Below, in pieces: positions 1-64,000 of a stretch of DNA of 64,000 nucleotides. A program made the position numbers and the translations under genes. The DNA comes from Clostridiales bacterium (GTDB taxonomy: Bacteria > Bacillota > Clostridia > Oscillospirales > CAG-272), in NCBI GenBank assembly GCA_012514145.1, contig JAAZAV010000053.1, forward strand, positions 1 through 64,000. The letters are read 5' to 3'. Numbering within the stretch: position 1 is the first letter of the stretch; every line of letters begins with the position of its first letter. The notes below the pieces were generated by a model. That model did not search any database. It saw nothing but the letters and a program-made list of their open reading frames with translations, and had not been told where the DNA came from.

Positions 1-12
1 CTTGAACGCGCC

Positions 13-63
13 GACTTTGCAGCCTGCATTCGGGGCTTCGCCCCTCATTCCGGCTGCAAAGTC
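13..63. repeat. Large imperfect hairpin at the window edge
   Basis: The arms at 13-24 (GACTTTGCAGCC) and 52-63 (GGCTGCAAAGTC) are perfectly complementary over 12 bases. Inside them a second stem pairs GGGGC (32-36) with GCCCC (40-44) around a 3-base loop. No T-run follows, so it is either a terminator without a U-tract for a gene outside the window or a dispersed palindromic element. The rest of 64-281 is AT-rich and I see no gene in it. Confidence 0.5.
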
Positions 64-281
64 TTTAACACACTCCATCCCTTTTTCTTGCACTTTTTAG
101 TCTCACATCATTGACAAAACCACAAAGCGGGGATTTTTCACATTTTTCATCCCCTTCCATCCCTGCAGTCTTGATTAAGCCGTCATGAGCATCAGCAAAT
201 AAAACATCAGAGATAACGCTTTTTTATATTATCACCGGGTTTTCAACAGATTGAAATGTCAAGCGTCTTACATCTTACATA

Positions 282-1496
282 TCACTCGTCGCAGGGACGG
301 CGTCCGACAGCCGGCGGGAGAGTGGCTCCGCGCCCTTCGCTGTCAGGGAAGGGGGTGGCGGTGTAGAACCCGGCGTACTGTTCGGCAAGTCTGTCACGTT
401 CAGACTTGTCGCGGAAGTCGGGAATTAGGTAGGTTGCGCCGTCATTAAGACAGCTCTTCCAGCCTAAAATCCCCACCGCCGACATGGCGCAGCCGCGGTA
501 GACGTCGAAGAAGGGCTGTTCCTTCTTCTTTATAGCATGAGCGAAATTCCAGAGTGTCCAGAAGTCGCCGCCTCCGTGGCCGGCGGCTGATGCCATTTCG
601 GCGTTGAAAGGCCACTCGGGCGCATAGAAATCGTTGCTCTCGCCCTCGGGAGTCTCCCAGGGGTAGTAATACTTGCGAACCTTGCCGTCAAGATGTCCGC
701 CGGTCTCGGCGCTGCCGTATTCGCCGACTATGCGGTAGCGGCTGGGAGAGGGAATAGCGGCACAGCCGGTCACGTTGAACATGGAACCGTCGTCCATCGA
801 GACATCCATCATGGCATAGGCGTCGTAGTTGTGCCGGAAGTCGTCATAAGTTTCAAGTACATCCGAATGCACGGCGCGTGCGGATACCTTGACCGGCATG
901 GCGCCCGTCATATGCATAAGCGGACCGAGGGCATGGGTGCAGTAGTAGGTGCGCGGCATCCATCCCCGCCAGTGATATTTGCCCGGGGTCAGGCGGCGCA
1001 GAGTTTCCCGGTCACAGCCGTGATTATACTCGCCCTCACCATAGAGTATCTTCCCCAGCTTGCCGCTCATCGCAAGACGCTGCAGTTCCAGGTTGGCAGC
1101 GCTGAAAGGATAGTTCTCGGCAATCATGTAGACGGCATCGCTTTTTTCGGCGGCGTCGCAGAGAGCAGTACACTCGGCGAGGGTCGATGCCGAGGTACAC
1201 TCGCTGAACACATGGATTCCCCTCTCGAGGCAGCGGATGGCATAGGGCGCGTGCTCATGAAAGTAGTTAGCCAGAATTACGGCGTCAAGCCCGCACTCGA
1301 TGAACTCGTCAAAGTCAGAGAAGGTTTTTACCTCACCTTTCACACGGCTTAGGGCATCATTCAGCGTTTTTTCGTTTTTATCGCAGAGAGCGACCAGTTC
1401 GAAATCGTCGGTCATAGCCTCACAGTTGGAAATAAAGCTTGAGCCTCTCCAGGTGCCGAAAATTCCTATTCTTGTTCTTTTTTTCGTCTGTGACAT
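282..1496 (-). CDS. Gfo/Idh/MocA-family NAD(P)-dependent oxidoreductase
   Basis: A 404-residue protein with the Gfo/Idh/MocA layout. The N-terminal Rossmann domain has its nucleotide-binding loop written as GIFGTWRGSSF, a loose form of GxGxxG. It is followed by an ALCDKN strand end and the typical region around residues 70-100 (DAVILANYFHEHAPYA, HVFSECTSAS), where the family carries its E-C/K-P-type catalytic loop. The C-terminal half is the alpha/beta substrate domain. Family members oxidise or epimerise sugars, inositols and glycosides; the substrate cannot be read from sequence. No signal peptide, so cytoplasmic. It is divergent from the YybS-like gene with its own promoter (1547-1575), and the SD AAAGGAAA lies about 10 bases before the ATG. 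A second, distantly similar family member lies at 53698-54843. Confidence 0.85.
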   Translation of the reverse strand: MSQTKKRTRIGIFGTWRGSSFISNCEAMTDDFELVALCDKNEKTLNDALSRVKGEVKTFSDFDEFIECGLDAVILANYFHEHAPYAIRCLERGIHVFSECTSASTLAECTALCDAAEKSDAVYMIAENYPFSAANLELQRLAMSGKLGKILYGEGEYNHGCDRETLRRLTPGKYHWRGWMPRTYYCTHALGPLMHMTGAMPVKVSARAVHSDVLETYDDFRHNYDAYAMMDVSMDDGSMFNVTGCAAIPSPSRYRIVGEYGSAETGGHLDGKVRKYYYPWETPEGESNDFYAPEWPFNAEMASAAGHGGGDFWTLWNFAHAIKKKEQPFFDVYRGCAMSAVGILGWKSCLNDGATYLIPDFRDKSERDRLAEQYAGFYTATPFPDSEGRGATLPPAVGRRPCDE

Positions 1497-1546
1497 ATGC
1501 AGCGGTTTCCTTTCACGGATATGATAATATCATTTATTATACCTGT

Positions 1547-1575
1547 ATTATACCTGATATGCAGGCGTTATGCAA
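1547..1575 (-). promoter_or_regulatory. Sigma-A type promoter for the Gfo/Idh gene
   Basis: Read on the minus strand, TTGCAT (1575-1570) and TATAAT (1552-1547) are separated by exactly 17 bases, about 50 bases upstream of the start codon at 1496. A second TATAAT lies 11 bases downstream. Confidence 0.6.
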
Positions 1576-1649
1576 TGCCGGATTTTGAATTTTGGGAATC
1601 GGTTTGTAAAATAACGGTGCATGTAAGCGTAAATTTTAATGATTTTCTA

Positions 1650-1678
1650 TTGTTTATAGCCGGGCTCTATGATATAAT
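1650..1678 (+). promoter_or_regulatory. Promoter of the YybS-like / GdpP block
   Basis: TTGTTT (1650-1655), a 17-base spacer and a perfect TATAAT (1673-1678). The predicted transcription start near 1685 leaves only about 13 bases before the ribosome-binding site at 1698-1705. Confidence 0.6.
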
Positions 1679-1692
1679 GTAACGAATCAGTT

Positions 1693-2841
1693 TTGCGAAG
1701 GAGAGATTCGCTTATCAACACATCTGATAACAACACCGGAGGCATACCCTCACCGTCACCCGTGCACACGCCCGCGCCGGGCAAAAACAGCCGGTCGGCA
1801 GGAATGAGCGTGCCTGCCGCGGCAATACTTGCGGCGGTCGTGCTTTTGCTGCACCTGACGGCGGGATTTGATCCCTCCGGGCTTTCCATAATGCCGCTGT
1901 GCGCAATGTCGGCGGCGTCGGCAGCGCTTATCTCGCTGTCGTTTGCGTCAATAATACCGCTGTCGATTTGTGTCGGCGGCTATATGCTTGCGGCTCTGGC
2001 CTCGGGGTCGTTTCTGAGCGCGCTGGTTTATCTCTTTCCGCTTCCCGCCGCGGCGGTTATAATTCTCTCGCTGTCGGGCGGTCTGCCGGCGGAGAAGCGC
2101 ATTTTCGGCGGTAAATCCAAGCTGTTTTCGCTGCGCCTTACAAGAACTGAATGCATAATAGCCCTGACTGTCCTGACCCTCATTCTTGGGCTGTCGGCGC
2201 TGTATATCGCAATACGCGCCTCGGGCGTTACCGTGGCGGAATTTACCGCTTCCGAGAGCGAGCGCTTTGCCGATATCCTCCGCTCATTCACCGAAACCGC
2301 GGCGGAGGCGGGGAATGTCGGCGGGAACGAAAATATGGCTGCCATCGCGAAATATACCGAAGATATGATACAGTATTATGTCGGCTATCTGCGCCTGATG
2401 CTGCCGTCAATCTTCGTCACGACAGCTTCGGTATTTGCATATACAGCCACCCTGTTCTTTCGCCTGCTGGCAAAGACGACCCGCTGTTCATATATTCTCG
2501 GCGAGGACGGCTGGCGCTTTACACTGAGCCGGGTCACGGCAATTGTATTTATTGTTTCGTATGTACTCAACATCCTCGGCGGAAACCTTGTGGATAACAC
2601 AATAACGGCGGCGTCTGGCAATCTGGTGATCATACTCACACCGGGACTGGCGGTGATCGGTGTAAAGCACATGCTGCGCCGCATACGTTCCCCCAAAGGA
2701 CTGCCGGTGGCGGTATTATACGGAATTGTGATTTTTGTGCTGGCGTTCCTCAACATATTCATGATATTCACACTTGCCTCATTCATCGGTGTGATTGATA
2801 TCATGACCGGCGGACGCAGGCTCTTTGACAGCGGCGAATAG
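1693..2841 (+). CDS. YybS-like (DUF2232) multi-pass membrane protein
   Basis: A roughly 380-residue, very hydrophobic protein with about eight predicted membrane spans, starting near residue 40 after a polar Pro/Ser-rich N-terminus. The order yybS-like, gdpP, rplI, dnaB is known from Bacillus and other Firmicutes, and together with the hydropathy this supports a DUF2232/YybS identity. The molecular function of the family is unsettled. The start is uncertain. The only conventional start near the beginning of the frame is TTG at 1693, but the strong SD AAGGAGAG (1698-1705) lies downstream of it and has no in-frame ATG, GTG or TTG at proper distance. ATC at 1714 is correctly spaced. The next in-frame ATG is codon 39 (1807), just before the first membrane span. 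Confidence 0.75.
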   Translation: MRRRDSLINTSDNNTGGIPSPSPVHTPAPGKNSRSAGMSVPAAAILAAVVLLLHLTAGFDPSGLSIMPLCAMSAASAALISLSFASIIPLSICVGGYMLAALASGSFLSALVYLFPLPAAAVIILSLSGGLPAEKRIFGGKSKLFSLRLTRTECIIALTVLTLILGLSALYIAIRASGVTVAEFTASESERFADILRSFTETAAEAGNVGGNENMAAIAKYTEDMIQYYVGYLRLMLPSIFVTTASVFAYTATLFFRLLAKTTRCSYILGEDGWRFTLSRVTAIVFIVSYVLNILGGNLVDNTITAASGNLVIILTPGLAVIGVKHMLRRIRSPKGLPVAVLYGIVIFVLAFLNIFMIFTLASFIGVIDIMTGGRRLFDSGE

Positions 2842-2861
2842 GCTGCGGAAAGGATATTAAT

Positions 2862-4691
2862 ATGCTTAAAAGCTTTGAAATATCGGGCAGAGAGTTCTTC
2901 GGCGACGGCAAGCCCTTCAAGCTGTTATCCGGTTCGATGCACTATTTCCGCATAGTCCCGGAATACTGGCGCCGGCGTATGGAGATGCTTAAGCTCCTGG
3001 GCTGCAACACGATGATGACCTACATGGCATGGCACTATCATGAGCCGAGGCGTGGCGAATATGACTTCTCCGGCATGCTGGATGTGGGCGGATATGTGCG
3101 TCTCGCCGGTGAGCTGGGGCTGAATGTGATAATCCGTCCCGGACCCTTCATCTGTTCGGAATGCGATCTGGGCGGTCTGCCCTGGTGGCTGCTGGCTGAA
3201 GACGGGATACGGCTCCGCTCAATGGATCCGAAATTCATCGGGCCGATGGACGCCTACCTCAAAAAGGTATGCGATATCATCCGCCCGCTTCTGGTGACAA
3301 ACGGCGGTCCGATAATCATGGTTCAGCTTGAAAACGAATACGGCGGGCGCGCCTGCGACGACGAATATCTCTGTCACATCCGCGATTTTTACATCGGACA
3401 GGGCATAGATGTGCCGCTGTTCGTGTCTGACTACCCGAGCGCCCAGACCCTTTCCTGGTCGGGCACCGGGGATTCGCTGTTAACCGCCAACTTCCGCACC
3501 GAATACGAGCAGCTTAACAATCTCAAAAAATTTCAGCCCGACAAGCCGGCTATGGTCACCGAATACTGGAACGGCCGTCAGCACGGCTGGAACGATTCCT
3601 TCGCCCCGGTGCCCCTCGAACCGGTAATCACAGCTCTCAGCCACCTGCTGGACGAGGCGCAGGGCGTAAACCTTTACATGTATCACGGCGGCACCAACTT
3701 CGGCTTCATGAACGGAGCGATATCCCGCCCGAAATACAATCCCCGCACCACCTCATACGACGTGGACGCGCCTCTGAACGAATACGGCGACATCACTCCG
3801 AAATATCTGGCGGAGCAGAAGGAATTCTGCCGCGCCGCTGGAATTCCGGTGCCCTTGACGGTTAGCAGCGCCGCTCCGAGAAAGGCTTACGGCAGAGTCG
3901 ACTTCACTTCCTGTATTCCGCTGCTCGACAATCTTGACCTCTACGGCGAGCCGGTACACAGTCATAGCTGCCTGCCCATGGAGAAATTGGGCTACGGTTA
4001 CGGATATGTGGCGTATTCGAGACGGCTGCCCTGTATTTACTCCGAAATACCGCTCACCTTCCCCCGCATCCGCGACATCGCCGACATCTATATCGGCGGC
4101 ATACTGCGTGACACACTGCGGCGCGGCGAGGAGGAGGAAAAGTCGGTTCTGCTCACTCCCGGGGACAGCGGAAAGACGGTTATTATCATCGTCGAGAACT
4201 CGGGAAGGCTCAATTCAGCTCCCCTCCATCTGCTGTCAAATGAGATGAAGGGTCTGCCGGACGGCGTTGAGTTCTCCCGTACCAGAGCCTTCCACAACTG
4301 GGATAACTACCGTCTGCCATTTGATGTAATGCCGAAAGCGGAGCGCTTCGGCGCACTGCCCGGCACCGCCGACATGGTGCCGATGCTCTATAGCTCAACC
4401 TTTGCGGTGGAGGGCGAGCCCTGCGACACTTTCCTGCGGCTCTGCGGATTGACCCGGGGCTTCGCGGTGCTCAACGGCTTCAACCTGGGGCGCCACTACC
4501 GCGATTCCACTCAGCAGACCCTCTACATTCCCGCGCCGCTGCTGCGGGAGGGTGAGAACGAACTTATCGTATTTGACGCGGGCAGTTCCTCGCCTGTGGA
4601 TGAAAGATATGCGTCGTTCGGCGATGTACACGACCTCTGCAGACTGACACCCGAAGGCGGCATCGAGATTCCCAGTGCCGTAACCGGCTGA
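2862..4691 (+). CDS. Beta-galactosidase, glycoside hydrolase family 35
   Basis: A 609-residue GH35 enzyme that releases terminal beta-galactosyl residues with retention. The catalytic TIM barrel fills the N-terminal half. RPGPFICSE leads into GGLPWWLL (92-111), a GH35 hallmark. The acid/base is expected at Glu159 in VQLENEYGG and the nucleophile at Glu234 in MVTEYWNG. GGTNFGFMNGA follows, as in the family. The C-terminal part contains beta-rich jelly-roll segments (GFAVLNGFNLGRHY). There is no signal peptide, so it acts on imported oligosaccharides in the cytoplasm. It sits 20 bases after the YybS-like gene and 41 bases before gdpP, inside a block that is contiguous in many Firmicutes. ATG at 2862 follows GGAAAGGATA. 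Confidence 0.93.
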   Translation: MLKSFEISGREFFGDGKPFKLLSGSMHYFRIVPEYWRRRMEMLKLLGCNTMMTYMAWHYHEPRRGEYDFSGMLDVGGYVRLAGELGLNVIIRPGPFICSECDLGGLPWWLLAEDGIRLRSMDPKFIGPMDAYLKKVCDIIRPLLVTNGGPIIMVQLENEYGGRACDDEYLCHIRDFYIGQGIDVPLFVSDYPSAQTLSWSGTGDSLLTANFRTEYEQLNNLKKFQPDKPAMVTEYWNGRQHGWNDSFAPVPLEPVITALSHLLDEAQGVNLYMYHGGTNFGFMNGAISRPKYNPRTTSYDVDAPLNEYGDITPKYLAEQKEFCRAAGIPVPLTVSSAAPRKAYGRVDFTSCIPLLDNLDLYGEPVHSHSCLPMEKLGYGYGYVAYSRRLPCIYSEIPLTFPRIRDIADIYIGGILRDTLRRGEEEEKSVLLTPGDSGKTVIIIVENSGRLNSAPLHLLSNEMKGLPDGVEFSRTRAFHNWDNYRLPFDVMPKAERFGALPGTADMVPMLYSSTFAVEGEPCDTFLRLCGLTRGFAVLNGFNLGRHYRDSTQQTLYIPAPLLREGENELIVFDAGSSSPVDERYASFGDVHDLCRLTPEGGIEIPSAVTG

Positions 4692-4732
4692 ACCGTATAT
4701 GCCGTCAACTCTGCCGATCTGAACAAAATACT

Positions 4733-6766
4733 ATGAAAATGCTGATCTTTCTGAAAAAATTGTTCCGCGACACCTTCCGCGGACACAAAATCCTGCACCT
4801 CGGCTCGTCGGCGCTGCTTGCAATACTCTTTATGATTGTCGGCGCGCTGCTTGCATCGGCGGGTCAGTCGGTGCCTTCGGTCGTTCTGAAGCTGACACCG
4901 CTCTATCTCGTTTGTGCGCTGGCTCTGGCGCTGCTGATGCGCTATCTCATCGACCGCAGCGACCCGACCCGAATCAACGATGATGACCTGCTTAAAGAGG
5001 TAACGCTCGCCTTTATGGTGAAGCTTGCCCATCCCACCATGATCTGCGATGACAGCGGTACGATAATCTGGCACAACCGCTCAATGGCAAGCCGTTCCGG
5101 CTCCCGCCACAGTTTCTACGGGCAGAATATTTCAAAGCTTGCCGGTATGGAGCTGTCTCAGCTTGTTGAGATAGCTTCGTCTGAAGGTACCGAGATAGAC
5201 GCCTTCGAAGGGCGTTATCGTCTGCGCTGCTATCAGATGACGGCGGCTGAGAAGAAATGTACAGTCATCGTCTGGAACGACATAACCGAGCTGAAGCAGG
5301 CTTACGACCGCCTCGAGGCGACCGAAACGCTGGTGGCGTTCATTACGATAGACAATCTGGATGAGATACAGCAGTATACCAGGGAGGACTCCCGCGATGC
5401 GGCTCTCAGAGTCGAGGAGATACTTGAGGACTGGGCGGCATCTTACGGAGGCATACTCCGGGAATACGATCAGGACAAGTATATCTTCCTTTTCCAGTAT
5501 TCCTGCCTCGGAGAGCTGAAAAACAATAAATTTGATGTGCTGGACCGCATCCGTGATGTGCGTATAGGCGACGGCTCACTGCCGGTCACCGTATCAATAG
5601 GCATCGAGCGTATGAGCGGCACACTTGCGGAGAAGGAACGCGCTTCACGGGCGGCTCTCGACCTTGCGCTGCAGAGAGGCGGCGACCAGGTTGTTCTGCG
5701 GGAGGACGGAGAGACCCAATTCTTCGGCGGCCGCACCAAGGGCGTGCAGAAGCGCACCAAGGTTCGCGCCCGGGTGGTGGCGAGAGAACTTGTGTCGCTC
5801 ATGGCAAGGGCCTCCAACGTACTTATAATGGGTCATCGTTATGGCGACTACGATTCCATCGGCGCCGGCGTAGGGATATACCGTCTTTCCAAATATGTGG
5901 GAGTTGAGGCGCATATCATTGTCAACCGCAACGACCCCAATATACGCAAAGCCTTCGAAAAGCTCAAACCCCTCGAAGATTACGCCGAGTGTTTCATAGA
6001 CGGGGTATCTGCTCAGGAGCTTATCCGCGCCGACACTCTGCTTATCATAGTCGATGTCAACAACCGCACCCAGTTCGAGGCGCCTGATGTGGCGGATAAT
6101 GTCAAGGATGTGGTGTATATCGACCATCACCGTAAAACTGCGGAATTTCGCACCGAGCCGGTGCTGTCGTATATCGAGCCTTCGGCATCCTCCACCTGTG
6201 AGCTTATTGCCGAGATACTGGAGCAGTCGGCACCGGGCAACCTGCTGCTGCGCGACGAAGCGGAGATAATGCTTGCCGGCATCATGCTGGACACCAAGCA
6301 GTTCACCCGAAACACAGGCGTGCGCACCTTCAGCGCGGCGCTCTATCTGCGCAACGAGGGAGCCTCAACCAGCGCATCGCAGGCAATGTTCAACAGCGAT
6401 CTTGACGACTTCATGCGGGCGGCGCGTTTTGAGAGCAATGTCACCATATACCGTGACAGAATAGCCATCGCGGTTAACGACTCGCCGTGTACCGCAGCCG
6501 ACCGTGTCGCCGCCGCGAAGGCTGCCGACAGGCTGCTAAGCGTGGACGGCATAGCCGCCAGCTTCGCGGCATACGAACTTGACGGAACGACATATCTGTC
6601 CGCGCGTTCGGCGGGAAGCATCAACGTGCAGTTAATTGCCGAGCGTCTTGGCGGCGGCGGTCATTTCGACGCGGCTGCGGCACAGCTCCGCGAAACACCG
6701 CTTGATGAGGCGCTCGTGCTTATACGCGAGGCAATCGACGCCGCACTCGATTCGATGAAAAAGTAA
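4733..6766 (+). CDS. gdpP: Cyclic-di-AMP phosphodiesterase GdpP
   Basis: A 677-residue membrane enzyme that hydrolyses c-di-AMP to pApA and so affects cell-wall and potassium homeostasis. Two membrane helices lie at about 25-45 and 52-73. A PAS-like domain follows (about 85-190), then a degenerate GGDEF domain (about 200-330) in which the signature position reads REYDQD. The catalytic DHH-DHHA1 module follows. The metal-binding residues are visible: MGHRYGDYDSIG (366-377; His368, Asp372, Asp374), Asp441 in IIVDVNN, and DHH at 464-466. LGGGGH in DHHA1 lies near the C-terminus. Length and domain order match the family. It is the canonical neighbour of the YybS-like and rplI genes, although sugar genes are inserted on both sides here. 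Confidence 0.95.
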   Translation: MKMLIFLKKLFRDTFRGHKILHLGSSALLAILFMIVGALLASAGQSVPSVVLKLTPLYLVCALALALLMRYLIDRSDPTRINDDDLLKEVTLAFMVKLAHPTMICDDSGTIIWHNRSMASRSGSRHSFYGQNISKLAGMELSQLVEIASSEGTEIDAFEGRYRLRCYQMTAAEKKCTVIVWNDITELKQAYDRLEATETLVAFITIDNLDEIQQYTREDSRDAALRVEEILEDWAASYGGILREYDQDKYIFLFQYSCLGELKNNKFDVLDRIRDVRIGDGSLPVTVSIGIERMSGTLAEKERASRAALDLALQRGGDQVVLREDGETQFFGGRTKGVQKRTKVRARVVARELVSLMARASNVLIMGHRYGDYDSIGAGVGIYRLSKYVGVEAHIIVNRNDPNIRKAFEKLKPLEDYAECFIDGVSAQELIRADTLLIIVDVNNRTQFEAPDVADNVKDVVYIDHHRKTAEFRTEPVLSYIEPSASSTCELIAEILEQSAPGNLLLRDEAEIMLAGIMLDTKQFTRNTGVRTFSAALYLRNEGASTSASQAMFNSDLDDFMRAARFESNVTIYRDRIAIAVNDSPCTAADRVAAAKAADRLLSVDGIAASFAAYELDGTTYLSARSAGSINVQLIAERLGGGGHFDAAAAQLRETPLDEALVLIREAIDAALDSMKK

Positions 6767-6798
6767 ACAGTTAAACACAGAATCCGGAGGATAACAAT

Positions 6799-7593
6799 AT
6801 GAGAAGACTCGGATGCTGCATGCCGGGCGGCTCCTTCATGCCCGAGGGCGAAGGTGCGACCGCGTCGGCTTATTCACGGCTTAGACTCGGTTACGACACG
6901 ATTATGAACGCCGGCTACGACTATGCCGAAGCCACCGTGGGATTGCTTATGGAGCTTGAACCCGCAGAGCTTGACCGTCTGGTATCGGAGGGCGTGGTTA
7001 TCGAGGTGGCAAACAGCTTTATCCCGCCGTCCCTGCCCATCGTTTCAACGCCGGTTGAGAAGCTGGATGCCTATGTAGACGAAGCCATGAGGCGTCTGGT
7101 GCGTCTCGGCGGTCGCCTGATAATATTCGGCAGCGGCAAAGCCCGCAGCCTGGGCGGCGATCCTAAGAATATCAAATATCTTGAGAACTTCCTTGCGCTC
7201 TGCTCCCGGCTGGGCGAAAAGCACGGCGTGACCGTGGCGCTGGAGCCGCTGAACGCCCGGGAAACAGATTTCATGAATTATGTTTCCGAGGGCTATGAGC
7301 TGATGAAGCGTCTGGGGCTGCCGAATATCGCCCTGCTTGCCGACGCTTTCCACATGTACTGCGGAAACGAGCCGATTTCAAACCTTTCCGCATGTGCCGA
7401 TGCCATAGTTCATATTCATGTATCGGAGCCCGACCGCACATACCCCGGCGCTTCCGGCGGCGAGTACCTGCGCGCCTTCGCGGCGGGTCTGGACGAGGCG
7501 GGTTATGCCGCCAGGGTCACGGCCGAGTGCTCATTTAACGATTTCGCAGCCGAATGTACAAAGGCATACGAATTTATGAAGGTAACCTTTTAA
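6799..7593 (+). CDS. Sugar phosphate isomerase/epimerase, xylose-isomerase-like TIM barrel
   Basis: A 264-residue single-domain protein of the AP-endonuclease-2/xylose-isomerase-like superfamily, related to D-tagatose 3-epimerase and hydroxypyruvate isomerase. Candidate metal and catalytic residues occur in order: Glu in VALEPLN, Asp and His in LADAFHM, His in IHVSEPDR, and Glu in TAECSF. Substrate is unknown; ketose 3-epimerisation is the usual activity of this branch. The neighbour 32 bases downstream is a DUF6807 protein, and the two probably form a small sugar-catabolic pair spliced between gdpP and rplI. The ATG follows CCGGAGGATAACAAT, a clear SD. Confidence 0.82.
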   Translation: MRRLGCCMPGGSFMPEGEGATASAYSRLRLGYDTIMNAGYDYAEATVGLLMELEPAELDRLVSEGVVIEVANSFIPPSLPIVSTPVEKLDAYVDEAMRRLVRLGGRLIIFGSGKARSLGGDPKNIKYLENFLALCSRLGEKHGVTVALEPLNARETDFMNYVSEGYELMKRLGLPNIALLADAFHMYCGNEPISNLSACADAIVHIHVSEPDRTYPGASGGEYLRAFAAGLDEAGYAARVTAECSFNDFAAECTKAYEFMKVTF

Positions 7594-7625
7594 TAACCTT
7601 TTAATAAAAGGAAGGAGATACGAAA

Positions 7626-8678
7626 ATGACATTTACCTATAAAGTTGCCAGAACACTTGAAAATGAGCCGGTTTTCATAAAAGCCGAGAACCTGTCAGAA
7701 AAGGTTGTCGCCGTAAAAACGGCGGACGGCCGCAGGTTCCCGGCGCAGGCTGCCGGCGATTCGATATGCGTAATCCTCAGCGCCGCCGCCGGCGAGGAGC
7801 TTACACTTGAGGCGGTTGAGGGTTGCTGCGCCGCTGACAAGGGCGTAAAGCTTGAGCCGGTTGATGGCGAGGACAAATTGAACGTGCTTATCGACGGCAA
7901 GTACTTCACCTCCTATGTATATACCGACAAGTTCCTTAAACCCTATTTGGGTCCGGTAATGACCTCGGCTGGGACCTCCTATACCCGTCTCGACTTTGAG
8001 ACTAAGGAGCATCCTCATCAGCGTTCGATAATAGCCGCCGTGGGCGATGTAAACGGATGCGATTTCTGGAACGAGCTTAAGGAGCCGGGTCGCGAGCGCC
8101 ATGATGCGCTTTCAGGTCTCGAGTACGGAGCGGCTTTTGCCCGCTTCACGGCGTCCAACACCTGGATCAAAAACGACGGCGTGCCGGCAGCCGCCGAATC
8201 CCGCACTTTCACCTTTTATGCTCAGCCCGAAGGCAGACGCTGCGTCGATATGGAGCTGACCTTCACCGCGCAGTACGGGGATATCGTGTTCGGAGCCACA
8301 AAGGAGGCAGGTCCTCTCGGCGTGCGCATCAACGAGCAACTTCGGGTAGACAAGGGCGGACATATGGTCAACAGCTACGGCGCCGAGGGCGAAGGCGAGT
8401 GCTGGGGCAAGCCGGCACAGTGGTGCGACTGCTTCGGCGAGATCGACGGTCTTAAATGCGGTGTTGCGGTATTCGACGACGAGCGAAACGAGCGCTACCC
8501 CACCACCTGGCATATCCGCAACTACGGACTTTTCGCAGCCAACAACCTCTACTTCCGGGGCGGGTTGACTATCCCTGCGGGTGAATCGCTGACCTACCGC
8601 TGGAGAATATGGTTCCACGAGGGCGAGTTTGACACCCGCGCCCGTTTCCTCGCATATCTGGCAACCGCTGCGAAATAA
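7626..8678 (+). CDS. DUF6807 (PmoA-like) family protein
   Basis: A 350-residue protein recognised by the family hallmark: HPHQRSIIAAVGDVNG followed by CDFW (around residues 130-150). Here the usual H-H-R-G is written H-Q-R-S. The start of the core (YFTSYVYTDKFLKPYLGPV) and the C-terminal WRIWFHEGE are also typical. The fold is a beta-rich sandwich. The PmoA label is historical, and members occur mostly in polysaccharide and sugar loci of Bacteroidetes and Clostridia. No biochemical role is firmly established. No signal peptide. SD AAGGAAGGAGAT precedes the ATG. Being paired with an isomerase points to sugar catabolism (inference). Confidence 0.75.
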   Translation: MTFTYKVARTLENEPVFIKAENLSEKVVAVKTADGRRFPAQAAGDSICVILSAAAGEELTLEAVEGCCAADKGVKLEPVDGEDKLNVLIDGKYFTSYVYTDKFLKPYLGPVMTSAGTSYTRLDFETKEHPHQRSIIAAVGDVNGCDFWNELKEPGRERHDALSGLEYGAAFARFTASNTWIKNDGVPAAAESRTFTFYAQPEGRRCVDMELTFTAQYGDIVFGATKEAGPLGVRINEQLRVDKGGHMVNSYGAEGEGECWGKPAQWCDCFGEIDGLKCGVAVFDDERNERYPTTWHIRNYGLFAANNLYFRGGLTIPAGESLTYRWRIWFHEGEFDTRARFLAYLATAAK

Positions 8679-8743
8679 CCGTTCCCACAATAAGGGAAAA
8701 TATATAAACGCGCTATAGCAATACCGAAAGGACATATAATACA

Positions 8744-9193
8744 ATGAAAGTTATACTGACACAGGATGTGCGAGCCCAGGGCAAAAAGGGCGAACTTATA
8801 AATGTATCCGACGGCTACGCACGCAACTACCTGCTTCCGAGAGGGTTAGCCATAGAAGCGGATTCCGCCGCGCTGACCGAGCTTAAGAATCGGGAAGCGG
8901 CTGCCGCCCGCAAAAAGGAGATTGAGCGCGCGGCTGCTCTTGAGATGGCTGAAAAACTTAAGTCGGCGGTAGTGAGGATTACCAACGCTTCGGGAGCTGA
9001 CGGGAAACTTTACGGCGCAGTGACTGCAATCGACATCGCAAACGCCGCGAAGGAGCAGTTAGGTCTGGAACTTGACAGGCGCAAGCTGGTGCTGCCCGAG
9101 CCGATAAAGAGCCATGGCACATATGTGATCGATGTAAAGCTCTACCCCCAGATCAGCGGAAAGCTCAGCGTCGTGGTTTGTGACGAAAAGTAA
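8744..9193 (+). CDS. rplI: 50S ribosomal protein L9
   Basis: A 149-residue protein with the L9 N-terminal RNA-binding domain ([32 protein letters not shown]), the long connecting alpha-helix rich in Ala, Lys and Glu (about 45-75) and the C-terminal domain ending in [10 protein letters not shown]. Length is standard. It stabilises the L1 stalk region of 23S rRNA and affects reading-frame maintenance. It lies directly before dnaB, as in Bacillus. Confidence 0.97.
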
Positions 9194-9272
9194 AGCGTTT
9201 TCGACACGGCTGCCCGACATGACAACAGAAAGGAGACGGAGGCGGCGTCTGCCGGCTTCGCGATGACAGGCA

Positions 9273-10607
9273 ATGGCACTTGAAGAATACGGACGAAAGC
9301 TCCCGTTTGCACTTGACGCGGAGCAATCGGTACTCGGCTCGATACTCATCGATCCCGAGTGTTTTCCGCAGGCCTCCGAGCTGCTTACCGGCGATGATTT
9401 CTATATTTCCCAGCACTCGGCGATCTTCAACGCCATGCAGCGGCTATTCCTCAGCTCCCGGAATATCGACTATGTCACCCTTATCGACGAGCTGGTTCGC
9501 TCAGGCGACCTGAGCGACGATGAGAGCAAGAATTATATCCGCAATGTGGTCGCTGCAGTGCCGACTGCGGCAAACCTTATTGACTATGCCCGGATTGTCA
9601 AGGATAAATCCACACTGCGCCGGCTTATCGAGGTCTGCAGTGAAATAACCGACAGCGCCTTCGCCGAGGAGGGGGATGTCTCCGCCATCGTTGATATCGC
9701 CGAGCAGAAGGTTTTCGATATCGCGCAGGGCAAGAATACAGGCGACTTCTCCCATGTGCGGGATATACTGCTTGGCGTGTTCGAGCATCTCAGGAAACTC
9801 AATACCGACCCGGCATCGGTACTCGGCACCCCCACCGGATTTTCGGGACTGGATAATCTTCTGGTAGGTATGGCGCCCTCCGATCTGATACTCGTGGGCG
9901 CCCGCCCGGGTATGGGAAAAACCTCTTTCGCGCTGAACATAGCAACACAGGCTGCAAGCAGCACAGGCAAGGCGGTCTGCATATTTTCGCTTGAGATGTC
10001 GAAGGAGCAGATAGTTACGCGGATTCTTTCATCCGAAGGAATGATAGACTCGTATGCATTGCGTACGGGCAAGCTCTCACCCGAACAGTGGAGCACCCTG
10101 GCGAATGTTTCCGCCATGCTGGCAAAATGCGACATACTTGTGGACGATACCACCGGTATTACCGTGTCGGCAATGAAGGGGAAGCTGCGGCGGGTGAAGA
10201 ATCTGGGGCTGGTTATAATCGACTATCTGCAGCTCATGCAGTCCGAGCGGCGCATTGAAAACCGGGTTCAGGAGGTGGCGGACATCTCCCGCAATCTGAA
10301 ACTGCTTGCGAAGGAGCTGGCGGTGCCGGTAGTGACCTGCGCCCAGCTGTCGCGCGGTCCCGAATCACGCACCGATAAGACCCCCATGCTTTCCGACCTG
10401 CGCGACTCGGGCGCCATAGAGCAGGATGCCGACGTGGTAATGTTCCTATACCGTCCCGATTACTACGGTGAAAAGGATGAGCAGAATAAGGCGGAAATTA
10501 TCATAGCCAAAAACCGCCACGGCTCCACCGGCAAGGTTGAGATGGGCTGGATACCACAATTCACCAAATTCGTTACCAGTATTGAAGAACCCGAACCCAA
10601 AAAGTAA
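9273..10607 (+). CDS. dnaB: Replicative DNA helicase DnaB
   Basis: A 444-residue hexameric replicative helicase, called DnaC in Bacillus. The N-terminal DnaB domain begins with LPFALDAEQSVLGSIL. The RecA-like motor has Walker A GARPGMGKTS (about 209-218), Walker B LVIIDYLQLM, the LSRGPESR loop and the motif DLRDSGAIEQDADVV. Length is normal. It unwinds the lagging-strand template at the fork. An SD-like AGAAAGGAG lies about 38 bases upstream of this ATG, so the start is supported by family alignment rather than by an obvious ribosome-binding site. It ends one base before the tilS ATG. Confidence 0.97.
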   Translation: MALEEYGRKLPFALDAEQSVLGSILIDPECFPQASELLTGDDFYISQHSAIFNAMQRLFLSSRNIDYVTLIDELVRSGDLSDDESKNYIRNVVAAVPTAANLIDYARIVKDKSTLRRLIEVCSEITDSAFAEEGDVSAIVDIAEQKVFDIAQGKNTGDFSHVRDILLGVFEHLRKLNTDPASVLGTPTGFSGLDNLLVGMAPSDLILVGARPGMGKTSFALNIATQAASSTGKAVCIFSLEMSKEQIVTRILSSEGMIDSYALRTGKLSPEQWSTLANVSAMLAKCDILVDDTTGITVSAMKGKLRRVKNLGLVIIDYLQLMQSERRIENRVQEVADISRNLKLLAKELAVPVVTCAQLSRGPESRTDKTPMLSDLRDSGAIEQDADVVMFLYRPDYYGEKDEQNKAEIIIAKNRHGSTGKVEMGWIPQFTKFVTSIEEPEPKK

Positions 10608-10608
10608 A

Positions 10609-12105
10609 ATGGCTCAGACATATACCCGTCGGCTCACCGACAAAATGCGGGCTGCGGTCGTCGAACATTCAATGCTCGACGGCACCTCCTCGCTGCTGAT
10701 AGCGCTGTCGGGAGGTTCCGACTCGGTCACGCTGCTGTTTATCATGAGGCAGGAATGTGCCGCGAGGGGCATCACTCTCAGCGCCGCCCATATAAATCAT
10801 ATGATACGCGGCGAGGAAGCCGACAGGGATGAGATGTTCTGCCGTTCGCTCTGCGAAAAGCTCGATATACCGCTCTATGTTCTGCGGGAGGACGTTCCGG
10901 CTCTGGCATCCCGTCACCGTATATCCATCGAGGAGGCGGCGAGGGAGGTGCGCTACGGTTTCTTTGACCGGCTCTGCCGCGAGAAGGGAATAGATAAAAT
11001 CGCAACGGCGCACAACGCCCGCGACAACGCCGAAACGCTGCTTTTCAATCTGGTGCGTGGCAGCGGGGTGCGGGGGCTGGGCGGCATCCCGCCGGTTCGC
11101 GGCAATATTATACGCCCCCTAATCGGCTGTGACAAGGAGCTGATACTCGGCTGCATCGCCGAGAACGGGCTGGAATATGTGACAGACAGCACAAATTCCG
11201 ACAACTCATATACAAGAAACTATATAAGAAACGATGTGCTTCCCATGCTGGAGAAGCTGAATCCCGCCTTCTGCGCGGCGGCGGGACGGCTGTCGGATGC
11301 GGCGCGGCAGGACTGCGCATATCTGGACTCGCTCGCCGAAAAACTGCCCGATTGCCTCGGAGCGGAGGAACTGAAGCAGCTTCCGGAGCCGCTTATGAGG
11401 CGGTATATTCTGCGCTTTATTGCCTCTCACGGCGGCGGAGAGGCGGGTATGCCCGAGGCGGTTCACCTGGACGCTGTCGTGCGTCTTATAAGAGATTGGC
11501 GCGGAGGCGAGAAACGCGCCTCGCTGCCGGGTATTACAATAATGCTTGATGCGGCAGGACTTCGGCTGTCGCCGGAGAAATGTTCCGTCCCGCCGTTTGG
11601 CGAGGACTTGCTGCGCCTGCCCCACGGAACAATTTATCGGGGCGGTTCGGCGATTCAATGCTGCCCCGCATCATCATATGCGCGATTATGCATTCAAGTA
11701 TGTGAACAATGCGGTAAAGATTTAACTGTTCTGAAAAATATTTACAAAAAGTCTATAAATATCACTATTGCCTCTGATAGAATAAAGGGCATTGTTTCTG
11801 TATCTGCGCGTCTGCCGGGCGACCGGATAAAACTGCGCGGTTTGAACCGCAGTGTGAGAAAACTCATGAACGAGGCGGCTGTTCCGCCCGATATACGGGG
11901 TTCGATACCGATATTCCGGGACGAAGAAGGGATTCTCTGGATTCCCGGCATCGGTGTGCGGGACGGCGCGGCCGTCGATGATAAGAATCCGGGCAGCGGA
12001 ACCTGCGCACTGCACTGGTTTTACGGTGAGGCGGAGCGCCGTAACAGCAAATCCGCCGACGAAATAACTCAAGGAGAACAACATGGCCGGACACAGAGTA
12101 CATGA
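10609..12105 (+). CDS. tilS: tRNA(Ile)-lysidine synthetase TilS
   Basis: A 498-residue enzyme that converts the wobble cytidine of the CAU-anticodon isoleucine tRNA to lysidine, using ATP and lysine. The N-type PP-loop is SGGSDS at residues 34-39. HINHMIRGEEADRDE and ATAHNARDNAETLLFNLVRGSG are family signatures. The C-terminal TilS domain includes RLPGDRIKLRG and WIPGIGVRDG. I place the start at 10609, one base after the dnaB stop. A longer frame begins inside dnaB but has no family support. The last 23 bases overlap hpt. tilS-hpt-ftsH is a classical Firmicute order. Confidence 0.95.
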   Translation: MAQTYTRRLTDKMRAAVVEHSMLDGTSSLLIALSGGSDSVTLLFIMRQECAARGITLSAAHINHMIRGEEADRDEMFCRSLCEKLDIPLYVLREDVPALASRHRISIEEAAREVRYGFFDRLCREKGIDKIATAHNARDNAETLLFNLVRGSGVRGLGGIPPVRGNIIRPLIGCDKELILGCIAENGLEYVTDSTNSDNSYTRNYIRNDVLPMLEKLNPAFCAAAGRLSDAARQDCAYLDSLAEKLPDCLGAEELKQLPEPLMRRYILRFIASHGGGEAGMPEAVHLDAVVRLIRDWRGGEKRASLPGITIMLDAAGLRLSPEKCSVPPFGEDLLRLPHGTIYRGGSAIQCCPASSYARLCIQVCEQCGKDLTVLKNIYKKSINITIASDRIKGIVSVSARLPGDRIKLRGLNRSVRKLMNEAAVPPDIRGSIPIFRDEEGILWIPGIGVRDGAAVDDKNPGSGTCALHWFYGEAERRNSKSADEITQGEQHGRTQST

Positions 12106-12664
12106 CGACATCGGGGAGATACTCTTCAGCGAGGAAGAAATCAGAGCTATAGTGGCGAGGCTGGGTCAGGAGATATCCAGCGACTACTCATATATCGACG
12201 GTGTCGAGCACAAACTCATACTGGTCTGCATACTCAAGGGTTCGGTGGTTTTCATGGGTGAACTGATGAAGAATCTGACCATTCCGGTGGAGATCGATTT
12301 TATGCGCGTTTCCTCATATAAGGGCACATATCCCGATGGCGAGCCAACCGAGACATTGACTCTGGAGCGGGATGACATAAGAAACTCGGATATCCTCATT
12401 GTTGAGGATATCATTGACACCGGAAACACCCTCAACTGGCTGGTAAACAAGCGTTTCCCCGAGAAGTATCAGCCCCGCAGCGTAAAAAGCGTGACTTTGC
12501 TTGACAAGCCCTCGCGCCGTCTGCCCGGACTTGAAAATTTTAAGGCCGACTATACGGGAGCGAAGATCGAGGACAAGTTTGTCGTGGGCTATGGGCTCGA
12601 CTACAATCAGAAATACAGGGCGCTGGGCTATGTGGGAGTTCCGAAACCCGAGGTTATCGCCTGA
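12083..12664 (+). CDS. hpt: Hypoxanthine phosphoribosyltransferase
   Basis: A 193-residue type I phosphoribosyltransferase that salvages hypoxanthine (and often guanine) to IMP/GMP with PRPP. The PRPP-binding motif is ILIVEDIIDTGNTL, the pyrophosphate loop is LKGSVVFMGEL near residue 50, and VGYGLDYNQKYR is the conserved C-terminal motif. SD AAGGAGAACAAC precedes the ATG. Its start overlaps the tilS end by 23 bases, which suggests translational coupling. Confidence 0.96.
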   Translation: MAGHRVHDDIGEILFSEEEIRAIVARLGQEISSDYSYIDGVEHKLILVCILKGSVVFMGELMKNLTIPVEIDFMRVSSYKGTYPDGEPTETLTLERDDIRNSDILIVEDIIDTGNTLNWLVNKRFPEKYQPRSVKSVTLLDKPSRRLPGLENFKADYTGAKIEDKFVVGYGLDYNQKYRALGYVGVPKPEVIA

Positions 12665-12771
12665 CCGGTTGGAAAATGCGGATCGGGCATAAAAACCTGC
12701 CCGGGCGGTTCCACCCGAAGTATCAGGTGACGGGTATGATGCCGCATGACAGATAATTGGAATAATTTAAG

Positions 12772-14925
12772 ATGAAGAAAAGCAACATTAAGGCAATAAT
12801 ATTCTACATCGCGCTGATAGCGGTCATTGTTGTTATGTCAAGCGCGCTGCTGGGCAGCATGAAGAGCGAGCCCATGTCCTACTCGGATATTGTCATGGCC
12901 TTCAAGCGCGGCGATGTGAAGCAGTTTACCGTCAGCGATGACAATGTGCTGACCATGATGTCTCAGGATGACAAGCTGATCGGCGCAAAGAAGCTGCTTG
13001 ACCTGGGCATATTCTACAATGATCTCAACGATATAATACAGCAGCAGGTAGCCGACGGCGTAATCACATACTACGATTACGAAGCGCCGGCGACCTACCC
13101 CTGGTGGGTGAGCCTGCTGCCCTATGTGCTGATGATGGCGGTCTTCATCGGGCTTTGGCTCTACTTTATGCGTCAGATGACCGGCAAGGACGGCAGAATC
13201 GGCTCCTTCGGCAAGGCGCGCACCAAGCTCGGTGCCGATGAAAAGAGCAAGGTCTACTTCAAGGATGTAGCCGGCGCCGATGAAGAGAAGGAAGAACTTA
13301 GCGAGGTGGTGGATTTCCTCCGCAACCCCGACAAATATACCAAGCTCGGAGCAAAGATTCCCCGCGGTGTGCTGCTTGTGGGTCCTCCCGGTACCGGTAA
13401 AACCCTGCTTGCAAAGGCGGTTGCCGGCGAGGCAGGCGTGCCCTTTTATTCGATTTCAGGTTCGGATTTCGTTGAAATGTATGTGGGCGTCGGCGCTTCA
13501 CGCGTGCGCGACCTTTTCGAGACCGCACGCAAGAATCCGGCGAGTATCATATTCATCGACGAGATAGACGCCGTGGGACGTCACCGCGGCGCGGGTCTGG
13601 GCGGCGGTCATGACGAGCGCGAGCAGACCCTCAACCAGCTACTCGTGGAGATGGACGGCTTCGGCGGCAGCGAGGGGGTTATAGTAATCGCGGCTACCAA
13701 CCGCCCCGATATACTCGACCCGGCACTGCTCCGTCCCGGACGTTTCGACCGTCAGATCACCGTAAACTATCCCGATGTGCGGGGACGTGAGGAGATTCTC
13801 AAGGTTCACGCTCGGGGCAAGAGCTTTGAGGCTGATGTGGATCTGGGCATAATAGCCCGCACGACGGTGGGTTTCACCGGCGCGGATCTGGCAAACCTGC
13901 TTAACGAGGCGGCCCTTCTTGCCAGCAGACGGAACAAACAGCTCATCGGCATGAACGACCTGGAAGAAGCAATGATAAAGGTGGTTGTGGGTCCCGCCAA
14001 GAAGTCGAAGGTCATCTCCGACAAGGAGAAGCGACTGACCGCTTATCACGAGGCAGGCCATGCGGTCGCCACCTATGTCCGTCAGCCCGATACACCGGTT
14101 CATCGGATTTCCGTAATCCCCGCGGGACGCACCGGCGGTTTTACGATGTCACTTCCCACCGAGGATCAGTCATACAGCACAAAGGATACCATGCAAGGCG
14201 AACTGGTTACCCTGCTGGGCGGCCGTGTAGCCGAGAAGCTTAAGCTGGGCGACATTTCCACCGGCGCCTCCAACGATCTCAAGCGCGCCACCGGGATTGC
14301 GAAGAAAATGGTTACCCGCTACGGTATGAGTGACGAACTGGGACCGGTTGTCTACGGAAGCGAGCATTCCTCGGATGAGGTGTTTTTAGGCCGCGACTTC
14401 ACCAGCTCCCGTGACTACAGCGAGGCGACCGCTTCACGCATAGACACCGAAGTCAGACGCATAATAGACAGCGCCTATGACGAGTGTACGAAGATTCTTA
14501 TCGAGTACAACGACAAGCTTGACTTCATCGCGGAGTTCCTGTTCAGATATGAGACCATGGATGACGGCCAGTTCGCCGCCGCAATGTCGGGCAATCCCAC
14601 GATGGAAGAGCTTTATGACATGATGGACGACAAGCGCCGCCGCTCCGAGGCGGAGAACGCCGAAGCGAAAAAACGCCGCGAGGCTGAGGATAAGAGGCGC
14701 GATGAAGAGCGGGCCGCAGCCGAAAAGGCGGAAGCCGAAAGGCTGAAGAAGCTGGAGGAATACGGAATCAACATTCGCCGGCTCACCGACGAGGAGGCTG
14801 AGCGCATGGGCATGGCTCGCCCGGCCGAACCCGCCGACGGGACGGAAACCGCATCTTCCGACAAAGACGGCGCCGATAATCCCTCAGAGCCTGACAATAA
14901 GGACGGCGGCGGCGACCGAAGCTGA
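12772..14925 (+). CDS. ftsH: ATP-dependent zinc metalloprotease FtsH
   Basis: A 717-residue membrane AAA+ protease. Membrane helices lie at about 8-27 and 112-133 with the small extracytoplasmic domain between them. Walker A is GPPGTGKT at 204-211. Walker B is [11 protein letters not shown], the second region of homology contains RPGRFDRQI, and the zinc site HEAGH is at 426-430. It degrades misfolded membrane proteins and short-lived regulators. The C-terminus is unusually long and charged: from about residue 620 it runs as an Ala/Glu/Lys/Arg-rich helix (probable coiled coil) and ends in an acidic low-complexity tail. A hairpin terminator follows at 14957. Confidence 0.97.
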
Positions 14926-14956
14926 GCCGTTAAACTGTTAATCATACATGCAAATA

Positions 14957-14992
14957 TGCAGGCATATGCTCCCAAAAAGACATGTGCCTGCA
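14957..14992 (+). terminator. Intrinsic terminator after ftsH
   Basis: TGCAGGCATATG (14957-14968) pairs with CATGTGCCTGCA (14981-14992), giving 12 pairs with one G-U, around a 12-base A-rich loop. A T-rich stretch follows (ATTTCTTTATTTG). It closes the core block. Confidence 0.75.
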
Positions 14993-15009
14993 ATTTCTTT
15001 ATTTGTCTG

Positions 15010-15038
15010 TTGCAATGTGACGGCGGGTATAATATAAT
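15010..15038 (+). promoter_or_regulatory. Promoter of the glycosidase/SBP pair
   Basis: TTGCAA (15010-15015), a 17-base spacer and TATAAT (15033-15038). A second overlapping TATAAT sits at 15028. It lies 77 bases before the glycosidase start. Confidence 0.65.
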
Positions 15039-15114
15039 ATATGAAAAGGAAACGGAAGGAGAACGCAGGAGAGCGGCAGTGAATTAGCGCCGCGCGAAGC
15101 GGTGGTATGGAACC

Positions 15115-17067
15115 ATGAAAAAACTCAGAGCAGATTCATTCTTCGGTCTTCACTTCGACTTTCACGCCTCGCCCGGGCAGACGGGCATCGGTGAAAATAC
15201 CGACGGCGACGCAATCGGGGAGATGCTTGAGGCGGTCAGACCCGATTATGTTCAATGTGACACCAAGGGTCACCCGGGGGTGTCCTCATACCCCACCAAG
15301 GTGGGACGCGGTCCGGATGAACCGGCGAAGGACATCCTGCGCATCTGGCGCGACGCCACCGAAGAGCGGGATGTGGCGCTCTATGCTCACCATTCGGGCA
15401 TATTGGACGCCGAAGTGGCGAAATCACACCCGGAATGGGCGAGTGTAAACGCAAAAGGGGAGAACAGCCCAAACGGGCTGTCGGTGTTCGGACCCTATGC
15501 CTCCGAATATCTTGCCCCCCAGTTAATAGAGATGGCGGTTGACTATCGGCTTGACGGCGCCTGGGTCGACGGAGAGTGCTGGGGACTCCAGCCCGACTAT
15601 TCCGAGTGGGCGGCAGAGGCATATCGCGAGAAATTCGACGAGGATCTGCCCCAGCCCGGAACCGAGGATTACCCAAAGTTCGAGCGTTTCATGCGCGACG
15701 GTTTCAAGGAATATGTCAAACGCTACATGACTGCGGTGAAGCGTGAAGCCCCTGCCTTTGAGATAACCAGCAACTGGATGTATACCTCATACATCCCGGA
15801 GGAGCCGGTGGTGCCCATCGACTGGATTTCCGGCGATTACTCTCCAAACAACAGTCTGAACTCGGTGCGATTCGAGGGGCGCTGCATACAGAACCAGGGT
15901 AAGCCGTGGGACCTTATGTGCTGGGGTTTCTCACATGGACCGGTGGAAGGTGTGGGACTCTCCTGTGTCAAGGAGTATTCCCAGCTCTGCCAGGAGGCAG
16001 CCGGCGTGATTATGCTCGGCGGCGGCTTCCAGATATACAACCGACAGCCCAAGGGCGACTTCCAGCGCTGGAACACCCCCACCATCGCAAAGGTTGCGGA
16101 ATTTGCACGCGCCCGTGAGGAGCTGTGCTGGCGCTCGAAGCCGGTTCCGCAGATAGCCGTGGTCTACTCTGCAAAGTCCTACTACACCGGCAACCCCGCA
16201 CTGTTCCATGTCGGTGGTTCCAAGGCTGTCCGTCGGCTGAAAGGGACGCTGTTCGCCCTCCTTGACGCCGGTTTTTCCGCCGAAGTACTGATGAACTACA
16301 TGATTACATCCATGCCGGCCGACCGGCTGGACAGCTATAAGGCAATCGTCGTTCCCGACTGCGTGGCGCTTGAAGGTTCCCTCAAGACGGCGCTGACGGG
16401 ATACGCCGAGCGTGGCGGCAAGCTGATTGTGGTCGGCTGCGAGTCCACAACCCAGCTTTTGCCATATCTTGACGTGGATATTATAGGCGGTTCGGCTAAG
16501 CCGGCGTCCCTCTTCCTGCGCGAAGGCGAGCGCTGCGGCTGCATCCCGTCGCCCTATTACAGGGTGCGGACCATATCCGGCAGCACGGTTCCGTTCGGCA
16601 GCTTCAATACAAGCGATTACGACGAATCAAATCCCTGCATAGCCGCCACGGTTGCGGACTACGGTGCGGGCAAGGCAGCCGGGGTCTATTTCGATCTCGG
16701 CAGCTACAACGACTGCCGAACCGCGGTTGTCTGCGACTTTATCCGTTCCCTTGTTACCTCGCTATGCACGCCGGATGTGGAGTTTGAGTGCGATTATCCG
16801 CTGGAAGTCGCATATATGGAGAAGAACGGCAGACTGCTTGTTAATCTGCTTAACCGCATGGGCGACCACGCCGACACGCGCTGCCGTACCGCCGCATCAT
16901 TGCCTCCCGCACGGGATGTGACGGTGAGAGTCAGGCTTCCCGAGCCGCCGAAATCGGTGTCTCTTGAGCCTGAGGGCACAGCCGTTCCGATTGAATGGGA
17001 AGCCGGTGCGCTGACAGTGAAAATCGACCGTATCGACGTGCATACCGTTGTGGCAATCGAGCCGTAA
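15115..17067 (+). CDS. Putative glycoside hydrolase with beta-galactosidase-trimerisation-like domain
   Basis: A 650-residue cytoplasmic protein. The N-terminal part (about 1-340) reads as a TIM-barrel glycosidase: FFGLHFDFHASPGQTG, DYVQCDTKGHPG, ALYAHHSGI and DGAWVDGECWG, with acidic residues at strand ends. This resembles the GHL6 / alpha-L-fucosidase-related group. Residues about 345-520 look like the Rossmann-like trimerisation domain of GH42-type enzymes (QIAVVYSAKSYY, SYKAIVVPDCVAL, YAERGGKLIVVG). A beta-sandwich tail follows. The CAZy family and substrate cannot be fixed by eye; alpha-L-fucosidase or beta-galactosidase-like activity are the leading options. The SBP gene at 17109 follows after 41 bases and is probably cotranscribed. 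Confidence 0.65.
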   Translation: MKKLRADSFFGLHFDFHASPGQTGIGENTDGDAIGEMLEAVRPDYVQCDTKGHPGVSSYPTKVGRGPDEPAKDILRIWRDATEERDVALYAHHSGILDAEVAKSHPEWASVNAKGENSPNGLSVFGPYASEYLAPQLIEMAVDYRLDGAWVDGECWGLQPDYSEWAAEAYREKFDEDLPQPGTEDYPKFERFMRDGFKEYVKRYMTAVKREAPAFEITSNWMYTSYIPEEPVVPIDWISGDYSPNNSLNSVRFEGRCIQNQGKPWDLMCWGFSHGPVEGVGLSCVKEYSQLCQEAAGVIMLGGGFQIYNRQPKGDFQRWNTPTIAKVAEFARAREELCWRSKPVPQIAVVYSAKSYYTGNPALFHVGGSKAVRRLKGTLFALLDAGFSAEVLMNYMITSMPADRLDSYKAIVVPDCVALEGSLKTALTGYAERGGKLIVVGCESTTQLLPYLDVDIIGGSAKPASLFLREGERCGCIPSPYYRVRTISGSTVPFGSFNTSDYDESNPCIAATVADYGAGKAAGVYFDLGSYNDCRTAVVCDFIRSLVTSLCTPDVEFECDYPLEVAYMEKNGRLLVNLLNRMGDHADTRCRTAASLPPARDVTVRVRLPEPPKSVSLEPEGTAVPIEWEAGALTVKIDRIDVHTVVAIEP

Positions 17068-17108
17068 TATTGACGTGCCAACAATGTAAGATATGAACAG
17101 GTGACAAC

Positions 17109-18554
17109 ATGATTATTAAACTGCTCGCCGCAATACTTGCTGTTCTGATGCTGACAGTCCCGCTTGCCGGCTGCGGCGGGAAGGGCGATATCGCCGAGAC
17201 CGCATCCGCAACAACGACCGCCCCGGTTGAAACCGAACCGACAGTAACAGAAATGACCGACAACCTGCCCGAGGCGGATTATGACGGCAGGGAATTCCGC
17301 ATGATATCCTATGAGACGGTAAACTGCAACGGCATACATGTGGTCGCCGAGCAGACCGGCGAGATAGTCAGCGACACAATGTATGAGATAAACCGCCGCA
17401 TCGAATACCGCTTTAACATCGTTCTAAAGGAAATACTCAACGCCGACCTGTGTCTGACCAACATGCGGAACTCCATTCTCGCCGGCGACGACGCCTGCGA
17501 GGTGAACCTGCCGAACGACCTGAGTACCTTTGCCTTCGTGCAGAACAGCCTGGTGCACAACTATTCCGACCTGTCCTATATAGACCTGGGGAAGCCCTAC
17601 TGGGATGCGTCGCTTAACGAAAAGATTTCAATAAACGGTCAGCATTATTATGCTCTCGGCGGTTTCGATCTATCCCATTTTGACTATACCCATGTGTTGG
17701 TTTTCTCAAAGAAACTGATTGAGAATTTCGGTCTCGAGGAGCCATATGACATAGTTGAGGAGGGCGGCTGGACTATCGATGTCATAACCGACTATATGAA
17801 GGCGGTGGTGAACAATCCCGACTTCAAAGTAGCCGAGGACGGCGATATCTACGGTTACGACGCCACGGCAAAGCAGGTTCTGCCGAATTTCTGGATGTCC
17901 TGCGGTGAGTTCTCGATACGCAAGGATGCCGATGACCGCCCATATTTCGCCGTTACCGGCAATGAGAAGTTCACAGCCGTGTTCAATAAATGCTTTGAAG
18001 TTCTGTGGGACGACGGTCTGTGGTTCTATACCACCGTGGGCAACAACACGGTTCCGGAGCTGCCCAACCACCTGGAGAGCGATCAGGTGCTATTCGGCGA
18101 CTCAACCTTCCACTATGTAAAGACGCTGCGGGGTGTTGACGCCGATTTCGGACTGCTGCCATATCCCAAATGGGACGAGGCGCAGGAGGCGTATTACAGC
18201 CGGGTTGAGGGCGGTACGCGTTTCCCGCTGGTGCCTGTTACAGTTATCGATACCGATTATGTGAGCATGATAATCGAGGCGGTGGCATGCGAGAATATGA
18301 AGTACCTGCTGCCGGCATATTATGAGATAGGTCTTAAAGGCAAGATAGCCCGGGATACCAGCTCGGAAAGCATGCTCAACATCATCTACGACACCCGTAC
18401 ATACGATATGGGAGACACCATCTGGTGCAATGACATACGAGACGGCAAATTCGCCGACATGTTTAAGACGAACAACCGGAATCTGACGTCGGTTGCCGCG
18501 TCGATCGACACTGTTATGATCGCAAAACTTGAACAGGCAGCTGAAGTATACTGA
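17109..18554 (+). CDS. Extracellular solute-binding lipoprotein (SBP 1)
   Basis: A 481-residue predicted lipoprotein. A hydrophobic signal peptide ends in PLAGC with the lipidated Cys at 22. A Thr/Glu-rich linker (about 30-55) follows, then a two-lobed periplasmic-binding-like body. Shared landmarks of the seven SBPs in this window are present: ADYDGREFRM near the N-terminus, a GKPYWDAS segment matching the usual QPWW, FGLLPYPKWDEAQEAYY, and GLKGKIARDTSSESML near the C-terminus. It is probably a sugar-binding subunit of a CUT1-type ABC importer, but no permease or ATPase gene is nearby. The upstream glycosidase hints at its ligand class. Unlike five of the other SBPs it lacks a clear Asp-rich loop. 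Confidence 0.85.
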   Translation: MIIKLLAAILAVLMLTVPLAGCGGKGDIAETASATTTAPVETEPTVTEMTDNLPEADYDGREFRMISYETVNCNGIHVVAEQTGEIVSDTMYEINRRIEYRFNIVLKEILNADLCLTNMRNSILAGDDACEVNLPNDLSTFAFVQNSLVHNYSDLSYIDLGKPYWDASLNEKISINGQHYYALGGFDLSHFDYTHVLVFSKKLIENFGLEEPYDIVEEGGWTIDVITDYMKAVVNNPDFKVAEDGDIYGYDATAKQVLPNFWMSCGEFSIRKDADDRPYFAVTGNEKFTAVFNKCFEVLWDDGLWFYTTVGNNTVPELPNHLESDQVLFGDSTFHYVKTLRGVDADFGLLPYPKWDEAQEAYYSRVEGGTRFPLVPVTVIDTDYVSMIIEAVACENMKYLLPAYYEIGLKGKIARDTSSESMLNIIYDTRTYDMGDTIWCNDIRDGKFADMFKTNNRNLTSVAASIDTVMIAKLEQAAEVY

Positions 18555-18583
18555 TACTTAATAAACACAAACCAAGACGCAAA

Positions 18584-18618
18584 AATCTGCCGCATCCTTT
18601 GACAGGATGCGGCAGATT
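18584..18618. terminator. Terminator between convergent genes
   Basis: A perfect 14-base inverted repeat (18584-18597 with 18605-18618, core CTGCCGCATCC) and a 7-base loop. On the minus strand it is followed by a run of five T, so it mainly ends the Na/phosphate cotransporter transcript. It may also stop the SBP 1 transcript. Confidence 0.8.
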
Positions 18619-18632
18619 GTATTCTGATTAGT

Positions 18633-20411
18633 CTAACTGTTTACCGAATGCAGTTCCGGCAGGGAGTATTTCTTTGAGAAGCTGCTCAGATATTCGTCGT
18701 AATCGGTGCTGTCCACATTCTTGACCTCATGAAGGTAACTGTGAGTGTCAAGAGCAGACGCGCTGATCTGAATCAATGTTACAGCCATGTTCGAGCAGTG
18801 ATCGGCGACGCGCTCAAAGCTGGCTAAAATGTCCGAGAGGATAAAGCCCAGCTCAATGGTGCATTTACCGCTCTTGAGACGCTCGATATGGCGCAGCTTG
18901 ATCTCATCGTTAAGCTTATCGATAACCTGTTCAAGCGGCTCTACCCGTCCGGCAAGCGGCAGGTCTGTATAGGCGAAGGCTTCAACGGTAACTCCCAGAA
19001 TCTCGCGGAGGGCGTCGGCTATTACGGAGATTTCTTCCTTTGCTTCGTCAGAGAACGATATGCCTTTCTCATGCATTTCAGCGGACGACATGACTATGTT
19101 TCGGGCGTGGTCGCCGATACGCTCAAGGTCGCCGATGGTGTGGAGCAGATTGGTCACCTGTTCGCTGTCAGCTTTGGAGAGACTGAGCGTAGCGACCTTT
19201 ACAAGGTAGGTTCCCAGTACATCCTCGTATCTGTCAAGAACATCCTCGTTTCGGGTTACCAGCTCTTTAGCCGATTCGCTGTAGTTGCCGATAGTGTCGA
19301 GAGCGGAAATAAGAGTGTCGCGTGCGATGTGTGCCATGCGTACGGTTTTGTTGCGGCACTCGGCAATGGCAATCGAGGGTATATTCAGCAGACGCTCGTC
19401 AAGAATGACCTGTTCGGTTTCCGTCCCGTCACCGGGCTTGTCGCGTACAACGAAACAGGCGAGAGCGGCAAGCTGACGGCCGAAGGGGAAGAGCACTATG
19501 GTTAGGAGAATGTTGAAAAGGCTGTGGCAGAGGGCGATCCCGAAGGGATTGATTACCATATCCCTGAAATCAAAGGGTATTACAAGTACACCGATATAAT
19601 AGGCTACGAGGCATATAATCGTGCCTATGACATTGAATAAGATATGTACAACCGATACGCGTTTCGCATTCTTGGAGACGCCGATACTCGAAATCAGCGA
19701 GGTAACGCAGGTGCCTATATTGAGACCCAGAATCAGCGGGAATGCCATTGCGAATGTTATCGTGCCTGTCATGGAGAGTGCCTGCAGAATACCGATGGCG
19801 GCGGCGGAGCTCTGAATGATTCCGGTGAAGACAGTACCAACCAGAACGCCAAGCAGGGGATTGTTGAACATTGTGAGTATGGCGGTGAATTGAGGCAGTT
19901 CGGCGAGCGGCTCAACTGCGTCGCCCATGACCTCCATACCGCTCATGAGAACCGCGAATCCGATAAGGACAGCGCCCACATCGCGCTTTTTGCCTTCCTT
20001 GCTTATCATGTTGAGGATTATGCCTATAAATGCCAGCAGGGGTGCAAATGATGAGGGTTTGAGCAGTCTCAGGATGATATTGTCGCTTTCGATACCCGTC
20101 ATGGCAAGCAGCCAGGCGGTTAACGTGGTACCTATATTGGAGCCCATGATAACGCCGATTGTTTGGGAGAACTCCATTATACCGGAGTTGACGAGACCCA
20201 CCAGCATGACCGTCATGGCAGATGAGGACTGAATGGCGATTGTTATGCCGGCGCCCAGCACAAGTCCCATGAAAGGATTGCTGGTCATGACCCGGAGGGT
20301 GGATTCAAGCCTGCTGCCCGACATCTTCTCAAGACCGTGCGACATGACATTCATTCCGTATAAGAAGAAGGCGATACCGCCGCACAATTGAAAGACTGTA
20401 ATAATGTCCAT
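18633..20411 (-). CDS. Na+/phosphate cotransporter family protein with PhoU-like domain
   Basis: A 592-residue protein of the NptA/PNaS family. Residues about 1-320 hold eight or more membrane spans with two inverted Na/Pi-cotransport repeats, recognisable by AIQSSSAMTVMLVGLVNSG and the second copy GIIQSSAAAIGIL, plus MGSNIGTTLTA and GLNIGTCVTSL. The C-terminal 220 residues form a helical PhoU-like domain. It probably imports phosphate with Na+, or exports it. I choose ATG at 20411 because it follows GGAAGGG and opens directly into the first helix. The longer frame to 20498 begins upstream of the predicted transcription start. Confidence 0.9.
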   Translation of the reverse strand: MDIITVFQLCGGIAFFLYGMNVMSHGLEKMSGSRLESTLRVMTSNPFMGLVLGAGITIAIQSSSAMTVMLVGLVNSGIMEFSQTIGVIMGSNIGTTLTAWLLAMTGIESDNIILRLLKPSSFAPLLAFIGIILNMISKEGKKRDVGAVLIGFAVLMSGMEVMGDAVEPLAELPQFTAILTMFNNPLLGVLVGTVFTGIIQSSAAAIGILQALSMTGTITFAMAFPLILGLNIGTCVTSLISSIGVSKNAKRVSVVHILFNVIGTIICLVAYYIGVLVIPFDFRDMVINPFGIALCHSLFNILLTIVLFPFGRQLAALACFVVRDKPGDGTETEQVILDERLLNIPSIAIAECRNKTVRMAHIARDTLISALDTIGNYSESAKELVTRNEDVLDRYEDVLGTYLVKVATLSLSKADSEQVTNLLHTIGDLERIGDHARNIVMSSAEMHEKGISFSDEAKEEISVIADALREILGVTVEAFAYTDLPLAGRVEPLEQVIDKLNDEIKLRHIERLKSGKCTIELGFILSDILASFERVADHCSNMAVTLIQISASALDTHSYLHEVKNVDSTDYDEYLSSFSKKYSLPELHSVNS

Positions 20412-20496
20412 AGGATTTCCCTTCCGCATACATACCGTATGCTGCGTACGGCCGACTTCCATGCCGCCCATAATATAACATTCTATCTCATTATAC

Positions 20497-20525
20497 ATAA
20501 TAACTCAAAAAAAAGTGCCTGTCAA
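20497..20525 (-). promoter_or_regulatory. Promoter of the Na/phosphate cotransporter gene
   Basis: On the minus strand, a perfect TTGACA (20525-20520), a 17-base spacer containing eight T, and TATTAT (20502-20497). A TATAAT one base further on may also contribute. Confidence 0.65.
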
Positions 20526-20624
20526 GTGGCGAGGGGGATTTTCAGTCAGGTCTACAAAAAAACGCGGCAATCCCGGCAGATTTGTCGGCATGCATACGAA
20601 ATCTGAGATTTTCGTTTAAAGGAC

Positions 20625-20653
20625 TTGCAAAAACGGCGGGATGATGATATAAT
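20625..20653 (+). promoter_or_regulatory. Promoter of the pheS T-box operon
   Basis: TTGCAA (20625-20630), a 17-base spacer and TATAAT (20648-20653). The predicted start near 20660 lies just before the T-box Stem I. Confidence 0.7.
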
Positions 20654-20675
20654 GCTACAATAATATATTAAACGC

Positions 20676-21015
20676 CATTGCCGGTCGGCGGCATGCCGCT
20701 GACGTTCTACAGAGAGACCCGCCGGGTGGGATATACTTCGGTAAACCGAAGGTGTACCGAATGTATACCACAGGCTGAAAGCGGGTTGTGCGTCGGCATG
20801 TCAGCATTTCACCCGGCAGGCAGCATCCGGTTACCCGTCATATATCTATCCGGGCTGCGGCGGTCTCCGTGACAAGCGGAGAACGGGCGGACGCCGTTAT
20901 CTGTCCTGTAAGCGACCGTATGCCGTTTCGGGTGTGCGGTAATCGGGGTGGTACCGCGGATTTATTTCGTCCCTGTCGTCCGGCATGACCGGCTCGGCGA
21001 GGGGCGTTTTTATTT
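20676..21015 (+). promoter_or_regulatory. T-box riboswitch, phenylalanine type, with terminator
   Basis: A leader of about 340 nt before pheS with the T-box landmarks. AGAGAGACC (GA motif of Stem I) lies near 20714. The conserved T-box GGGGTGGTACCGCGG is at 20945-20959. The terminator stem CGTCCCT (20968-20974) pairs with AGGGGCG (21000-21006), followed by TTTTTATTT. Stem I can be closed by GCCGG near 20677 and CCGGC near 20813. The 3' side of the specifier loop then reads ATTTCA, which places a UUC Phe codon at 20808-20810. Uncharged tRNA-Phe should stabilise the antiterminator and permit synthesis of PheRS. The T in UGGU matches a discriminator A. The T-box call is firm; the exact specifier position is inferred. 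Confidence 0.9.
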
Positions 21016-21086
21016 GCCATATGGCGCCGCACACACCGAATTTAACATGTAATACGAAAATCAAATCAAGGAAAGGCGTTGCAACA

Positions 21087-22106
21087 ATGAAGGAAATGCT
21101 TGAAAAAATCCGCGCGGCTGCCGCAGAGCAGCTTGAAGCCGTAACCGGTGAGGGCGAACTTGAGGCACTGCGCGTTAAGTTTCTCGGAAAGAAAGGCGAA
21201 TTGACCGCAGTGCTTCGCGGCATGGGCGCACTGTCAGCCGAGGAACGTCCGGTGATCGGCGCGCTGGCTAACGAGGTGCGCACCTTTATCGAGGAAAAGA
21301 TAGCCGCACGTTCGGAGCGGCTTAAAAGCGAGGCGGTATCAAAGCGCCTGGAAGCGGAGCGCATAGACGTGACCATGCCGGGCAAAGATATAAAGGTCGG
21401 CTCCCGTCACCCGCTGGCGAAGGTAGAGCTTGAGATGTGCGATATATTCCGCTCAATGGGTTTCGACATCGTGGAGGGTCCCGAGGTGGAGACCGATTAC
21501 TACAACTTCACCGCGCTCAACACCCCCGAGAATCACCCGGCGCGCGATGTTCAGGATACCTTCTACATAACCGACACCCTGCTGCTGCGTTCCCAGACCT
21601 CAACAGTACAGGTTCATGTCATGGAGAACCGCGAGCCGCCGATACGCATAGTATCGCCCGGCAGAGTTTACCGTTCCGACGCGGTGGACGCCACCCATTC
21701 CCCCATGTTCCATCAGCTTGAGGGTCTGGTGATAGACGAGGATATCACAATGGGTGACCTGAAGGGGATTCTGGAAATCTTCTCCCGCCGCATGTTCGGC
21801 GATAAGACGAGAGTCCGCTTCCGCCCCCATCATTTCCCATTCACCGAGCCTTCGGCTGAACTGGACGTCTCCTGTTTCGTCTGCGGAGGCAAGGGCTGCC
21901 GCGTCTGCAAGGGAGAGGGCTGGATAGAGATTCTCGGCTGCGGCATGGTACATCCCAACGTGCTTGGAATGTCGGGCATAGATCCCGAGAAATACAGCGG
22001 CTTTGCCTTCGGCATGGGCGTTGAGCGCATAGCCATGCTCACCCTGGGCATCGACGACATGCGCCTGCTTTTCGAGAACGATACGCGTTTCCTTGAGCAG
22101 TTCTGA
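21087..22106 (+). CDS. pheS: Phenylalanine-tRNA ligase alpha subunit
   Basis: A 339-residue class II synthetase subunit. An N-terminal coiled coil (about 1-85) is followed by the catalytic core with motif 2 around [24 protein letters not shown] and motif 3 [15 protein letters not shown] Cys-rich insertion ([16 protein letters not shown]) is present, as in many bacterial PheS. ATG at 21087 follows AAGGAAAGG. An upstream in-frame ATG at 20985 lies inside the T-box terminator and is not the start. It forms an (alpha-beta)2 enzyme with PheT, which is not adjacent: a kinase gene intervenes. Confidence 0.97.
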
Positions 22107-22145
22107 GCCGCAGCCGGTCATAAGTCAGAATACGGGAGAAAAATT

Positions 22146-22703
22146 GTGTTTACACTTGGAATAGCGGGCGGCACCTGTTCGGGCAAGACCACCCTTGCAA
22201 ACAAGCTGGCCGAAATGCTGACCGCCGACGGGCTGAGCGTCAAGGTCATACACATGGACGCCTACTTCAAGAAGCAGTGTCCGACGACAACAGCTCCGGT
22301 TACCGGCATCGAGTATCCCGAGCACAATCACCCCGACTCCTTCGAACTTGACCGATTTTACGCCGATGTGGAAGCGGCGAAGGCATCTTCCGGCGATCTG
22401 CTGATTGTCGAGGGATTGCTGATTCTTCAGCAGGAGCGCATCCGAGAACTGTGCGACCTGAAGCTGTTCGTAGACCTGCCGAGCGACGAACGTCTTATCC
22501 GCAGGGTTCACAAGTTTATGAAACTGCGCGGACAGACCATAGATGAGGTGGCTGATCGCTATCTCGACACCGTCCGCTACCGCCACAATGAGTTCGTCGA
22601 GCCGTCAAGATGGCATGCCGACCTGGTTATCAACGGCGTGTTCAACGAGGTCGGCGCCGAGGTCATTTACAATTATATTACCAAAACCGTCAAAGGAGAA
22701 TAA
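22146..22703 (+). CDS. Uridine kinase-like P-loop kinase
   Basis: A 185-residue protein of the uridine kinase/phosphoribulokinase family. The P-loop is GIAGGTCSGKTT (residues 5-16). VIHMDAYFKK is the substrate-side motif, NHPDSFELDRF matches the uridine-kinase N-H-P-x-A/S-F-D segment, LLIVEGLLIL is Walker B-like, and FVDLPSDERLIRR follows. It is slightly shorter than Udk (about 210 residues), so the true substrate could be uridine/cytidine or another small molecule. It starts with GTG preceded by GGGAGA. It lies 39 bases after pheS and 6 bases before pheT, so it must be cotranscribed with both. Confidence 0.8.
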   Translation: MFTLGIAGGTCSGKTTLANKLAEMLTADGLSVKVIHMDAYFKKQCPTTTAPVTGIEYPEHNHPDSFELDRFYADVEAAKASSGDLLIVEGLLILQQERIRELCDLKLFVDLPSDERLIRRVHKFMKLRGQTIDEVADRYLDTVRYRHNEFVEPSRWHADLVINGVFNEVGAEVIYNYITKTVKGE

Positions 22704-22709
22704 CACACA

Positions 22710-25112
22710 ATGATGCTCTCAATGGAATGGCTTTCCGAGTTTATTGACGTTTCGGAAACCGATATAAAGAGCTACTGCGACCGCATGACCGCAACCGGCT
22801 CAAAAGTCGAAGGCTGGGAGACGCTGGGCGAGGATATCACCAACGTCAAATTGGTTAAGATAACAAAAATAGAAAAACATCCCGACGCCGATCGTCTGCT
22901 TGTCTGTCAGGTGGACACCGGCAGCGGCAGCCTGCAGATAGTCACCGCCGCCACCAATGTTTTCGAGGGGGCGTATGTCCCCGCGGCTATAGCTCCCTGC
23001 GACCTGCCCGGCGGCGTAAAGATCAAGCCCACCAAGATGCGGGGCGTGCCGTCGGACGGCATGTTCTGCTCAATAGAGGAACTGAATCTTACCCTGCACG
23101 ACCAGCCCGGCGCGGCTGAGGACGGCATACTGATACTCACCGACGAGGAGATCGCCGGTCATGTTTTGGGTGATGATATCCGGGATGTATTGGCGCTGCG
23201 CGACAGCGTAGTTGAGTTTGAGATCACCCCTAACCGCCCCGACTGCCTGTCGGTCATAGGACTTGCCCGCGAGACCGGCGCCTCATACGAGAAGGTTCCT
23301 GTATACCACACACCGAAGGTGAAGGGCTCCGGCGGAGACATATCCGACTATCTGACCGTCAGTATCGAAGCTCCCGACCTCTGCCCGCGCTACACCGCGA
23401 GAGTGGTTCGGAACGTAAAGATAGCTCCCTCTCCGATGTGGCTGCGCAGAAGGCTCCGCGCCTGCGGCGTCCGCCCGATAAACAATATCGTCGACATCAC
23501 AAACTATGTCATGCTGGAGTATGGTCAGCCAATGCACGCCTTCGACTACACCTGTCTCGACGGCGCCGGGATCGTTGTTCGCCGTGCCTCCGAGGGTGAG
23601 AAATTTATTTCGCTTGACAACAAGGATCACACACTGCGCTCCGATATGCTGGTCATTGCCGACCGCACAAAGCCGGTGGCACTGGCGGGCATAATGGGCG
23701 GCGCGAACAGCGAAATCCTTGACAGCACCTCCACGGTGGTGTTTGAGTCTGCCAACTTCAACGGCGCTTCGGTTCGCATCACCTCAAAGGCGCTGGGCAT
23801 GCGCACCGAGTCCTCCGGCCGTTTTGAGAAGGGTCTTGATGCCGAGTGCACGCTGCCCGCCGTCGAAAGAGCCTGCGAGTTGGTTGAGATGCTTGGCGCC
23901 GGCGAGGTGGTGGACGGAATCACCGATGTCTACCCCGGCAAGCGCGCGCAGACGGTGCTTCCCCTTGAGCCTGCACGCTACAACGCCTTCCTGGGCGTTG
24001 ATATAAGCCGCGAGTTCATGGTAAAGACCCTGGTATCACTCGGTTTCGGAGTTGAAGGTGATACGATAAAGGTTCCCTCCTGGAGAGCCGATGTAGCCTG
24101 TATGAATGATATAGCCGAGGAGATTATACGAATCTACGGCTACAACGAGATTCAGTCCACCGCATTCACGGCGGGAGTGCGTCCGGGCAGTTTTACCCCC
24201 GCCGGACAGTACAAGAACCGCCTTGCCGGTCTGCTCACCAACCGGGGCTTCGACGAGACATGTACCTTCTCTTTCATTAGCCCCCGTTTCTACGACAGAA
24301 TAGGTCTGCCCGCCGATTCGCCGCTTCGTTCCTCCATAGTTATACGCAACCCACTGGGCGAGGATACGAGCGTAATGCGCACCATAATTCTGCCATCTGT
24401 TCTCGAGGCGCTGGAGCGCAACAACAACTACCACAGCGAGCCGGCAGTCGCTCTGTTCGAGACCGCCAATGTCTACAGCAGCGCCGCCGACGGCAGTGTG
24501 GACGAGCATATCGAGACGGCTCTTGCCTTCTACGGCTGCGGCGATTTCTATTCGCTTAAGGGTACCTTCGAGGCTGTGTTCGCCGACGCCGGAATAAAAG
24601 GCGTCTGCTATACCGCCGTTCGCGACAACCCCACCTACCATCCCGGACGCTGCGCAAAGGCAACGGTAAACCGCAAGGACGGCGAGACCCTTCTTGCGGT
24701 ATTCGGCGAGCTGCACCCCGAAATCGCAGCGGAATACGGTTTTGACGACACCAGAGTTTACGCCGGCACGCTTAAAACCGATATGGTTCTTGATCTCGCC
24801 TCCTTCTGGCGCCTCTACACCCCGCTGCCCAAATATCCGGCGGTCACCCGCGACTTCGCATTTGTGTGCGATGATACCATTGAAAGCGCCGCTATCTGCG
24901 AGGCGATAACAAAGGCAGCCGGTAAGCTGGTTGAGAATGTCTCGCTGTTCGACGTATACAAGGGCGCGCAGATCCCCGAGGGCAAGGTTTCGCTTGCCTA
25001 TAAGGTGACCCTCCGCGCCGCCGACCGCACACTCACCGACGAGGAAGCCGAAAAGGCATCAGCAAAGATAATGAAGGCTCTCGACGCCCTGGGCGCACAG
25101 CTGCGCTCATAA
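22710..25112 (+). CDS. pheT: Phenylalanine-tRNA ligase beta subunit
   Basis: An 800-residue protein of typical length. The N-terminal part includes the EMAP/tRNA-binding domain (TKIEKHPDADRLLVCQVDTG, about 50-150). The B3/B4 editing region (about 210-390) follows, with LDNKDHTLRSDMLVIAD and LAGIMGG. B5 is around EEIIRIYGYNEI, the catalytic-like core contains SVLEALERNNNYHSEP, and the C-terminal FDX-ACB anticodon-binding domain starts near KYPAVTRDFAFV. It recognises tRNA-Phe and edits Tyr-tRNA-Phe. SD AAAGGAGAA precedes ATG. Confidence 0.97.
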   Translation: MMLSMEWLSEFIDVSETDIKSYCDRMTATGSKVEGWETLGEDITNVKLVKITKIEKHPDADRLLVCQVDTGSGSLQIVTAATNVFEGAYVPAAIAPCDLPGGVKIKPTKMRGVPSDGMFCSIEELNLTLHDQPGAAEDGILILTDEEIAGHVLGDDIRDVLALRDSVVEFEITPNRPDCLSVIGLARETGASYEKVPVYHTPKVKGSGGDISDYLTVSIEAPDLCPRYTARVVRNVKIAPSPMWLRRRLRACGVRPINNIVDITNYVMLEYGQPMHAFDYTCLDGAGIVVRRASEGEKFISLDNKDHTLRSDMLVIADRTKPVALAGIMGGANSEILDSTSTVVFESANFNGASVRITSKALGMRTESSGRFEKGLDAECTLPAVERACELVEMLGAGEVVDGITDVYPGKRAQTVLPLEPARYNAFLGVDISREFMVKTLVSLGFGVEGDTIKVPSWRADVACMNDIAEEIIRIYGYNEIQSTAFTAGVRPGSFTPAGQYKNRLAGLLTNRGFDETCTFSFISPRFYDRIGLPADSPLRSSIVIRNPLGEDTSVMRTIILPSVLEALERNNNYHSEPAVALFETANVYSSAADGSVDEHIETALAFYGCGDFYSLKGTFEAVFADAGIKGVCYTAVRDNPTYHPGRCAKATVNRKDGETLLAVFGELHPEIAAEYGFDDTRVYAGTLKTDMVLDLASFWRLYTPLPKYPAVTRDFAFVCDDTIESAAICEAITKAAGKLVENVSLFDVYKGAQIPEGKVSLAYKVTLRAADRTLTDEEAEKASAKIMKALDALGAQLRS

Positions 25113-25138
25113 AGAGCCTGCAACAAGCGAGGTAACAA

Positions 25139-26065
25139 ATGCTTACTGCTCAGATATTCGATATTCAGCATTTTTCGGTACATGACGGCCCCGGCATACG
25201 CACTACGGTATTCTTCAAGGGCTGCCCTCTGCGCTGCATATGGTGCCATAATCCCGAAAGCTGGGAGAAGCGTACCGAGCTAAACTTCGTGCCCGCCAAA
25301 TGCACCGGCTGCGGCGGCTGCGTGGGGGTTTGTCCAAACAATGTCCACAGCATCGAGCCGGATGAAAACGCCGACAAGAAGTTCAGGCACAAAATCGACC
25401 GCTCTAAATGCGTGACCTGCGGGAAATGCACCGACCGCTGCTGGTACGGAGCACTTGAACTCTGCGGAAAGCAATATACCGCCGACGAGGTTATCGCCGA
25501 CGTTATGAAAGATAAGATTTTCTATGAGACGGGCAGCGGCGGCATGACCCTTTCGGGCGGCGAGCCGTTTGCCCAGTATGACTTCGCTCTTGAGCTGCTC
25601 AAAAAAGGCAAAGAGGCGGGACTTCACATCTGCGTCGAGACATGCGGCTATGTCGATACCGACAAATTGCTTGCCGCCGCGGAATATGTTGATATCTTTC
25701 TCTTTGACTGCAAGGAGACCGACCCGGTCCGCCACAAGGAATATACCGGTGTCGACAACACCCTGATTATGCACAATCTCCGCGCCCTGTCGGACAACGG
25801 CTCAAAGATAGTTCTGCGCTGTCCGATAATCCCGGGGCTCAACGACCGGGAGGAGCATTTAACGGCTCTCGGCAGACTGGCTGAATCGCTTGAGGGCATA
25901 TACGAGGTTAATCTCGAGCCATATCATCCTCTCGGCACTTCCAAGGCGGAGAATCTCGGCAAGACACAGCCCTATCAGAACCGTGAGTTCCTTGACAAGA
26001 AGACGGCGGCGGAGCATCTGGAAGTAATAAAAGCGCATACAACCAAGAAAGCCATTATCATGTGA
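25139..26065 (+). CDS. Glycyl-radical enzyme activating protein (radical SAM)
   Basis: A 308-residue radical SAM protein. The cluster motif is C-x3-C-x2-C (Cys29, Cys33, Cys36 in FFKGCPLRCIWCHNPE). A ferredoxin-like insert carries two further four-Cys clusters (Cys55/58/61/65 and Cys91/94/97/101). TLSGGEPFAQ is the GGE-type SAM motif. The double-cluster insert is typical of activases for glycyl-radical enzymes other than pyruvate formate-lyase, such as glycerol dehydratase, choline lyase or HypD types. No glycyl-radical enzyme with an RVSGY/RVAGY-like C-terminus is encoded in the window, so the partner is unknown. Its 3' end is partly repeated downstream (26051-26104). Confidence 0.9.
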   Translation: MLTAQIFDIQHFSVHDGPGIRTTVFFKGCPLRCIWCHNPESWEKRTELNFVPAKCTGCGGCVGVCPNNVHSIEPDENADKKFRHKIDRSKCVTCGKCTDRCWYGALELCGKQYTADEVIADVMKDKIFYETGSGGMTLSGGEPFAQYDFALELLKKGKEAGLHICVETCGYVDTDKLLAAAEYVDIFLFDCKETDPVRHKEYTGVDNTLIMHNLRALSDNGSKIVLRCPIIPGLNDREEHLTALGRLAESLEGIYEVNLEPYHPLGTSKAENLGKTQPYQNREFLDKKTAAEHLEVIKAHTTKKAIIM

Positions 26066-26104
26066 CGATACAATAAAGCCGTAATCATGTGACGGCATAC
26101 AAAA
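26051..26104. repeat. Two tandem imperfect copies of a 27-base unit
   Basis: ATCATGTGACG occurs at 26057-26067 and again 27 bases later at 26084-26094, each preceded by GCC and followed by ATACAA with small differences. The first copy contains the last codons and stop of the activase gene, so the second is a duplicated gene end. Confidence 0.7.
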
Positions 26105-26149
26105 TCGCAGAAGCATCTGCCGCTAACGACCGTGAATCAGGAGGTCAGC

Positions 26150-27394
26150 ATGAACGATTTAATTCGCATTAAAGACGAGGTGCGCAGCTACGCGCGGGAG
26201 ATCGAAAAGCATATAACCGATGTGCATATCGCCTGCTTCAAGGACAGCGATATACCCCTTTTCCTCATATCAAACGCCTATCCGGGCGTATGGATGGAGC
26301 ATATTTACGACTCGGTCACCTATGCGAAGCTGTACCCGGAGCATACCGAGCTGCCGAAGAATACCCTGCGGCTTTTTATGTCCCATCAGACCGCCGAGGG
26401 TCAGCTGCCCTGCTATGTCTGGAACGGCGACAAAATAAACCTTCCCCCCGAGCGGCTCATCGGCTACGGTCAGATACAGGAGTGCGTTTCCTTCGGACGC
26501 ATGTGTCTTATGACCTACAACCTGACCGGCGACGCCGAACTTCTCAAAGAGTGTTACGACGCCACAGTCCGCTGGGTGAACTGGCTTAAGAAATACCGCA
26601 TGACCTCAAACCGCGGTCTTATAGAGATGTTCGTCGGCTACGACACCGGACATGACAACAGCGGCAGGCTGGAGGGCATGAAGTACCACGGCAACCGCAG
26701 CGCCGGCGGCAATCCGCTGAACGCAGGCACACCCCCCGAAGAAGACGACATCACCCCGATTCTGGCGGTGGACATGAACTGCAACTTCTACGGCAATCTC
26801 TGCTGCCTCGCCGAAATGGCGGATATTCTCGGGTATCGAAAACAGGCAAAAGAATGGAGAGCGCAGGCAGCCGGTGTCAAGGTAAAGCTGTTTGAGCACT
26901 GCTTCGATAAAGACGACTGCTTCTTCTACGATGCCGACAAAAACGGCAATCACCGCAAATACCGCTCATCCACCATATTTCATCTGTTTCTTGAGCGGGT
27001 GCTGGATGTCGAAGCCGATGCCGAAATTATCAAAGAAATATATACCCGCTATATCGGCAATCCCAATGAGTTTAAGACGCCCTATCCCTTCCCGTCGATG
27101 TCGATATCCGACCCGAGCTGGCGCAAGCATACCACGCGCAACTGCTGGGGCTACTTCACCCAGGGAAATATCGAGCTGCGCTGCACCCTCTGGATGGATC
27201 ATTACGGCTGGGGCGGCGACTTTGACAACCTCTGTGCCCGCTGGGTAGAGCAGTGGACAAAGTACCGCGATACCCTAAAGGTAGGGCAGGAGCTTGACCC
27301 CGTGACAGGCGAGCCTTCAAATTGCTCGCCCTGGTACTCGACGGGTATGCTGACCTACCTTTACGGCGCCAAGCGCCTGGGGCTTATCGACTGA
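26150..27394 (+). CDS. (alpha/alpha)6-barrel glycosidase, GH63 / MGH1-like
   Basis: A 414-residue all-helical glycosidase-like protein without a signal peptide. Aromatic and acidic barrel segments resemble the GH63 / mannosylglycerate-hydrolase-like family: VWMEHIYDSVTYAKLYP, MFVGYDTGHDNSGR, AVDMNCNFYGNL, TPYPFPSMSISDPSW and NCWGYFTQGNIELRC. Known activities in this clan include alpha-glucosidases and mannosyl- or glucosylglycerate hydrolases. The substrate is not determined. ATG at 26150 follows AGGAGG with 5-6 bases spacing and is preferred over GTG at 26132. The next gene is SBP 2, 46 bases away, so they are likely cotranscribed. Confidence 0.7.
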   Translation: MNDLIRIKDEVRSYAREIEKHITDVHIACFKDSDIPLFLISNAYPGVWMEHIYDSVTYAKLYPEHTELPKNTLRLFMSHQTAEGQLPCYVWNGDKINLPPERLIGYGQIQECVSFGRMCLMTYNLTGDAELLKECYDATVRWVNWLKKYRMTSNRGLIEMFVGYDTGHDNSGRLEGMKYHGNRSAGGNPLNAGTPPEEDDITPILAVDMNCNFYGNLCCLAEMADILGYRKQAKEWRAQAAGVKVKLFEHCFDKDDCFFYDADKNGNHRKYRSSTIFHLFLERVLDVEADAEIIKEIYTRYIGNPNEFKTPYPFPSMSISDPSWRKHTTRNCWGYFTQGNIELRCTLWMDHYGWGGDFDNLCARWVEQWTKYRDTLKVGQELDPVTGEPSNCSPWYSTGMLTYLYGAKRLGLID

Positions 27395-27440
27395 AGCTTA
27401 ACCGTTCCGTCATTCAATAATTTATAACAGGAGGCAGGAT

Positions 27441-28904
27441 ATGAAACATATTCGAATACCGGGAATGAGAATCATCTCTTCGGCACTGATTATATTGCTG
27501 CTTGCCGTCATGGCTGTATCCTGCGGCGGCGGCAAAACCGACACCTCCGACGTAACGACGACTGCCGCAGCCGAGACCGAACCGGCGGAGAGCACAACTG
27601 CTGTTGATGCCATGGGTGACATGGATCTCGGCGGCAAGACCTTCATCATCTACGATGCCAACGACTACCCCCAGAATTCCATGAACCTCACCCGCGAGGA
27701 CAAGGCGGGCGACCTGGTAAACGATGCGCTGGTGGAGCGGGATATCCAGATTACCGATCGCTTCAATGCGGCTATCGAATATATCCCAGGCACCTCCTGC
27801 GCCACCGACTGTGCCGCCTACAAAACCTCCTATATGGCGGGCGACCACATCTGCGACATTATCTACTCCCGTCTCACCGGCGGCGGCGCGCTGACCATGC
27901 TGGCTGAGGAGAAAACGCTGCTTGACATGGCGGATATGCCATATCTTGAGCTGAATCAGCCCTGGTGGAGCCGCCTTATGAACGAGAGCTTTACCCTTGG
28001 CGGCAAGCTCTACTTTACTTCCGGCGACATTGTGACCGGTATGTATCTTTCCCAGTGCGTCATAGGTCTCAACATCAATCTTCTTGAACAGTATCAGATT
28101 AAGACCGACTACTTCACGCTTGTCCGTGAGGGCAGGTGGGTCATAGACGAACTGATCGAAATCGCAAAGTACAAGCAGGACCTTGACGGCGACGGCGTTA
28201 TGCACACCTCCCACGACTTCTTCGGGCTTGCCAATGACTCCACCGGCTACGGGCTTTCCGCCATGGCGTTCGTGGTGGGCTGCGGCATATCCTCGGCCAA
28301 CAACGACGGCGAGCATGTCACCATCGACGATATTTACAGCGAGCGTATGACGGATGTGGTTGAGAAGATCAGGCAGGTTGTAATTAAAGACAAGTTCGAC
28401 GACCGCCGCGACTATATCAACCTCACCTTCAAGTCCGACCGCGCCATTGCGGTGCAGACCTACATCGGCACCAACCTGCGCGACATGGAGAGCGACTTCA
28501 CATACATGCCCTTCCCGAAGTACGACGAACAGCAGGAGGACTACCGCACCATGGTCAACGGCTGGGGCACCCTCTTCTGCGGCATCGCTGCAAACACCGA
28601 TCCCGAGTTCGCCGGCTTCATGACCGAGGCGCTCACCCGTTATTCTTACGAAAATGTGCGTCCGGTAATGTATGACATAGTTCTCAAGCAGAAGGTGGCG
28701 CGTGACGAGAACTGCACCGATATGATAGACTATGTGTATGACAGCATATACTTCGACTTGGGCACCGCCTATCGCTTCGGCGGTCTTGAAGATATCATCG
28801 GCAGGTCTATATATAACGGCACCGAACTGACCTCCCAGATCGAGGCGGTGCGCGAGAAAGCTCTGTCCGAGGTCGAAAAGTTCGAGGCTGTCTGGCTTTC
28901 GTGA
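27441..28904 (+). CDS. Extracellular solute-binding lipoprotein (SBP 2)
   Basis: A 487-residue predicted lipoprotein. The signal peptide ends in AVSC with Cys28, followed by a Thr/Ala/Glu linker. Body landmarks are DLGGKTFIIYDAND, LNQPWWSRLMNES, MPFPKYDEQQEDYR and VLKQKVARDENCTDMID. DLDGDGVMHTSHDFFG near residue 250 is an EF-hand-like Asp-rich loop and may bind calcium. Its neighbour is the GH63-like enzyme. SD AGGAGG precedes the ATG. A long perfect inverted repeat follows at 28947. Confidence 0.87.
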   Translation: MKHIRIPGMRIISSALIILLLAVMAVSCGGGKTDTSDVTTTAAAETEPAESTTAVDAMGDMDLGGKTFIIYDANDYPQNSMNLTREDKAGDLVNDALVERDIQITDRFNAAIEYIPGTSCATDCAAYKTSYMAGDHICDIIYSRLTGGGALTMLAEEKTLLDMADMPYLELNQPWWSRLMNESFTLGGKLYFTSGDIVTGMYLSQCVIGLNINLLEQYQIKTDYFTLVREGRWVIDELIEIAKYKQDLDGDGVMHTSHDFFGLANDSTGYGLSAMAFVVGCGISSANNDGEHVTIDDIYSERMTDVVEKIRQVVIKDKFDDRRDYINLTFKSDRAIAVQTYIGTNLRDMESDFTYMPFPKYDEQQEDYRTMVNGWGTLFCGIAANTDPEFAGFMTEALTRYSYENVRPVMYDIVLKQKVARDENCTDMIDYVYDSIYFDLGTAYRFGGLEDIIGRSIYNGTELTSQIEAVREKALSEVEKFEAVWLS

Positions 28905-28946
28905 TAATCAGGCGATTTATTGACTGAATGATATTATTTATATTAT

Positions 28947-28993
28947 AGATAATGCAATCCGTTAAGCTTATAGGCGAACGGATTGCATTATCT
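28947..28993. terminator. 17-bp perfect inverted repeat after SBP 2
   Basis: The arms at 28947-28963 and 28977-28993 are complementary over 17 bases (core AATGCAATCCGTT) around a 13-base loop. No T-run follows. It is probably a transcription terminator or 3'-end stabiliser for the SBP 2 transcript. The remaining 28994-29206 is AT-rich with no gene visible and holds the promoter region of the regulator gene. Confidence 0.6.
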
Positions 28994-29206
28994 GTGTGGA
29001 GCATACAGAGCAATGCTCCCAGAAGGCTCTGAAATTTTGATTTACATTGAATCCGTAGGAACAATTCTGTTTTTAGAATAAAACAGGCATATTCAACACA
29101 TAAGACACAGCATGTCCGCCCAAAAACCGACATTTCTCGCTTTGTGTCGTGGTATTTGCGGGACATATATAGTATCATTATCGCGAAAGGAGGCGTTAAC
29201 GAGCAA

Positions 29207-29749
29207 ATGAACCAGTCGAAAACGGGAGAGTTATTGAAACTTCTCCGAAAAGAGAAAGGGCTGACGCAGGAACAATTGGCTGAAAAGCTTTTTGTTTCGA
29301 GCAGAACCGTTTCACGCTGGGAAACGGGGAGCAATATGCCCGATTTAAGCATACTCATAGAACTTGCAGATTTTTACAATGTGGACATCCGTGAAATCAT
29401 TGACGGAGAAAGGAAAAGCGAGATTATGAATCAAGACACAAGAGACACCCTGAAAAAAGTTGCCGAGTACACAGCAGTGGTAAAGAAGAAATTGAGGAAG
29501 AGGATGGCGATGATGTTATCCTGTTCCGTAATTCTATTGGTGTTCAGTTCCGTAATGTACGGAACGAACGGTTTTAACGGCTTTATTATCGAAAGTAAAT
29601 GTCGGAGCATTATGGGTTTTACACTTGGCTTCACGACTGCACTTTTAGTATTGAATATACTGTATCTGCTCGGTGTATTTGATAAGCTCAACGAGAAAAA
29701 GGCGGCATTTATGTATCGGAAAAGGACTGAAACCACAGACGATGAATGA
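29207..29749 (+). CDS. XRE-family HTH regulator with membrane anchor
   Basis: A 180-residue protein. Residues about 6-65 form an XRE/Cro-type helix-turn-helix (LLKLLRKEKGLTQEQLAEKL, SSRTVSRWETGSNMPDLS) followed by FYNVDIREIIDGER. This pattern is common in clostridial regulators with a C-terminal membrane domain. Two membrane helices follow (about 103-122 and 135-157), ending in a charged tail. The start at 29207 follows GAAAGGAGGCG and begins the HTH domain cleanly. Base composition is clearly more AT-rich than the neighbouring genes, which hints at recent acquisition. It stands alone between hairpins, and its target is unknown. Confidence 0.85.
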   Translation: MNQSKTGELLKLLRKEKGLTQEQLAEKLFVSSRTVSRWETGSNMPDLSILIELADFYNVDIREIIDGERKSEIMNQDTRDTLKKVAEYTAVVKKKLRKRMAMMLSCSVILLVFSSVMYGTNGFNGFIIESKCRSIMGFTLGFTTALLVLNILYLLGVFDKLNEKKAAFMYRKRTETTDDE

Positions 29750-29805
29750 TGTACGGCAAATATAATCTCTGACAGGGAGGGTAATTCCCTGCCATTCATA
29801 ACATC

Positions 29806-29862
29806 GAGGGCAATGCTCTTTCGGGGGCATTGCCCTCCTGTCTGTCGAGGAATTGCTTTTTT
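29806..29862 (+). terminator. Hairpin and T-run after the HTH gene
   Basis: GAGGGCAATGC (29806-29816) pairs with GCATTGCCCTC (29827-29837) over 11 bases. A run of six T follows only at 29857-29862. A smaller hairpin (CAGGGA/TCCCTG, 29773-29791) precedes it. Termination is likely but the T-run is displaced. Confidence 0.5.
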
Positions 29863-29880
29863 ATTTACACATAATCGGCA

Positions 29881-29909
29881 TTGACAGTGAGAACGCCGGC
29901 GGGTATAAT
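29881..29909 (+). promoter_or_regulatory. Strong promoter of the GH65/95-GH38 operon
   Basis: A perfect TTGACA (29881-29886), 17-base spacer, perfect TATAAT (29904-29909). It lies 31 bases before the start of the glycosidase gene. Confidence 0.85.
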
Positions 29910-29939
29910 GGAATACACTAACAACAGGGAGGTTACTAT

Positions 29940-31925
29940 ATGACCACGTACAGAAGCAGTGAAGCGCGGGAGGATTACGCCCCGCCAATGGCAGGAAACG
30001 GTGAAATTGCCCTGTTTATCGACGGCGAGGGCAATACCCGACCCGATATCGGCATACGGTGGGCAGGTCGTCGCAAGGCGAACAGCCACACCGCCCCCCT
30101 CTCTCCGTTCGGATTCTTTAAATTTTCCCTTGGATGCGAATGTGAGTGCGGCGAATGGTCCGAAACACTTGACCCGCTGAAGGGGACGATAACCTGCGAG
30201 ACGGTATATCCCGTTGACGGCGGCAAAGTGAAGGTAAAGACAGTTGCATTCGTACACGCCGACCGGAATATTATAGTTATACGCAAGGAGCTGTGCGGTC
30301 TGCCGGCGGAAGGACTGCCGTTTGCCTTTGTTTACGAGCTTGACACCGAACGGCTCTCGAGCACTCCGACAATTGCCGACAGAAAAATAGCCCTCAGCTA
30401 TACCCATGACGGCAGGTGGTTCAGCCGGGGAAGAATCACTCTCAGCGCCGACTTCAACGCCGAATGTGCCGTTGACGGCGCGAAAAATATACTGTCGGGC
30501 AGACTGACAGACGGGGTATATACCTTCTTCATAACGCTGACCGACGACAGATACGGCACAGACCCGGAAGCCGATTCGGCTGTTCTGAACGGCATGGTTG
30601 CCGAGGGTTACACGGCGCTGCTTGAATCCCACAAAGCGGCATGGTCGGCGTATCACGCCGAAGGCAGTGTGATTCTGCCCGACGAGAAGCTGCAGGAGAT
30701 TTACAACACTGCGGCTTACCATCTGCGGATCACCACCACCCGCTGGTCGATACCCGTCAACCTCTGCGACACCCACTGGCACGGCCGCTATTTCGCCTTT
30801 GACGAATACTATTCGCTGCGCGGACTGCTGACTTCGGGTCATATGCATCTGGCAAGAAGGGTGCCCGAGTTCCGCTTCAAAGGGCTGGAACACGCCATAA
30901 CCCGTCAGTCGTCGAAGAACGTGCGGGAAGCCTACTACCCCTGGGAGACTCTGGAGGACGGCACCGAGGGTGCTCCCTACGGCTACTGGATGCAGCATAT
31001 TTTCCACATGGCACATGCCGCCAGGGGCGCGTGGGAGTATTATCACTACACCGGCGACCTGGAGTTCCTGCGGGAGAAGGCATATCCCATAATCACCGCC
31101 TGCGCCGAGTTTTTCAGGCGGCATATGGTCTACCGCGACAATTCGGGCGTCACCGGCGGCAGGACGATAATCGGCAGCTGCACCGATCTCGAACGGCTTG
31201 GAAGTTCAATCAAGAATCCCTTCATGACCACATGCTCGGTCATCACCACCTTCAACGCGCTTACCGAAGCCGCCGCTATTCTCGGCGAGGAGAACGAGAT
31301 GACCGCCGAATGCGCCGAGCTGGCGTTCGAGTTGAAGCGCGACCTGCCGCACGACGGCGAGAAATATGTGCCCTATCCCGGCTGCGAGCAGCGGAGTATC
31401 GGCGTTTTCTGCGGCACATTCCCCTATTATGTTCTCGACCCGTCGGACGAAAAACAGCGCCGCGCCGCCGAGGACTACTGCGCACATGAGCATGTCTACG
31501 GCAACATGTACGCCATGGGTTCGGGCGTTTCCTCCTGGTACGCGCTGTGGAAGTCGCTGAGTTATTCCCGCTGGCAGGAGCCGGAGCTTGCCGCCGCCGC
31601 TCTTGGACAAGCTGCAGCTACTGCCGGATGCTTCTCGGAGATGTATGAGATAAACGAGCCGGACCACCGCATCAGACCCTGGTTCTCAACTTCATCCGGC
31701 ATCATGCTCAACTGCATAAACGAACTGCTGGTTCAGTCGGAACACGGACGCCTGCTTATAGCCCCGGGCGTGCCCGAGAGCTGGCGCTCCTTCGAATTTA
31801 CTCTGCCGGTTATCGGCGGCTCGAAGCTGCACTGCAAAGTCAGTGACGGTCGGCTTAAAGCCTTTGAATTCATCGGCGCGGCTCCCGAACTTGAGATTGT
31901 ATTTCCCGAATGGATCAAAAGATAA
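29940..31925 (+). CDS. (alpha/alpha)6-barrel glycoside hydrolase, GH65/GH95-like
   Basis: A 661-residue protein without a signal peptide. A beta-sandwich N-terminal domain (about 1-230) precedes an (alpha/alpha)6 barrel (about 240-590) with the segments NLCDTHWHGRYFAFDEYY, HAARGAWEYYHYTGDLEFLR, FFRRHMVY and SWYALWKSL, and a small beta C-domain (PGVPESWRSFEF). Layout and motifs fit the GH65/GH94/GH95 clan. GH95 members are alpha-L-fucosidases or galactosidases, and GH65 members are disaccharide phosphorylases or hydrolases. I cannot tell which applies. A strong promoter precedes it and GH38 follows after 33 bases, so the two probably act on the same glycan. Confidence 0.7.
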   Translation: MTTYRSSEAREDYAPPMAGNGEIALFIDGEGNTRPDIGIRWAGRRKANSHTAPLSPFGFFKFSLGCECECGEWSETLDPLKGTITCETVYPVDGGKVKVKTVAFVHADRNIIVIRKELCGLPAEGLPFAFVYELDTERLSSTPTIADRKIALSYTHDGRWFSRGRITLSADFNAECAVDGAKNILSGRLTDGVYTFFITLTDDRYGTDPEADSAVLNGMVAEGYTALLESHKAAWSAYHAEGSVILPDEKLQEIYNTAAYHLRITTTRWSIPVNLCDTHWHGRYFAFDEYYSLRGLLTSGHMHLARRVPEFRFKGLEHAITRQSSKNVREAYYPWETLEDGTEGAPYGYWMQHIFHMAHAARGAWEYYHYTGDLEFLREKAYPIITACAEFFRRHMVYRDNSGVTGGRTIIGSCTDLERLGSSIKNPFMTTCSVITTFNALTEAAAILGEENEMTAECAELAFELKRDLPHDGEKYVPYPGCEQRSIGVFCGTFPYYVLDPSDEKQRRAAEDYCAHEHVYGNMYAMGSGVSSWYALWKSLSYSRWQEPELAAAALGQAAATAGCFSEMYEINEPDHRIRPWFSTSSGIMLNCINELLVQSEHGRLLIAPGVPESWRSFEFTLPVIGGSKLHCKVSDGRLKAFEFIGAAPELEIVFPEWIKR

Positions 31926-31958
31926 AAGATAACAAAAGAAAAAGAAGAAGGAAAAACC

Positions 31959-34900
31959 ATGAACGAACAAAAATACATCAACAGAACTTATACGAAATTC
32001 GATAACATAGTAAACCTCTACGCGCGCAAAATGTTCACCACCGTGGGCAGGGCGGAGAAAGTTTATGCCCTCGAGACGAAGGAGCATCTGCGCACGCCTC
32101 CCTGCTGCGGATTAAGCGCCATAGAACCGGGGACAACCTGGGGCGGCGAGTATAACAATATCTGGCTTGTGACCGAGGTCACGGTGCCCGAGTGCGCGGC
32201 GGACGGGGTCTTCTGCGCCATACCCGACGTTGACGCTTCGGAGATAATGGGCTTCATCGACGGCAAACCGGTCGGCATCATCAACTCAAAGAACAATTTC
32301 ATCGGCGGTCAGCACAGCGTGATCTACATCGAGGAGAACGCGGTTCCCGGCAACACTCATAAACTCGCCTTCGAGTGCTACGCCGGCCACACCTGCCTGG
32401 GTACCCAGCCATACGACAGCTACGGCGCCGACGAATCGAAACCTTCAGGCGATTTCAGACACCGCTATTCGGGCGTTCGCTTTGTGTTGCTTGACAGGGT
32501 TTTCTGCGACTTCTGTTTCGACCTTACGACCGTGCTGCAGCTGGCGCGTCTTCCGCAGGAGAATTTCGTGTCGCTTAAAGCTCACGAGTGCCTCGCCGAC
32601 GCCTTCCCTCTGCTCATCGCCGACCCCGATTCATACACCGATGACGAACTGCGCGAATCCTGCGCCGCAATCAGCAAGGTTCTGGCTCCCGCTCTCTCGA
32701 AGGGAAGCGGCGACCGCTCCCGAGGCTATGTGGGCGTGATCGGACACTCACATATGGACACAGCCTGGCTCTGGCCGGTGTCCGAGACGATACGCAAGTG
32801 TGCCCGCACCTACTCACAGGCATTGACGCTGATGGATATATATCCCGACTACACCTTCGTTCAGTCCTCGGCGCTGCACCTGGACTGGATGCGCCGTTAC
32901 TACCCCGACATCTTCGAGGGGATAAAGCAGCGGGTTGCCGACGGACGCTATGAGCCGAACGGCGGCGTATGGGTCGAATGCGACTGCAATGTCACCGGCG
33001 GCGAAGCCATGGTTCGCCAGTTCCTCTACGGTCAGCGCTATACCGGGAAGCATCTCGGCTACCGCTCCGACTCCTTTTGGCTGCCCGACACCTTCGGCTA
33101 CAACGCGGCCATCCCGCAGATCATGCTGCAGTCGGGCATAAAGTATTTCTACACCACAAAGATGAGCTGGAACGACCTGAACAACTTCCCGGCGGACAGC
33201 TTCAGATGGCGCGGTCTTGACGGTTCCGAGGTTATCACACACCTGAACCGCATGCATATGATGCCCGATGTCGCCGGCCTCACGGGTGCGGTCACCGGCA
33301 TTCAGGACAAGCGTTCAAGCGATATGCGTCTGGCTGCCTACGGTTTCGGCGACGGCGGCGGCGGACCCACTTTCGGAATGCTTGAGTATCTGGATCGTGT
33401 CAGGTCTCTGGACGGTCTGCCGAAGATCGAGAAGACCACCATAACCGGCTTCAACGAAAAGCTGGAAGCCCGGCGCGACCGTCTGCCGCTCTACGACGGC
33501 GAACTTTATCTCGAATTCCACCGGGGAACGCTGACCTCAATGCATGTGGTAAAGCGCTCCAACCGTCTGGCTGAGATAGCTCTCCACGACCTGGAGCTTC
33601 TGAATGTGCTGTCGGGCAGACCTGTCGACGGGAAGCGGGATGAGTTCTACGAAGTAATGCTTAAGAATCAGTTCCACGACATTCTCCCCGGCACCTGCAT
33701 CCCCAAGGTCTACGATATATATAAGGAAGAGATGAGCGCGCTGCTCGATGACATCGCGGCAGCATCGGGCGGTTACATCAGCGGCATGTCGTCCGGGGCG
33801 GAAAACAGCTTCTCGCTCTTTAACTCGCTTTCAACCGCTCAGAAGGGCGCGGCAGTAATCCCGGGCAGAACGGGCATCGCAGGCAGAGATGCCCAGAGCT
33901 ATACCGACCTTATGGGCAAGGATGTGACGGTATTTGCCGCCGAAATCCCCCCGATGTCGGCAGTCACGCTTGAATACGCGGCTCCCACCGGCTCGGTCAG
34001 CGCTTTCTGCGCCGAGGGCAATAAGCTGGAGACACCCTATTATAAGGTCACCTTCGACGTCGCAGGCTATATATCCTCGCTCATCGATAAAGCGAACGGC
34101 AGGGAAATCGCCAATCTCAGCGGCAACGCCGCGCCTCTGGGCACACTCTGGTTCGGAGAAAATATGCCTACCCGGTATGACAACTGGGAGCTGGAGGACG
34201 ACGTGTTCGCCAAGCTCAGTCAGACCCGCAGCCTGCTTAACCGCAGCGTGGTAACCGACGGCGCGGTGGAGTACCGCATCCGCAGCGAATACGCTCTGGG
34301 CAGGAATTCCAAGGCGTACATCGACACGGTGTTCTACGCCGACGACCGCCGCATAGACTATGAGGTGAAACTCGACTGGCACGACCGCCATTCGATAGTC
34401 AAGGCGGGATTCGACGTGAACATCCGTTCGGCATTCATCAAGAATGAGATTCAGTTCGGTCATGTCGACCGTCCCACCACCCGCAACAACAGTATTGAAA
34501 ATGCCCGCTTCGAGGTCTGCAACCACAAGTGGTCGGATCTGTCCGAGACCAACTACGGCGTGGCGCTGCTCAACGACTGCAAATACGGCATCTCCTGCGA
34601 AGGTTCAAATATCATGCTGACGCTGGCGTTGGGCGGCACCCGTCCCGACCCCTTCAACGGCTTCGGCGAGCTGTATATGCGCTACGCTCTCCTGCCCCAC
34701 ATCGGTCCCTTCAACGCTGAGAATGTGGTGCTGCCGGCATATCGCTTCAACTACCTGCCTGTGTTTGCCGCCGGTGCTGTTGAGGTTCCGAAGCTGTTCG
34801 GGCTGTCCGAGTCAAACATCATCTGCGAGGCGGTCAAGCACGCCGAGGATGTTGAGGGCGCCTATGTGCTGCGCCTCTATGAGTGCGAGCGTTCGGCGAC

Positions 34901-35048
34901 AAACTGCATTCTCACCCTTCCCGGAGCGAAGAAGGTCACCTTAACCAATATGCTTGAAGAAGCGGCAGAAGAACTGAAACTAACCGACGGCGCCGTGAGC
35001 CTCAGCTTCAGACCCTTTGAGATAAAGACCATACTGGTCGAGAGATAA
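31959..35048 (+). CDS. Alpha-mannosidase, glycoside hydrolase family 38
   Basis: A 1029-residue GH38 enzyme removing alpha-mannosyl residues with retention, using a catalytic zinc. HSHMD (263-267) contributes zinc ligands His265 and Asp267. The nucleophile is expected at Asp377 in WLPDTFGYN, and His573 in FHDILPGTCIP is the final ligand. The N-terminal domain, the catalytic alpha/beta barrel, the helical middle domain and the long beta-sandwich C-terminal half (about 680-1029) are all present at usual length. No signal peptide, so it works on imported manno-oligosaccharides, possibly trimmed N-glycans. The SD is AAGAAGGAAAAA. It is followed by a small membrane protein and a ceramidase-like lipoprotein. 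Confidence 0.95.
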   Translation: MNEQKYINRTYTKFDNIVNLYARKMFTTVGRAEKVYALETKEHLRTPPCCGLSAIEPGTTWGGEYNNIWLVTEVTVPECAADGVFCAIPDVDASEIMGFIDGKPVGIINSKNNFIGGQHSVIYIEENAVPGNTHKLAFECYAGHTCLGTQPYDSYGADESKPSGDFRHRYSGVRFVLLDRVFCDFCFDLTTVLQLARLPQENFVSLKAHECLADAFPLLIADPDSYTDDELRESCAAISKVLAPALSKGSGDRSRGYVGVIGHSHMDTAWLWPVSETIRKCARTYSQALTLMDIYPDYTFVQSSALHLDWMRRYYPDIFEGIKQRVADGRYEPNGGVWVECDCNVTGGEAMVRQFLYGQRYTGKHLGYRSDSFWLPDTFGYNAAIPQIMLQSGIKYFYTTKMSWNDLNNFPADSFRWRGLDGSEVITHLNRMHMMPDVAGLTGAVTGIQDKRSSDMRLAAYGFGDGGGGPTFGMLEYLDRVRSLDGLPKIEKTTITGFNEKLEARRDRLPLYDGELYLEFHRGTLTSMHVVKRSNRLAEIALHDLELLNVLSGRPVDGKRDEFYEVMLKNQFHDILPGTCIPKVYDIYKEEMSALLDDIAAASGGYISGMSSGAENSFSLFNSLSTAQKGAAVIPGRTGIAGRDAQSYTDLMGKDVTVFAAEIPPMSAVTLEYAAPTGSVSAFCAEGNKLETPYYKVTFDVAGYISSLIDKANGREIANLSGNAAPLGTLWFGENMPTRYDNWELEDDVFAKLSQTRSLLNRSVVTDGAVEYRIRSEYALGRNSKAYIDTVFYADDRRIDYEVKLDWHDRHSIVKAGFDVNIRSAFIKNEIQFGHVDRPTTRNNSIENARFEVCNHKWSDLSETNYGVALLNDCKYGISCEGSNIMLTLALGGTRPDPFNGFGELYMRYALLPHIGPFNAENVVLPAYRFNYLPVFAAGAVEVPKLFGLSESNIICEAVKHAEDVEGAYVLRLYECERSATNCILTLPGAKKVTLTNMLEEAAEELKLTDGAVSLSFRPFEIKTILVER

Positions 35049-35067
35049 CCGGGCAGAGGACAAACAT

Positions 35068-35472
35068 ATGACCTCAGAAAATTCAAACAAATTCGTCCGT
35101 GTGTTCACACGCGGAGCGGCTGCCGCGGTACTGCTTGCCGCCATAATCTGCCTTGCCGTAAGGCTGCTGATATTCGCAGTCGGACCGCTGGCGTTGCTTG
35201 TCGACCCGCTGATCGGCGAGGTGTTCTCTCAATGGAAAAGCGCCGATGTAAGTCTGATACTGATCCTGCCGATGCTGTTTGTCGCCGCGGCAGTGCTGCT
35301 CTTTATGAAGGCAAAGCGTCACCGGCTGCTTGCGGCTCTGGGATGTGTGATTATCGTCATCGCGGGAGTGTTGGTAACACTGGTGACCGCGCGGATAAAC
35401 TCGGTGCCGCTCTATACGCTGATTAGGATTATTATGGATTTTGTAAGCTCCGGAGCGCTGAAGGTTTTATAA
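35068..35472 (+). CDS. Small membrane protein of unknown function
   Basis: A 134-residue protein with about three to four hydrophobic helices (about 16-47, 61-80, 87-109 and possibly 112-130) and a short polar N-terminus. I do not recognise a family. It is wedged 19 bases after GH38 and 3 bases before the ceramidase-like gene, so it is cotranscribed with them. It could be an accessory membrane protein for that operon. The reading frame is supported by the tight packing. Confidence 0.65.
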   Translation: MTSENSNKFVRVFTRGAAAAVLLAAIICLAVRLLIFAVGPLALLVDPLIGEVFSQWKSADVSLILILPMLFVAAAVLLFMKAKRHRLLAALGCVIIVIAGVLVTLVTARINSVPLYTLIRIIMDFVSSGALKVL

Positions 35473-35475
35473 CAA

Positions 35476-36963
35476 ATGGATATACACGACTTAACCAAAC
35501 GCCTGCCCTCGATTGCCGCGGCGGTCGCTATTCTGCTGACGGCATCGCTGGGCGGCTGTTCCCGTGCTGTGCCCGAGCCGCTGTCGGGGCAGGGAAGCGA
35601 ATGGATCGCCGGATACGGCGTTACCGACCTGGTGCCCCCCTCCTCCAATCTGTCCGATTATTATGTAGCCGGCTACCGCAACGGCAACCGAGCCACCGGA
35701 CTGCTGGATTATCAGCAGGCATGCGCAATGTGGCTTGAGACGGGCGGAGCGTCGCTGCTGCTTGTGGCGGTTGACTGCGTTGCGCTGGCGAAAACCCAGA
35801 CGGATGAGATCAAAGACAGGATCTATGCCGCATATGATGGCGATAAATCGGCGCTTCGTATTCACATCATCTCAACGCACGACCATGCGGGCATCGACAC
35901 CTTCGGTCTCTGGGGCGAGTTAGCCCGTGACGGCAAGGACGAGGGCTTCATGGAGGTGCTCTATCAGGGAGTTGTAAAGGCAGCACTTGACGCATATGCC
36001 GACCGCCGACCGGGCGAACTCTACTACGGTCACAACGGAAAGGGCATAGAGGAGCTGCAGCGCGATTCCCGCAATCCGCAGATATACGACAGGGAAATAC
36101 ATCAGCTCCGCTTTGAGCCCTCCGACGGCTCCCCCGGTATACGGCTGCTCGACTACGCGGCTCATGCCGAATCGCTGAGAGGCGCAAACTCGCTGATAAG
36201 CGCCGACTATCCCCGTTACCTGCGGGAGGCGGTTGAACGGGATTCGCCCGGAAAGGATCGGGCGCTGTATGTACCCGGTGCGGTGGGCGGACTTATCATG
36301 ACTCATGTGCTGCGCGATGATAACGGCGAAGAATACCCGGTTGAAACGAATGTGGTGCTCACCGGCGAGCTGCTGGCAAAGACCGCACTTGCCATAAAAA
36401 ATGAACGAAAACTCGAGCCGCGCCTGTGGTGCGATACGACAGCCGTTCGGATTCCGCTTGACAACACGCTGTTTATCTTAATGGCGGCGGTGGGAGTGCT
36501 GCCCACCCGCGCCGTCGAGAGCCGTGACGGCAAATACGGTCTGTCGGTGGAGACGGTAGTGAGCCTGGTGAGGATAGGGGATCTCAGCCTTGTAATGATA
36601 CCCGGTGAGTATTTCCCCGAACTGGCATACGGCGATACCGGTCCCGGCATACCGAACACCTCGAAAATTCCGAATCCCCCGCCGCTGAAGGATTATTTAG
36701 GCGAAGATTTTCTGATTGTCGGTCTCTCCGACGACGAAATCGGCTATATTGTCACTCCCTCCGACTTCCTGCTGCATAAGGATTACCCGTACATTAAGAA
36801 CGCCAGCGAGATTTACGAGATACGCCACTATGAGGAGACAAACTCTGTCGGTCCCGATGCTGCAAAGCACATCGCCGACGCGGTCGCCCGTCTCTGCGAA
36901 CGGGCGGGATTGTGGCAGCCGCCGACAGATGATGCCCTTGACAGTGCGAACAGGGAAAATTGA
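35476..36963 (+). CDS. Neutral ceramidase-like lipoprotein
   Basis: A 495-residue predicted lipoprotein (signal peptide ending in LGGC, Cys28). The mature part resembles the N-terminal domain of neutral/alkaline ceramidases: WIAGYGVTDLVPP matches the G-x-G-x-x-D-x-T/V-x-P start. LLVAVDCVAL precedes a zinc-type motif HIISTHDHAGID (His135, His137). VMIPGEYFPELA matches the C-terminal family motif. Ceramidases cleave the amide bond of ceramide; many bacterial homologues in sugar loci have unknown substrates. It is shorter than full ceramidases, which carry an extra C-terminal domain. It should be surface-anchored, the only hydrolase in this operon exposed outside. Confidence 0.75.
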   Translation: MDIHDLTKRLPSIAAAVAILLTASLGGCSRAVPEPLSGQGSEWIAGYGVTDLVPPSSNLSDYYVAGYRNGNRATGLLDYQQACAMWLETGGASLLLVAVDCVALAKTQTDEIKDRIYAAYDGDKSALRIHIISTHDHAGIDTFGLWGELARDGKDEGFMEVLYQGVVKAALDAYADRRPGELYYGHNGKGIEELQRDSRNPQIYDREIHQLRFEPSDGSPGIRLLDYAAHAESLRGANSLISADYPRYLREAVERDSPGKDRALYVPGAVGGLIMTHVLRDDNGEEYPVETNVVLTGELLAKTALAIKNERKLEPRLWCDTTAVRIPLDNTLFILMAAVGVLPTRAVESRDGKYGLSVETVVSLVRIGDLSLVMIPGEYFPELAYGDTGPGIPNTSKIPNPPPLKDYLGEDFLIVGLSDDEIGYIVTPSDFLLHKDYPYIKNASEIYEIRHYEETNSVGPDAAKHIADAVARLCERAGLWQPPTDDALDSANREN

Positions 36964-36990
36964 TTATTATAGTAAAATCTTCGTAACAGG

Positions 36991-37019
36991 TTGACAATTC
37001 GGAAGATTCGGTATACAAT
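36991..37019 (+). promoter_or_regulatory. Promoter of the CocE-type hydrolase gene
   Basis: A perfect TTGACA (36991-36996), a 17-base spacer and TACAAT (37014-37019), 74 bases upstream of the start codon. Confidence 0.75.
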
Positions 37020-37092
37020 AATACACCCGTACGGGATTGCTCAATCATGAGGAGCACCCGTGCCTGGAATAATCTGCCGCGGAGTGAAAGAT

Positions 37093-38673
37093 ATGAGACA
37101 GAGGATCGAATTTGTCGCAATGCGCGACGGAGCAAAGCTTTTCACGAATATCTGGATGCCCGATGAGCCGGGCAGGTATCCCGTCATACTGGTTCGTTCG
37201 CCATATGACGACCCGAAAAACTACGGCGGCGGCGGAACCAGGGAAGGATATGTCACAATATACCAGTCCTGCAGAGGCACGGCCGGGAGCCAGGGCGAGA
37301 TCATCGCCTATGTCAATGAGCGCCGCGACGGTCTGGACACCCTGTCATGGATACGCAGACAGGATTTCTACAACGGCGAGATTTACGTTATCGGCGGTTC
37401 CTACCTGTCCACGGTGCACCTGATGTACCTTGACACCTGCCCTTCGGACGTGCGAGGCGGTCTGCTGAAGATACAGGACTGCGACCGCTACAACATACAC
37501 TATGAGAACGGTCAATATAAGGTAGGTCTGCATTACGGCTGGGCGGTGGGCAACATGATAAAGCGCCACCCCGAACTTGCCGGCAGATATGACAAAGAAA
37601 AGGCGATACGCGAACTGCCCGCAAAGGATTTCGCGAAGCGTCTGCTGGGCGATTCCCCGGTTCAGACTCTCACCGAGGCGGAGGAAGCCTTCATGCATCC
37701 CGACCGCAGCGATCCCTGGTGGACAACCCGCGAGGGCGTAAAGGACGGACTCAAGGCGCCCGAGAGCATCCGCTTCCCCCTCTTCCTCTGCACCGCCCAC
37801 TATGACATATACACCATCGGCATACCGCGTATGTGGGAGCAGCTAAAGCCCGAGACAAGGGCGAAGAGCATGTTCGTAATCACCCCCTACTCACACGGCT
37901 GGCTCAGCGGGAATTATAAGTTCGAGAACGACCGCAGCGAGTTCCTGTCGGAAATCGACGGCATATGGCTTGACTACTGCCGCACCGGACGGCTTCCCGT
38001 GGATATGCAGGGCTTCGAGCTGGGCAAGACCAACTGCTATGTGCTTTTCGGCGGGCGCTGGATCGCCGAGGAATTCATCACCGACGGCGCCAAAAAACAC
38101 AGACTGTATCTCGGCGGAGGGCGTCTCAACGACACAGACTCGTCGGGCGAGACGTCATACACATACGACCCGGATCACCCCTCCACCTTCAACGGCAGCT
38201 GCGGCAACGTGTTCGGCGCCATGGCCGCGCAGCACGGCATAGGAACGAAGAACGACGTGCTGAGCTTCCTTTCGGAGCCCTTCTCCGATACAGTAACCGT
38301 CAAGGGCGTGCAGCGGCTGCACCTCAACGTAAAATCCGACCGCGAGGATACCGCGTTCTACGCCCGCGTGAGCCTAGTGCGCCGTGACGGAACGGCATAC
38401 GGCATACGCGACCGCATCACCTCACTCTCATATGAACTTGGTGAAGGGAAGTATATCCCGGGCGAGACGGTTGGCATAGATATGGCGTTTGACCTGACCG
38501 CGTTTGAGATAAAGGAGGGTGAACGCATCCGTCTCGATATCGCCTCATCCTACTGGCCGGCATACATCCCCCACAACAACGTTTCCGGTATGTGGTGCGA
38601 GGTCACCGAGCGGCGGATCGCCCGCAATACGGTGGTCTGGGAAGGCAGCGCCCTTGAGCTCTGCATTGAATAA
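37093..38673 (+). CDS. CocE/NonD-family alpha/beta hydrolase (X-Pro dipeptidyl-peptidase S15 type)
   Basis: A 526-residue cytoplasmic serine hydrolase. The S15/CocE core is visible: MRDGAKLFTNIWMP, YQSCRGTAGSQGE (family C-R/D-G-x-x-x-S-x-G segment), and the nucleophile elbow GGSYLS with Ser103. The C-terminal third is the beta-rich X-Pro jelly-roll domain (GEGKYIPGETVGIDM, RIRLDIASSYWPAY). Known members cleave X-Pro dipeptides, cocaine esters, glutaryl-7-ACA or acyl groups, so the substrate here is open; deacylation of sugars is plausible from context. ATG at 37093 follows GGAGTGAAAG and is preferred over GTG at 37060. Confidence 0.85.
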   Translation: MRQRIEFVAMRDGAKLFTNIWMPDEPGRYPVILVRSPYDDPKNYGGGGTREGYVTIYQSCRGTAGSQGEIIAYVNERRDGLDTLSWIRRQDFYNGEIYVIGGSYLSTVHLMYLDTCPSDVRGGLLKIQDCDRYNIHYENGQYKVGLHYGWAVGNMIKRHPELAGRYDKEKAIRELPAKDFAKRLLGDSPVQTLTEAEEAFMHPDRSDPWWTTREGVKDGLKAPESIRFPLFLCTAHYDIYTIGIPRMWEQLKPETRAKSMFVITPYSHGWLSGNYKFENDRSEFLSEIDGIWLDYCRTGRLPVDMQGFELGKTNCYVLFGGRWIAEEFITDGAKKHRLYLGGGRLNDTDSSGETSYTYDPDHPSTFNGSCGNVFGAMAAQHGIGTKNDVLSFLSEPFSDTVTVKGVQRLHLNVKSDREDTAFYARVSLVRRDGTAYGIRDRITSLSYELGEGKYIPGETVGIDMAFDLTAFEIKEGERIRLDIASSYWPAYIPHNNVSGMWCEVTERRIARNTVVWEGSALELCIE

Positions 38674-38708
38674 GTCAAAATATTAAAGGAATAGATAGGA
38701 GAAACATC

Positions 38709-39014
38709 ATGGCTGAAGATAAGAGACACGAGTCTGAAGAAGAGCTTTACGAGGAAGAGATATTCACCCTGACCGACGAGGAGGGTGTCGAGACCCAGTT
38801 CGCCCTGCTCGGCAGCTGCGAGTATGAGGGCAATACATATCTTGCTCTTATGCCGGTTGACGGAAATGACGATGATTATGTCATTCTCCGCATCGAGGTC
38901 GATGAGGACGGCGAGGAGATACTTGCCACTATCGAAGACGATGATGAGTTTGACAAGGTTGCCGACCTGTTCGAAGACGAGCTGTTCAGCGATATCGACC
39001 ACGACGCCGAGTAA
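38709..39014 (+). CDS. DUF1292 family acidic protein
   Basis: A 101-residue, strongly acidic protein matching DUF1292 (YrzB-like): IFTLTDEEGVETQF, YEGNTYLALMPVD, and YVILRIEVDEDGEE followed by an Asp/Glu-rich tail. Homologues are widespread in Firmicutes, usually near yrvE/yrrK-type housekeeping genes; function is unknown. SD AGGAGA precedes the ATG and a strong hairpin terminator follows. Confidence 0.88.
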   Translation: MAEDKRHESEEELYEEEIFTLTDEEGVETQFALLGSCEYEGNTYLALMPVDGNDDDYVILRIEVDEDGEEILATIEDDDEFDKVADLFEDELFSDIDHDAE

Positions 39015-39039
39015 TCGGCAGCATTAAAAGCCCTACAGC

Positions 39040-39100
39040 GCACCCTCCGCCGCCCATACAAGTCGGTTTATCGGCTTGTACGGGTAGCGGAGGGTGCTTT
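39040..39100 (+). terminator. Long hairpin terminator after the DUF1292 gene
   Basis: GCACCCTCCGC (39040-39050) pairs perfectly with GCGGAGGGTGC (39087-39097), with an inner stem TACAAG/CTTGTA (39057-39062 / 39075-39080). It is followed by TTTGTTATCTT. The following 39101-39228 is very AT-rich, with two nearby copies of AAAATATTC and no gene visible; it leads into the promoter of the RNA gene. Confidence 0.8.
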
Positions 39101-39228
39101 GTTATCTTATGTTTATACACACATTAACCTCATTTTCATCACGAAACGGTGTGTAAATATAATATATGCACAAAATATTCATAAAATATTCGTATATTTC
39201 GGCTATATTATTTATTACGCGTTTGTGA

Positions 39229-39234
39229 TATAAT
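39229..39234 (+). promoter_or_regulatory. Extended -10 promoter of the structured RNA
   Basis: TGATATAAT (39226-39234) is an extended -10 element. The -35 region 17 bases upstream (TATTAT) is poor. The predicted start falls at 39241-39246, exactly where the RNA closing stem begins. Confidence 0.6.
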
Positions 39235-39240
39235 ACAATC

Positions 39241-39489
39241 ACATTGAAAGCCAACCTGCTTGGTTTGTGATGATCGTATAATTAAACCCACAAAGAATAA
39301 ATGGAATCTGGTCTTCCCGTTATGGGTATTGCAGACCTCCTCGCGTACGCCTGCAGTAGTAATTATGTCAGTCACGTGTACGTTGGACGCTGGTAGCACA
39401 AAGTGCGGGAGAGGATACCTGCCTTGCTTATACGTGCAGGGTTTCTTAATTAGCGGTCACACGGCTTGGCGGGGGCTTTCGTTTTTTTT
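39241..39489 (+). ncRNA. Structured small RNA, possible 6S RNA
   Basis: A region of about 245 nt with no protein-coding frame of merit but with paired ends and its own promoter and terminator. GAAAGCC (39246-39252) pairs with GGCTTTC (39474-39480), directly followed by eight T. Going inward, TGTGA (39266-39270) pairs with TCACA (39457-39461), and TAATTAAACCC (39279-39289) pairs with GGGTTTCTTAATTA (39439-39452, with a small bulge). A largely unpaired A-rich zone lies opposite the 39420s. Distally CTTCCCG (about 39312) can pair with CGGGAG (about 39402). A long rod with a central open bubble and a terminal hairpin is the architecture of 6S RNA, which mimics an open promoter to bind sigma-A RNA polymerase. 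The family assignment is by shape only. No tmRNA, RNase P or SRP signature is present. Confidence 0.6.
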
Positions 39490-39498
39490 AAGTGGATT

Positions 39499-39528
39499 CG
39501 GCATGCGCGCATTTGCGCTGCCGTTTTT
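39499..39528 (+). terminator. Second terminator hairpin before the FkbM gene
   Basis: CGGCA (39499-39503) and GCGC (39507-39510) pair with GCGC (39515-39518) and TGCCG (39519-39523) around an ATTT loop, followed by TTTTT (39524-39528). It stands only ten bases after the T-run of the RNA gene and six bases before the next start codon. Confidence 0.6.
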
Positions 39529-39534
39529 ATTTGT

Positions 39535-40683
39535 ATGAGTGAGAATATGACTGAATTCAATGCGGCAGGCGGATATTCATGCACTCTGCCGCCACCCGGC
39601 ACTCCCGATGTCTGGGAGCGTATCGAAGCGGCATACCGGGAAGGGTTTCCGGTGGTGCTATACGGCACGGGGGACGGAGCCGACCGCATAGCGGCGGTAC
39701 TTGAGGGGCGCGGGATTGTGATTTCCGGCTGCTTCGCCTCCGACGGTTTCGTTAGGAACCGCAGCTTCCGCGGTCATACGGTGCACTCCTTCGACGAGAT
39801 TAAGGCTATATTCCCCGACGGTTTTGTGACAATACTTGCCTTTGCGACGGCACTGCCCGAGGTTATGGACAAAATAGACACGGTCGCCGAAGAATCGGCA
39901 TGCTTCTTCGCGCCCCATATACCGGCAACCCCCGATAATAAGGGTGAATACCGTCCTTTCACACGGGGGGACTATGACAGGGAATACAGTAAAATCGCAG
40001 AGGTGAGCCGGCTGCTGTGGGATGAGCGCTCCCGGGCGCTTTATGCGGCGATATGGCAGTGGCGTATGACGGGAGAATTGTGTTGGCTGCGTCAGGCGGT
40101 GGCTGAAACGGTTATGCCCTGGGAAAAATACCGGCACATTGTCGATCTGGGTGCATACACGGGTGACACCGCACGGTTTTTCGCAGAGCGCTGTCCGAAC
40201 CTGATAAGCCTGACGGCGCTTGAGCCCGACCGCCGCAGTTACGCGAAATTGTCGGCGCTGGAGCTGCCCGGCATCGACTTCCGTCCGATACACGCCGCCG
40301 CCTGGGACAAGCGCGACACACTGACGGTACTTGGGCGTGGCGGCAGGGGAATGTATACCTCCGATATGCCGCTGCCCGAGCCGCCCCGCGACCGACTGCC
40401 GCCCGCAGTGCATTATGTGGACGCGCTGCCCGCCGACGAGGCAGTCGACACTGCCGACCTCATCAAGCTGGATGTGGAGGGAGCGGAGATGCGGGCGCTC
40501 AGCGGTGCAAAGCGGCTGATTTCCGACTGCCGGCTCGATCTGCTGATGTCGGTTTATCACCGCTCGGAGGATCTTTTCATGCTGCCGCTCCGGGTGCATG
40601 AAATACTGCCGGAGAAGCGGCTGAGGCTGCTGCGCCCTCTCTGCTATCCCGACTGGGATGTGGTGCTTGCCGCTGCGGAATAA
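39535..40683 (+). CDS. FkbM-family methyltransferase
   Basis: A 382-residue protein. The C-terminal two thirds form a SAM-dependent methyltransferase of the FkbM type: HIVDLGAYTGDTARFFAER (SAM site), LTALEPDRRSY, and IKLDVEGAEMRALSGAK, the family signature. The N-terminal part (about 30-120, VVLYGTGDGADRIAAVLEGRG) looks like a small Rossmann/CoA-binding-like domain seen in sugar-modifying enzymes. FkbM proteins O-methylate sugars, polysaccharides or polyketides. Two starts are possible, 39535 and 39547, neither with a strong SD. The terminators directly upstream raise the question of how it is transcribed. An own promoter in 39490-39534 is not evident. Confidence 0.8.
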   Translation: MSENMTEFNAAGGYSCTLPPPGTPDVWERIEAAYREGFPVVLYGTGDGADRIAAVLEGRGIVISGCFASDGFVRNRSFRGHTVHSFDEIKAIFPDGFVTILAFATALPEVMDKIDTVAEESACFFAPHIPATPDNKGEYRPFTRGDYDREYSKIAEVSRLLWDERSRALYAAIWQWRMTGELCWLRQAVAETVMPWEKYRHIVDLGAYTGDTARFFAERCPNLISLTALEPDRRSYAKLSALELPGIDFRPIHAAAWDKRDTLTVLGRGGRGMYTSDMPLPEPPRDRLPPAVHYVDALPADEAVDTADLIKLDVEGAEMRALSGAKRLISDCRLDLLMSVYHRSEDLFMLPLRVHEILPEKRLRLLRPLCYPDWDVVLAAAE

Positions 40684-40745
40684 AGGCATACCGCACAAAA
40701 ACATCTTCAACGAATTGTATTATGCTACAAAACGCAAACAGCGTC

Positions 40746-40774
40746 TTGCAAGTGGTATTATGTTGTGATAAAAT
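40746..40774 (+). promoter_or_regulatory. Promoter of SBP 3
   Basis: TTGCAA (40746-40751), 17-base spacer and TAAAAT (40769-40774) preceded by TGA (extended -10). It lies 63 bases before the start codon. Confidence 0.65.
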
Positions 40775-40837
40775 GTATGAAACAATGGCGGCTTCTCCGG
40801 ATGCCGCCGGTTGGAATAATTTGATATGGAGGTTACA

Positions 40838-42358
40838 ATGAAACGCAAGCATATTGCCCGCAGCATTGCCGTATTGCTCCTGCTCGCCCTGGTGATTACT
40901 TCTCTCATCCTCAGCCTGAGCGCCTGCGGAGGCGGTTCGGATAACGGCACCGATGCCGCCGACGGAGGGGAAACAGTTGCCGATACCGCAGCTGAAGAAA
41001 CCACCACGGCTGACCCGCTGGCGGTTTACAAGGATTTTGACTTCAAAGGCGCCGACTACAACATCATCGCGCAGCACGTTGAAAACGAGCAGCCCACCGT
41101 TCCGCCGCCGGAGCTCACCGGCGAGAAGGTCTTAGATGCCCTTTACGAGCGGGACAAGACGATAAGCGAGATGATGAACATCAACATCGTATATACCAAT
41201 GAGAAGTACAACGAGGTAGGCTCCCGCGGGAAGCTGAACGCCGATCTGCAGGCTGCCATAACCGCCGGCGACTGCCCCTGGCATCATGTCATCACCTCCA
41301 TGGCGGACGGAATGAACAAGCATTCGGTGGGCGGATTTATCAAAAACCTATGGGATGTGGATAATATCCGTCTCGAAGAACCCTGGTGGAATCAGTATCT
41401 GACCGAAAACCTCACCTATAACGGCAAGCTCTTCGCTCAGTCCGGTCCCATAACCCTTGCCTACTACTACTCACCCTGCGCACTGGCGTATAACCGCACG
41501 GTGGCAGATAACAACGGTCTGGGCGATTTCTATGACTATGTTGCAGACGGCAGCTGGACTTTTGACAAGTTCGCCGGTATTATCAAGGATATGTCACGCG
41601 ATCTGGACGGCGATGGCAAGATGACCACAGAGGACTTCTACGCCGTTATGTCCGACGAACTGTCGGCACAGGCCTTCTATATCGGTATCGGCGGACGTCA
41701 TGACGCCATTGTCGACGGCAGACCGCAGTTTGTCCTTGGCGAGGAAGCCAACATAACCCGACTTGCAAAGGTAGCCGAGTACATCGGCAATCCCGATATC
41801 ACTCTCGGCTCCGAGGGTCTTTCGGGCTTCACCTCCACCGCGGCAAAAAAGACCAATCAGTTTAAGATTGGCAAGACCCTCTTCTGTGCCTATAATATGA
41901 ACGGCTACATATCGCAGCTTCGCGACATGGAGGATGACTACGGTCTCGTTCCGAATCCCAAGCTGGATGAGCAGCAGGAGGAATACCGCACATTGGGTTC
42001 CGGCTTCGGACCGGTGGGTGTGGCAATTCCGGTGACTGTTGTCGATACCACCATGCCCGGCGCAGTTATGGATGCCATGGCGTTCATTTCCTATACCGAG
42101 GTCGGCACCCTCATGTTTGAGGTCACCCTCAAGGAGAAAATTGCCCGCGACGAAAACTCCAAGCTGATGCTTGACATCATTTACAAGGATGTTATCTACG
42201 ACTGGACTTGTACATTCAGTATCGGCAATGTTCATGTGCTGACCCGCGCCATCTGTCTCGGCAAGAAGCCTAATATCGCCTCCGAGTGGGCGGCTATTGC
42301 TGATTCGGCAAACGCTGCTCTCGACAAGATTCTCGAAGCCTACGATAAAATCAACTGA
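40838..42358 (+). CDS. Extracellular solute-binding lipoprotein (SBP 3)
   Basis: A 506-residue predicted lipoprotein. The long signal peptide ends in LSAC with Cys30. Landmarks are DFKGADYNIIAQ, LEEPWWNQYLTENL, DDYGLVPNPKLDEQQEEYR and TLKEKIARDENSKLMLD. DLDGDGKMTTEDFYAV (around residue 255) is a near-perfect EF-hand-like loop. ATG at 40838 follows GGAGG with good spacing and replaces the ATG four codons earlier. It is monocistronic: own promoter upstream and hairpin terminator at 42386. Confidence 0.87.
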   Translation: MKRKHIARSIAVLLLLALVITSLILSLSACGGGSDNGTDAADGGETVADTAAEETTTADPLAVYKDFDFKGADYNIIAQHVENEQPTVPPPELTGEKVLDALYERDKTISEMMNINIVYTNEKYNEVGSRGKLNADLQAAITAGDCPWHHVITSMADGMNKHSVGGFIKNLWDVDNIRLEEPWWNQYLTENLTYNGKLFAQSGPITLAYYYSPCALAYNRTVADNNGLGDFYDYVADGSWTFDKFAGIIKDMSRDLDGDGKMTTEDFYAVMSDELSAQAFYIGIGGRHDAIVDGRPQFVLGEEANITRLAKVAEYIGNPDITLGSEGLSGFTSTAAKKTNQFKIGKTLFCAYNMNGYISQLRDMEDDYGLVPNPKLDEQQEEYRTLGSGFGPVGVAIPVTVVDTTMPGAVMDAMAFISYTEVGTLMFEVTLKEKIARDENSKLMLDIIYKDVIYDWTCTFSIGNVHVLTRAICLGKKPNIASEWAAIADSANAALDKILEAYDKIN

Positions 42359-42385
42359 TCAAATGATTTAAGATATAACCGCAAA

Positions 42386-42414
42386 ATGTACCCCGAGTCA
42401 ATCTCGGGGTACAT
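42386..42414. terminator. Terminator after SBP 3
   Basis: ATGTACCCCGAG (42386-42397) and CTCGGGGTACAT (42403-42414) form a perfect 12-base stem with a 5-base loop. The following T-content is weak (TTATGTTG), and the next promoter begins six bases later. Confidence 0.7.
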
Positions 42415-42419
42415 TTATG

Positions 42420-42448
42420 TTGACAATCTGCCTAAATAGCATTATAAT
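42420..42448 (+). promoter_or_regulatory. Perfect consensus sigma-A promoter
   Basis: TTGACA (42420-42425), exactly 17 bases, TATAAT (42443-42448). This is the full consensus. It drives the alkaline-phosphatase-superfamily gene and probably the lipoprotein and URO-D genes behind it. Confidence 0.88.
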
Positions 42449-42494
42449 ACTGATAACGCTTGATGCACTTTTAACATGACAGGAGGCACATATT

Positions 42495-43313
42495 ATGGGG
42501 CAGATAAATGAAACCGTGTATCCGCATTATACGCTTGCCAATGTGGGCGCCACCCTGGCGCTGGCTGCCGGAATCGAAGCGCCGGCACAGTCGGAGGAGC
42601 CGATACCCGCGGTACTTAACCTCGTAAAGGCAAATACGGTGTCGGGCAAAGCCGACAAGCTGCTGATATTCAACCCCGACGCGGTGGCGCTGTGGCTCTA
42701 TCTGCGCTATACCGACTTTTTCGCGCCGGTACAGCGTCACACCCAGCTGACACTGCCCATGCGCGCGGTGATGCCGTCGGTGACACCCGTGTGCTTCGGC
42801 ACCATATACACAGGCGCCATGCCCGCCGTTCACGGCATACAGAAATACGAGAAGCCGGTGATAAAAACCGACTCCTTCTTTGACTCGGCGGTGAGAGCCG
42901 GAAAAAAGACGGCTATATGTGCAGTTGACGGCTGCTCAATGTCGCGGATTTTCCTCGAGCGGGAAATCGACTACTTCATCACCGAAAGCGACCTCGAAGC
43001 GGCGGAGAAAGCCCTTAAGCTGATAAATGAGGACGACTACGATATCATAGTCTGCTATCAGGGCAATTATGACAGCACCATGCACGGCGACGGCACCGAG
43101 GCGCAGACCTCACTTGACGCGCTGCTGGACAACGCCGCATGTTTCGACAGGCTGGTAAAGGCATTTGACAAGCGCTGGGCGGGAGTTGACCGCCTCTGCG
43201 CCTGGATAACCGACCACGGCGCCCACGACGGACCCGACGGCAGAGGCAGTCACGGCAAGGATATCACCGAGGACATGAATGTCACCCATTTCTGGGGCGT
43301 CACTCACGCCTGA
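42495..43313 (+). CDS. Alkaline phosphatase superfamily metallohydrolase
   Basis: A 272-residue cytoplasmic protein. SVTPVCFGTIYTGAMPAVHGI is a type I phosphodiesterase/nucleotide pyrophosphatase-like motif, with the expected metal-liganding Asp near IFNPDAVALW. NYDSTMHG, ITDHGAHDG and NVTHFWG provide the later Asp and His ligands. It is small for the family, which often exceeds 400 residues, so it may be a compact phosphodiesterase, phosphonate hydrolase or mutase-like enzyme. The reaction is not identifiable. SD AGGAGGC precedes the ATG. The next gene starts one base after its stop. Confidence 0.72.
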   Translation: MGQINETVYPHYTLANVGATLALAAGIEAPAQSEEPIPAVLNLVKANTVSGKADKLLIFNPDAVALWLYLRYTDFFAPVQRHTQLTLPMRAVMPSVTPVCFGTIYTGAMPAVHGIQKYEKPVIKTDSFFDSAVRAGKKTAICAVDGCSMSRIFLEREIDYFITESDLEAAEKALKLINEDDYDIIVCYQGNYDSTMHGDGTEAQTSLDALLDNAACFDRLVKAFDKRWAGVDRLCAWITDHGAHDGPDGRGSHGKDITEDMNVTHFWGVTHA

Positions 43314-43314
43314 T

Positions 43315-43959
43315 ATGAAAAGGATAGTTCCCCGTCGGCCGGCAGCGCTCACACTGGCTGTGATAATGCTTGCGGCAGGTCTCGTCTCATGCAGTCAGCT
43401 CGGTATCGGCGGTGATAATGTAGGCGACGGCGTGACCGTTTCGGTGAGCTTCCGCGAAACCAAACCGGTGACCGAGAGCATTCCGCTGATAGAGCGCATG
43501 GCGCATATGACCCCCGCGTTTGAGGCAATAATACGCGCCATAGAATACGAAAATCTTAACGGCGGCGACGGCGGCTACCGCAGCGAAGACCCGACATTTG
43601 TGACGGCGGTGCTTTCCCGTCTCGCTTTAAGCCAAAATGGCGGCACCGAACCGTTCAGAGTTTCAAGTGAGGAGCTTGAAGGGTATCTTGCCGCCTGTTT
43701 CGGGGAGCGCACAGAGCTGCCCCGCAGTCTTGCCGACGGACTTGACATTGACCCGTCCTCCGAAGAGCTTGCGTCTCTGCCCGAGCGTTCGGTTGAACTT
43801 GCCGATGTGACCCGGGGAAGCGGCGATGCCTGGACTGCATACCTGAACTACCGCGACGACACAGACAGTTCGATAATCTCGGTTTATATTCTCAGTGTAG
43901 CCGATGCGCGGGACACCGAATGGGGTTACTCGGTGCTTGCCTGTGTCGAATATTCGTAG
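43315..43959 (+). CDS. Lipoprotein of unknown function
   Basis: A 214-residue predicted lipoprotein: Arg-rich start, hydrophobic helix, and LVSC lipobox with Cys26. The mature part is rich in acidic residues and alternates predicted helices with beta strands at the C-terminus (SSIISVYILSVADARD, GYSVLACVEYS). I do not recognise a family. The start is set one base after the stop of the preceding gene, because the longer frame begins inside it. It is cotranscribed with the phosphatase-superfamily gene. Confidence 0.7.
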   Translation: MKRIVPRRPAALTLAVIMLAAGLVSCSQLGIGGDNVGDGVTVSVSFRETKPVTESIPLIERMAHMTPAFEAIIRAIEYENLNGGDGGYRSEDPTFVTAVLSRLALSQNGGTEPFRVSSEELEGYLAACFGERTELPRSLADGLDIDPSSEELASLPERSVELADVTRGSGDAWTAYLNYRDDTDSSIISVYILSVADARDTEWGYSVLACVEYS

Positions 43960-43994
43960 AGCCGGAACGATGATGTTAAAGAGAAGGGGAGAAC

Positions 43995-45053
43995 ATGACT
44001 ACATACGAACGCATATCGCGCATGTATGCCCATCAAGAGGCGGACAGAGTGCCTATAATTGACACGCCCTGGCAGGGAACCGTTTCGCGCTGGCGTCGGG
44101 AGGGAATGCCTGCAAATGCCGACTGGCGGGATTTCTTTGAAACCGACAAATGCGCGTCCATCGGGGTGGACATTTCGCCCCGCTTTGAAGTCAGGGAGAT
44201 TGAGCGCACCGACCGCTATGTTATCTCAACCACGCCCTGGGGCGTGACGCTTAAGAACTTCCTGCATGAGGATTCCACGCCGGAGTTTTTAGACTACAAG
44301 GTGAACACATCTGAAGCCTGGAAAGAGGCGAAGGCGCGCATGACACACACACGCGACCGGGTCAACTGGGAATATCTGGCGAATGCCTATCCCCGCTGGC
44401 GGGCGGAGGGGCAGTGGATTTCGGCGTCCTTCTGGTTCGGCTTCGACGTGTCCCACTCCTGGATGTCGGGCACCGAGACAATTCTCGTCGCCATGCTGGA
44501 GGAGCCCGAATGGGTCAGCGACATGTGGAACACCTACCTCGATTCCTGCATAGCGCTGTTCGATATGGTCTGGGACGCGGGCTATCACTTCGACGAGATA
44601 AACTGGCCGGACGATATGGGCTACCGTGAACGCACCTTCTTCTCACCGCAGCTCTATCGCGAGCTGCTGCAGCCGATTCAGAAGCGGGCGGTTGACTGGG
44701 CGCACAACCACGGCATACCCGCGCGGCTGCACTCCTGCGGTGACATAATGAGCATAATCCCCGACGTGCTGGAGACCGGTATCGACGCTCTGAACCCGCT
44801 GGAGGTCAAGGCGGGCATGGAGCCGCTGACGCTGAAGAAAAAATACGGCGACCGATTGACCCTCCACGGCGGCATCAACGCGGTGCTCTGGGACGACCGG
44901 GAAGCCATTATTTCGGAAATCGAGCGGCTTGTCCCGGTACTCAAAGAGAACGGCGGATACATATTCGCCTCCGACCACTCCATACCCAACTCGGTGTCGC
45001 TTGAGAATTTCAGGGCGATTATTGACGAGGTCAAGCGGGTAGGGAAATATTGA
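43995..45053 (+). CDS. Uroporphyrinogen decarboxylase (URO-D) family protein
   Basis: A 352-residue TIM-barrel protein of the URO-D/MtaA superfamily. The terminal part has ARLHSCGDIMSIIPDVLETGIDALN (cut here only to show order): a His-x-x-Cys pair like the zinc site of corrinoid methyltransferases. It is followed by LTLHGGINAV and GGYIFASDHSIPNSV. It is not a haem-pathway HemE, because no hem genes are near and the substrate-binding Arg pattern is absent. Homologues are frequent in clostridial and Planctomycetes sugar loci, and cofactor-dependent demethylation of methoxylated compounds is one possibility. SBP 4 follows after 30 bases. Confidence 0.75.
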   Translation: MTTYERISRMYAHQEADRVPIIDTPWQGTVSRWRREGMPANADWRDFFETDKCASIGVDISPRFEVREIERTDRYVISTTPWGVTLKNFLHEDSTPEFLDYKVNTSEAWKEAKARMTHTRDRVNWEYLANAYPRWRAEGQWISASFWFGFDVSHSWMSGTETILVAMLEEPEWVSDMWNTYLDSCIALFDMVWDAGYHFDEINWPDDMGYRERTFFSPQLYRELLQPIQKRAVDWAHNHGIPARLHSCGDIMSIIPDVLETGIDALNPLEVKAGMEPLTLKKKYGDRLTLHGGINAVLWDDREAIISEIERLVPVLKENGGYIFASDHSIPNSVSLENFRAIIDEVKRVGKY

Positions 45054-45083
45054 AATTTTATAATTTTCAGAGGAAAGTTTTAT

Positions 45084-46598
45084 ATGAAAAAAGAAATCAG
45101 AATTATATCGCTGCTGCTTGCAATGCTCCTGTTGTTATCCGCGGCGCTTGCGTCATGCGGAGGAGAAGACGGCGGCACATCGACCGCTTCAACATCGGCG
45201 GAGGCGACCGGGGCTGTCGAAACCGAGCCGGCAGACCAGCTTGAAGCGCGAAAGTTGGTGGACGATGAACTGGGGAATCCCGACCTGCAGGGCAAGGGCT
45301 TCCGCATAGCCACATACGGGCAGGGCAACGCCGACTTTACCGATATCGAGGAAGCAACCGGCGACGTGCTGACCGACTCGGTATTCGAGCGGAATTCCGC
45401 TATAGAGGAGCGTTTCAATGTCGAAATCGTCTCGGTCTGGGACGAATACGAGGCTATGAACACCCGCATCCCCAACACAATTTTAGCCGGTGACGACGCT
45501 TTCGACCTGGTCAACCATCAGGTGGTCAAGCAGGGCGGTATGGCGCTGCAGGGCTGCTTTATGAACCTTTACGAAATCCCGAACATCGACTTTTCCAAAC
45601 CCTGGTGGGCGCCGGCGACCATGACAGACCTGACATATAAGAATGTCGCTTTCATCGCGGTGGGCGACTTCTCCATGTCCGCACTGTCTACCACCTACTG
45701 CGTACTGATGAACAAGAAGATCGCAGCCGACTACGGTCTGCCCGAGATGTACGATGTGGTGCATGACGGCAAGTGGACGATAGACTATATTGCCGGCGTG
45801 TCAAAGGAAATCTATGACGATGTCAACGGCAACGGAATACAGGACGACGACGATCTATACGGCTACATCACAAATTCACAGTCGAACGCCAATACCTACA
45901 TCTGGGCGTTCGATAACCCGGTTATAAAAAATACCGGTGACGAACTGGAGGTTGTGTTCCACACCGACAAGATAGCCGCCATAACCGAGAAGCTGGTTAC
46001 CTTATTCTGGAGCGGCGAGGGTATGCATACCTCAACCCAGAAGCCCACCTGGGCGCCTTCATCCCGGAACGTTCATCACTACAACTATGACATGTTCTAT
46101 ACAGGCCACACGCTTTTTGCCAACGGACTTATAGGACACGCAGCTTCAGACGATTTCCGCAATATGGAGGACGATTACAGCATTCTGCCATATCCGAAGT
46201 GGGACGAGGTGCAGGAGAACTACTACACCATGGCTGACGGCTCACACACAGCCCAATCGGTGCCTATGACCGCCACCGATTACGAGTTCATAGGCATAAT
46301 GACCGAGGTAATGAACGCCGAGACCTACAAGCAGGTCGTTCCGGTCTACTATGATATAGTACTTAAAGTCAAAGGCGCCCGCGACGAGGAGTCGGTAGCC
46401 ATGCTGGACGCCATTCTGGCTTCCCGATGCTTCGATATCGGCTATGTTTACGACAACTGGAAGGGAGCATCCTTCATAATGCAGCGTCTGCTCGGTGCCA
46501 AGGACACCAACTTCGAGTCTCACTGGGCATCAAACGAGAAAGCAATAATGGCGCACTACGGACAGGTAATCGAGTTATTTGAGAGCGCCGTTAAATAA
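45084..46598 (+). CDS. Extracellular solute-binding lipoprotein (SBP 4)
   Basis: A 504-residue predicted lipoprotein (lipobox LASC, Cys25). Landmarks are DLQGKGFRIATYG, FSKPWWAPATM, DDYSILPYPKWDEVQENYY and VLKVKGARDEESVAMLD. DVNGNGIQDDDDLYGY is an EF-hand-like loop. It lies directly behind the URO-D-family gene and 40 bases before SBP 5, so three SBP genes run in a row here. SD AGAGGAAAG precedes the ATG. Confidence 0.87.
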   Translation: MKKEIRIISLLLAMLLLLSAALASCGGEDGGTSTASTSAEATGAVETEPADQLEARKLVDDELGNPDLQGKGFRIATYGQGNADFTDIEEATGDVLTDSVFERNSAIEERFNVEIVSVWDEYEAMNTRIPNTILAGDDAFDLVNHQVVKQGGMALQGCFMNLYEIPNIDFSKPWWAPATMTDLTYKNVAFIAVGDFSMSALSTTYCVLMNKKIAADYGLPEMYDVVHDGKWTIDYIAGVSKEIYDDVNGNGIQDDDDLYGYITNSQSNANTYIWAFDNPVIKNTGDELEVVFHTDKIAAITEKLVTLFWSGEGMHTSTQKPTWAPSSRNVHHYNYDMFYTGHTLFANGLIGHAASDDFRNMEDDYSILPYPKWDEVQENYYTMADGSHTAQSVPMTATDYEFIGIMTEVMNAETYKQVVPVYYDIVLKVKGARDEESVAMLDAILASRCFDIGYVYDNWKGASFIMQRLLGAKDTNFESHWASNEKAIMAHYGQVIELFESAVK

Positions 46599-46638
46599 TT
46601 CACGTCAAACATATATTAAGCGAACGGAGTAAAACGCA

Positions 46639-48093
46639 ATGATTAAACGCATCATCGCCGGAATACTGACAACTGCTATCCTTAGCTTTCCCCTGCTTGC
46701 TTTGCAGGGCTGCGGCGGGTCAGGAAGTACCGGTTCGGCTGACACCACCGCCGCCACGGCGGCAGAGACGGAATTCGACCCCTTCTGCGGTCTTGAACGC
46801 AAAGACTTTAACGGCAGGATCTTCACCATGCTCACCCGCGTCGACAGCGAAAATGTTTTATATGTCGAAGAGGAAACCGGTGAAGCCCTGAATGACGCAG
46901 TCAAATCCCGCAACCGCGCTGTCGAAGAACGGCACAACGTAGCGATAAAATCGGTGCCCAAGCCCAATGCCTGGGATGACCGCGAAGCATTCCTCGCAAC
47001 GATCACCTCCTCGGTTCTTGCTGGCGACGGCGCCTTTGATATCGTTCAGGGCTACGCAGCCACCATAGGCGCGGGCTTTGAGTCGGGGATTTATCTGAAC
47101 CTCAATGAAATAGAGTCACTGCGTCTTGATCAGCCCTGGTGGTCGGAGATTATCCGCGATGAGTTGACGGTAAACGGCATAATGTACGCCATAACAGGCG
47201 ATATAGCCTACGACCTTTGGGCAGCCACACATGTTATCTACTTCAACAAGGTGCTGATCGAATCCTATAAGCTTGATTCGCCATATGAAGCGGTAATCTC
47301 CGGAAAGTGGGTATATGACCTATATCTGTCGATGCTCACAGGCCTTTACAACGATGTGAACGGCGACTCAAAGTCCGGGGAAGAGGACAGTTTCGGAGCC
47401 GTATACCATGACAGCCTCTCCTTTGACAACTTCCACAACGCCTTCGGCGTCCCCTACACAAAGCACAACGACGACGGCAGCGTATCTCTCGATATCTATA
47501 ATGAGAAGATCATCGAGATATGCGAGAAGGTATATGACCTTGCCCTCAAAAATCCCGATGTCTACTTCATCCACGAAACAAGCGATCCGATTCTCAAAAT
47601 ATTCATGAACAACCGCAGTCTCTTCCTGCATACCACACTTCATCTTTCGTCACAACTGCGCGCTATGGACAGCGACTTCGGCATACTTCCCTATCCGAAG
47701 GGCGACGAGGCGCAGGACATGTATTATACCGCCAGCCGCGACAACCGTTCCATGTTCACCATTCCCATAGATGTCGCAGACCCGGAATTCTGCGGTTTCA
47801 TTACCGAGGCGCTCTGCACCCTGTCAAGCAGTGAGGTTATTCCCGTCTATCACGACATCGTGTTAAAGGGTAAGACCGCCCGCGATGAGGACTCCCAGTT
47901 AATGCTTGACATCATCCGCGAAGGCATAATACTCGACTTCGCCGCCGAATATGCCGTTCAGACCGAACGCGCCGGCTTCATCATCCGCGACTGCATATAT
48001 ACCGAACAGGAAATTGCCTCCTTCTACGCTGCAAATAAATCCAAATTCGAAACCGCTTTTGCGAGGTTCCTTGAAGCTTACGAGATAGGCTGA
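46639..48093 (+). CDS. Extracellular solute-binding lipoprotein (SBP 5, left duplicate)
   Basis: A 484-residue predicted lipoprotein (lipobox LQGC, Cys25). It is about 80-85% identical by eye to SBP 6, its immediate neighbour. Landmarks are DFNGRIFTMLTR, LDQPWWSEIIRDEL, DFGILPYPKGDEAQDMYY and VLKGKTARDEDSQLMLD; DVNGDSKSGEEDSFGAV is the Asp-rich loop. The two copies differ most at residues about 315-330 (YFIHETSDPILK here, a longer YFTNGDVLSTRDTALN in the other), a surface or hinge region where ligand choice may have diverged. Confidence 0.9.
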   Translation: MIKRIIAGILTTAILSFPLLALQGCGGSGSTGSADTTAATAAETEFDPFCGLERKDFNGRIFTMLTRVDSENVLYVEEETGEALNDAVKSRNRAVEERHNVAIKSVPKPNAWDDREAFLATITSSVLAGDGAFDIVQGYAATIGAGFESGIYLNLNEIESLRLDQPWWSEIIRDELTVNGIMYAITGDIAYDLWAATHVIYFNKVLIESYKLDSPYEAVISGKWVYDLYLSMLTGLYNDVNGDSKSGEEDSFGAVYHDSLSFDNFHNAFGVPYTKHNDDGSVSLDIYNEKIIEICEKVYDLALKNPDVYFIHETSDPILKIFMNNRSLFLHTTLHLSSQLRAMDSDFGILPYPKGDEAQDMYYTASRDNRSMFTIPIDVADPEFCGFITEALCTLSSSEVIPVYHDIVLKGKTARDEDSQLMLDIIREGIILDFAAEYAVQTERAGFIIRDCIYTEQEIASFYAANKSKFETAFARFLEAYEIG

Positions 48094-48120
48094 CATGAGT
48101 CTGCGACACTGCCGAAACAG

Positions 48121-48223
48121 GTCGAATCGCACGAACTGTTAACAGGGCAGACATAATATAGATACAATCCAAAGACATCATGACGGCAGAGACGGCTTCT
48201 GAACATCGACGCTTTGGCGGAGG
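48121..48223 (+). pseudogene. Degraded 5' fragment of the GH31 gene
   Basis: Between the two SBP duplicates lies a remnant of the beginning of the GH31 gene. TGACGGCAGAGACGG occurs here at 48181-48195 and in the intact gene at 49815-49829. TCGACGCTTTGGCGGAGG occurs at 48206-48223 and at 49841-49858. Flanking bases align too, but the start codon has become ATA and a base is missing between the two blocks, so it cannot be translated. It covers the leader and roughly 22 codons. Confidence 0.88.
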
Positions 48224-48244
48224 ATTCACATGCTACTGAGTTAC

Positions 48245-49860
48245 AGCAAACATATTTTACGAACGGAGTAAACCACAATGATTAAACGCACCTTATCCGG
48301 TATTCTGACATTCATTATCATCTGTCTTCCCCTGCTTACTTTGCAGGGCTGCGGCGGGTCGGGAAATACCGGTTCGGCGGACACTACCGCCATAACGGCG
48401 GCAGAGACGGAATTTGACCCCTATTACGGTCTGGAACGCAAGGACTTTAACGGCAAAACTTTTACCATGCTGACCCGCGCCGCCTGCGAAAACGTCATAT
48501 ATGTTGAAGAGGACAGCGGCGACGCCCTCAATGACGCAGTCAAATCCCGTAACCGCGCCGTCGAGGAGCGCTACAACATAACAATCAAATCGGTGCCCAA
48601 GCCCAACGAGTGGGAGCAGCGCAATGAATTCCTGGCGACGATAACTTCCTCGGTGCTTGCCGGCGACGGTGCATTCGATATCGTTCAGGGCTATGCAGCC
48701 ACTATAGGCGCGGGCTTTGAGGCGGGGATCTATCTGAACCTCAACGAAATCGACTCGCTGCGTCTTGATCAGCCATGGTGGTCGGAGATCATCCGCGATG
48801 AGCTGACGGTAAACGGCATCCTCTACGCCATTACGGGCGATATAGCCTACGACCTTTGGGCTAATACTCATGTCATCTATTTCAACAAGGTTCTGAGCGA
48901 TTCCTACAAGCTGGAATCTCCATATGAGGCTGTAACCTCCGGCAAGTGGGTATACGATCTCTATCTGTCGATGCTCACCGGACTTTACAGCGACGTGAAC
49001 GGCGACTCAAAGTCGGGCGAGGAGGACAGTTTCGGAGCGGTATACTATGACTCCCTCTCTTTTGACAACTTCCACAACGCCTTCGGTGTACCATATACAA
49101 GGCACAACGACGACGGCAGCGTATCGCTGGACAACTATAACGAGAAGATCATAGCAATAAGCGAGAAGGTATATGACCTTGCGCTCAACAACACCGACAT
49201 ATACTTTACCAACGGCGATGTCCTCTCGACCCGCGATACGGCTCTGAATATTTTCATGGGCGGGCGCGGCCTGTTCCTGCACACCACACTCACCTACTCA
49301 TCGCGATTGCGCGCCATGGACGACGATTTCGGCATTCTGCCTTACCCGAAGGGCGATGAGGCACAGGAAAGATACTATACCGCCAGCCGCGACGGCCGTT
49401 CTATGTTCACCATACCGATAGACGTCGCAGACCCGGAATTCAGCGGCTTCATTGCCGAGGCGCTCTGTACCCTGTCAAGAAGCGAGGTCATTCCCGTTTA
49501 TCACGACATAGTGCTTAAGGGAAAGACCGCCCGCGACGAGGACTCACAGGTAATGCTGGATATCATCCGTGAGGGCATAATCCTCGACTTCGCCGCCGAA
49601 TATGCCGTTCAGACCGAACGCGCCGGCTTTATAATCCGCGACTGCATCCAGGGCAAACAGGAAATTGCTTCCTTCTACGCTGCCAATAAAACCAAACAGG
49701 AAACAGCATTTGCCAAGTTCCTTGAAGCCTATAAAATCTGATGCTCAAAATCTGTTCGGATAACACGAACAATCAGCAGGAAGGTTATAATATGAACACA
49801 ATCAAAAGACAGCTTGACGGCAGAGACGGACTTCTGACCGTCGACGCTTTGGCGGAGGGG
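48245..49860 (+). repeat. Tandem duplication, right unit
   Basis: It begins with CAAACATAT (48247) and CGAACGGAGTAAA (48260), contains SBP 6 and runs into the intact GH31 gene. The region 48224-48246 is the likely recombination junction. Confidence 0.85.
48278..49741 (+). CDS. Extracellular solute-binding lipoprotein (SBP 6, right duplicate)
   Basis: A 487-residue predicted lipoprotein (lipobox LQGC, Cys25), paralogue of SBP 5. The signal peptide and the region around residues 310-330 are the most divergent parts. The binding-lobe motifs (LDQPWWSEIIRDEL, DFGILPYPKGDEAQERYY, VLKGKTARDEDSQVMLD) and the Asp-rich loop are conserved. The stop overlaps an ATG at 49741, but the GH31 protein more likely starts at 49792. 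Being next to the intact GH31 gene, it is the copy whose operon structure is original. Confidence 0.9.
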   Translation: MIKRTLSGILTFIIICLPLLTLQGCGGSGNTGSADTTAITAAETEFDPYYGLERKDFNGKTFTMLTRAACENVIYVEEDSGDALNDAVKSRNRAVEERYNITIKSVPKPNEWEQRNEFLATITSSVLAGDGAFDIVQGYAATIGAGFEAGIYLNLNEIDSLRLDQPWWSEIIRDELTVNGILYAITGDIAYDLWANTHVIYFNKVLSDSYKLESPYEAVTSGKWVYDLYLSMLTGLYSDVNGDSKSGEEDSFGAVYYDSLSFDNFHNAFGVPYTRHNDDGSVSLDNYNEKIIAISEKVYDLALNNTDIYFTNGDVLSTRDTALNIFMGGRGLFLHTTLTYSSRLRAMDDDFGILPYPKGDEAQERYYTASRDGRSMFTIPIDVADPEFSGFIAEALCTLSRSEVIPVYHDIVLKGKTARDEDSQVMLDIIREGIILDFAAEYAVQTERAGFIIRDCIQGKQEIASFYAANKTKQETAFAKFLEAYKI

Positions 49861-52041
49861 ATATACAGAATACGCCTTCGCCGCTCCCGCCATCAGCGCG
49901 AGTCGATGCTGACCCGCTACGGTATCATCAAAACCGAACTTCCCGGCGCGGCTGTTCCCGAGACCGGCGCTGTCAGTGAAGACGGTGTGGTAATAAGCAT
50001 CGAATCGGGCGGCGTTTCGCTGACACTTGATCTGAGCGACACCCTTTCGGCGTGCTATGAGGACGGCGGCTTCCGGCTGCGAATCCCACTTGAAGCTGAC
50101 GAAAGGCTCTTCGGACTCGGCGATGAGACGCGGGAGACCCTGATGAAGCGGGGCAGAAAAGCCGATCTCTGGCAGGCAAATGTAAAGAGCTACGGTCCTA
50201 TACCCTATCTCATGTCCTCCCGGGGCTGGGGTATTATGATGAACCTCACCTACCGCCATTCCTACGACATGGGATGCGACAAAGCCGACGAACTGCGTAT
50301 CGACGCTTTCCGGGGTATGGCGGATATATATGTCTTCCTGGCGGGGAGCATGAAGGGCGTACTCGATAAATATACCTCGGTTTCCGGTCGGCCGGTTCTG
50401 CTGCCGAAAGCCGCCTACGGTCTCACCTTCGTCAACAACGAGGAGGAGGGCGCCCGGGATCTGCTGGAGAACTGTCTCATGTTCCGACGGGAGAAGATTC
50501 CCTGCGATATCATGGGTCTGGAGCCGGGCTGGATGTCGAAGCACTACGACTTTTCTACAGACAAAACCTGGGCAAACGAGAGATTCTATCAGTGCTACTG
50601 GCTGCCGAAGAACTACAGCGGAAGCTGGTCGATGTTCTACAATCTGCGTCAGATGGGCTATAAGCTCTCGCTCTGGCTCTGCTGCGATTATGACCTCCTT
50701 TGGAAGGAGGAGAAAACGGTCAGAGAACAGAAGGGCGCTGATTACGACGGGGCGGAAATCACCGACGAGCACTTCGCCGGCAATATCTACATGGACAAGC
50801 TGACCAGACCCGGCGAGGACTGGTTCGAGCATCTGAAACGCTTTGTCGACCAGGGGGCGGCTGCCTTCAAGCTTGACGGCGCGAATCAGGTGCTTGAGCA
50901 TCCCGACAGGATCTGGGCGGGGCGCTATACCGACGACGAGGTTCATAATGTTTATCCTGTCATCTACGGCAAGCAGATGAAGGAGGGCTTTGAGGAGCAC
51001 ACCGGCAGGCGGGCTCTCATCTACACCCCATCGATGTACGCCGGACAGCAGCAGTACTGCGCTACCTGGGCGGGAGACACCGGCGGCGGATACAAGACAA
51101 TGATATCTATTCAGAATCTTGCCATGTGCGGCCACACAAACGCCTCCTGCGACCTGGATGTGACACAGCTTTCGAGTATTCACTACTGCTTCCTCATGCC
51201 CTGGACCCAGCATCTCGGCTGGCGCAACTGGCAGCACCCCTGGTTCCTCGGCGATGAGCTGGAGGGCATATACCGCGAATACTCCCAGTTAAGAAGCTCG
51301 CTGTTCCCCTACATCTACTCGGCGGCGCACAAGGCGGCGGAGTGCGGACTTCCGATAGTCCGTCCTCTCAGCCTTGCCTACGAGGGCGACAGCCGCTTCG
51401 ACGAGGTACTGAACGAATATATGTTCGGCGACAGCCTGCTGGTCTGCGCATTCGATATGAATATGACACTGCCCGAGGGTCGCTGGACAGACTGGTTCAC
51501 CGGCAAGACCTATGAGGGCGGCGGCGAGAGCTTCACTTATGACCCGCCGAAGAACAAGGGCGGCGCGCTTATGGTGCGAGACGGCGGCATAGTCGTGACC
51601 CAGCCCTGGGCGCCTTATCTCACCCATCACGACCCGACCCATTATGATGTGCACATCTTCCCGGGTAATGCACAGGGCGAGTTCATCCTTTGCGAGGACG
51701 ACGGCGAGACCTATGCCTACAAGAACGGCGAAGTGGCAAAGACCCGGTTCACGCTGTCGGGCGACATACTTACTGTTTCCGAACGCACAGGTTCATACAC
51801 CTGCGTCGCAGAGAAGCAACATATGGAGGAGAATCAGGAAAGCGTTGCCGTCACCGAAACCCGCAATCAAATGCCGGGACTGGTGCCGCTCTATGTGAAG
51901 GTGCACAATCCCGACGGCATCACAGGCGTGACGCTGAACGGCGAAGCGGTTGAATTCACCCTTGAGGACGGCTGTGTCTGCTTCACGATACCCGTTTCGC
52001 TGCACGAAAAGGGAGAAGTCGTCTGCTGGCTGATCCGATAA
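49792..52041 (+). CDS. Alpha-glucosidase-type glycoside hydrolase family 31
   Basis: A 749-residue retaining glycosidase. An N-terminal beta-sandwich (about 1-170) leads into the TIM barrel with CDIMGLEPGWMS. The nucleophile is Asp362 in AAFKLDGANQ and the acid/base is Asp429 in WAGDTGGG. LGWRNWQHPWFLGDE follows, and a C-terminal beta domain includes FILCEDDGETYAY. The family includes alpha-glucosidases, alpha-xylosidases, sulfoquinovosidases and others. The replacement of the usual Glu after the nucleophile region (D-G-A-N) makes a non-glucose substrate possible. No signal peptide. ATG at 49792 follows CAGGAAGG. Confidence 0.9.
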   Translation: MNTIKRQLDGRDGLLTVDALAEGIYRIRLRRSRHQRESMLTRYGIIKTELPGAAVPETGAVSEDGVVISIESGGVSLTLDLSDTLSACYEDGGFRLRIPLEADERLFGLGDETRETLMKRGRKADLWQANVKSYGPIPYLMSSRGWGIMMNLTYRHSYDMGCDKADELRIDAFRGMADIYVFLAGSMKGVLDKYTSVSGRPVLLPKAAYGLTFVNNEEEGARDLLENCLMFRREKIPCDIMGLEPGWMSKHYDFSTDKTWANERFYQCYWLPKNYSGSWSMFYNLRQMGYKLSLWLCCDYDLLWKEEKTVREQKGADYDGAEITDEHFAGNIYMDKLTRPGEDWFEHLKRFVDQGAAAFKLDGANQVLEHPDRIWAGRYTDDEVHNVYPVIYGKQMKEGFEEHTGRRALIYTPSMYAGQQQYCATWAGDTGGGYKTMISIQNLAMCGHTNASCDLDVTQLSSIHYCFLMPWTQHLGWRNWQHPWFLGDELEGIYREYSQLRSSLFPYIYSAAHKAAECGLPIVRPLSLAYEGDSRFDEVLNEYMFGDSLLVCAFDMNMTLPEGRWTDWFTGKTYEGGGESFTYDPPKNKGGALMVRDGGIVVTQPWAPYLTHHDPTHYDVHIFPGNAQGEFILCEDDGETYAYKNGEVAKTRFTLSGDILTVSERTGSYTCVAEKQHMEENQESVAVTETRNQMPGLVPLYVKVHNPDGITGVTLNGEAVEFTLEDGCVCFTIPVSLHEKGEVVCWLIR

Positions 52042-52146
52042 TCTGCTGAACATAAAAACAATCAGATACATCGTCAAATTATATACAAATCAGAAGAATC
52101 TGACGCATTATTCGGGTATTCTTTACCGAAAGAAAGGACAGGTATC

Positions 52147-53625
52147 ATGAAAAAGCTCATGGCATTGCTTCTGACAACATGTATTCTCGTGTCCGCTCTT
52201 GCCTCCTGCGGCTCGGGCGGCGGCACATCCTCCGACACTGCGGTTACAGAAGCTCAGGCGGGCGAGGAAACCACCGCGGCTCCCGAATACAGCTACCCGG
52301 AGGTGAATTACGAGGGATACGAATTCCGGGTGTTAAATCTCGCGGAAGCGTGGAACACCTACATCCACCTGGATTTTGAGAATCTGACCGGCGAAGGTCT
52401 TGACGACGCGGTATACAACCGCAACCGCAGCGTTGAGAGCCGTTACAACTTCGTCTGGAAGGAGCTTGAGCATCCCTACACCGGATGGAGCACCGTCCAG
52501 AAGGAACTGATCAGTCTGGTTGAAACCAGCGTGCTGGCGGGTACCGACGATTATGACGCGGCGTATTTGTCGGTATACTGGAAGAACGGCATCGTCACCG
52601 AGGGCTATCTCTGCGACCTGCGCTCAATTCCGGAACTTCAGCTTGACGAGAAGTGGTGGGATACCAACATTATCAGTCTGCTGACGGTCAACGACAAGTG
52701 CATGACGGCATCCAGCCCGCTGAACCTCAATACCATCGGTCTCTGCGACGTGCTGCTCTTCAACGAGACGATGATGAAGCGGTACGGTTTGGATTACCCC
52801 TACCAGCTTGTGCGCGACGGCAAGTGGACGCTCGACAAGTTCTCGGAGTATGTGAAGGGCGCCGCTCAGCTCAACGGCGATGCGGGCTGGGCATACACCG
52901 AAGAGGGCAACTGCATCTACGGCATAGCGGGTCACAGCGACATGCCCATAGCCTATGTCTGCGGCGCGGGCAACACACTTACAAAGCGAACCGCCGACGG
53001 TCTGTTTGAGCTGTCGGTGGAGAACGACAACTTCTACAACGCCTTCGATAAGGTGTCGGCGATATTCACAACCTCCGACGGGTCGGTGCGTTTTAATAAC
53101 GGCGATACCAAGACTCCGGGCGGCTATCTCCATATCTTCAACAACGGCAGATCGATGTTCATCACCTGCGAAATGAAGGCGGCGCTGGAACTGCGCCAGA
53201 TGGAGGACAGCTTCGGACTTCTGCCGACGCCCAAGATGGACGAGAAACAGGACGATCACCTGACGGTTGTCAGCTACAACTCCTTTTTGCTGACTATGCC
53301 GATAACTCAGAAGGATACCGCCCGTGCGGGCATAATCCTTGACACCCAGACCTACGAGAGTTATAAGACGGTGTTCCCCGAGTATTCGGAGAAAACGCTG
53401 ACACAAAAGGGCCTTCGCAATGACGATTCCATAGAGATGCTGGCGCTCATAAACGAAAGCCTCACCATTGAATTCTGCCAGGTGATGGGGGTCACCACCG
53501 CGCTGACCGCCGCCATAAACTCACTGATAACCGGCGAGAAGGGCCCCGGCGTGGCTTCCACCATAGCCCAGCACAAGGAAAAGATTATTGCCGACATGCA
53601 GACCGTGTATGACAGTATGAAGTAA
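52147..53625 (+). CDS. Extracellular solute-binding lipoprotein (SBP 7)
   Basis: A 492-residue predicted lipoprotein (lipobox LASC, Cys21). Landmarks are NYEGYEFRVLNL, LDEKWWDTNIIS (Lys replaces the usual Pro before WW), DSFGLLPTPKMDEKQDDH and LTQKGLRNDDSIEMLALI, the most diverged version of the C-terminal motif. It lacks the Asp-rich loop (CIYGIAGHS at that place). It follows GH31 after 105 bases, with SD GAAAGGACAGG, and ends in a bidirectional terminator. Confidence 0.87.
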   Translation: MKKLMALLLTTCILVSALASCGSGGGTSSDTAVTEAQAGEETTAAPEYSYPEVNYEGYEFRVLNLAEAWNTYIHLDFENLTGEGLDDAVYNRNRSVESRYNFVWKELEHPYTGWSTVQKELISLVETSVLAGTDDYDAAYLSVYWKNGIVTEGYLCDLRSIPELQLDEKWWDTNIISLLTVNDKCMTASSPLNLNTIGLCDVLLFNETMMKRYGLDYPYQLVRDGKWTLDKFSEYVKGAAQLNGDAGWAYTEEGNCIYGIAGHSDMPIAYVCGAGNTLTKRTADGLFELSVENDNFYNAFDKVSAIFTTSDGSVRFNNGDTKTPGGYLHIFNNGRSMFITCEMKAALELRQMEDSFGLLPTPKMDEKQDDHLTVVSYNSFLLTMPITQKDTARAGIILDTQTYESYKTVFPEYSEKTLTQKGLRNDDSIEMLALINESLTIEFCQVMGVTTALTAAINSLITGEKGPGVASTIAQHKEKIIADMQTVYDSMK

Positions 53626-53643
53626 TAGATGGCATAAAAAATG

Positions 53644-53688
53644 CGCCGAACGGTGCGGGAGATTTACCCGTGACCGTTCGGCGTTTTT
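53644..53688. terminator. Bidirectional terminator between convergent genes
   Basis: CGCCGAACGGT (53644-53654) pairs perfectly with ACCGTTCGGCG (53673-53683), followed by TTTTT on the plus strand. On the minus strand it is followed by a matching T-run, so it ends both SBP 7 and the Gfo/Idh gene. Confidence 0.88.
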
Positions 53689-53697
53689 GTCTATATA

Positions 53698-54843
53698 TCA
53701 GAATTCGGGGACATCCATCCACTCGCCGCCGTTCATTGCCGAGGTGTGGGCAATGAGCCCGGCGGCGGTGATATTTGCGGACATATGTTCATCGATTGCG
53801 GGCGGACGCTCCTCGACGCAGCTCATTACAAATTCGTGGACGAGATGGGGATGGGAGCCGTGATGGCCGCCTCCCGCGCCCTTCTTCAGCGACTCCTGAG
53901 GATTTAGCGGGTCGAAATTGCCGCCCACCGTGAAGGGATGCAGTTCTTGGGGAAGATTTTCGTAATAATTCGGCAGCTCTATCTGTTTGACGGGAGTGCT
54001 GCCCCCGCGCCTTGCAAGGTCAGATTGCACGAGGGTGGTGATATAGGGAGCGTCGTCGTCGGCAAACCCCCACTCAAATGAGGATTTTGAACCGTAGACG
54101 AAAAGTCCCTCCTGATATACCCGCGCCGTCTCGAAAAGCGAACGAGTAGCCTCGCCCGTCATGCCGTTTGCGAAGACAAAGTGCGCCGACTCCACAGGAT
54201 AGGGGTTGCCGTATTGCTTTGAGTATTCGGGATTCATGGTGCCCGAACCGATGCAGGAAACGCGGCTGATGCGGGAATCCGATAGCCCCACCATCGGCGC
54301 TATGGCGTGAGTGCCGTACCACATGGGCGGCAGACCCAGCCAATACCATGGCCAGCGCTCCATATCCTGGTAGTGGCTTCCGCGCATGAACTGGATGCGC
54401 CCCAGCTCGCCCGAAGCTTTCATGGCGGACACATAATGATACTGATAGGTGTAAAGGGTAGTCTCCATCATCATGTAGTTCCTGCCCGAAGCGCGTTTCG
54501 CCTCGCATATGTGCTCAATATCCTCAACCGAGGTTGCCATGGGGACGGTGCAGGCGCAGTGCTTTCCGGCTTTCAGCACGGCGACCGACTGATCGGCGTG
54601 ATAAGGAATCGGTGTGACAATATGCACGGCGTCAATCTGTGGATTTTCGGTAATCTCCCCGAAAGATGATGCGCAGTTCAGAGCGGCGCCGTCCGTCTCG
54701 CTTATATTGTCATATACTGCCTTCATCCTGTCGTCATCGGTGTCGAAAAGCGTCAGGCTTTCGACATTCGGATGTACTTTGTATATTTTCGCGAAAGCCC
54801 CGCCGAAACCGAGACCGACGAGCGCGACATTGAGTTTTTTCAT
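53698..54843 (-). CDS. Gfo/Idh/MocA-family oxidoreductase
   Basis: A 381-residue protein with the Rossmann signature VALVGLGFGGAFAKIY at the N-terminus, DAVHIVTPIPYHADQSVAVL and KHCACTVPMATSVEDI (family catalytic loop, here C-T-V-P instead of E-K-P), and a C-terminal domain with MRGSHYQDMERWPWYWLG. It probably oxidises or isomerises a sugar derivative with NAD(P). ATG at 54843 lies a suitable distance behind AAGGAG, whereas the ATG at 54855 directly abuts it. It is the second gene behind GH13, 56 bases apart, so both are probably in one transcript. Confidence 0.85.
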   Translation of the reverse strand: MKKLNVALVGLGFGGAFAKIYKVHPNVESLTLFDTDDDRMKAVYDNISETDGAALNCASSFGEITENPQIDAVHIVTPIPYHADQSVAVLKAGKHCACTVPMATSVEDIEHICEAKRASGRNYMMMETTLYTYQYHYVSAMKASGELGRIQFMRGSHYQDMERWPWYWLGLPPMWYGTHAIAPMVGLSDSRISRVSCIGSGTMNPEYSKQYGNPYPVESAHFVFANGMTGEATRSLFETARVYQEGLFVYGSKSSFEWGFADDDAPYITTLVQSDLARRGGSTPVKQIELPNYYENLPQELHPFTVGGNFDPLNPQESLKKGAGGGHHGSHPHLVHEFVMSCVEERPPAIDEHMSANITAAGLIAHTSAMNGGEWMDVPEF

Positions 54844-54899
54844 ACTGCTATACATCTCCTTCCGGATATGTCGTGTATTAGTGCGCTGTAAACAGATGA

Positions 54900-56216
54900 T
54901 TATTTCATTTCGATGACGACAAAGCCCCGCGGGTCAAGCTCGAGCAGCAGCGAATCGCCCTTCCTGCGGGAGGTGCCGCGGCTCAGCAGCTCGCGCATCG
55001 GCTCGCCGCTGCACTCGATGACGGCTGATACGGGCTCTGCGGAGAAGTTTACAGCGACGATGACGCGCTGGTCTCCGGCGGTGCGCTCGATGACGGCTAC
55101 ACGCTTGTCGCAGTCAAGCCATTTTGTTGCCGCCGACGCGCCGAGAGCGGGATTGTCATGGCGCAGATCGGCAAGCCGGCGAAGCAGGGCGGAGCGTTTG
55201 CGCCCGGCATCGGTGAGAGCGCCGCTCCAGTCGATACAGTGCCTGCCGTGATTTCGATCGGAGAAAATCGAGTGACGAGCGCGGTCGCAGGCCTCATAGC
55301 CGTTGTATATAAAGGGAACCCCGTCACACAGCCCGGCAAAGGTGAGCGCCGCCTCAACCGCCGCGCCGCCAACCAGCGTTTCATATCGGATGTCATAGGA
55401 CTCATTCGCGAAGTCGTGCTGATCGAAGAAACGGACGACTGCGCCGGTGCGGGGGTTCTTAGCCTCGGTAGCCTCCCAGCGGGCGCGTAGCTCGGTGACG
55501 TCGCCCGACTTTAGCGAATCGAGCAGTTTATGACCGAAGGAGAATTCGTAGTTCAGGTCGAAGACATTGTCAAGCAGGAAGCTTGCATTCTCGCCCTCGC
55601 TTAACATGATGAGGTCGGGTTTAATCTCGCGGCAGCGGCGCACCCCCTCCCGCCAGAAGTCAAGGGGTATCCCCGTAGCCACATCGCAGCGGAAGCCGTC
55701 GAAGTCCAGATCCCTGATATACCACAGCATGTTGGAATACAGGTACTCGCGCAGCCCTTCGCAATCGAAATTTAACTGAGGGAAGTGCCACTCGCCGTCG
55801 ATGACCTTCCCGTCTTTGTCGTATTTGAGGAATTCGGGATGCTCTTCGATAAAGACCGCCTTCGGACCGCAGTGATAATAAACAAGGTCTACCATCACTC
55901 TCATTCCCAGTTCGTGAGCTTTGTTCACGAAGGAAATGCAGTCGTCCAGTGTACCGTAATCGGTATCAATCGCGAAATAATCTGAAATGCGGTAGGGATT
56001 CTTTGGATTGAAGGTCTTGGCTTTGTGCTGGCGGCTGGACCAGCGGGTCTGATCCTCATCCGGGTCTGCCTGAGCAATCGGGCAGAGATAGACAATGTCA
56101 AAACCCAGGCTTGCAAGATTTGGCAGCATGCGCTCCGCCCCCTTGAAGGTGCCCTCCGGGGTCATGGTGCGCAGGAACATCTGATAAAGAACCGATTGGT
56201 CAAGATTTCTGTACAT
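54900..56216 (-). CDS. Alpha-amylase family GH13 glycosidase
   Basis: A 438-residue enzyme with the GH13 motifs in order: VMVDLVYYHCGP (region I, His115 in place of N-H), DGFRCDVATG (nucleophile Asp178, Arg176), LIMLSEGEN (acid/base Glu207) and RFFDQHDFA (transition-state Asp268). A short beta domain C follows. No signal peptide. The compact size and the absence of starch-binding modules suggest an oligo-alpha-glucosidase, sucrose- or trehalose-type hydrolase acting on imported sugar. It has its own promoter (56249-56277), and SD AGGAGAG precedes the ATG. Confidence 0.9.
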   Translation of the reverse strand: MYRNLDQSVLYQMFLRTMTPEGTFKGAERMLPNLASLGFDIVYLCPIAQADPDEDQTRWSSRQHKAKTFNPKNPYRISDYFAIDTDYGTLDDCISFVNKAHELGMRVMVDLVYYHCGPKAVFIEEHPEFLKYDKDGKVIDGEWHFPQLNFDCEGLREYLYSNMLWYIRDLDFDGFRCDVATGIPLDFWREGVRRCREIKPDLIMLSEGENASFLLDNVFDLNYEFSFGHKLLDSLKSGDVTELRARWEATEAKNPRTGAVVRFFDQHDFANESYDIRYETLVGGAAVEAALTFAGLCDGVPFIYNGYEACDRARHSIFSDRNHGRHCIDWSGALTDAGRKRSALLRRLADLRHDNPALGASAATKWLDCDKRVAVIERTAGDQRVIVAVNFSAEPVSAVIECSGEPMRELLSRGTSRRKGDSLLLELDPRGFVVIEMK

Positions 56217-56248
56217 TTCAGTCTCTCCTGTGTATTGTATTTGCCTTT

Positions 56249-56277
56249 ATTATACCCTCAATCGGGTCGAGATGCAA
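56249..56277 (-). promoter_or_regulatory. Promoter of the GH13 / Gfo-Idh operon
   Basis: On the minus strand TTGCAT (56277-56272), 17 bases, TATAAT (56254-56249), 32 bases before the GH13 start codon. Confidence 0.7.
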
Positions 56278-56342
56278 CAGCGAATATCACTGTTTGACCG
56301 AACCGATTACCATATTGCACCGGGCAAGGGAGAATAACGAAA

Positions 56343-58127
56343 TCAGGCGTTGACCCCGGGAGCCATTATGGACATTTCGCAGAGCCTGCGGTACTCGCCG
56401 CCCGCCGCGTAGAGTTCAGCGTGTCTGCCGCGCTCAACAATCTTGCCGTCCTTCATGACGAGGATGAGATCGGCTTCTCGAATGGTCGAGAGACGGTGCG
56501 CCACTATGAAGCTGGTGCGGCCGCGCATAAGTTCGTCGAAGGCGCGCTGAACTTCCAGCTCGGTGAGAGTATCTATGTTTGAGGTCGCCTCGTCGAGAAT
56601 CAGCATGGGCGAGTCGCGCAGCATCACCCGGGCTATGCAGAGCAGCTGTTTCTGACCCTGCGAGAGATTTCCGCCGTCCTCGGTTATTACGGTATCGTAA
56701 CCTTCGGGCATCAGGCTTATAAATCTGTGAGCCCTTGCACGGCGGGCGGCGTCTTCAATCATCGCGTCGTCGGCGTCGGGTCTGCCGTAGGCGATATTCT
56801 CTCGGACGGTCCCGGTGAAGAGCCAGGTGTCCTGCAGAACCAGACCGAAACCCGAGCGCAGGCTGTCACGGGTCAGTGTTCTTATATCCCTGCCGTCAAG
56901 GAGGATGCTGCCGCTGTTGATTTCGTAGAAGCGCATGAGCAGATTTATGAGAGTAGTCTTGCCGCAGCCGGTAGGACCCACGATGGCGATGCGCATGCCG
57001 GGAGACACTTCGAGATTCAGCCCGGATATCAGCGGTCGGTCGGGAACATAAGAGAAGGCAACATCGCGCAGCGACAGCGAGCCTTCAAAGGATACGACAT
57101 TCAGCGCATCGGGTGGATCGGGAGTCTCGTCCGGTGCGTCCAGCAGCTCGAACACACGTCCGGCTGCCGCCATTGCGGAGGTGAGCTGAGCGATGACCGT
57201 GCTTATTTCGTTGAAGGGCTTGGTATATTGGTTTGCATAGGCGAGGAACATGGACAGAGCGCCGACGCTCATGGTTCCCGACACGGCAGCCAGCGCGCCC
57301 AGCACTCCCACCACCGCATAGATAATGGCGTTGACAAAGCGGGTAACCGGGTTGACGAGGGCGCCGTATATCTGCGCCGCAAGGCCGCATTTCCCGAGAC
57401 GTGTGTTTATCTCCTCAAAGCCGCCGTTCACCATATCCTCGCAGGCGAAGGCGCGGACAGCCTTCTGATTTGCGGCATACTCGTTGGCGAAACCCAGAAC
57501 CTCGCCCTGTACACGGGTCTGTTCGGAGACATATTTATACGAGCCGCGGGCAATCACCGTCGAAACGGCGAGTGAGAGGGGCGTCAGCAGCACAACCGCT
57601 AAAGTTATATGCAGATTTGATTGAAGTGTAGCGCGGAGCATGAACACAAGTGTGCAGATAACCGTTGAAATGCCGGTAAACAGCTGGGTGAATGCGTGAA
57701 GCAGACCTTCGGAGACAAGCTCGATGTCGCTTGTGGCGCGGCTGATGATATCTCCGTGGGAACGGCTGTCGGTGTAGGAGAGGGGAACGCGGTTCAGTTT
57801 GCAGAACAGACTTACCCTCAGATCGCTTGCCGTGCGGTGAGTGATGAGATTGTTGAAGAAAGCGGTCAGAGCGGTGAATATCGCCGCGGCGGCGATGACT
57901 ATGCCGAGTTTTATAAGCACCGGCGGGAGCTTTTCAAACTCCACATTTCCGGGACCTGCAATAAGATCGACCGCGTCGCCGATAAGCACGGGTGCCGCCA
58001 GCGTCATCACAACACCAAGAGCCGCAAAGAACAGCGAGAGAACGATAAGCGTGATATAAGGCCGGGTGAAGGCAAAAAGCCGCATAAGACTTCCCGAAGC
58101 CGAGTTCGTTTTTACTTTTCGCTTCAC
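56343..58127 (-). CDS. ABC exporter, ATPase/permease half-transporter (catalytic-site partner)
   Basis: A 594-residue half-transporter. The N-terminal membrane domain has six spans (about 15-320). The nucleotide-binding domain has Walker A VGPTGCGKTTL, signature NLSQGQKQ, Walker B MLILDEATSNID with the catalytic Glu, and the switch His in IVAHRLSTI. Its start overlaps the stop of the next upstream gene by 4 bases (ATGA), so the two are translationally coupled and form a heterodimer. Such pairs export drugs, lipids or peptides; the substrate is unknown. Confidence 0.93.
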   Translation of the reverse strand: MKRKVKTNSASGSLMRLFAFTRPYITLIVLSLFFAALGVVMTLAAPVLIGDAVDLIAGPGNVEFEKLPPVLIKLGIVIAAAAIFTALTAFFNNLITHRTASDLRVSLFCKLNRVPLSYTDSRSHGDIISRATSDIELVSEGLLHAFTQLFTGISTVICTLVFMLRATLQSNLHITLAVVLLTPLSLAVSTVIARGSYKYVSEQTRVQGEVLGFANEYAANQKAVRAFACEDMVNGGFEEINTRLGKCGLAAQIYGALVNPVTRFVNAIIYAVVGVLGALAAVSGTMSVGALSMFLAYANQYTKPFNEISTVIAQLTSAMAAAGRVFELLDAPDETPDPPDALNVVSFEGSLSLRDVAFSYVPDRPLISGLNLEVSPGMRIAIVGPTGCGKTTLINLLMRFYEINSGSILLDGRDIRTLTRDSLRSGFGLVLQDTWLFTGTVRENIAYGRPDADDAMIEDAARRARAHRFISLMPEGYDTVITEDGGNLSQGQKQLLCIARVMLRDSPMLILDEATSNIDTLTELEVQRAFDELMRGRTSFIVAHRLSTIREADLILVMKDGKIVERGRHAELYAAGGEYRRLCEMSIMAPGVNA

Positions 58128-59911
58128 TTTTCTTCACCTCCGGGAACCGAGATATTCTGCGAACGGCAGATTTCACGATATACGGTACAGGAACAGAGAA
58201 GCTCGCTATGGCTCCCTATACCCGCAATCCTGCCGCCGTCAAGCACGATAATCATGTCGGCGTTAAGTATACTGCCCGCCCGCTGGGTAATCATAAGAAG
58301 CGTTGTGTCCGGCAGCTCGCGCCTGATAGCCTCGCGCATACGGTAGTCGGTGCCCGCGTCCAGCGCCGAACTGCTGTCGTCGAGAATCAGTATTTCCGGA
58401 CGGCTCAGAAGTGCCCGGGCGACCGAAAGACGCTGCTTCTGACCGCCCGAGAGGTTACCGCCGTTCTGCTCCACCGATGATTCGAGACCGCCGCGCCGTT
58501 CGACGAAATCATCTGCCTGTGCGATGCTCAAAGCTTCCCGGAGTTTGTCCTCCGAGGCATCGCTTTTCGCCCAGCGCAGGTTTGAAGCTATGGTACCCGA
58601 CACAAGCGCGGGACGCTGAGGAACTATGGCTATTGTGTGTCTGAGGGAACTTAGGGTTACCTGTTTAATATCGCAGCCGTTGACAAATATCTGTCCGCCT
58701 GCCGGGTCGTAGAAGCGCATGATAAGCGCGGCAAGGGTGGATTTGCCAGAGCCGGTACCGCCGATAATGCCGACCGTAGCGCCACGTGGCAGAGTGAAAC
58801 TTATATCCGTAAGTACATTGCGTTCCGGGGTATAGCCGAAACTCACATTTCGCAGCTCAACGGCAGGAGCATCAGAGGCTGATTGAACAGGGAGGGCGCC
58901 GGCAGCCTCGGTCACCGATATTTCGGTGTTTAACAGTTCAAACACCCGGGTAAGCGATGCCGAGGCGCGGGTAAAGATACCCACAACGCTGGCAACCACC
59001 ACAACGGCGATTGAAATCTGCGATATATAGTTGACAAAAGCCACAAGCTCGCCCTGCGTCAGATGCCCCGAGTCGACCCTCAGCGCACCCAGGGCGATGA
59101 GCAGCAGAACTCCGGTATTCATAATCAGCGTTGTTATGGGGTTCAGCAGCGCCGACAGTATTCCCGCGCGGGCTGCGGTGACCGCGTATTCGTCTGCGGC
59201 ATTGTCAAAACGCTTCTCCTCCGACTTCTGCCGTGAGAAGGCGCGGATGACCCGTGCGCCCGACAGATTTTCGCGAACCAGCCGGGATATGCCGTCAAGA
59301 CGCTTCTGATTCGTCCTGTGAATCGGTATGGTTCGTGACATGACGAACCACAGCACCAGCGCCAGCAGCGGAATAAGGGCGAAGAGTACAAGCGACAGCC
59401 CGGCGTCGATGGTACATGCCATGACGGCTGCTCCCACCGCTAAGAAGGGCGCCCGTATAAGCAGACGGATAACCATTGCCACGGCTAACTGTATCTGGTT
59501 GACGTCGGTGGTGATGCGCTGGGTCAGGGAGGGCGTGCCGAAGAGGTCAAGCTCTGCGTGGGACAGTTCGGTGACCTTCTTCATCAGCGCGCGTCGAAGG
59601 TCGGTGCCCATGCCCTGCGAGGTCTTTGAAGCCACTATTTGGCAGACAAGGGTGCAGGAGAGCCCCACCGCAGCCAGCAGCAGCAAAACGCCGCCCCGGC
59701 GCAGTATAAACCCTCTGTCCGAGGCGTATATACCTTGGTTTATGATATCCGCCATAACAAGCGGAACGATAAGCTCGAATATTGCCTCGATGACCTTGAA
59801 CATCGGGCCTATAATGAAATACCGGAGATATGGACGGGCAAAATCGAATATGCTTGCCTGTCCTGCGGAACCCTTCGGCTTGCCTTTCAGAAAAATCACT
59901 TCCGTTTTCAT
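58124..59911 (-). CDS. ABC exporter, ATPase/permease half-transporter (degenerate-site partner)
   Basis: A 595-residue half-transporter with six membrane spans and a nucleotide-binding domain: Walker A IGGTGSGKSTL, signature NLSGGQKQ, Walker B ILILDDSSSALD and switch segment MITQRAGSI. The catalytic Glu is replaced by Asp and the switch His by Gln, as in the degenerate site of heterodimeric exporters such as TM287/288 and LmrCD. I set the start at 59911 because the promoter at 59931-59959 lies downstream of the earlier ATG at 59959. The leader is very short (about 13 bases) and lacks a good SD. Confidence 0.92.
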   Translation of the reverse strand: MKTEVIFLKGKPKGSAGQASIFDFARPYLRYFIIGPMFKVIEAIFELIVPLVMADIINQGIYASDRGFILRRGGVLLLLAAVGLSCTLVCQIVASKTSQGMGTDLRRALMKKVTELSHAELDLFGTPSLTQRITTDVNQIQLAVAMVIRLLIRAPFLAVGAAVMACTIDAGLSLVLFALIPLLALVLWFVMSRTIPIHRTNQKRLDGISRLVRENLSGARVIRAFSRQKSEEKRFDNAADEYAVTAARAGILSALLNPITTLIMNTGVLLLIALGALRVDSGHLTQGELVAFVNYISQISIAVVVVASVVGIFTRASASLTRVFELLNTEISVTEAAGALPVQSASDAPAVELRNVSFGYTPERNVLTDISFTLPRGATVGIIGGTGSGKSTLAALIMRFYDPAGGQIFVNGCDIKQVTLSSLRHTIAIVPQRPALVSGTIASNLRWAKSDASEDKLREALSIAQADDFVERRGGLESSVEQNGGNLSGGQKQRLSVARALLSRPEILILDDSSSALDAGTDYRMREAIRRELPDTTLLMITQRAGSILNADMIIVLDGGRIAGIGSHSELLCSCTVYREICRSQNISVPGGEEK

Positions 59912-59930
59912 AATGAATCGTTTGCCGGCG

Positions 59931-59959
59931 ATTATAACACATATTAATGCGAAATTCAA
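59931..59959 (-). promoter_or_regulatory. Promoter of the ABC exporter operon
   Basis: On the minus strand TTGAAT (59959-59954), 17 bases, TATAAT (59936-59931). It is divergent from, and only about 20 bases away from, the mgtE promoter. Confidence 0.7.
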
Positions 59960-59979
59960 CCGATTTAACCATTTTGCTA

Positions 59980-60008
59980 TTGACTTTTACCCTGTAAAAA
60001 AGTATAAT
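59980..60008 (+). promoter_or_regulatory. Promoter of the mgtE leader
   Basis: TTGACT (59980-59985), 17 bases, TATAAT (60003-60008). The predicted start near 60015 leaves a leader of about 300 nt before mgtE. The leader opens with a GC-rich hairpin (60018-60041). Confidence 0.8.
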
Positions 60009-60070
60009 ATATTTTGTGCCGTGCCGCTCTGCGGCTGCGGCGGAATAATAAAAAAAGGAGTGGAACGCAA

Positions 60071-60175
60071 ATGGATTCTGGTGGCAGTACGGTCGGCGGT
60101 CGATTATGCCCGTACGATCTTGATGGTTCGGCGGATGTGCCTCCCGGTGAACGCGTGTGCGTTCCGCTGAATTGA
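60071..60175 (+). CDS. Candidate 34-residue leader peptide upstream of mgtE
   Basis: A short ORF encoding 34 residues beginning MDSGGSTVGGRLCPYDLDG and ending VPPGERVCVPLN. It has a good SD (AAGGAG, 10 bases before the ATG) inside the mgtE leader. The Pro-Pro step, several acidic residues and two Cys are notable, since Pro- and acid-rich leader peptides regulate Mg2+ transporter genes in enterobacteria. No homologue is known to me. It could also be a chance ORF. Confidence 0.4.
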   Translation: MDSGGSTVGGRLCPYDLDGSADVPPGERVCVPLN

Positions 60176-60200
60176 CATTATTTTAAGGGTTAGTTAATCA

Positions 60201-60262
60201 GCCCGCCATAGCACCGTAACTGGGCGCGAATGTGCAAGCCGGCATTTCCGGCTGCCCGCACA
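60201..60262 (+). promoter_or_regulatory. Paired hairpins in the mgtE leader
   Basis: TGTGC (60231-60235) and AGCCGG (60237-60242) pair with CCGGCT (60248-60253) and GCACA (60258-60262). A weaker stem, GCCC/GGGC (60201-60204 / 60222-60225), precedes it. No T-run follows, so this is not an ordinary terminator. The M-box (Mg2+ riboswitch) core is not visible anywhere in 60009-60311. Confidence 0.45.
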
Positions 60263-60311
60263 ATACATGCGCCTGCCTCCAATTATCAACTTTGCAAAGG
60301 AGGAAACGGTT

Positions 60312-61664
60312 ATGAAAGCAAAAGTAATGGTTTTACTGGTCGAGAGGAAATTCGGAGAGCTTAGGGGACTGCTTATCGATATGCCTGCGGCGGATATCGC
60401 GGCGCTTATCGCGGAGTTCCCCAACGAACTGCTCCCAATTCTCTTCCGTGTACTTCCGAAGGAGTTGGCCGCAGAAACCTTCGTCGAGATGGAGCCGAAT
60501 ATTCAGCAGAATCTCATCGAAGCCTTCAGCGACATGGAACTCAAGGCAGTATTCGATCAGCTCTTTCTCGATGATACGGTTGACATAATCGAGGAGATGC
60601 CCGCAAATGTGGTCAATCGTATTCTTCGCAATTCTTCACACAGCACCCGCGCCGCTATAAATGAGGCGCTTCAGTACCCCAAAGACAGTGCGGGCAGCAT
60701 AATGACAATCGAGTATGTGGATCTCAAGGCGGATATGACCGTCGGTCAGGCATTCGCAACGATCCGCCGCACGGCGCTGGACAAGGAAACAATTTACACC
60801 TGCTATGTGGTTGATAACGCACGCAAACTGATAGGTGTTATATCGGCAAAAACGCTTATGCTCGCCGATCAGGATCAGCTTGTCGGGGATTTGATGGAGA
60901 CAAATGTTATCTCCGGTCTCACTACCGACAGCAAGGAGGACGTGGTCGGACAGATCCGCAAATACGACTTTCTGGCGCTCCCCATAGTGGACACCGAGCA
61001 TCGGCTTGTGGGTATCGTCACGGTAGACGATGCCATCGACGTGATTACCGAGGAGGCGGAGCGCGACTTCGCTATCATGGCGGCAACCTCGCCCCTCGAA
61101 AATTCATACTTCTCAACTTCTGTTCTTACCCACACCCGTAAGCGTATAATCTGGCTTTTTGTACTGATGATTTCAGCGACCTTCACCGGCATGATAATAT
61201 CCCATTACGAAGTTGCCGTGGCGGGTCTTCCGATCCTTGTGTCGTTCATTCCGATGCTGATGGACACCGGCGGCAACTCCGGCTCCCAGACATCGACATT
61301 AGTAATCAGAGGACTTGCTACCTCGGAAATCCGTCCCCGTGACATTTTTAAGGTGCTCTTTAAGGAGCTCAGAGTTTCGGCGCTTATAGGACTGGCGCTG
61401 GCGCTTGTTAACTCCGTTCGGATGTTTATCCTGTATCATGGCGAGGAACAGATTCTTATGCTTATACTTACAACGGGAATAACTCTGTTCTTTGTGGTTG
61501 TTCTTGCGAAGTGTCTCGGCTGCTGCCTCCCGATTCTTGCAAAAGTCCTGCATCTTGACCCGGCAATTATGTCATCTCCGATGCTGACAACTATATGTGA
61601 CGCCTGTGCGGTGTCGCTCTTCTTCTGGATAGCAACGCGTCTGCTGCATATTCCGGTGATGTGA
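60312..61664 (+). CDS. mgtE: Magnesium transporter MgtE
   Basis: A 450-residue Mg2+ channel. The N-terminal superhelical MgtE-N domain (about 20-125) is followed by tandem CBS domains (about 130-255; PIVDTEHRLVGIVTVDDAIDVI), a connecting helix and a five-helix membrane domain with the pore signature PMLMDTGGNSGSQTSTLVIRG. MgtE lets Mg2+ into the cell and closes when cytosolic Mg2+ rises. ATG at 60312 follows AAAGGAGG. The earlier in-frame ATG at 60267 lies upstream of that SD and is rejected. Confidence 0.96.
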   Translation: MKAKVMVLLVERKFGELRGLLIDMPAADIAALIAEFPNELLPILFRVLPKELAAETFVEMEPNIQQNLIEAFSDMELKAVFDQLFLDDTVDIIEEMPANVVNRILRNSSHSTRAAINEALQYPKDSAGSIMTIEYVDLKADMTVGQAFATIRRTALDKETIYTCYVVDNARKLIGVISAKTLMLADQDQLVGDLMETNVISGLTTDSKEDVVGQIRKYDFLALPIVDTEHRLVGIVTVDDAIDVITEEAERDFAIMAATSPLENSYFSTSVLTHTRKRIIWLFVLMISATFTGMIISHYEVAVAGLPILVSFIPMLMDTGGNSGSQTSTLVIRGLATSEIRPRDIFKVLFKELRVSALIGLALALVNSVRMFILYHGEEQILMLILTTGITLFFVVVLAKCLGCCLPILAKVLHLDPAIMSSPMLTTICDACAVSLFFWIATRLLHIPVM

Positions 61665-61760
61665 TTGGAGTGTCCGGTACCAGCCGGGCAAACATGAATA
61701 ATTAGTTATATAATTATAGGAATCGGGAAAACCGTTAAATGTGAAACCAAAGGATTTAAC

Positions 61761-63434
61761 ATGAAAACCGACATCGAAATCGCCCACGAAACGAAAATGC
61801 TGCCGATTACCGAAATAGCCGCTTCTCTCGGCATACTGCCCGATGAGCTGGAACAGTACGGTAAATACAAGGCAAAGATCACCGACGAGTTCATCGCCCG
61901 CAACGCCGATCGTCCTGACGGCAAGTTGGTTCTCGTCACTGCCATCAACCCCACCCCCGCCGGCGAGGGCAAGACCACTACCACCATAGGTCTGGGGCAG
62001 GCTATTTCGAAGCTGGGCAAAAAGGCAATAGTTGCCCTCCGCGAGCCCTCTCTGGGCCCGGTGTTCGGCATCAAGGGGGGAGCTGCCGGCGGCGGTTACT
62101 CACAGGTGCTTCCAATGGAGGATATAAATCTCCACTTTACCGGCGACCTGCATGCAGTCACCGCAGCTAACAACCTGCTTTGCGCGGTACTCGACAACAG
62201 TATCCACCAGGGAAACCCGCTGAATATCGATCCCCGGCGTATCACCTTCTCGAGAGTTATCGATATGAACGACCGGGCGCTCCGCAACATCGTTGTGGGG
62301 CTGGGGTCAAAAGCCGACGGAGTGCCGCGCGAGGATCACTTCATGATTACCGTCGCCTCCGAGGTCATGGCGATACTCTGCCTGGCGGAGTCGCTTGACG
62401 ACCTGAAAGAGCGGCTGGGCGACATTCTTGTCGCATATACTTATGACGGTAAGCCGGTTTACTGCCGTCAGCTTCAGGCGGCGGGTTCGATGGCGGCTCT
62501 GCTTAAGGACGCCATAAAGCCCAATCTGGTTCAGACCACAGAAAACACACCCGCCCTTATCCACGGCGGCCCATTTGCCAATATAGCCCACGGCTGCAAC
62601 TCGGTACGCGCCACCCGTCTGGCACTCAAGCTGTCAGACTACGCCATAACCGAAGCGGGCTTCGGTGCGGACCTCGGCGCGGAAAAGTTTCTCGACATAA
62701 AGTGCCGCATGACCGGCCTGCGCCCCTCGGCGGTAGTACTGGTAACCACCGTCCGCGCACTCAAGCACAACGGCGGCGTTCCTAAAGACCTGCTAAAAAC
62801 CGAGAATGTCGGCGCACTTTCCGACGGTATATGCAACCTTGAGGCTCACATCGACAATCTTTCCAAGTTCGGAGTGCCGGTTGTCGTGGCGGTCAATCGC
62901 TTCGATACCGATACCGAAGTCGAGCTTGCCATCATCCGCCACGTCTGCGAGTCCCGCGGTGCATCAGTGGCTATCTCTGAAGTCTTTACCAAGGGCGGCG
63001 AGGGCGGTATCGAGCTGGCTGAGAAGGTGATTGAAGCCTGCGAAAAGCCATGCAGAATCAGACTGCTCTATGACGATGACATGTCTATCACCGATAAGAT
63101 AAATACAATTGCGAAGAGCATATATGGCGCGGCAGAAGTCAAATTTGACGCCTCGGCAGCTGCCGAACTAAAGGCTATTGAGGCTCTCGACCCGAAGTAT
63201 TCAAAATTCCCGGTCTGCATGGCAAAGACACAATATTCTCTCTCTGATGATCCGACCAAGCTGGGCAGACCCGCGGGCTACACTCTGACTGTGCGCGAGA
63301 TCAAGCTCTCGGCGGGCGCAGGCTTCATCGTGGCTCTTACCGGCACCATCATGACCATGCCCGGTCTTTCCAAGCAGCCCGCGGCATATTCAATAGACAT
63401 CGACAACGCCGGCACCATTTCAAACCTCTTCTAA
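61761..63434 (+). CDS. fhs: Formate-tetrahydrofolate ligase
   Basis: A 557-residue enzyme making 10-formyl-THF from formate, THF and ATP. The ATP-binding loop is [37 protein letters not shown] is strongly conserved, and [11 protein letters not shown] and [15 protein letters not shown] are family motifs. Length is typical. It supplies one-carbon units for purines and, in acetogens, the methyl branch of the Wood-Ljungdahl pathway; no other pathway gene is adjacent, so a biosynthetic role is the simple reading. Confidence 0.97.
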
Positions 63435-63447
63435 GTCCCATGCGTAA

Positions 63448-63972
63448 ATGACAGAATTTCCCGAACTATCGCATAATCCTATTAGGCTGCTAACCGAGAC
63501 GGCAGAGCGCACCGAGGAAATCGGCGCGGCGCTGGCAGCGGCTCTCGATGAAAATGACAGCTTCATAGCCCTTTACGGCGGACTGGGAGCAGGGAAGACC
63601 GCCTTCGTCCGGGGACTTGCCTCGGTACTCACCCCCGGCGCCTATGTCCACAGCCCCACATATGCCATTGTAAATCTCTACACCAACCCCGACCGCAGTA
63701 CACAACTTGCCCATATGGATTTATACCGCCTAGAGGATGACGACGATCTCTACTCCATAGGCTGCGACGAATATATGCCTGACGGAAAGTATCGCGGTGA
63801 CGGAATACGCAGGCTTGCGGCGGTGGAGTGGTGTGAAAAACTGCCGTCGGTTCTCCCCGGGCGCTATATACGCGTCACCATCGAGGGCTCGGGCGAGGAG
63901 ACGCGCTTCATAACCATAGAGCGAGCAGGCGGCGATTGCAACATAAAAAACAATGATAGTATTAGCAATTGA
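63448..63972 (+). CDS. tsaE: tRNA threonylcarbamoyladenosine biosynthesis ATPase TsaE
   Basis: A 174-residue P-loop ATPase of the t6A pathway. Walker A is GGLGAGKTAF (44-53), followed by the switch-like FVRGLASVLTPG, SPTYAIVNLY, HMDLYRLEDDDDLYSIGCDEY and AAVEWCEKL. It works with TsaB and TsaD to modify A37 of ANN-decoding tRNAs. Its last 20 bases overlap the start of tsaB. The spacing of 13 bases to fhs suggests cotranscription. Confidence 0.95.
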   Translation: MTEFPELSHNPIRLLTETAERTEEIGAALAAALDENDSFIALYGGLGAGKTAFVRGLASVLTPGAYVHSPTYAIVNLYTNPDRSTQLAHMDLYRLEDDDDLYSIGCDEYMPDGKYRGDGIRRLAAVEWCEKLPSVLPGRYIRVTIEGSGEETRFITIERAGGDCNIKNNDSISN

Positions 63973-64000
63973 CACAACGGCGCTGACCGCATCGGCGGCG
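63953..64000 (+). CDS. tsaB: TsaB, N-terminal fragment cut by the window edge
   Basis: The last 48 bases encode MIVLAIDTTALTASAA, matching the conserved N-terminus of TsaB (x-L-A-I-D-T-S/T), the scaffold partner of TsaD in t6A synthesis. It overlaps tsaE by 20 bases in another frame. The tsaE-tsaB order is usual in Firmicutes. Confidence 0.82.
   Translation, partial: MIVLAIDTTALTASAA

Follow-up and report, generated by a model that had tools for sequence, protein, structure and literature searches.

The window analyzed here is a stretch of 64,000 nucleotides, and all features described below lie on its forward (+) strand. A gene for a DUF1292 protein (38709-39014; Pfam PF06949, 67 bits, E 2.7e-18), the sole copy found in the genome, is followed by a strong hairpin and a T-rich stretch (39040-39107), which is likely the DUF1292 terminator. 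This region includes a terminator-like site at 39082-39107, and its hairpin (39040-39097) was visible in a chance alignment with mir-3149. Beyond this putative terminator, which separates the DUF1292 gene from the next feature, lies an RNA gene of about 249 nt (39241-39489). Its 5' end was placed from an extended -10 element, TGATATAAT, at 39226-39234, for which the expected RNA start is about 39241. No good -35 element was found for it, the -35 region being poor. The 3' end was placed from a run of eight T (39482-39489), which together with the closing stem of the RNA probably forms an intrinsic terminator. A scan for terminator-like sites detected a second hairpin with a T-run at 39505-39529, between the RNA gene and a gene for an FkbM methyltransferase. 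Both the extended -10 promoter and the second terminator had been pointed out in a sequence-only reading of this DNA, which gave the RNA a slightly shorter length (~245 nt).

An Rfam search of a 901-nt stretch (38900-39800) under relaxed thresholds revealed an end-to-end match of this locus to 6S RNA (RF00013, model positions 1-187, 28.2 bits, E 0.0012). This value is below the gathering score of RF00013 (46.4 bits), which is a curation threshold and not a biological feature, and across the window no Rfam family attained its gathering score. Besides RF00013, no bacterial RNA family matched the 38900-39800 stretch. Matches to mir-3149, MIR403, snoR136 and ST7-AS1_2 were dismissed as chance, as these are eukaryotic families and the scores were far under the cut-offs. 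In the assembly (2.82 Mb, 85% complete), the locus was the sole 6S match. The Rfam score appears to be under the cut-off because the version in this lineage has diverged and includes an additional long hairpin; the low value fits such a divergent lineage, in which a 44-nt distal segment is an insertion to the Rfam model.

The predicted fold of the RNA is a rod interrupted by a central bubble. The minimum free energy of a 294-nt stretch was -105.7 kcal/mol, versus -86.4 +/- 5.0 kcal/mol for shuffled sequences (z = -3.87; 0 of 200 shuffles were as good), and therefore the fold exceeds chance. The 5' strand of the closing stem (P1, 39246-39269) pairs with 39460-39480 through three helices: GAAAGCC (39246-39252) with GGCTTTC (39474-39480), CCTGCT (39255-39260) with GGCGGG (39468-39473), and GTG (39267-39269) with CAC (39460-39462). 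Next to it, the 5' strand of P2 (39271-39285) pairs with 39446-39459, TGATCGT (39271-39277) with GCGGTCA (39453-39459) and TAATTAA (39279-39285) with TTAATTA (39446-39452). The 5' side of the central bubble is a 17-nt, A-rich segment (39286-39302), unpaired in the minimum free energy fold. It is followed by an internal (apical) arm (39303-39419) with the conserved motifs GCAGACCTCC and GGACGTTGGGAGC and a lineage-specific long distal hairpin (39343-39383), and then by a small hairpin on the 3' side of the bubble (39421-39442). The 3' strands of P2 and the closing stem (39446-39480) contain an invariant ACACGGC (39459-39465). The helices, A-rich bubble, distal stem and T-run named in the sequence-only reading are thus present where it placed them, with two corrections. 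The CCC of TAATTAAACCC is unpaired in the predicted fold and lies in the open bubble, at the place expected for a pRNA template site. The GAAAGCC/GGCTTTC helix, predicted at the base of the closing stem, is an extension specific to the window, as the stem ends at CCTGC/GCGGG in most aligned relatives.

We then considered the element in 59 related genomes. DNA similarity detected it in 17 of them and the RF00013 search gave a 6S match in 44, one apiece, with 25 matches above the gathering score; at the threshold applied, RF00013 matched nothing in some relatives. Where both searches matched one genome, the places coincided (G008, 49.9 bits; G009, 61.2 bits; G054, 51.6 bits). A covariance model, designated R1, was built from the aligned RNAs of the 25 relatives that passed the Rfam cut-off, with the window left out. 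In the window, all 201 positions of R1 aligned to 39250-39479, for a score of 110.8 bits (E = 2e-25), and nowhere else in the genome did the score exceed 11.6 bits; the R1 E-values are rough, but this gap is very large. The RNA is therefore homologous to accepted 6S RNAs over its full length, in sequence as well as in structure. A separate observation concerns two metagenome-assembled genomes, in each of which two contigs carried 6S-like RNAs that differed from one another (L085 and L110 in CALXAO01, E09__bin235; L115 and L121 in JAGAOB01, RGIG8618). These pairs may be either paralogues, like 6S-1 and 6S-2 of B. subtilis, or the result of bin contamination.

Covariation was evaluated in an alignment of 26 sequences, from which the structure was also derived, so that the test is somewhat biased toward it. 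In the predicted structure, 92.2% of cells were paired, versus 36-47% when the partners were slid by 1-3 columns; the covariation score was 0.283, versus 0.041-0.085 in the slid controls, and both-sided changes occurred in 17 of 34 pairs. The CCTGC/GCGGG and GTG/CAC pairs of the closing stem were conserved, and the small hairpin in the 3' bubble had 90-92% of cells paired and both-sided changes. P2 was tested without an alignment because MAFFT blurred this helix. When the strands of 45 thinned sequences were exchanged, the mean duplex energy was -7.86 kcal/mol for own strands and -3.44 kcal/mol for swapped partners. None of 5000 permutations reached the observed total, and the window's own partner ranked first of 45. 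The same partner-swap test gave 0 of 5000 for the distal hairpin and 0 of 5000 for the internal arm, although thinning removes relatedness only partly. Covariation among relatives, proposed in the sequence-only reading as a check on the helices, was thus observed, and the closing stem, central bubble and internal arm are all supported by it.

The open 5' bubble carries ACCCACA (39286-39292). In the 26 sequences, a near-invariant ACC[C/T]ACA occurs in this bubble; A39290 and C39291 do not vary, and C39287 and C39288 are at least 90% conserved. Product RNAs (pRNAs) templated by 6S RNAs have a conserved GG at positions 4/5 or 5/6, and an A is located just upstream of the start (PMC8414754). ACCCACA contains the CC that gives GG at such positions. 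Judging from conservation and the GG rule, we infer a pRNA template at 39278-39291 with +1 opposite C39291, which would yield a pRNA 5'-GUGGGUUU... in which GG falls at 4/5, A39292 lying upstream of the start; the predicted product is 5'-GUGGGUUUAAUUAU.

On the basis of homology, structure, covariation, the conserved template site and the single copy found, the region 39241-39489 (+) is almost certainly the 6S RNA gene (ssrS/bsrA type) of this genome. The sequence-only reading had proposed 6S RNA or a new rod-like RNA. The former is borne out by the RF00013 match, the 110.8-bit match to the clade model, the orthologues that pass the cut-off and the covarying helices; the Rfam search that it had proposed, run with relaxed thresholds, gave RF00013 as the best match, end to end though under the gathering score, and no better-scoring different family. 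A new rod-like family, similar to 6S by shape only, would agree with the subthreshold Rfam score and with the extra 44-nt distal hairpin segment. However, all 201 positions of a model made from cut-off-passing 6S RNAs are matched in the window, orthologues from sister genera score above the Rfam cut-off themselves, and neither RF00013 nor R1 found a second 6S candidate in the genome. This possibility is already nearly refuted, and we give it practically no credence.

The low score, together with the incompleteness of the assembly, could also be taken to suggest that this locus is a pseudogene or a second, decayed copy of 6S and that the functional gene lies in sequence that the assembly, 85% complete, lacks. 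This is very improbable: the invariant positions are intact, the helices are compensated (with the window's P2 partner the first of 45), the -10 element and terminator are good, the DUF1292 neighbor is conserved, and each of the 44 matched relatives has a single 6S RNA. The start of the FkbM gene about 45 bases past the T-run had suggested another role, that of a cis-acting leader regulating this gene. Yet two terminator-like sites intervene, and an FkbM relative within 2.5 kb downstream was found in 0 of 86 other loci, in which the RNA itself is conserved. Because FkbM is downstream in none of these loci, cis-regulation is unsupported, and its likelihood appears negligible.

The upstream gene, rather than the downstream one, is the conserved neighbor of 6S RNA. 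A pattern search based on the conserved apical motifs yielded 101 loci in genomes from GTDB, almost all of them from uncultured gut or rumen Clostridia. DUF1292 was directly upstream of 6S RNA in 97 of the 99 loci with enough upstream sequence, the window included, and also in 27 of 27 family and order loci whose 5' end was located; at the class level it preceded 9 of 30 6S loci. The gap between the DUF1292 stop codon and the closing stem, measured exactly in 63 loci, had a median of 37 nt (smallest, 7) and was often below 30 nt. In the window this gap is ~240 nt and includes the -10 element as well as the strong hairpin that resembles a terminator. On the 3' side, a run of at least four T came directly after the closing stem at 34 of 66 loci. 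Among the papers searched for 6S RNA with DUF1292, none reported this neighborhood. In several close-packed loci (L076, L081, L096, L105, L114, L137, L142, L154 and L166), the stop-codon context GAATAAT includes AATAAT, a possible -10 element of 6S RNA. Among close-packed loci, a -10-like hexamer was rightly placed in 11 of 29, versus 3.1 expected from shuffles, but stop contexts of this type also occurred in long-gap loci. One tentative and rather doubtful idea is that in this group of gut Clostridia 6S RNA is locked to the 3' end of DUF1292, perhaps being processed from the DUF1292 mRNA or promoted inside the gene, which would tie 6S output to that gene, and that the lineage of the window uncoupled them by a terminator and its own promoter.

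The family to which the RNA belongs suggests how it may act. 6S RNA imitates an open promoter and associates with the housekeeping holoenzyme; its release follows once it has templated short pRNAs (PMC8876501; PMC8414754). In the window, transcription would start from the extended -10 promoter of the gene and end at the T-run, giving an RNA of ~249 nt that would fold into a rod whose central bubble imitates an open promoter. This rod would bind RNA polymerase with the housekeeping sigma factor and thereby lower transcription under nutrient shortage. When NTPs are resupplied, the polymerase would template the short pRNA on ACCCACA in the 5' bubble, and the pRNA would open P2 and release the enzyme. 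Polymerase binding, pRNA synthesis and the physiological role are all extrapolated from the family.

The RNA in the window is a new example of ordinary 6S RNA that is missed by standard Rfam annotation, as are the 6S genes of several relatives. A blind reading of sequence found this real gene, and a clade-specific model recovers it. The DUF1292-6S neighborhood, which is apparently undescribed, offers a practical handle for finding 6S RNA in these genomes, and the closeness of the two genes raises a modest question about how 6S RNA is made in them.

Compared with known systems, the RNA most resembles the B. subtilis 6S-1/BsrA type (RF00013). It shares with it the closing stem, P2, central bubble, 3'-bubble hairpin and internal arm, a pRNA template with CC giving GG at 4/5, and a monocistronic layout with a -10 element and a terminator. 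It differs in length, ~249 nt, because its distal hairpin is longer and its closing stem has an additional helix at the base, and in scoring under the RF00013 gathering cut-off. Its neighborhood is also different, as it adjoins DUF1292, whereas in B. subtilis and lactic acid bacteria the reported neighbor of 6S RNA is rarA (PMC8414754). A small 3'-bubble hairpin has been reported for the free form of B. subtilis 6S-1 RNA (PMC8876501), and the free RNA of the window is likewise predicted to have one. E. coli 6S RNA (SsrS) is similar in the overall rod with a bubble and in the template logic, but in its free form the 3' bubble has essentially no structure (PMC8876501). Ms1 RNA of actinobacteria also has a 6S-like shape (PMC9130861); however, Ms1 is an actinobacterial RNA that associates with the core enzyme lacking sigma, whereas the match in the window is to 6S RNA.
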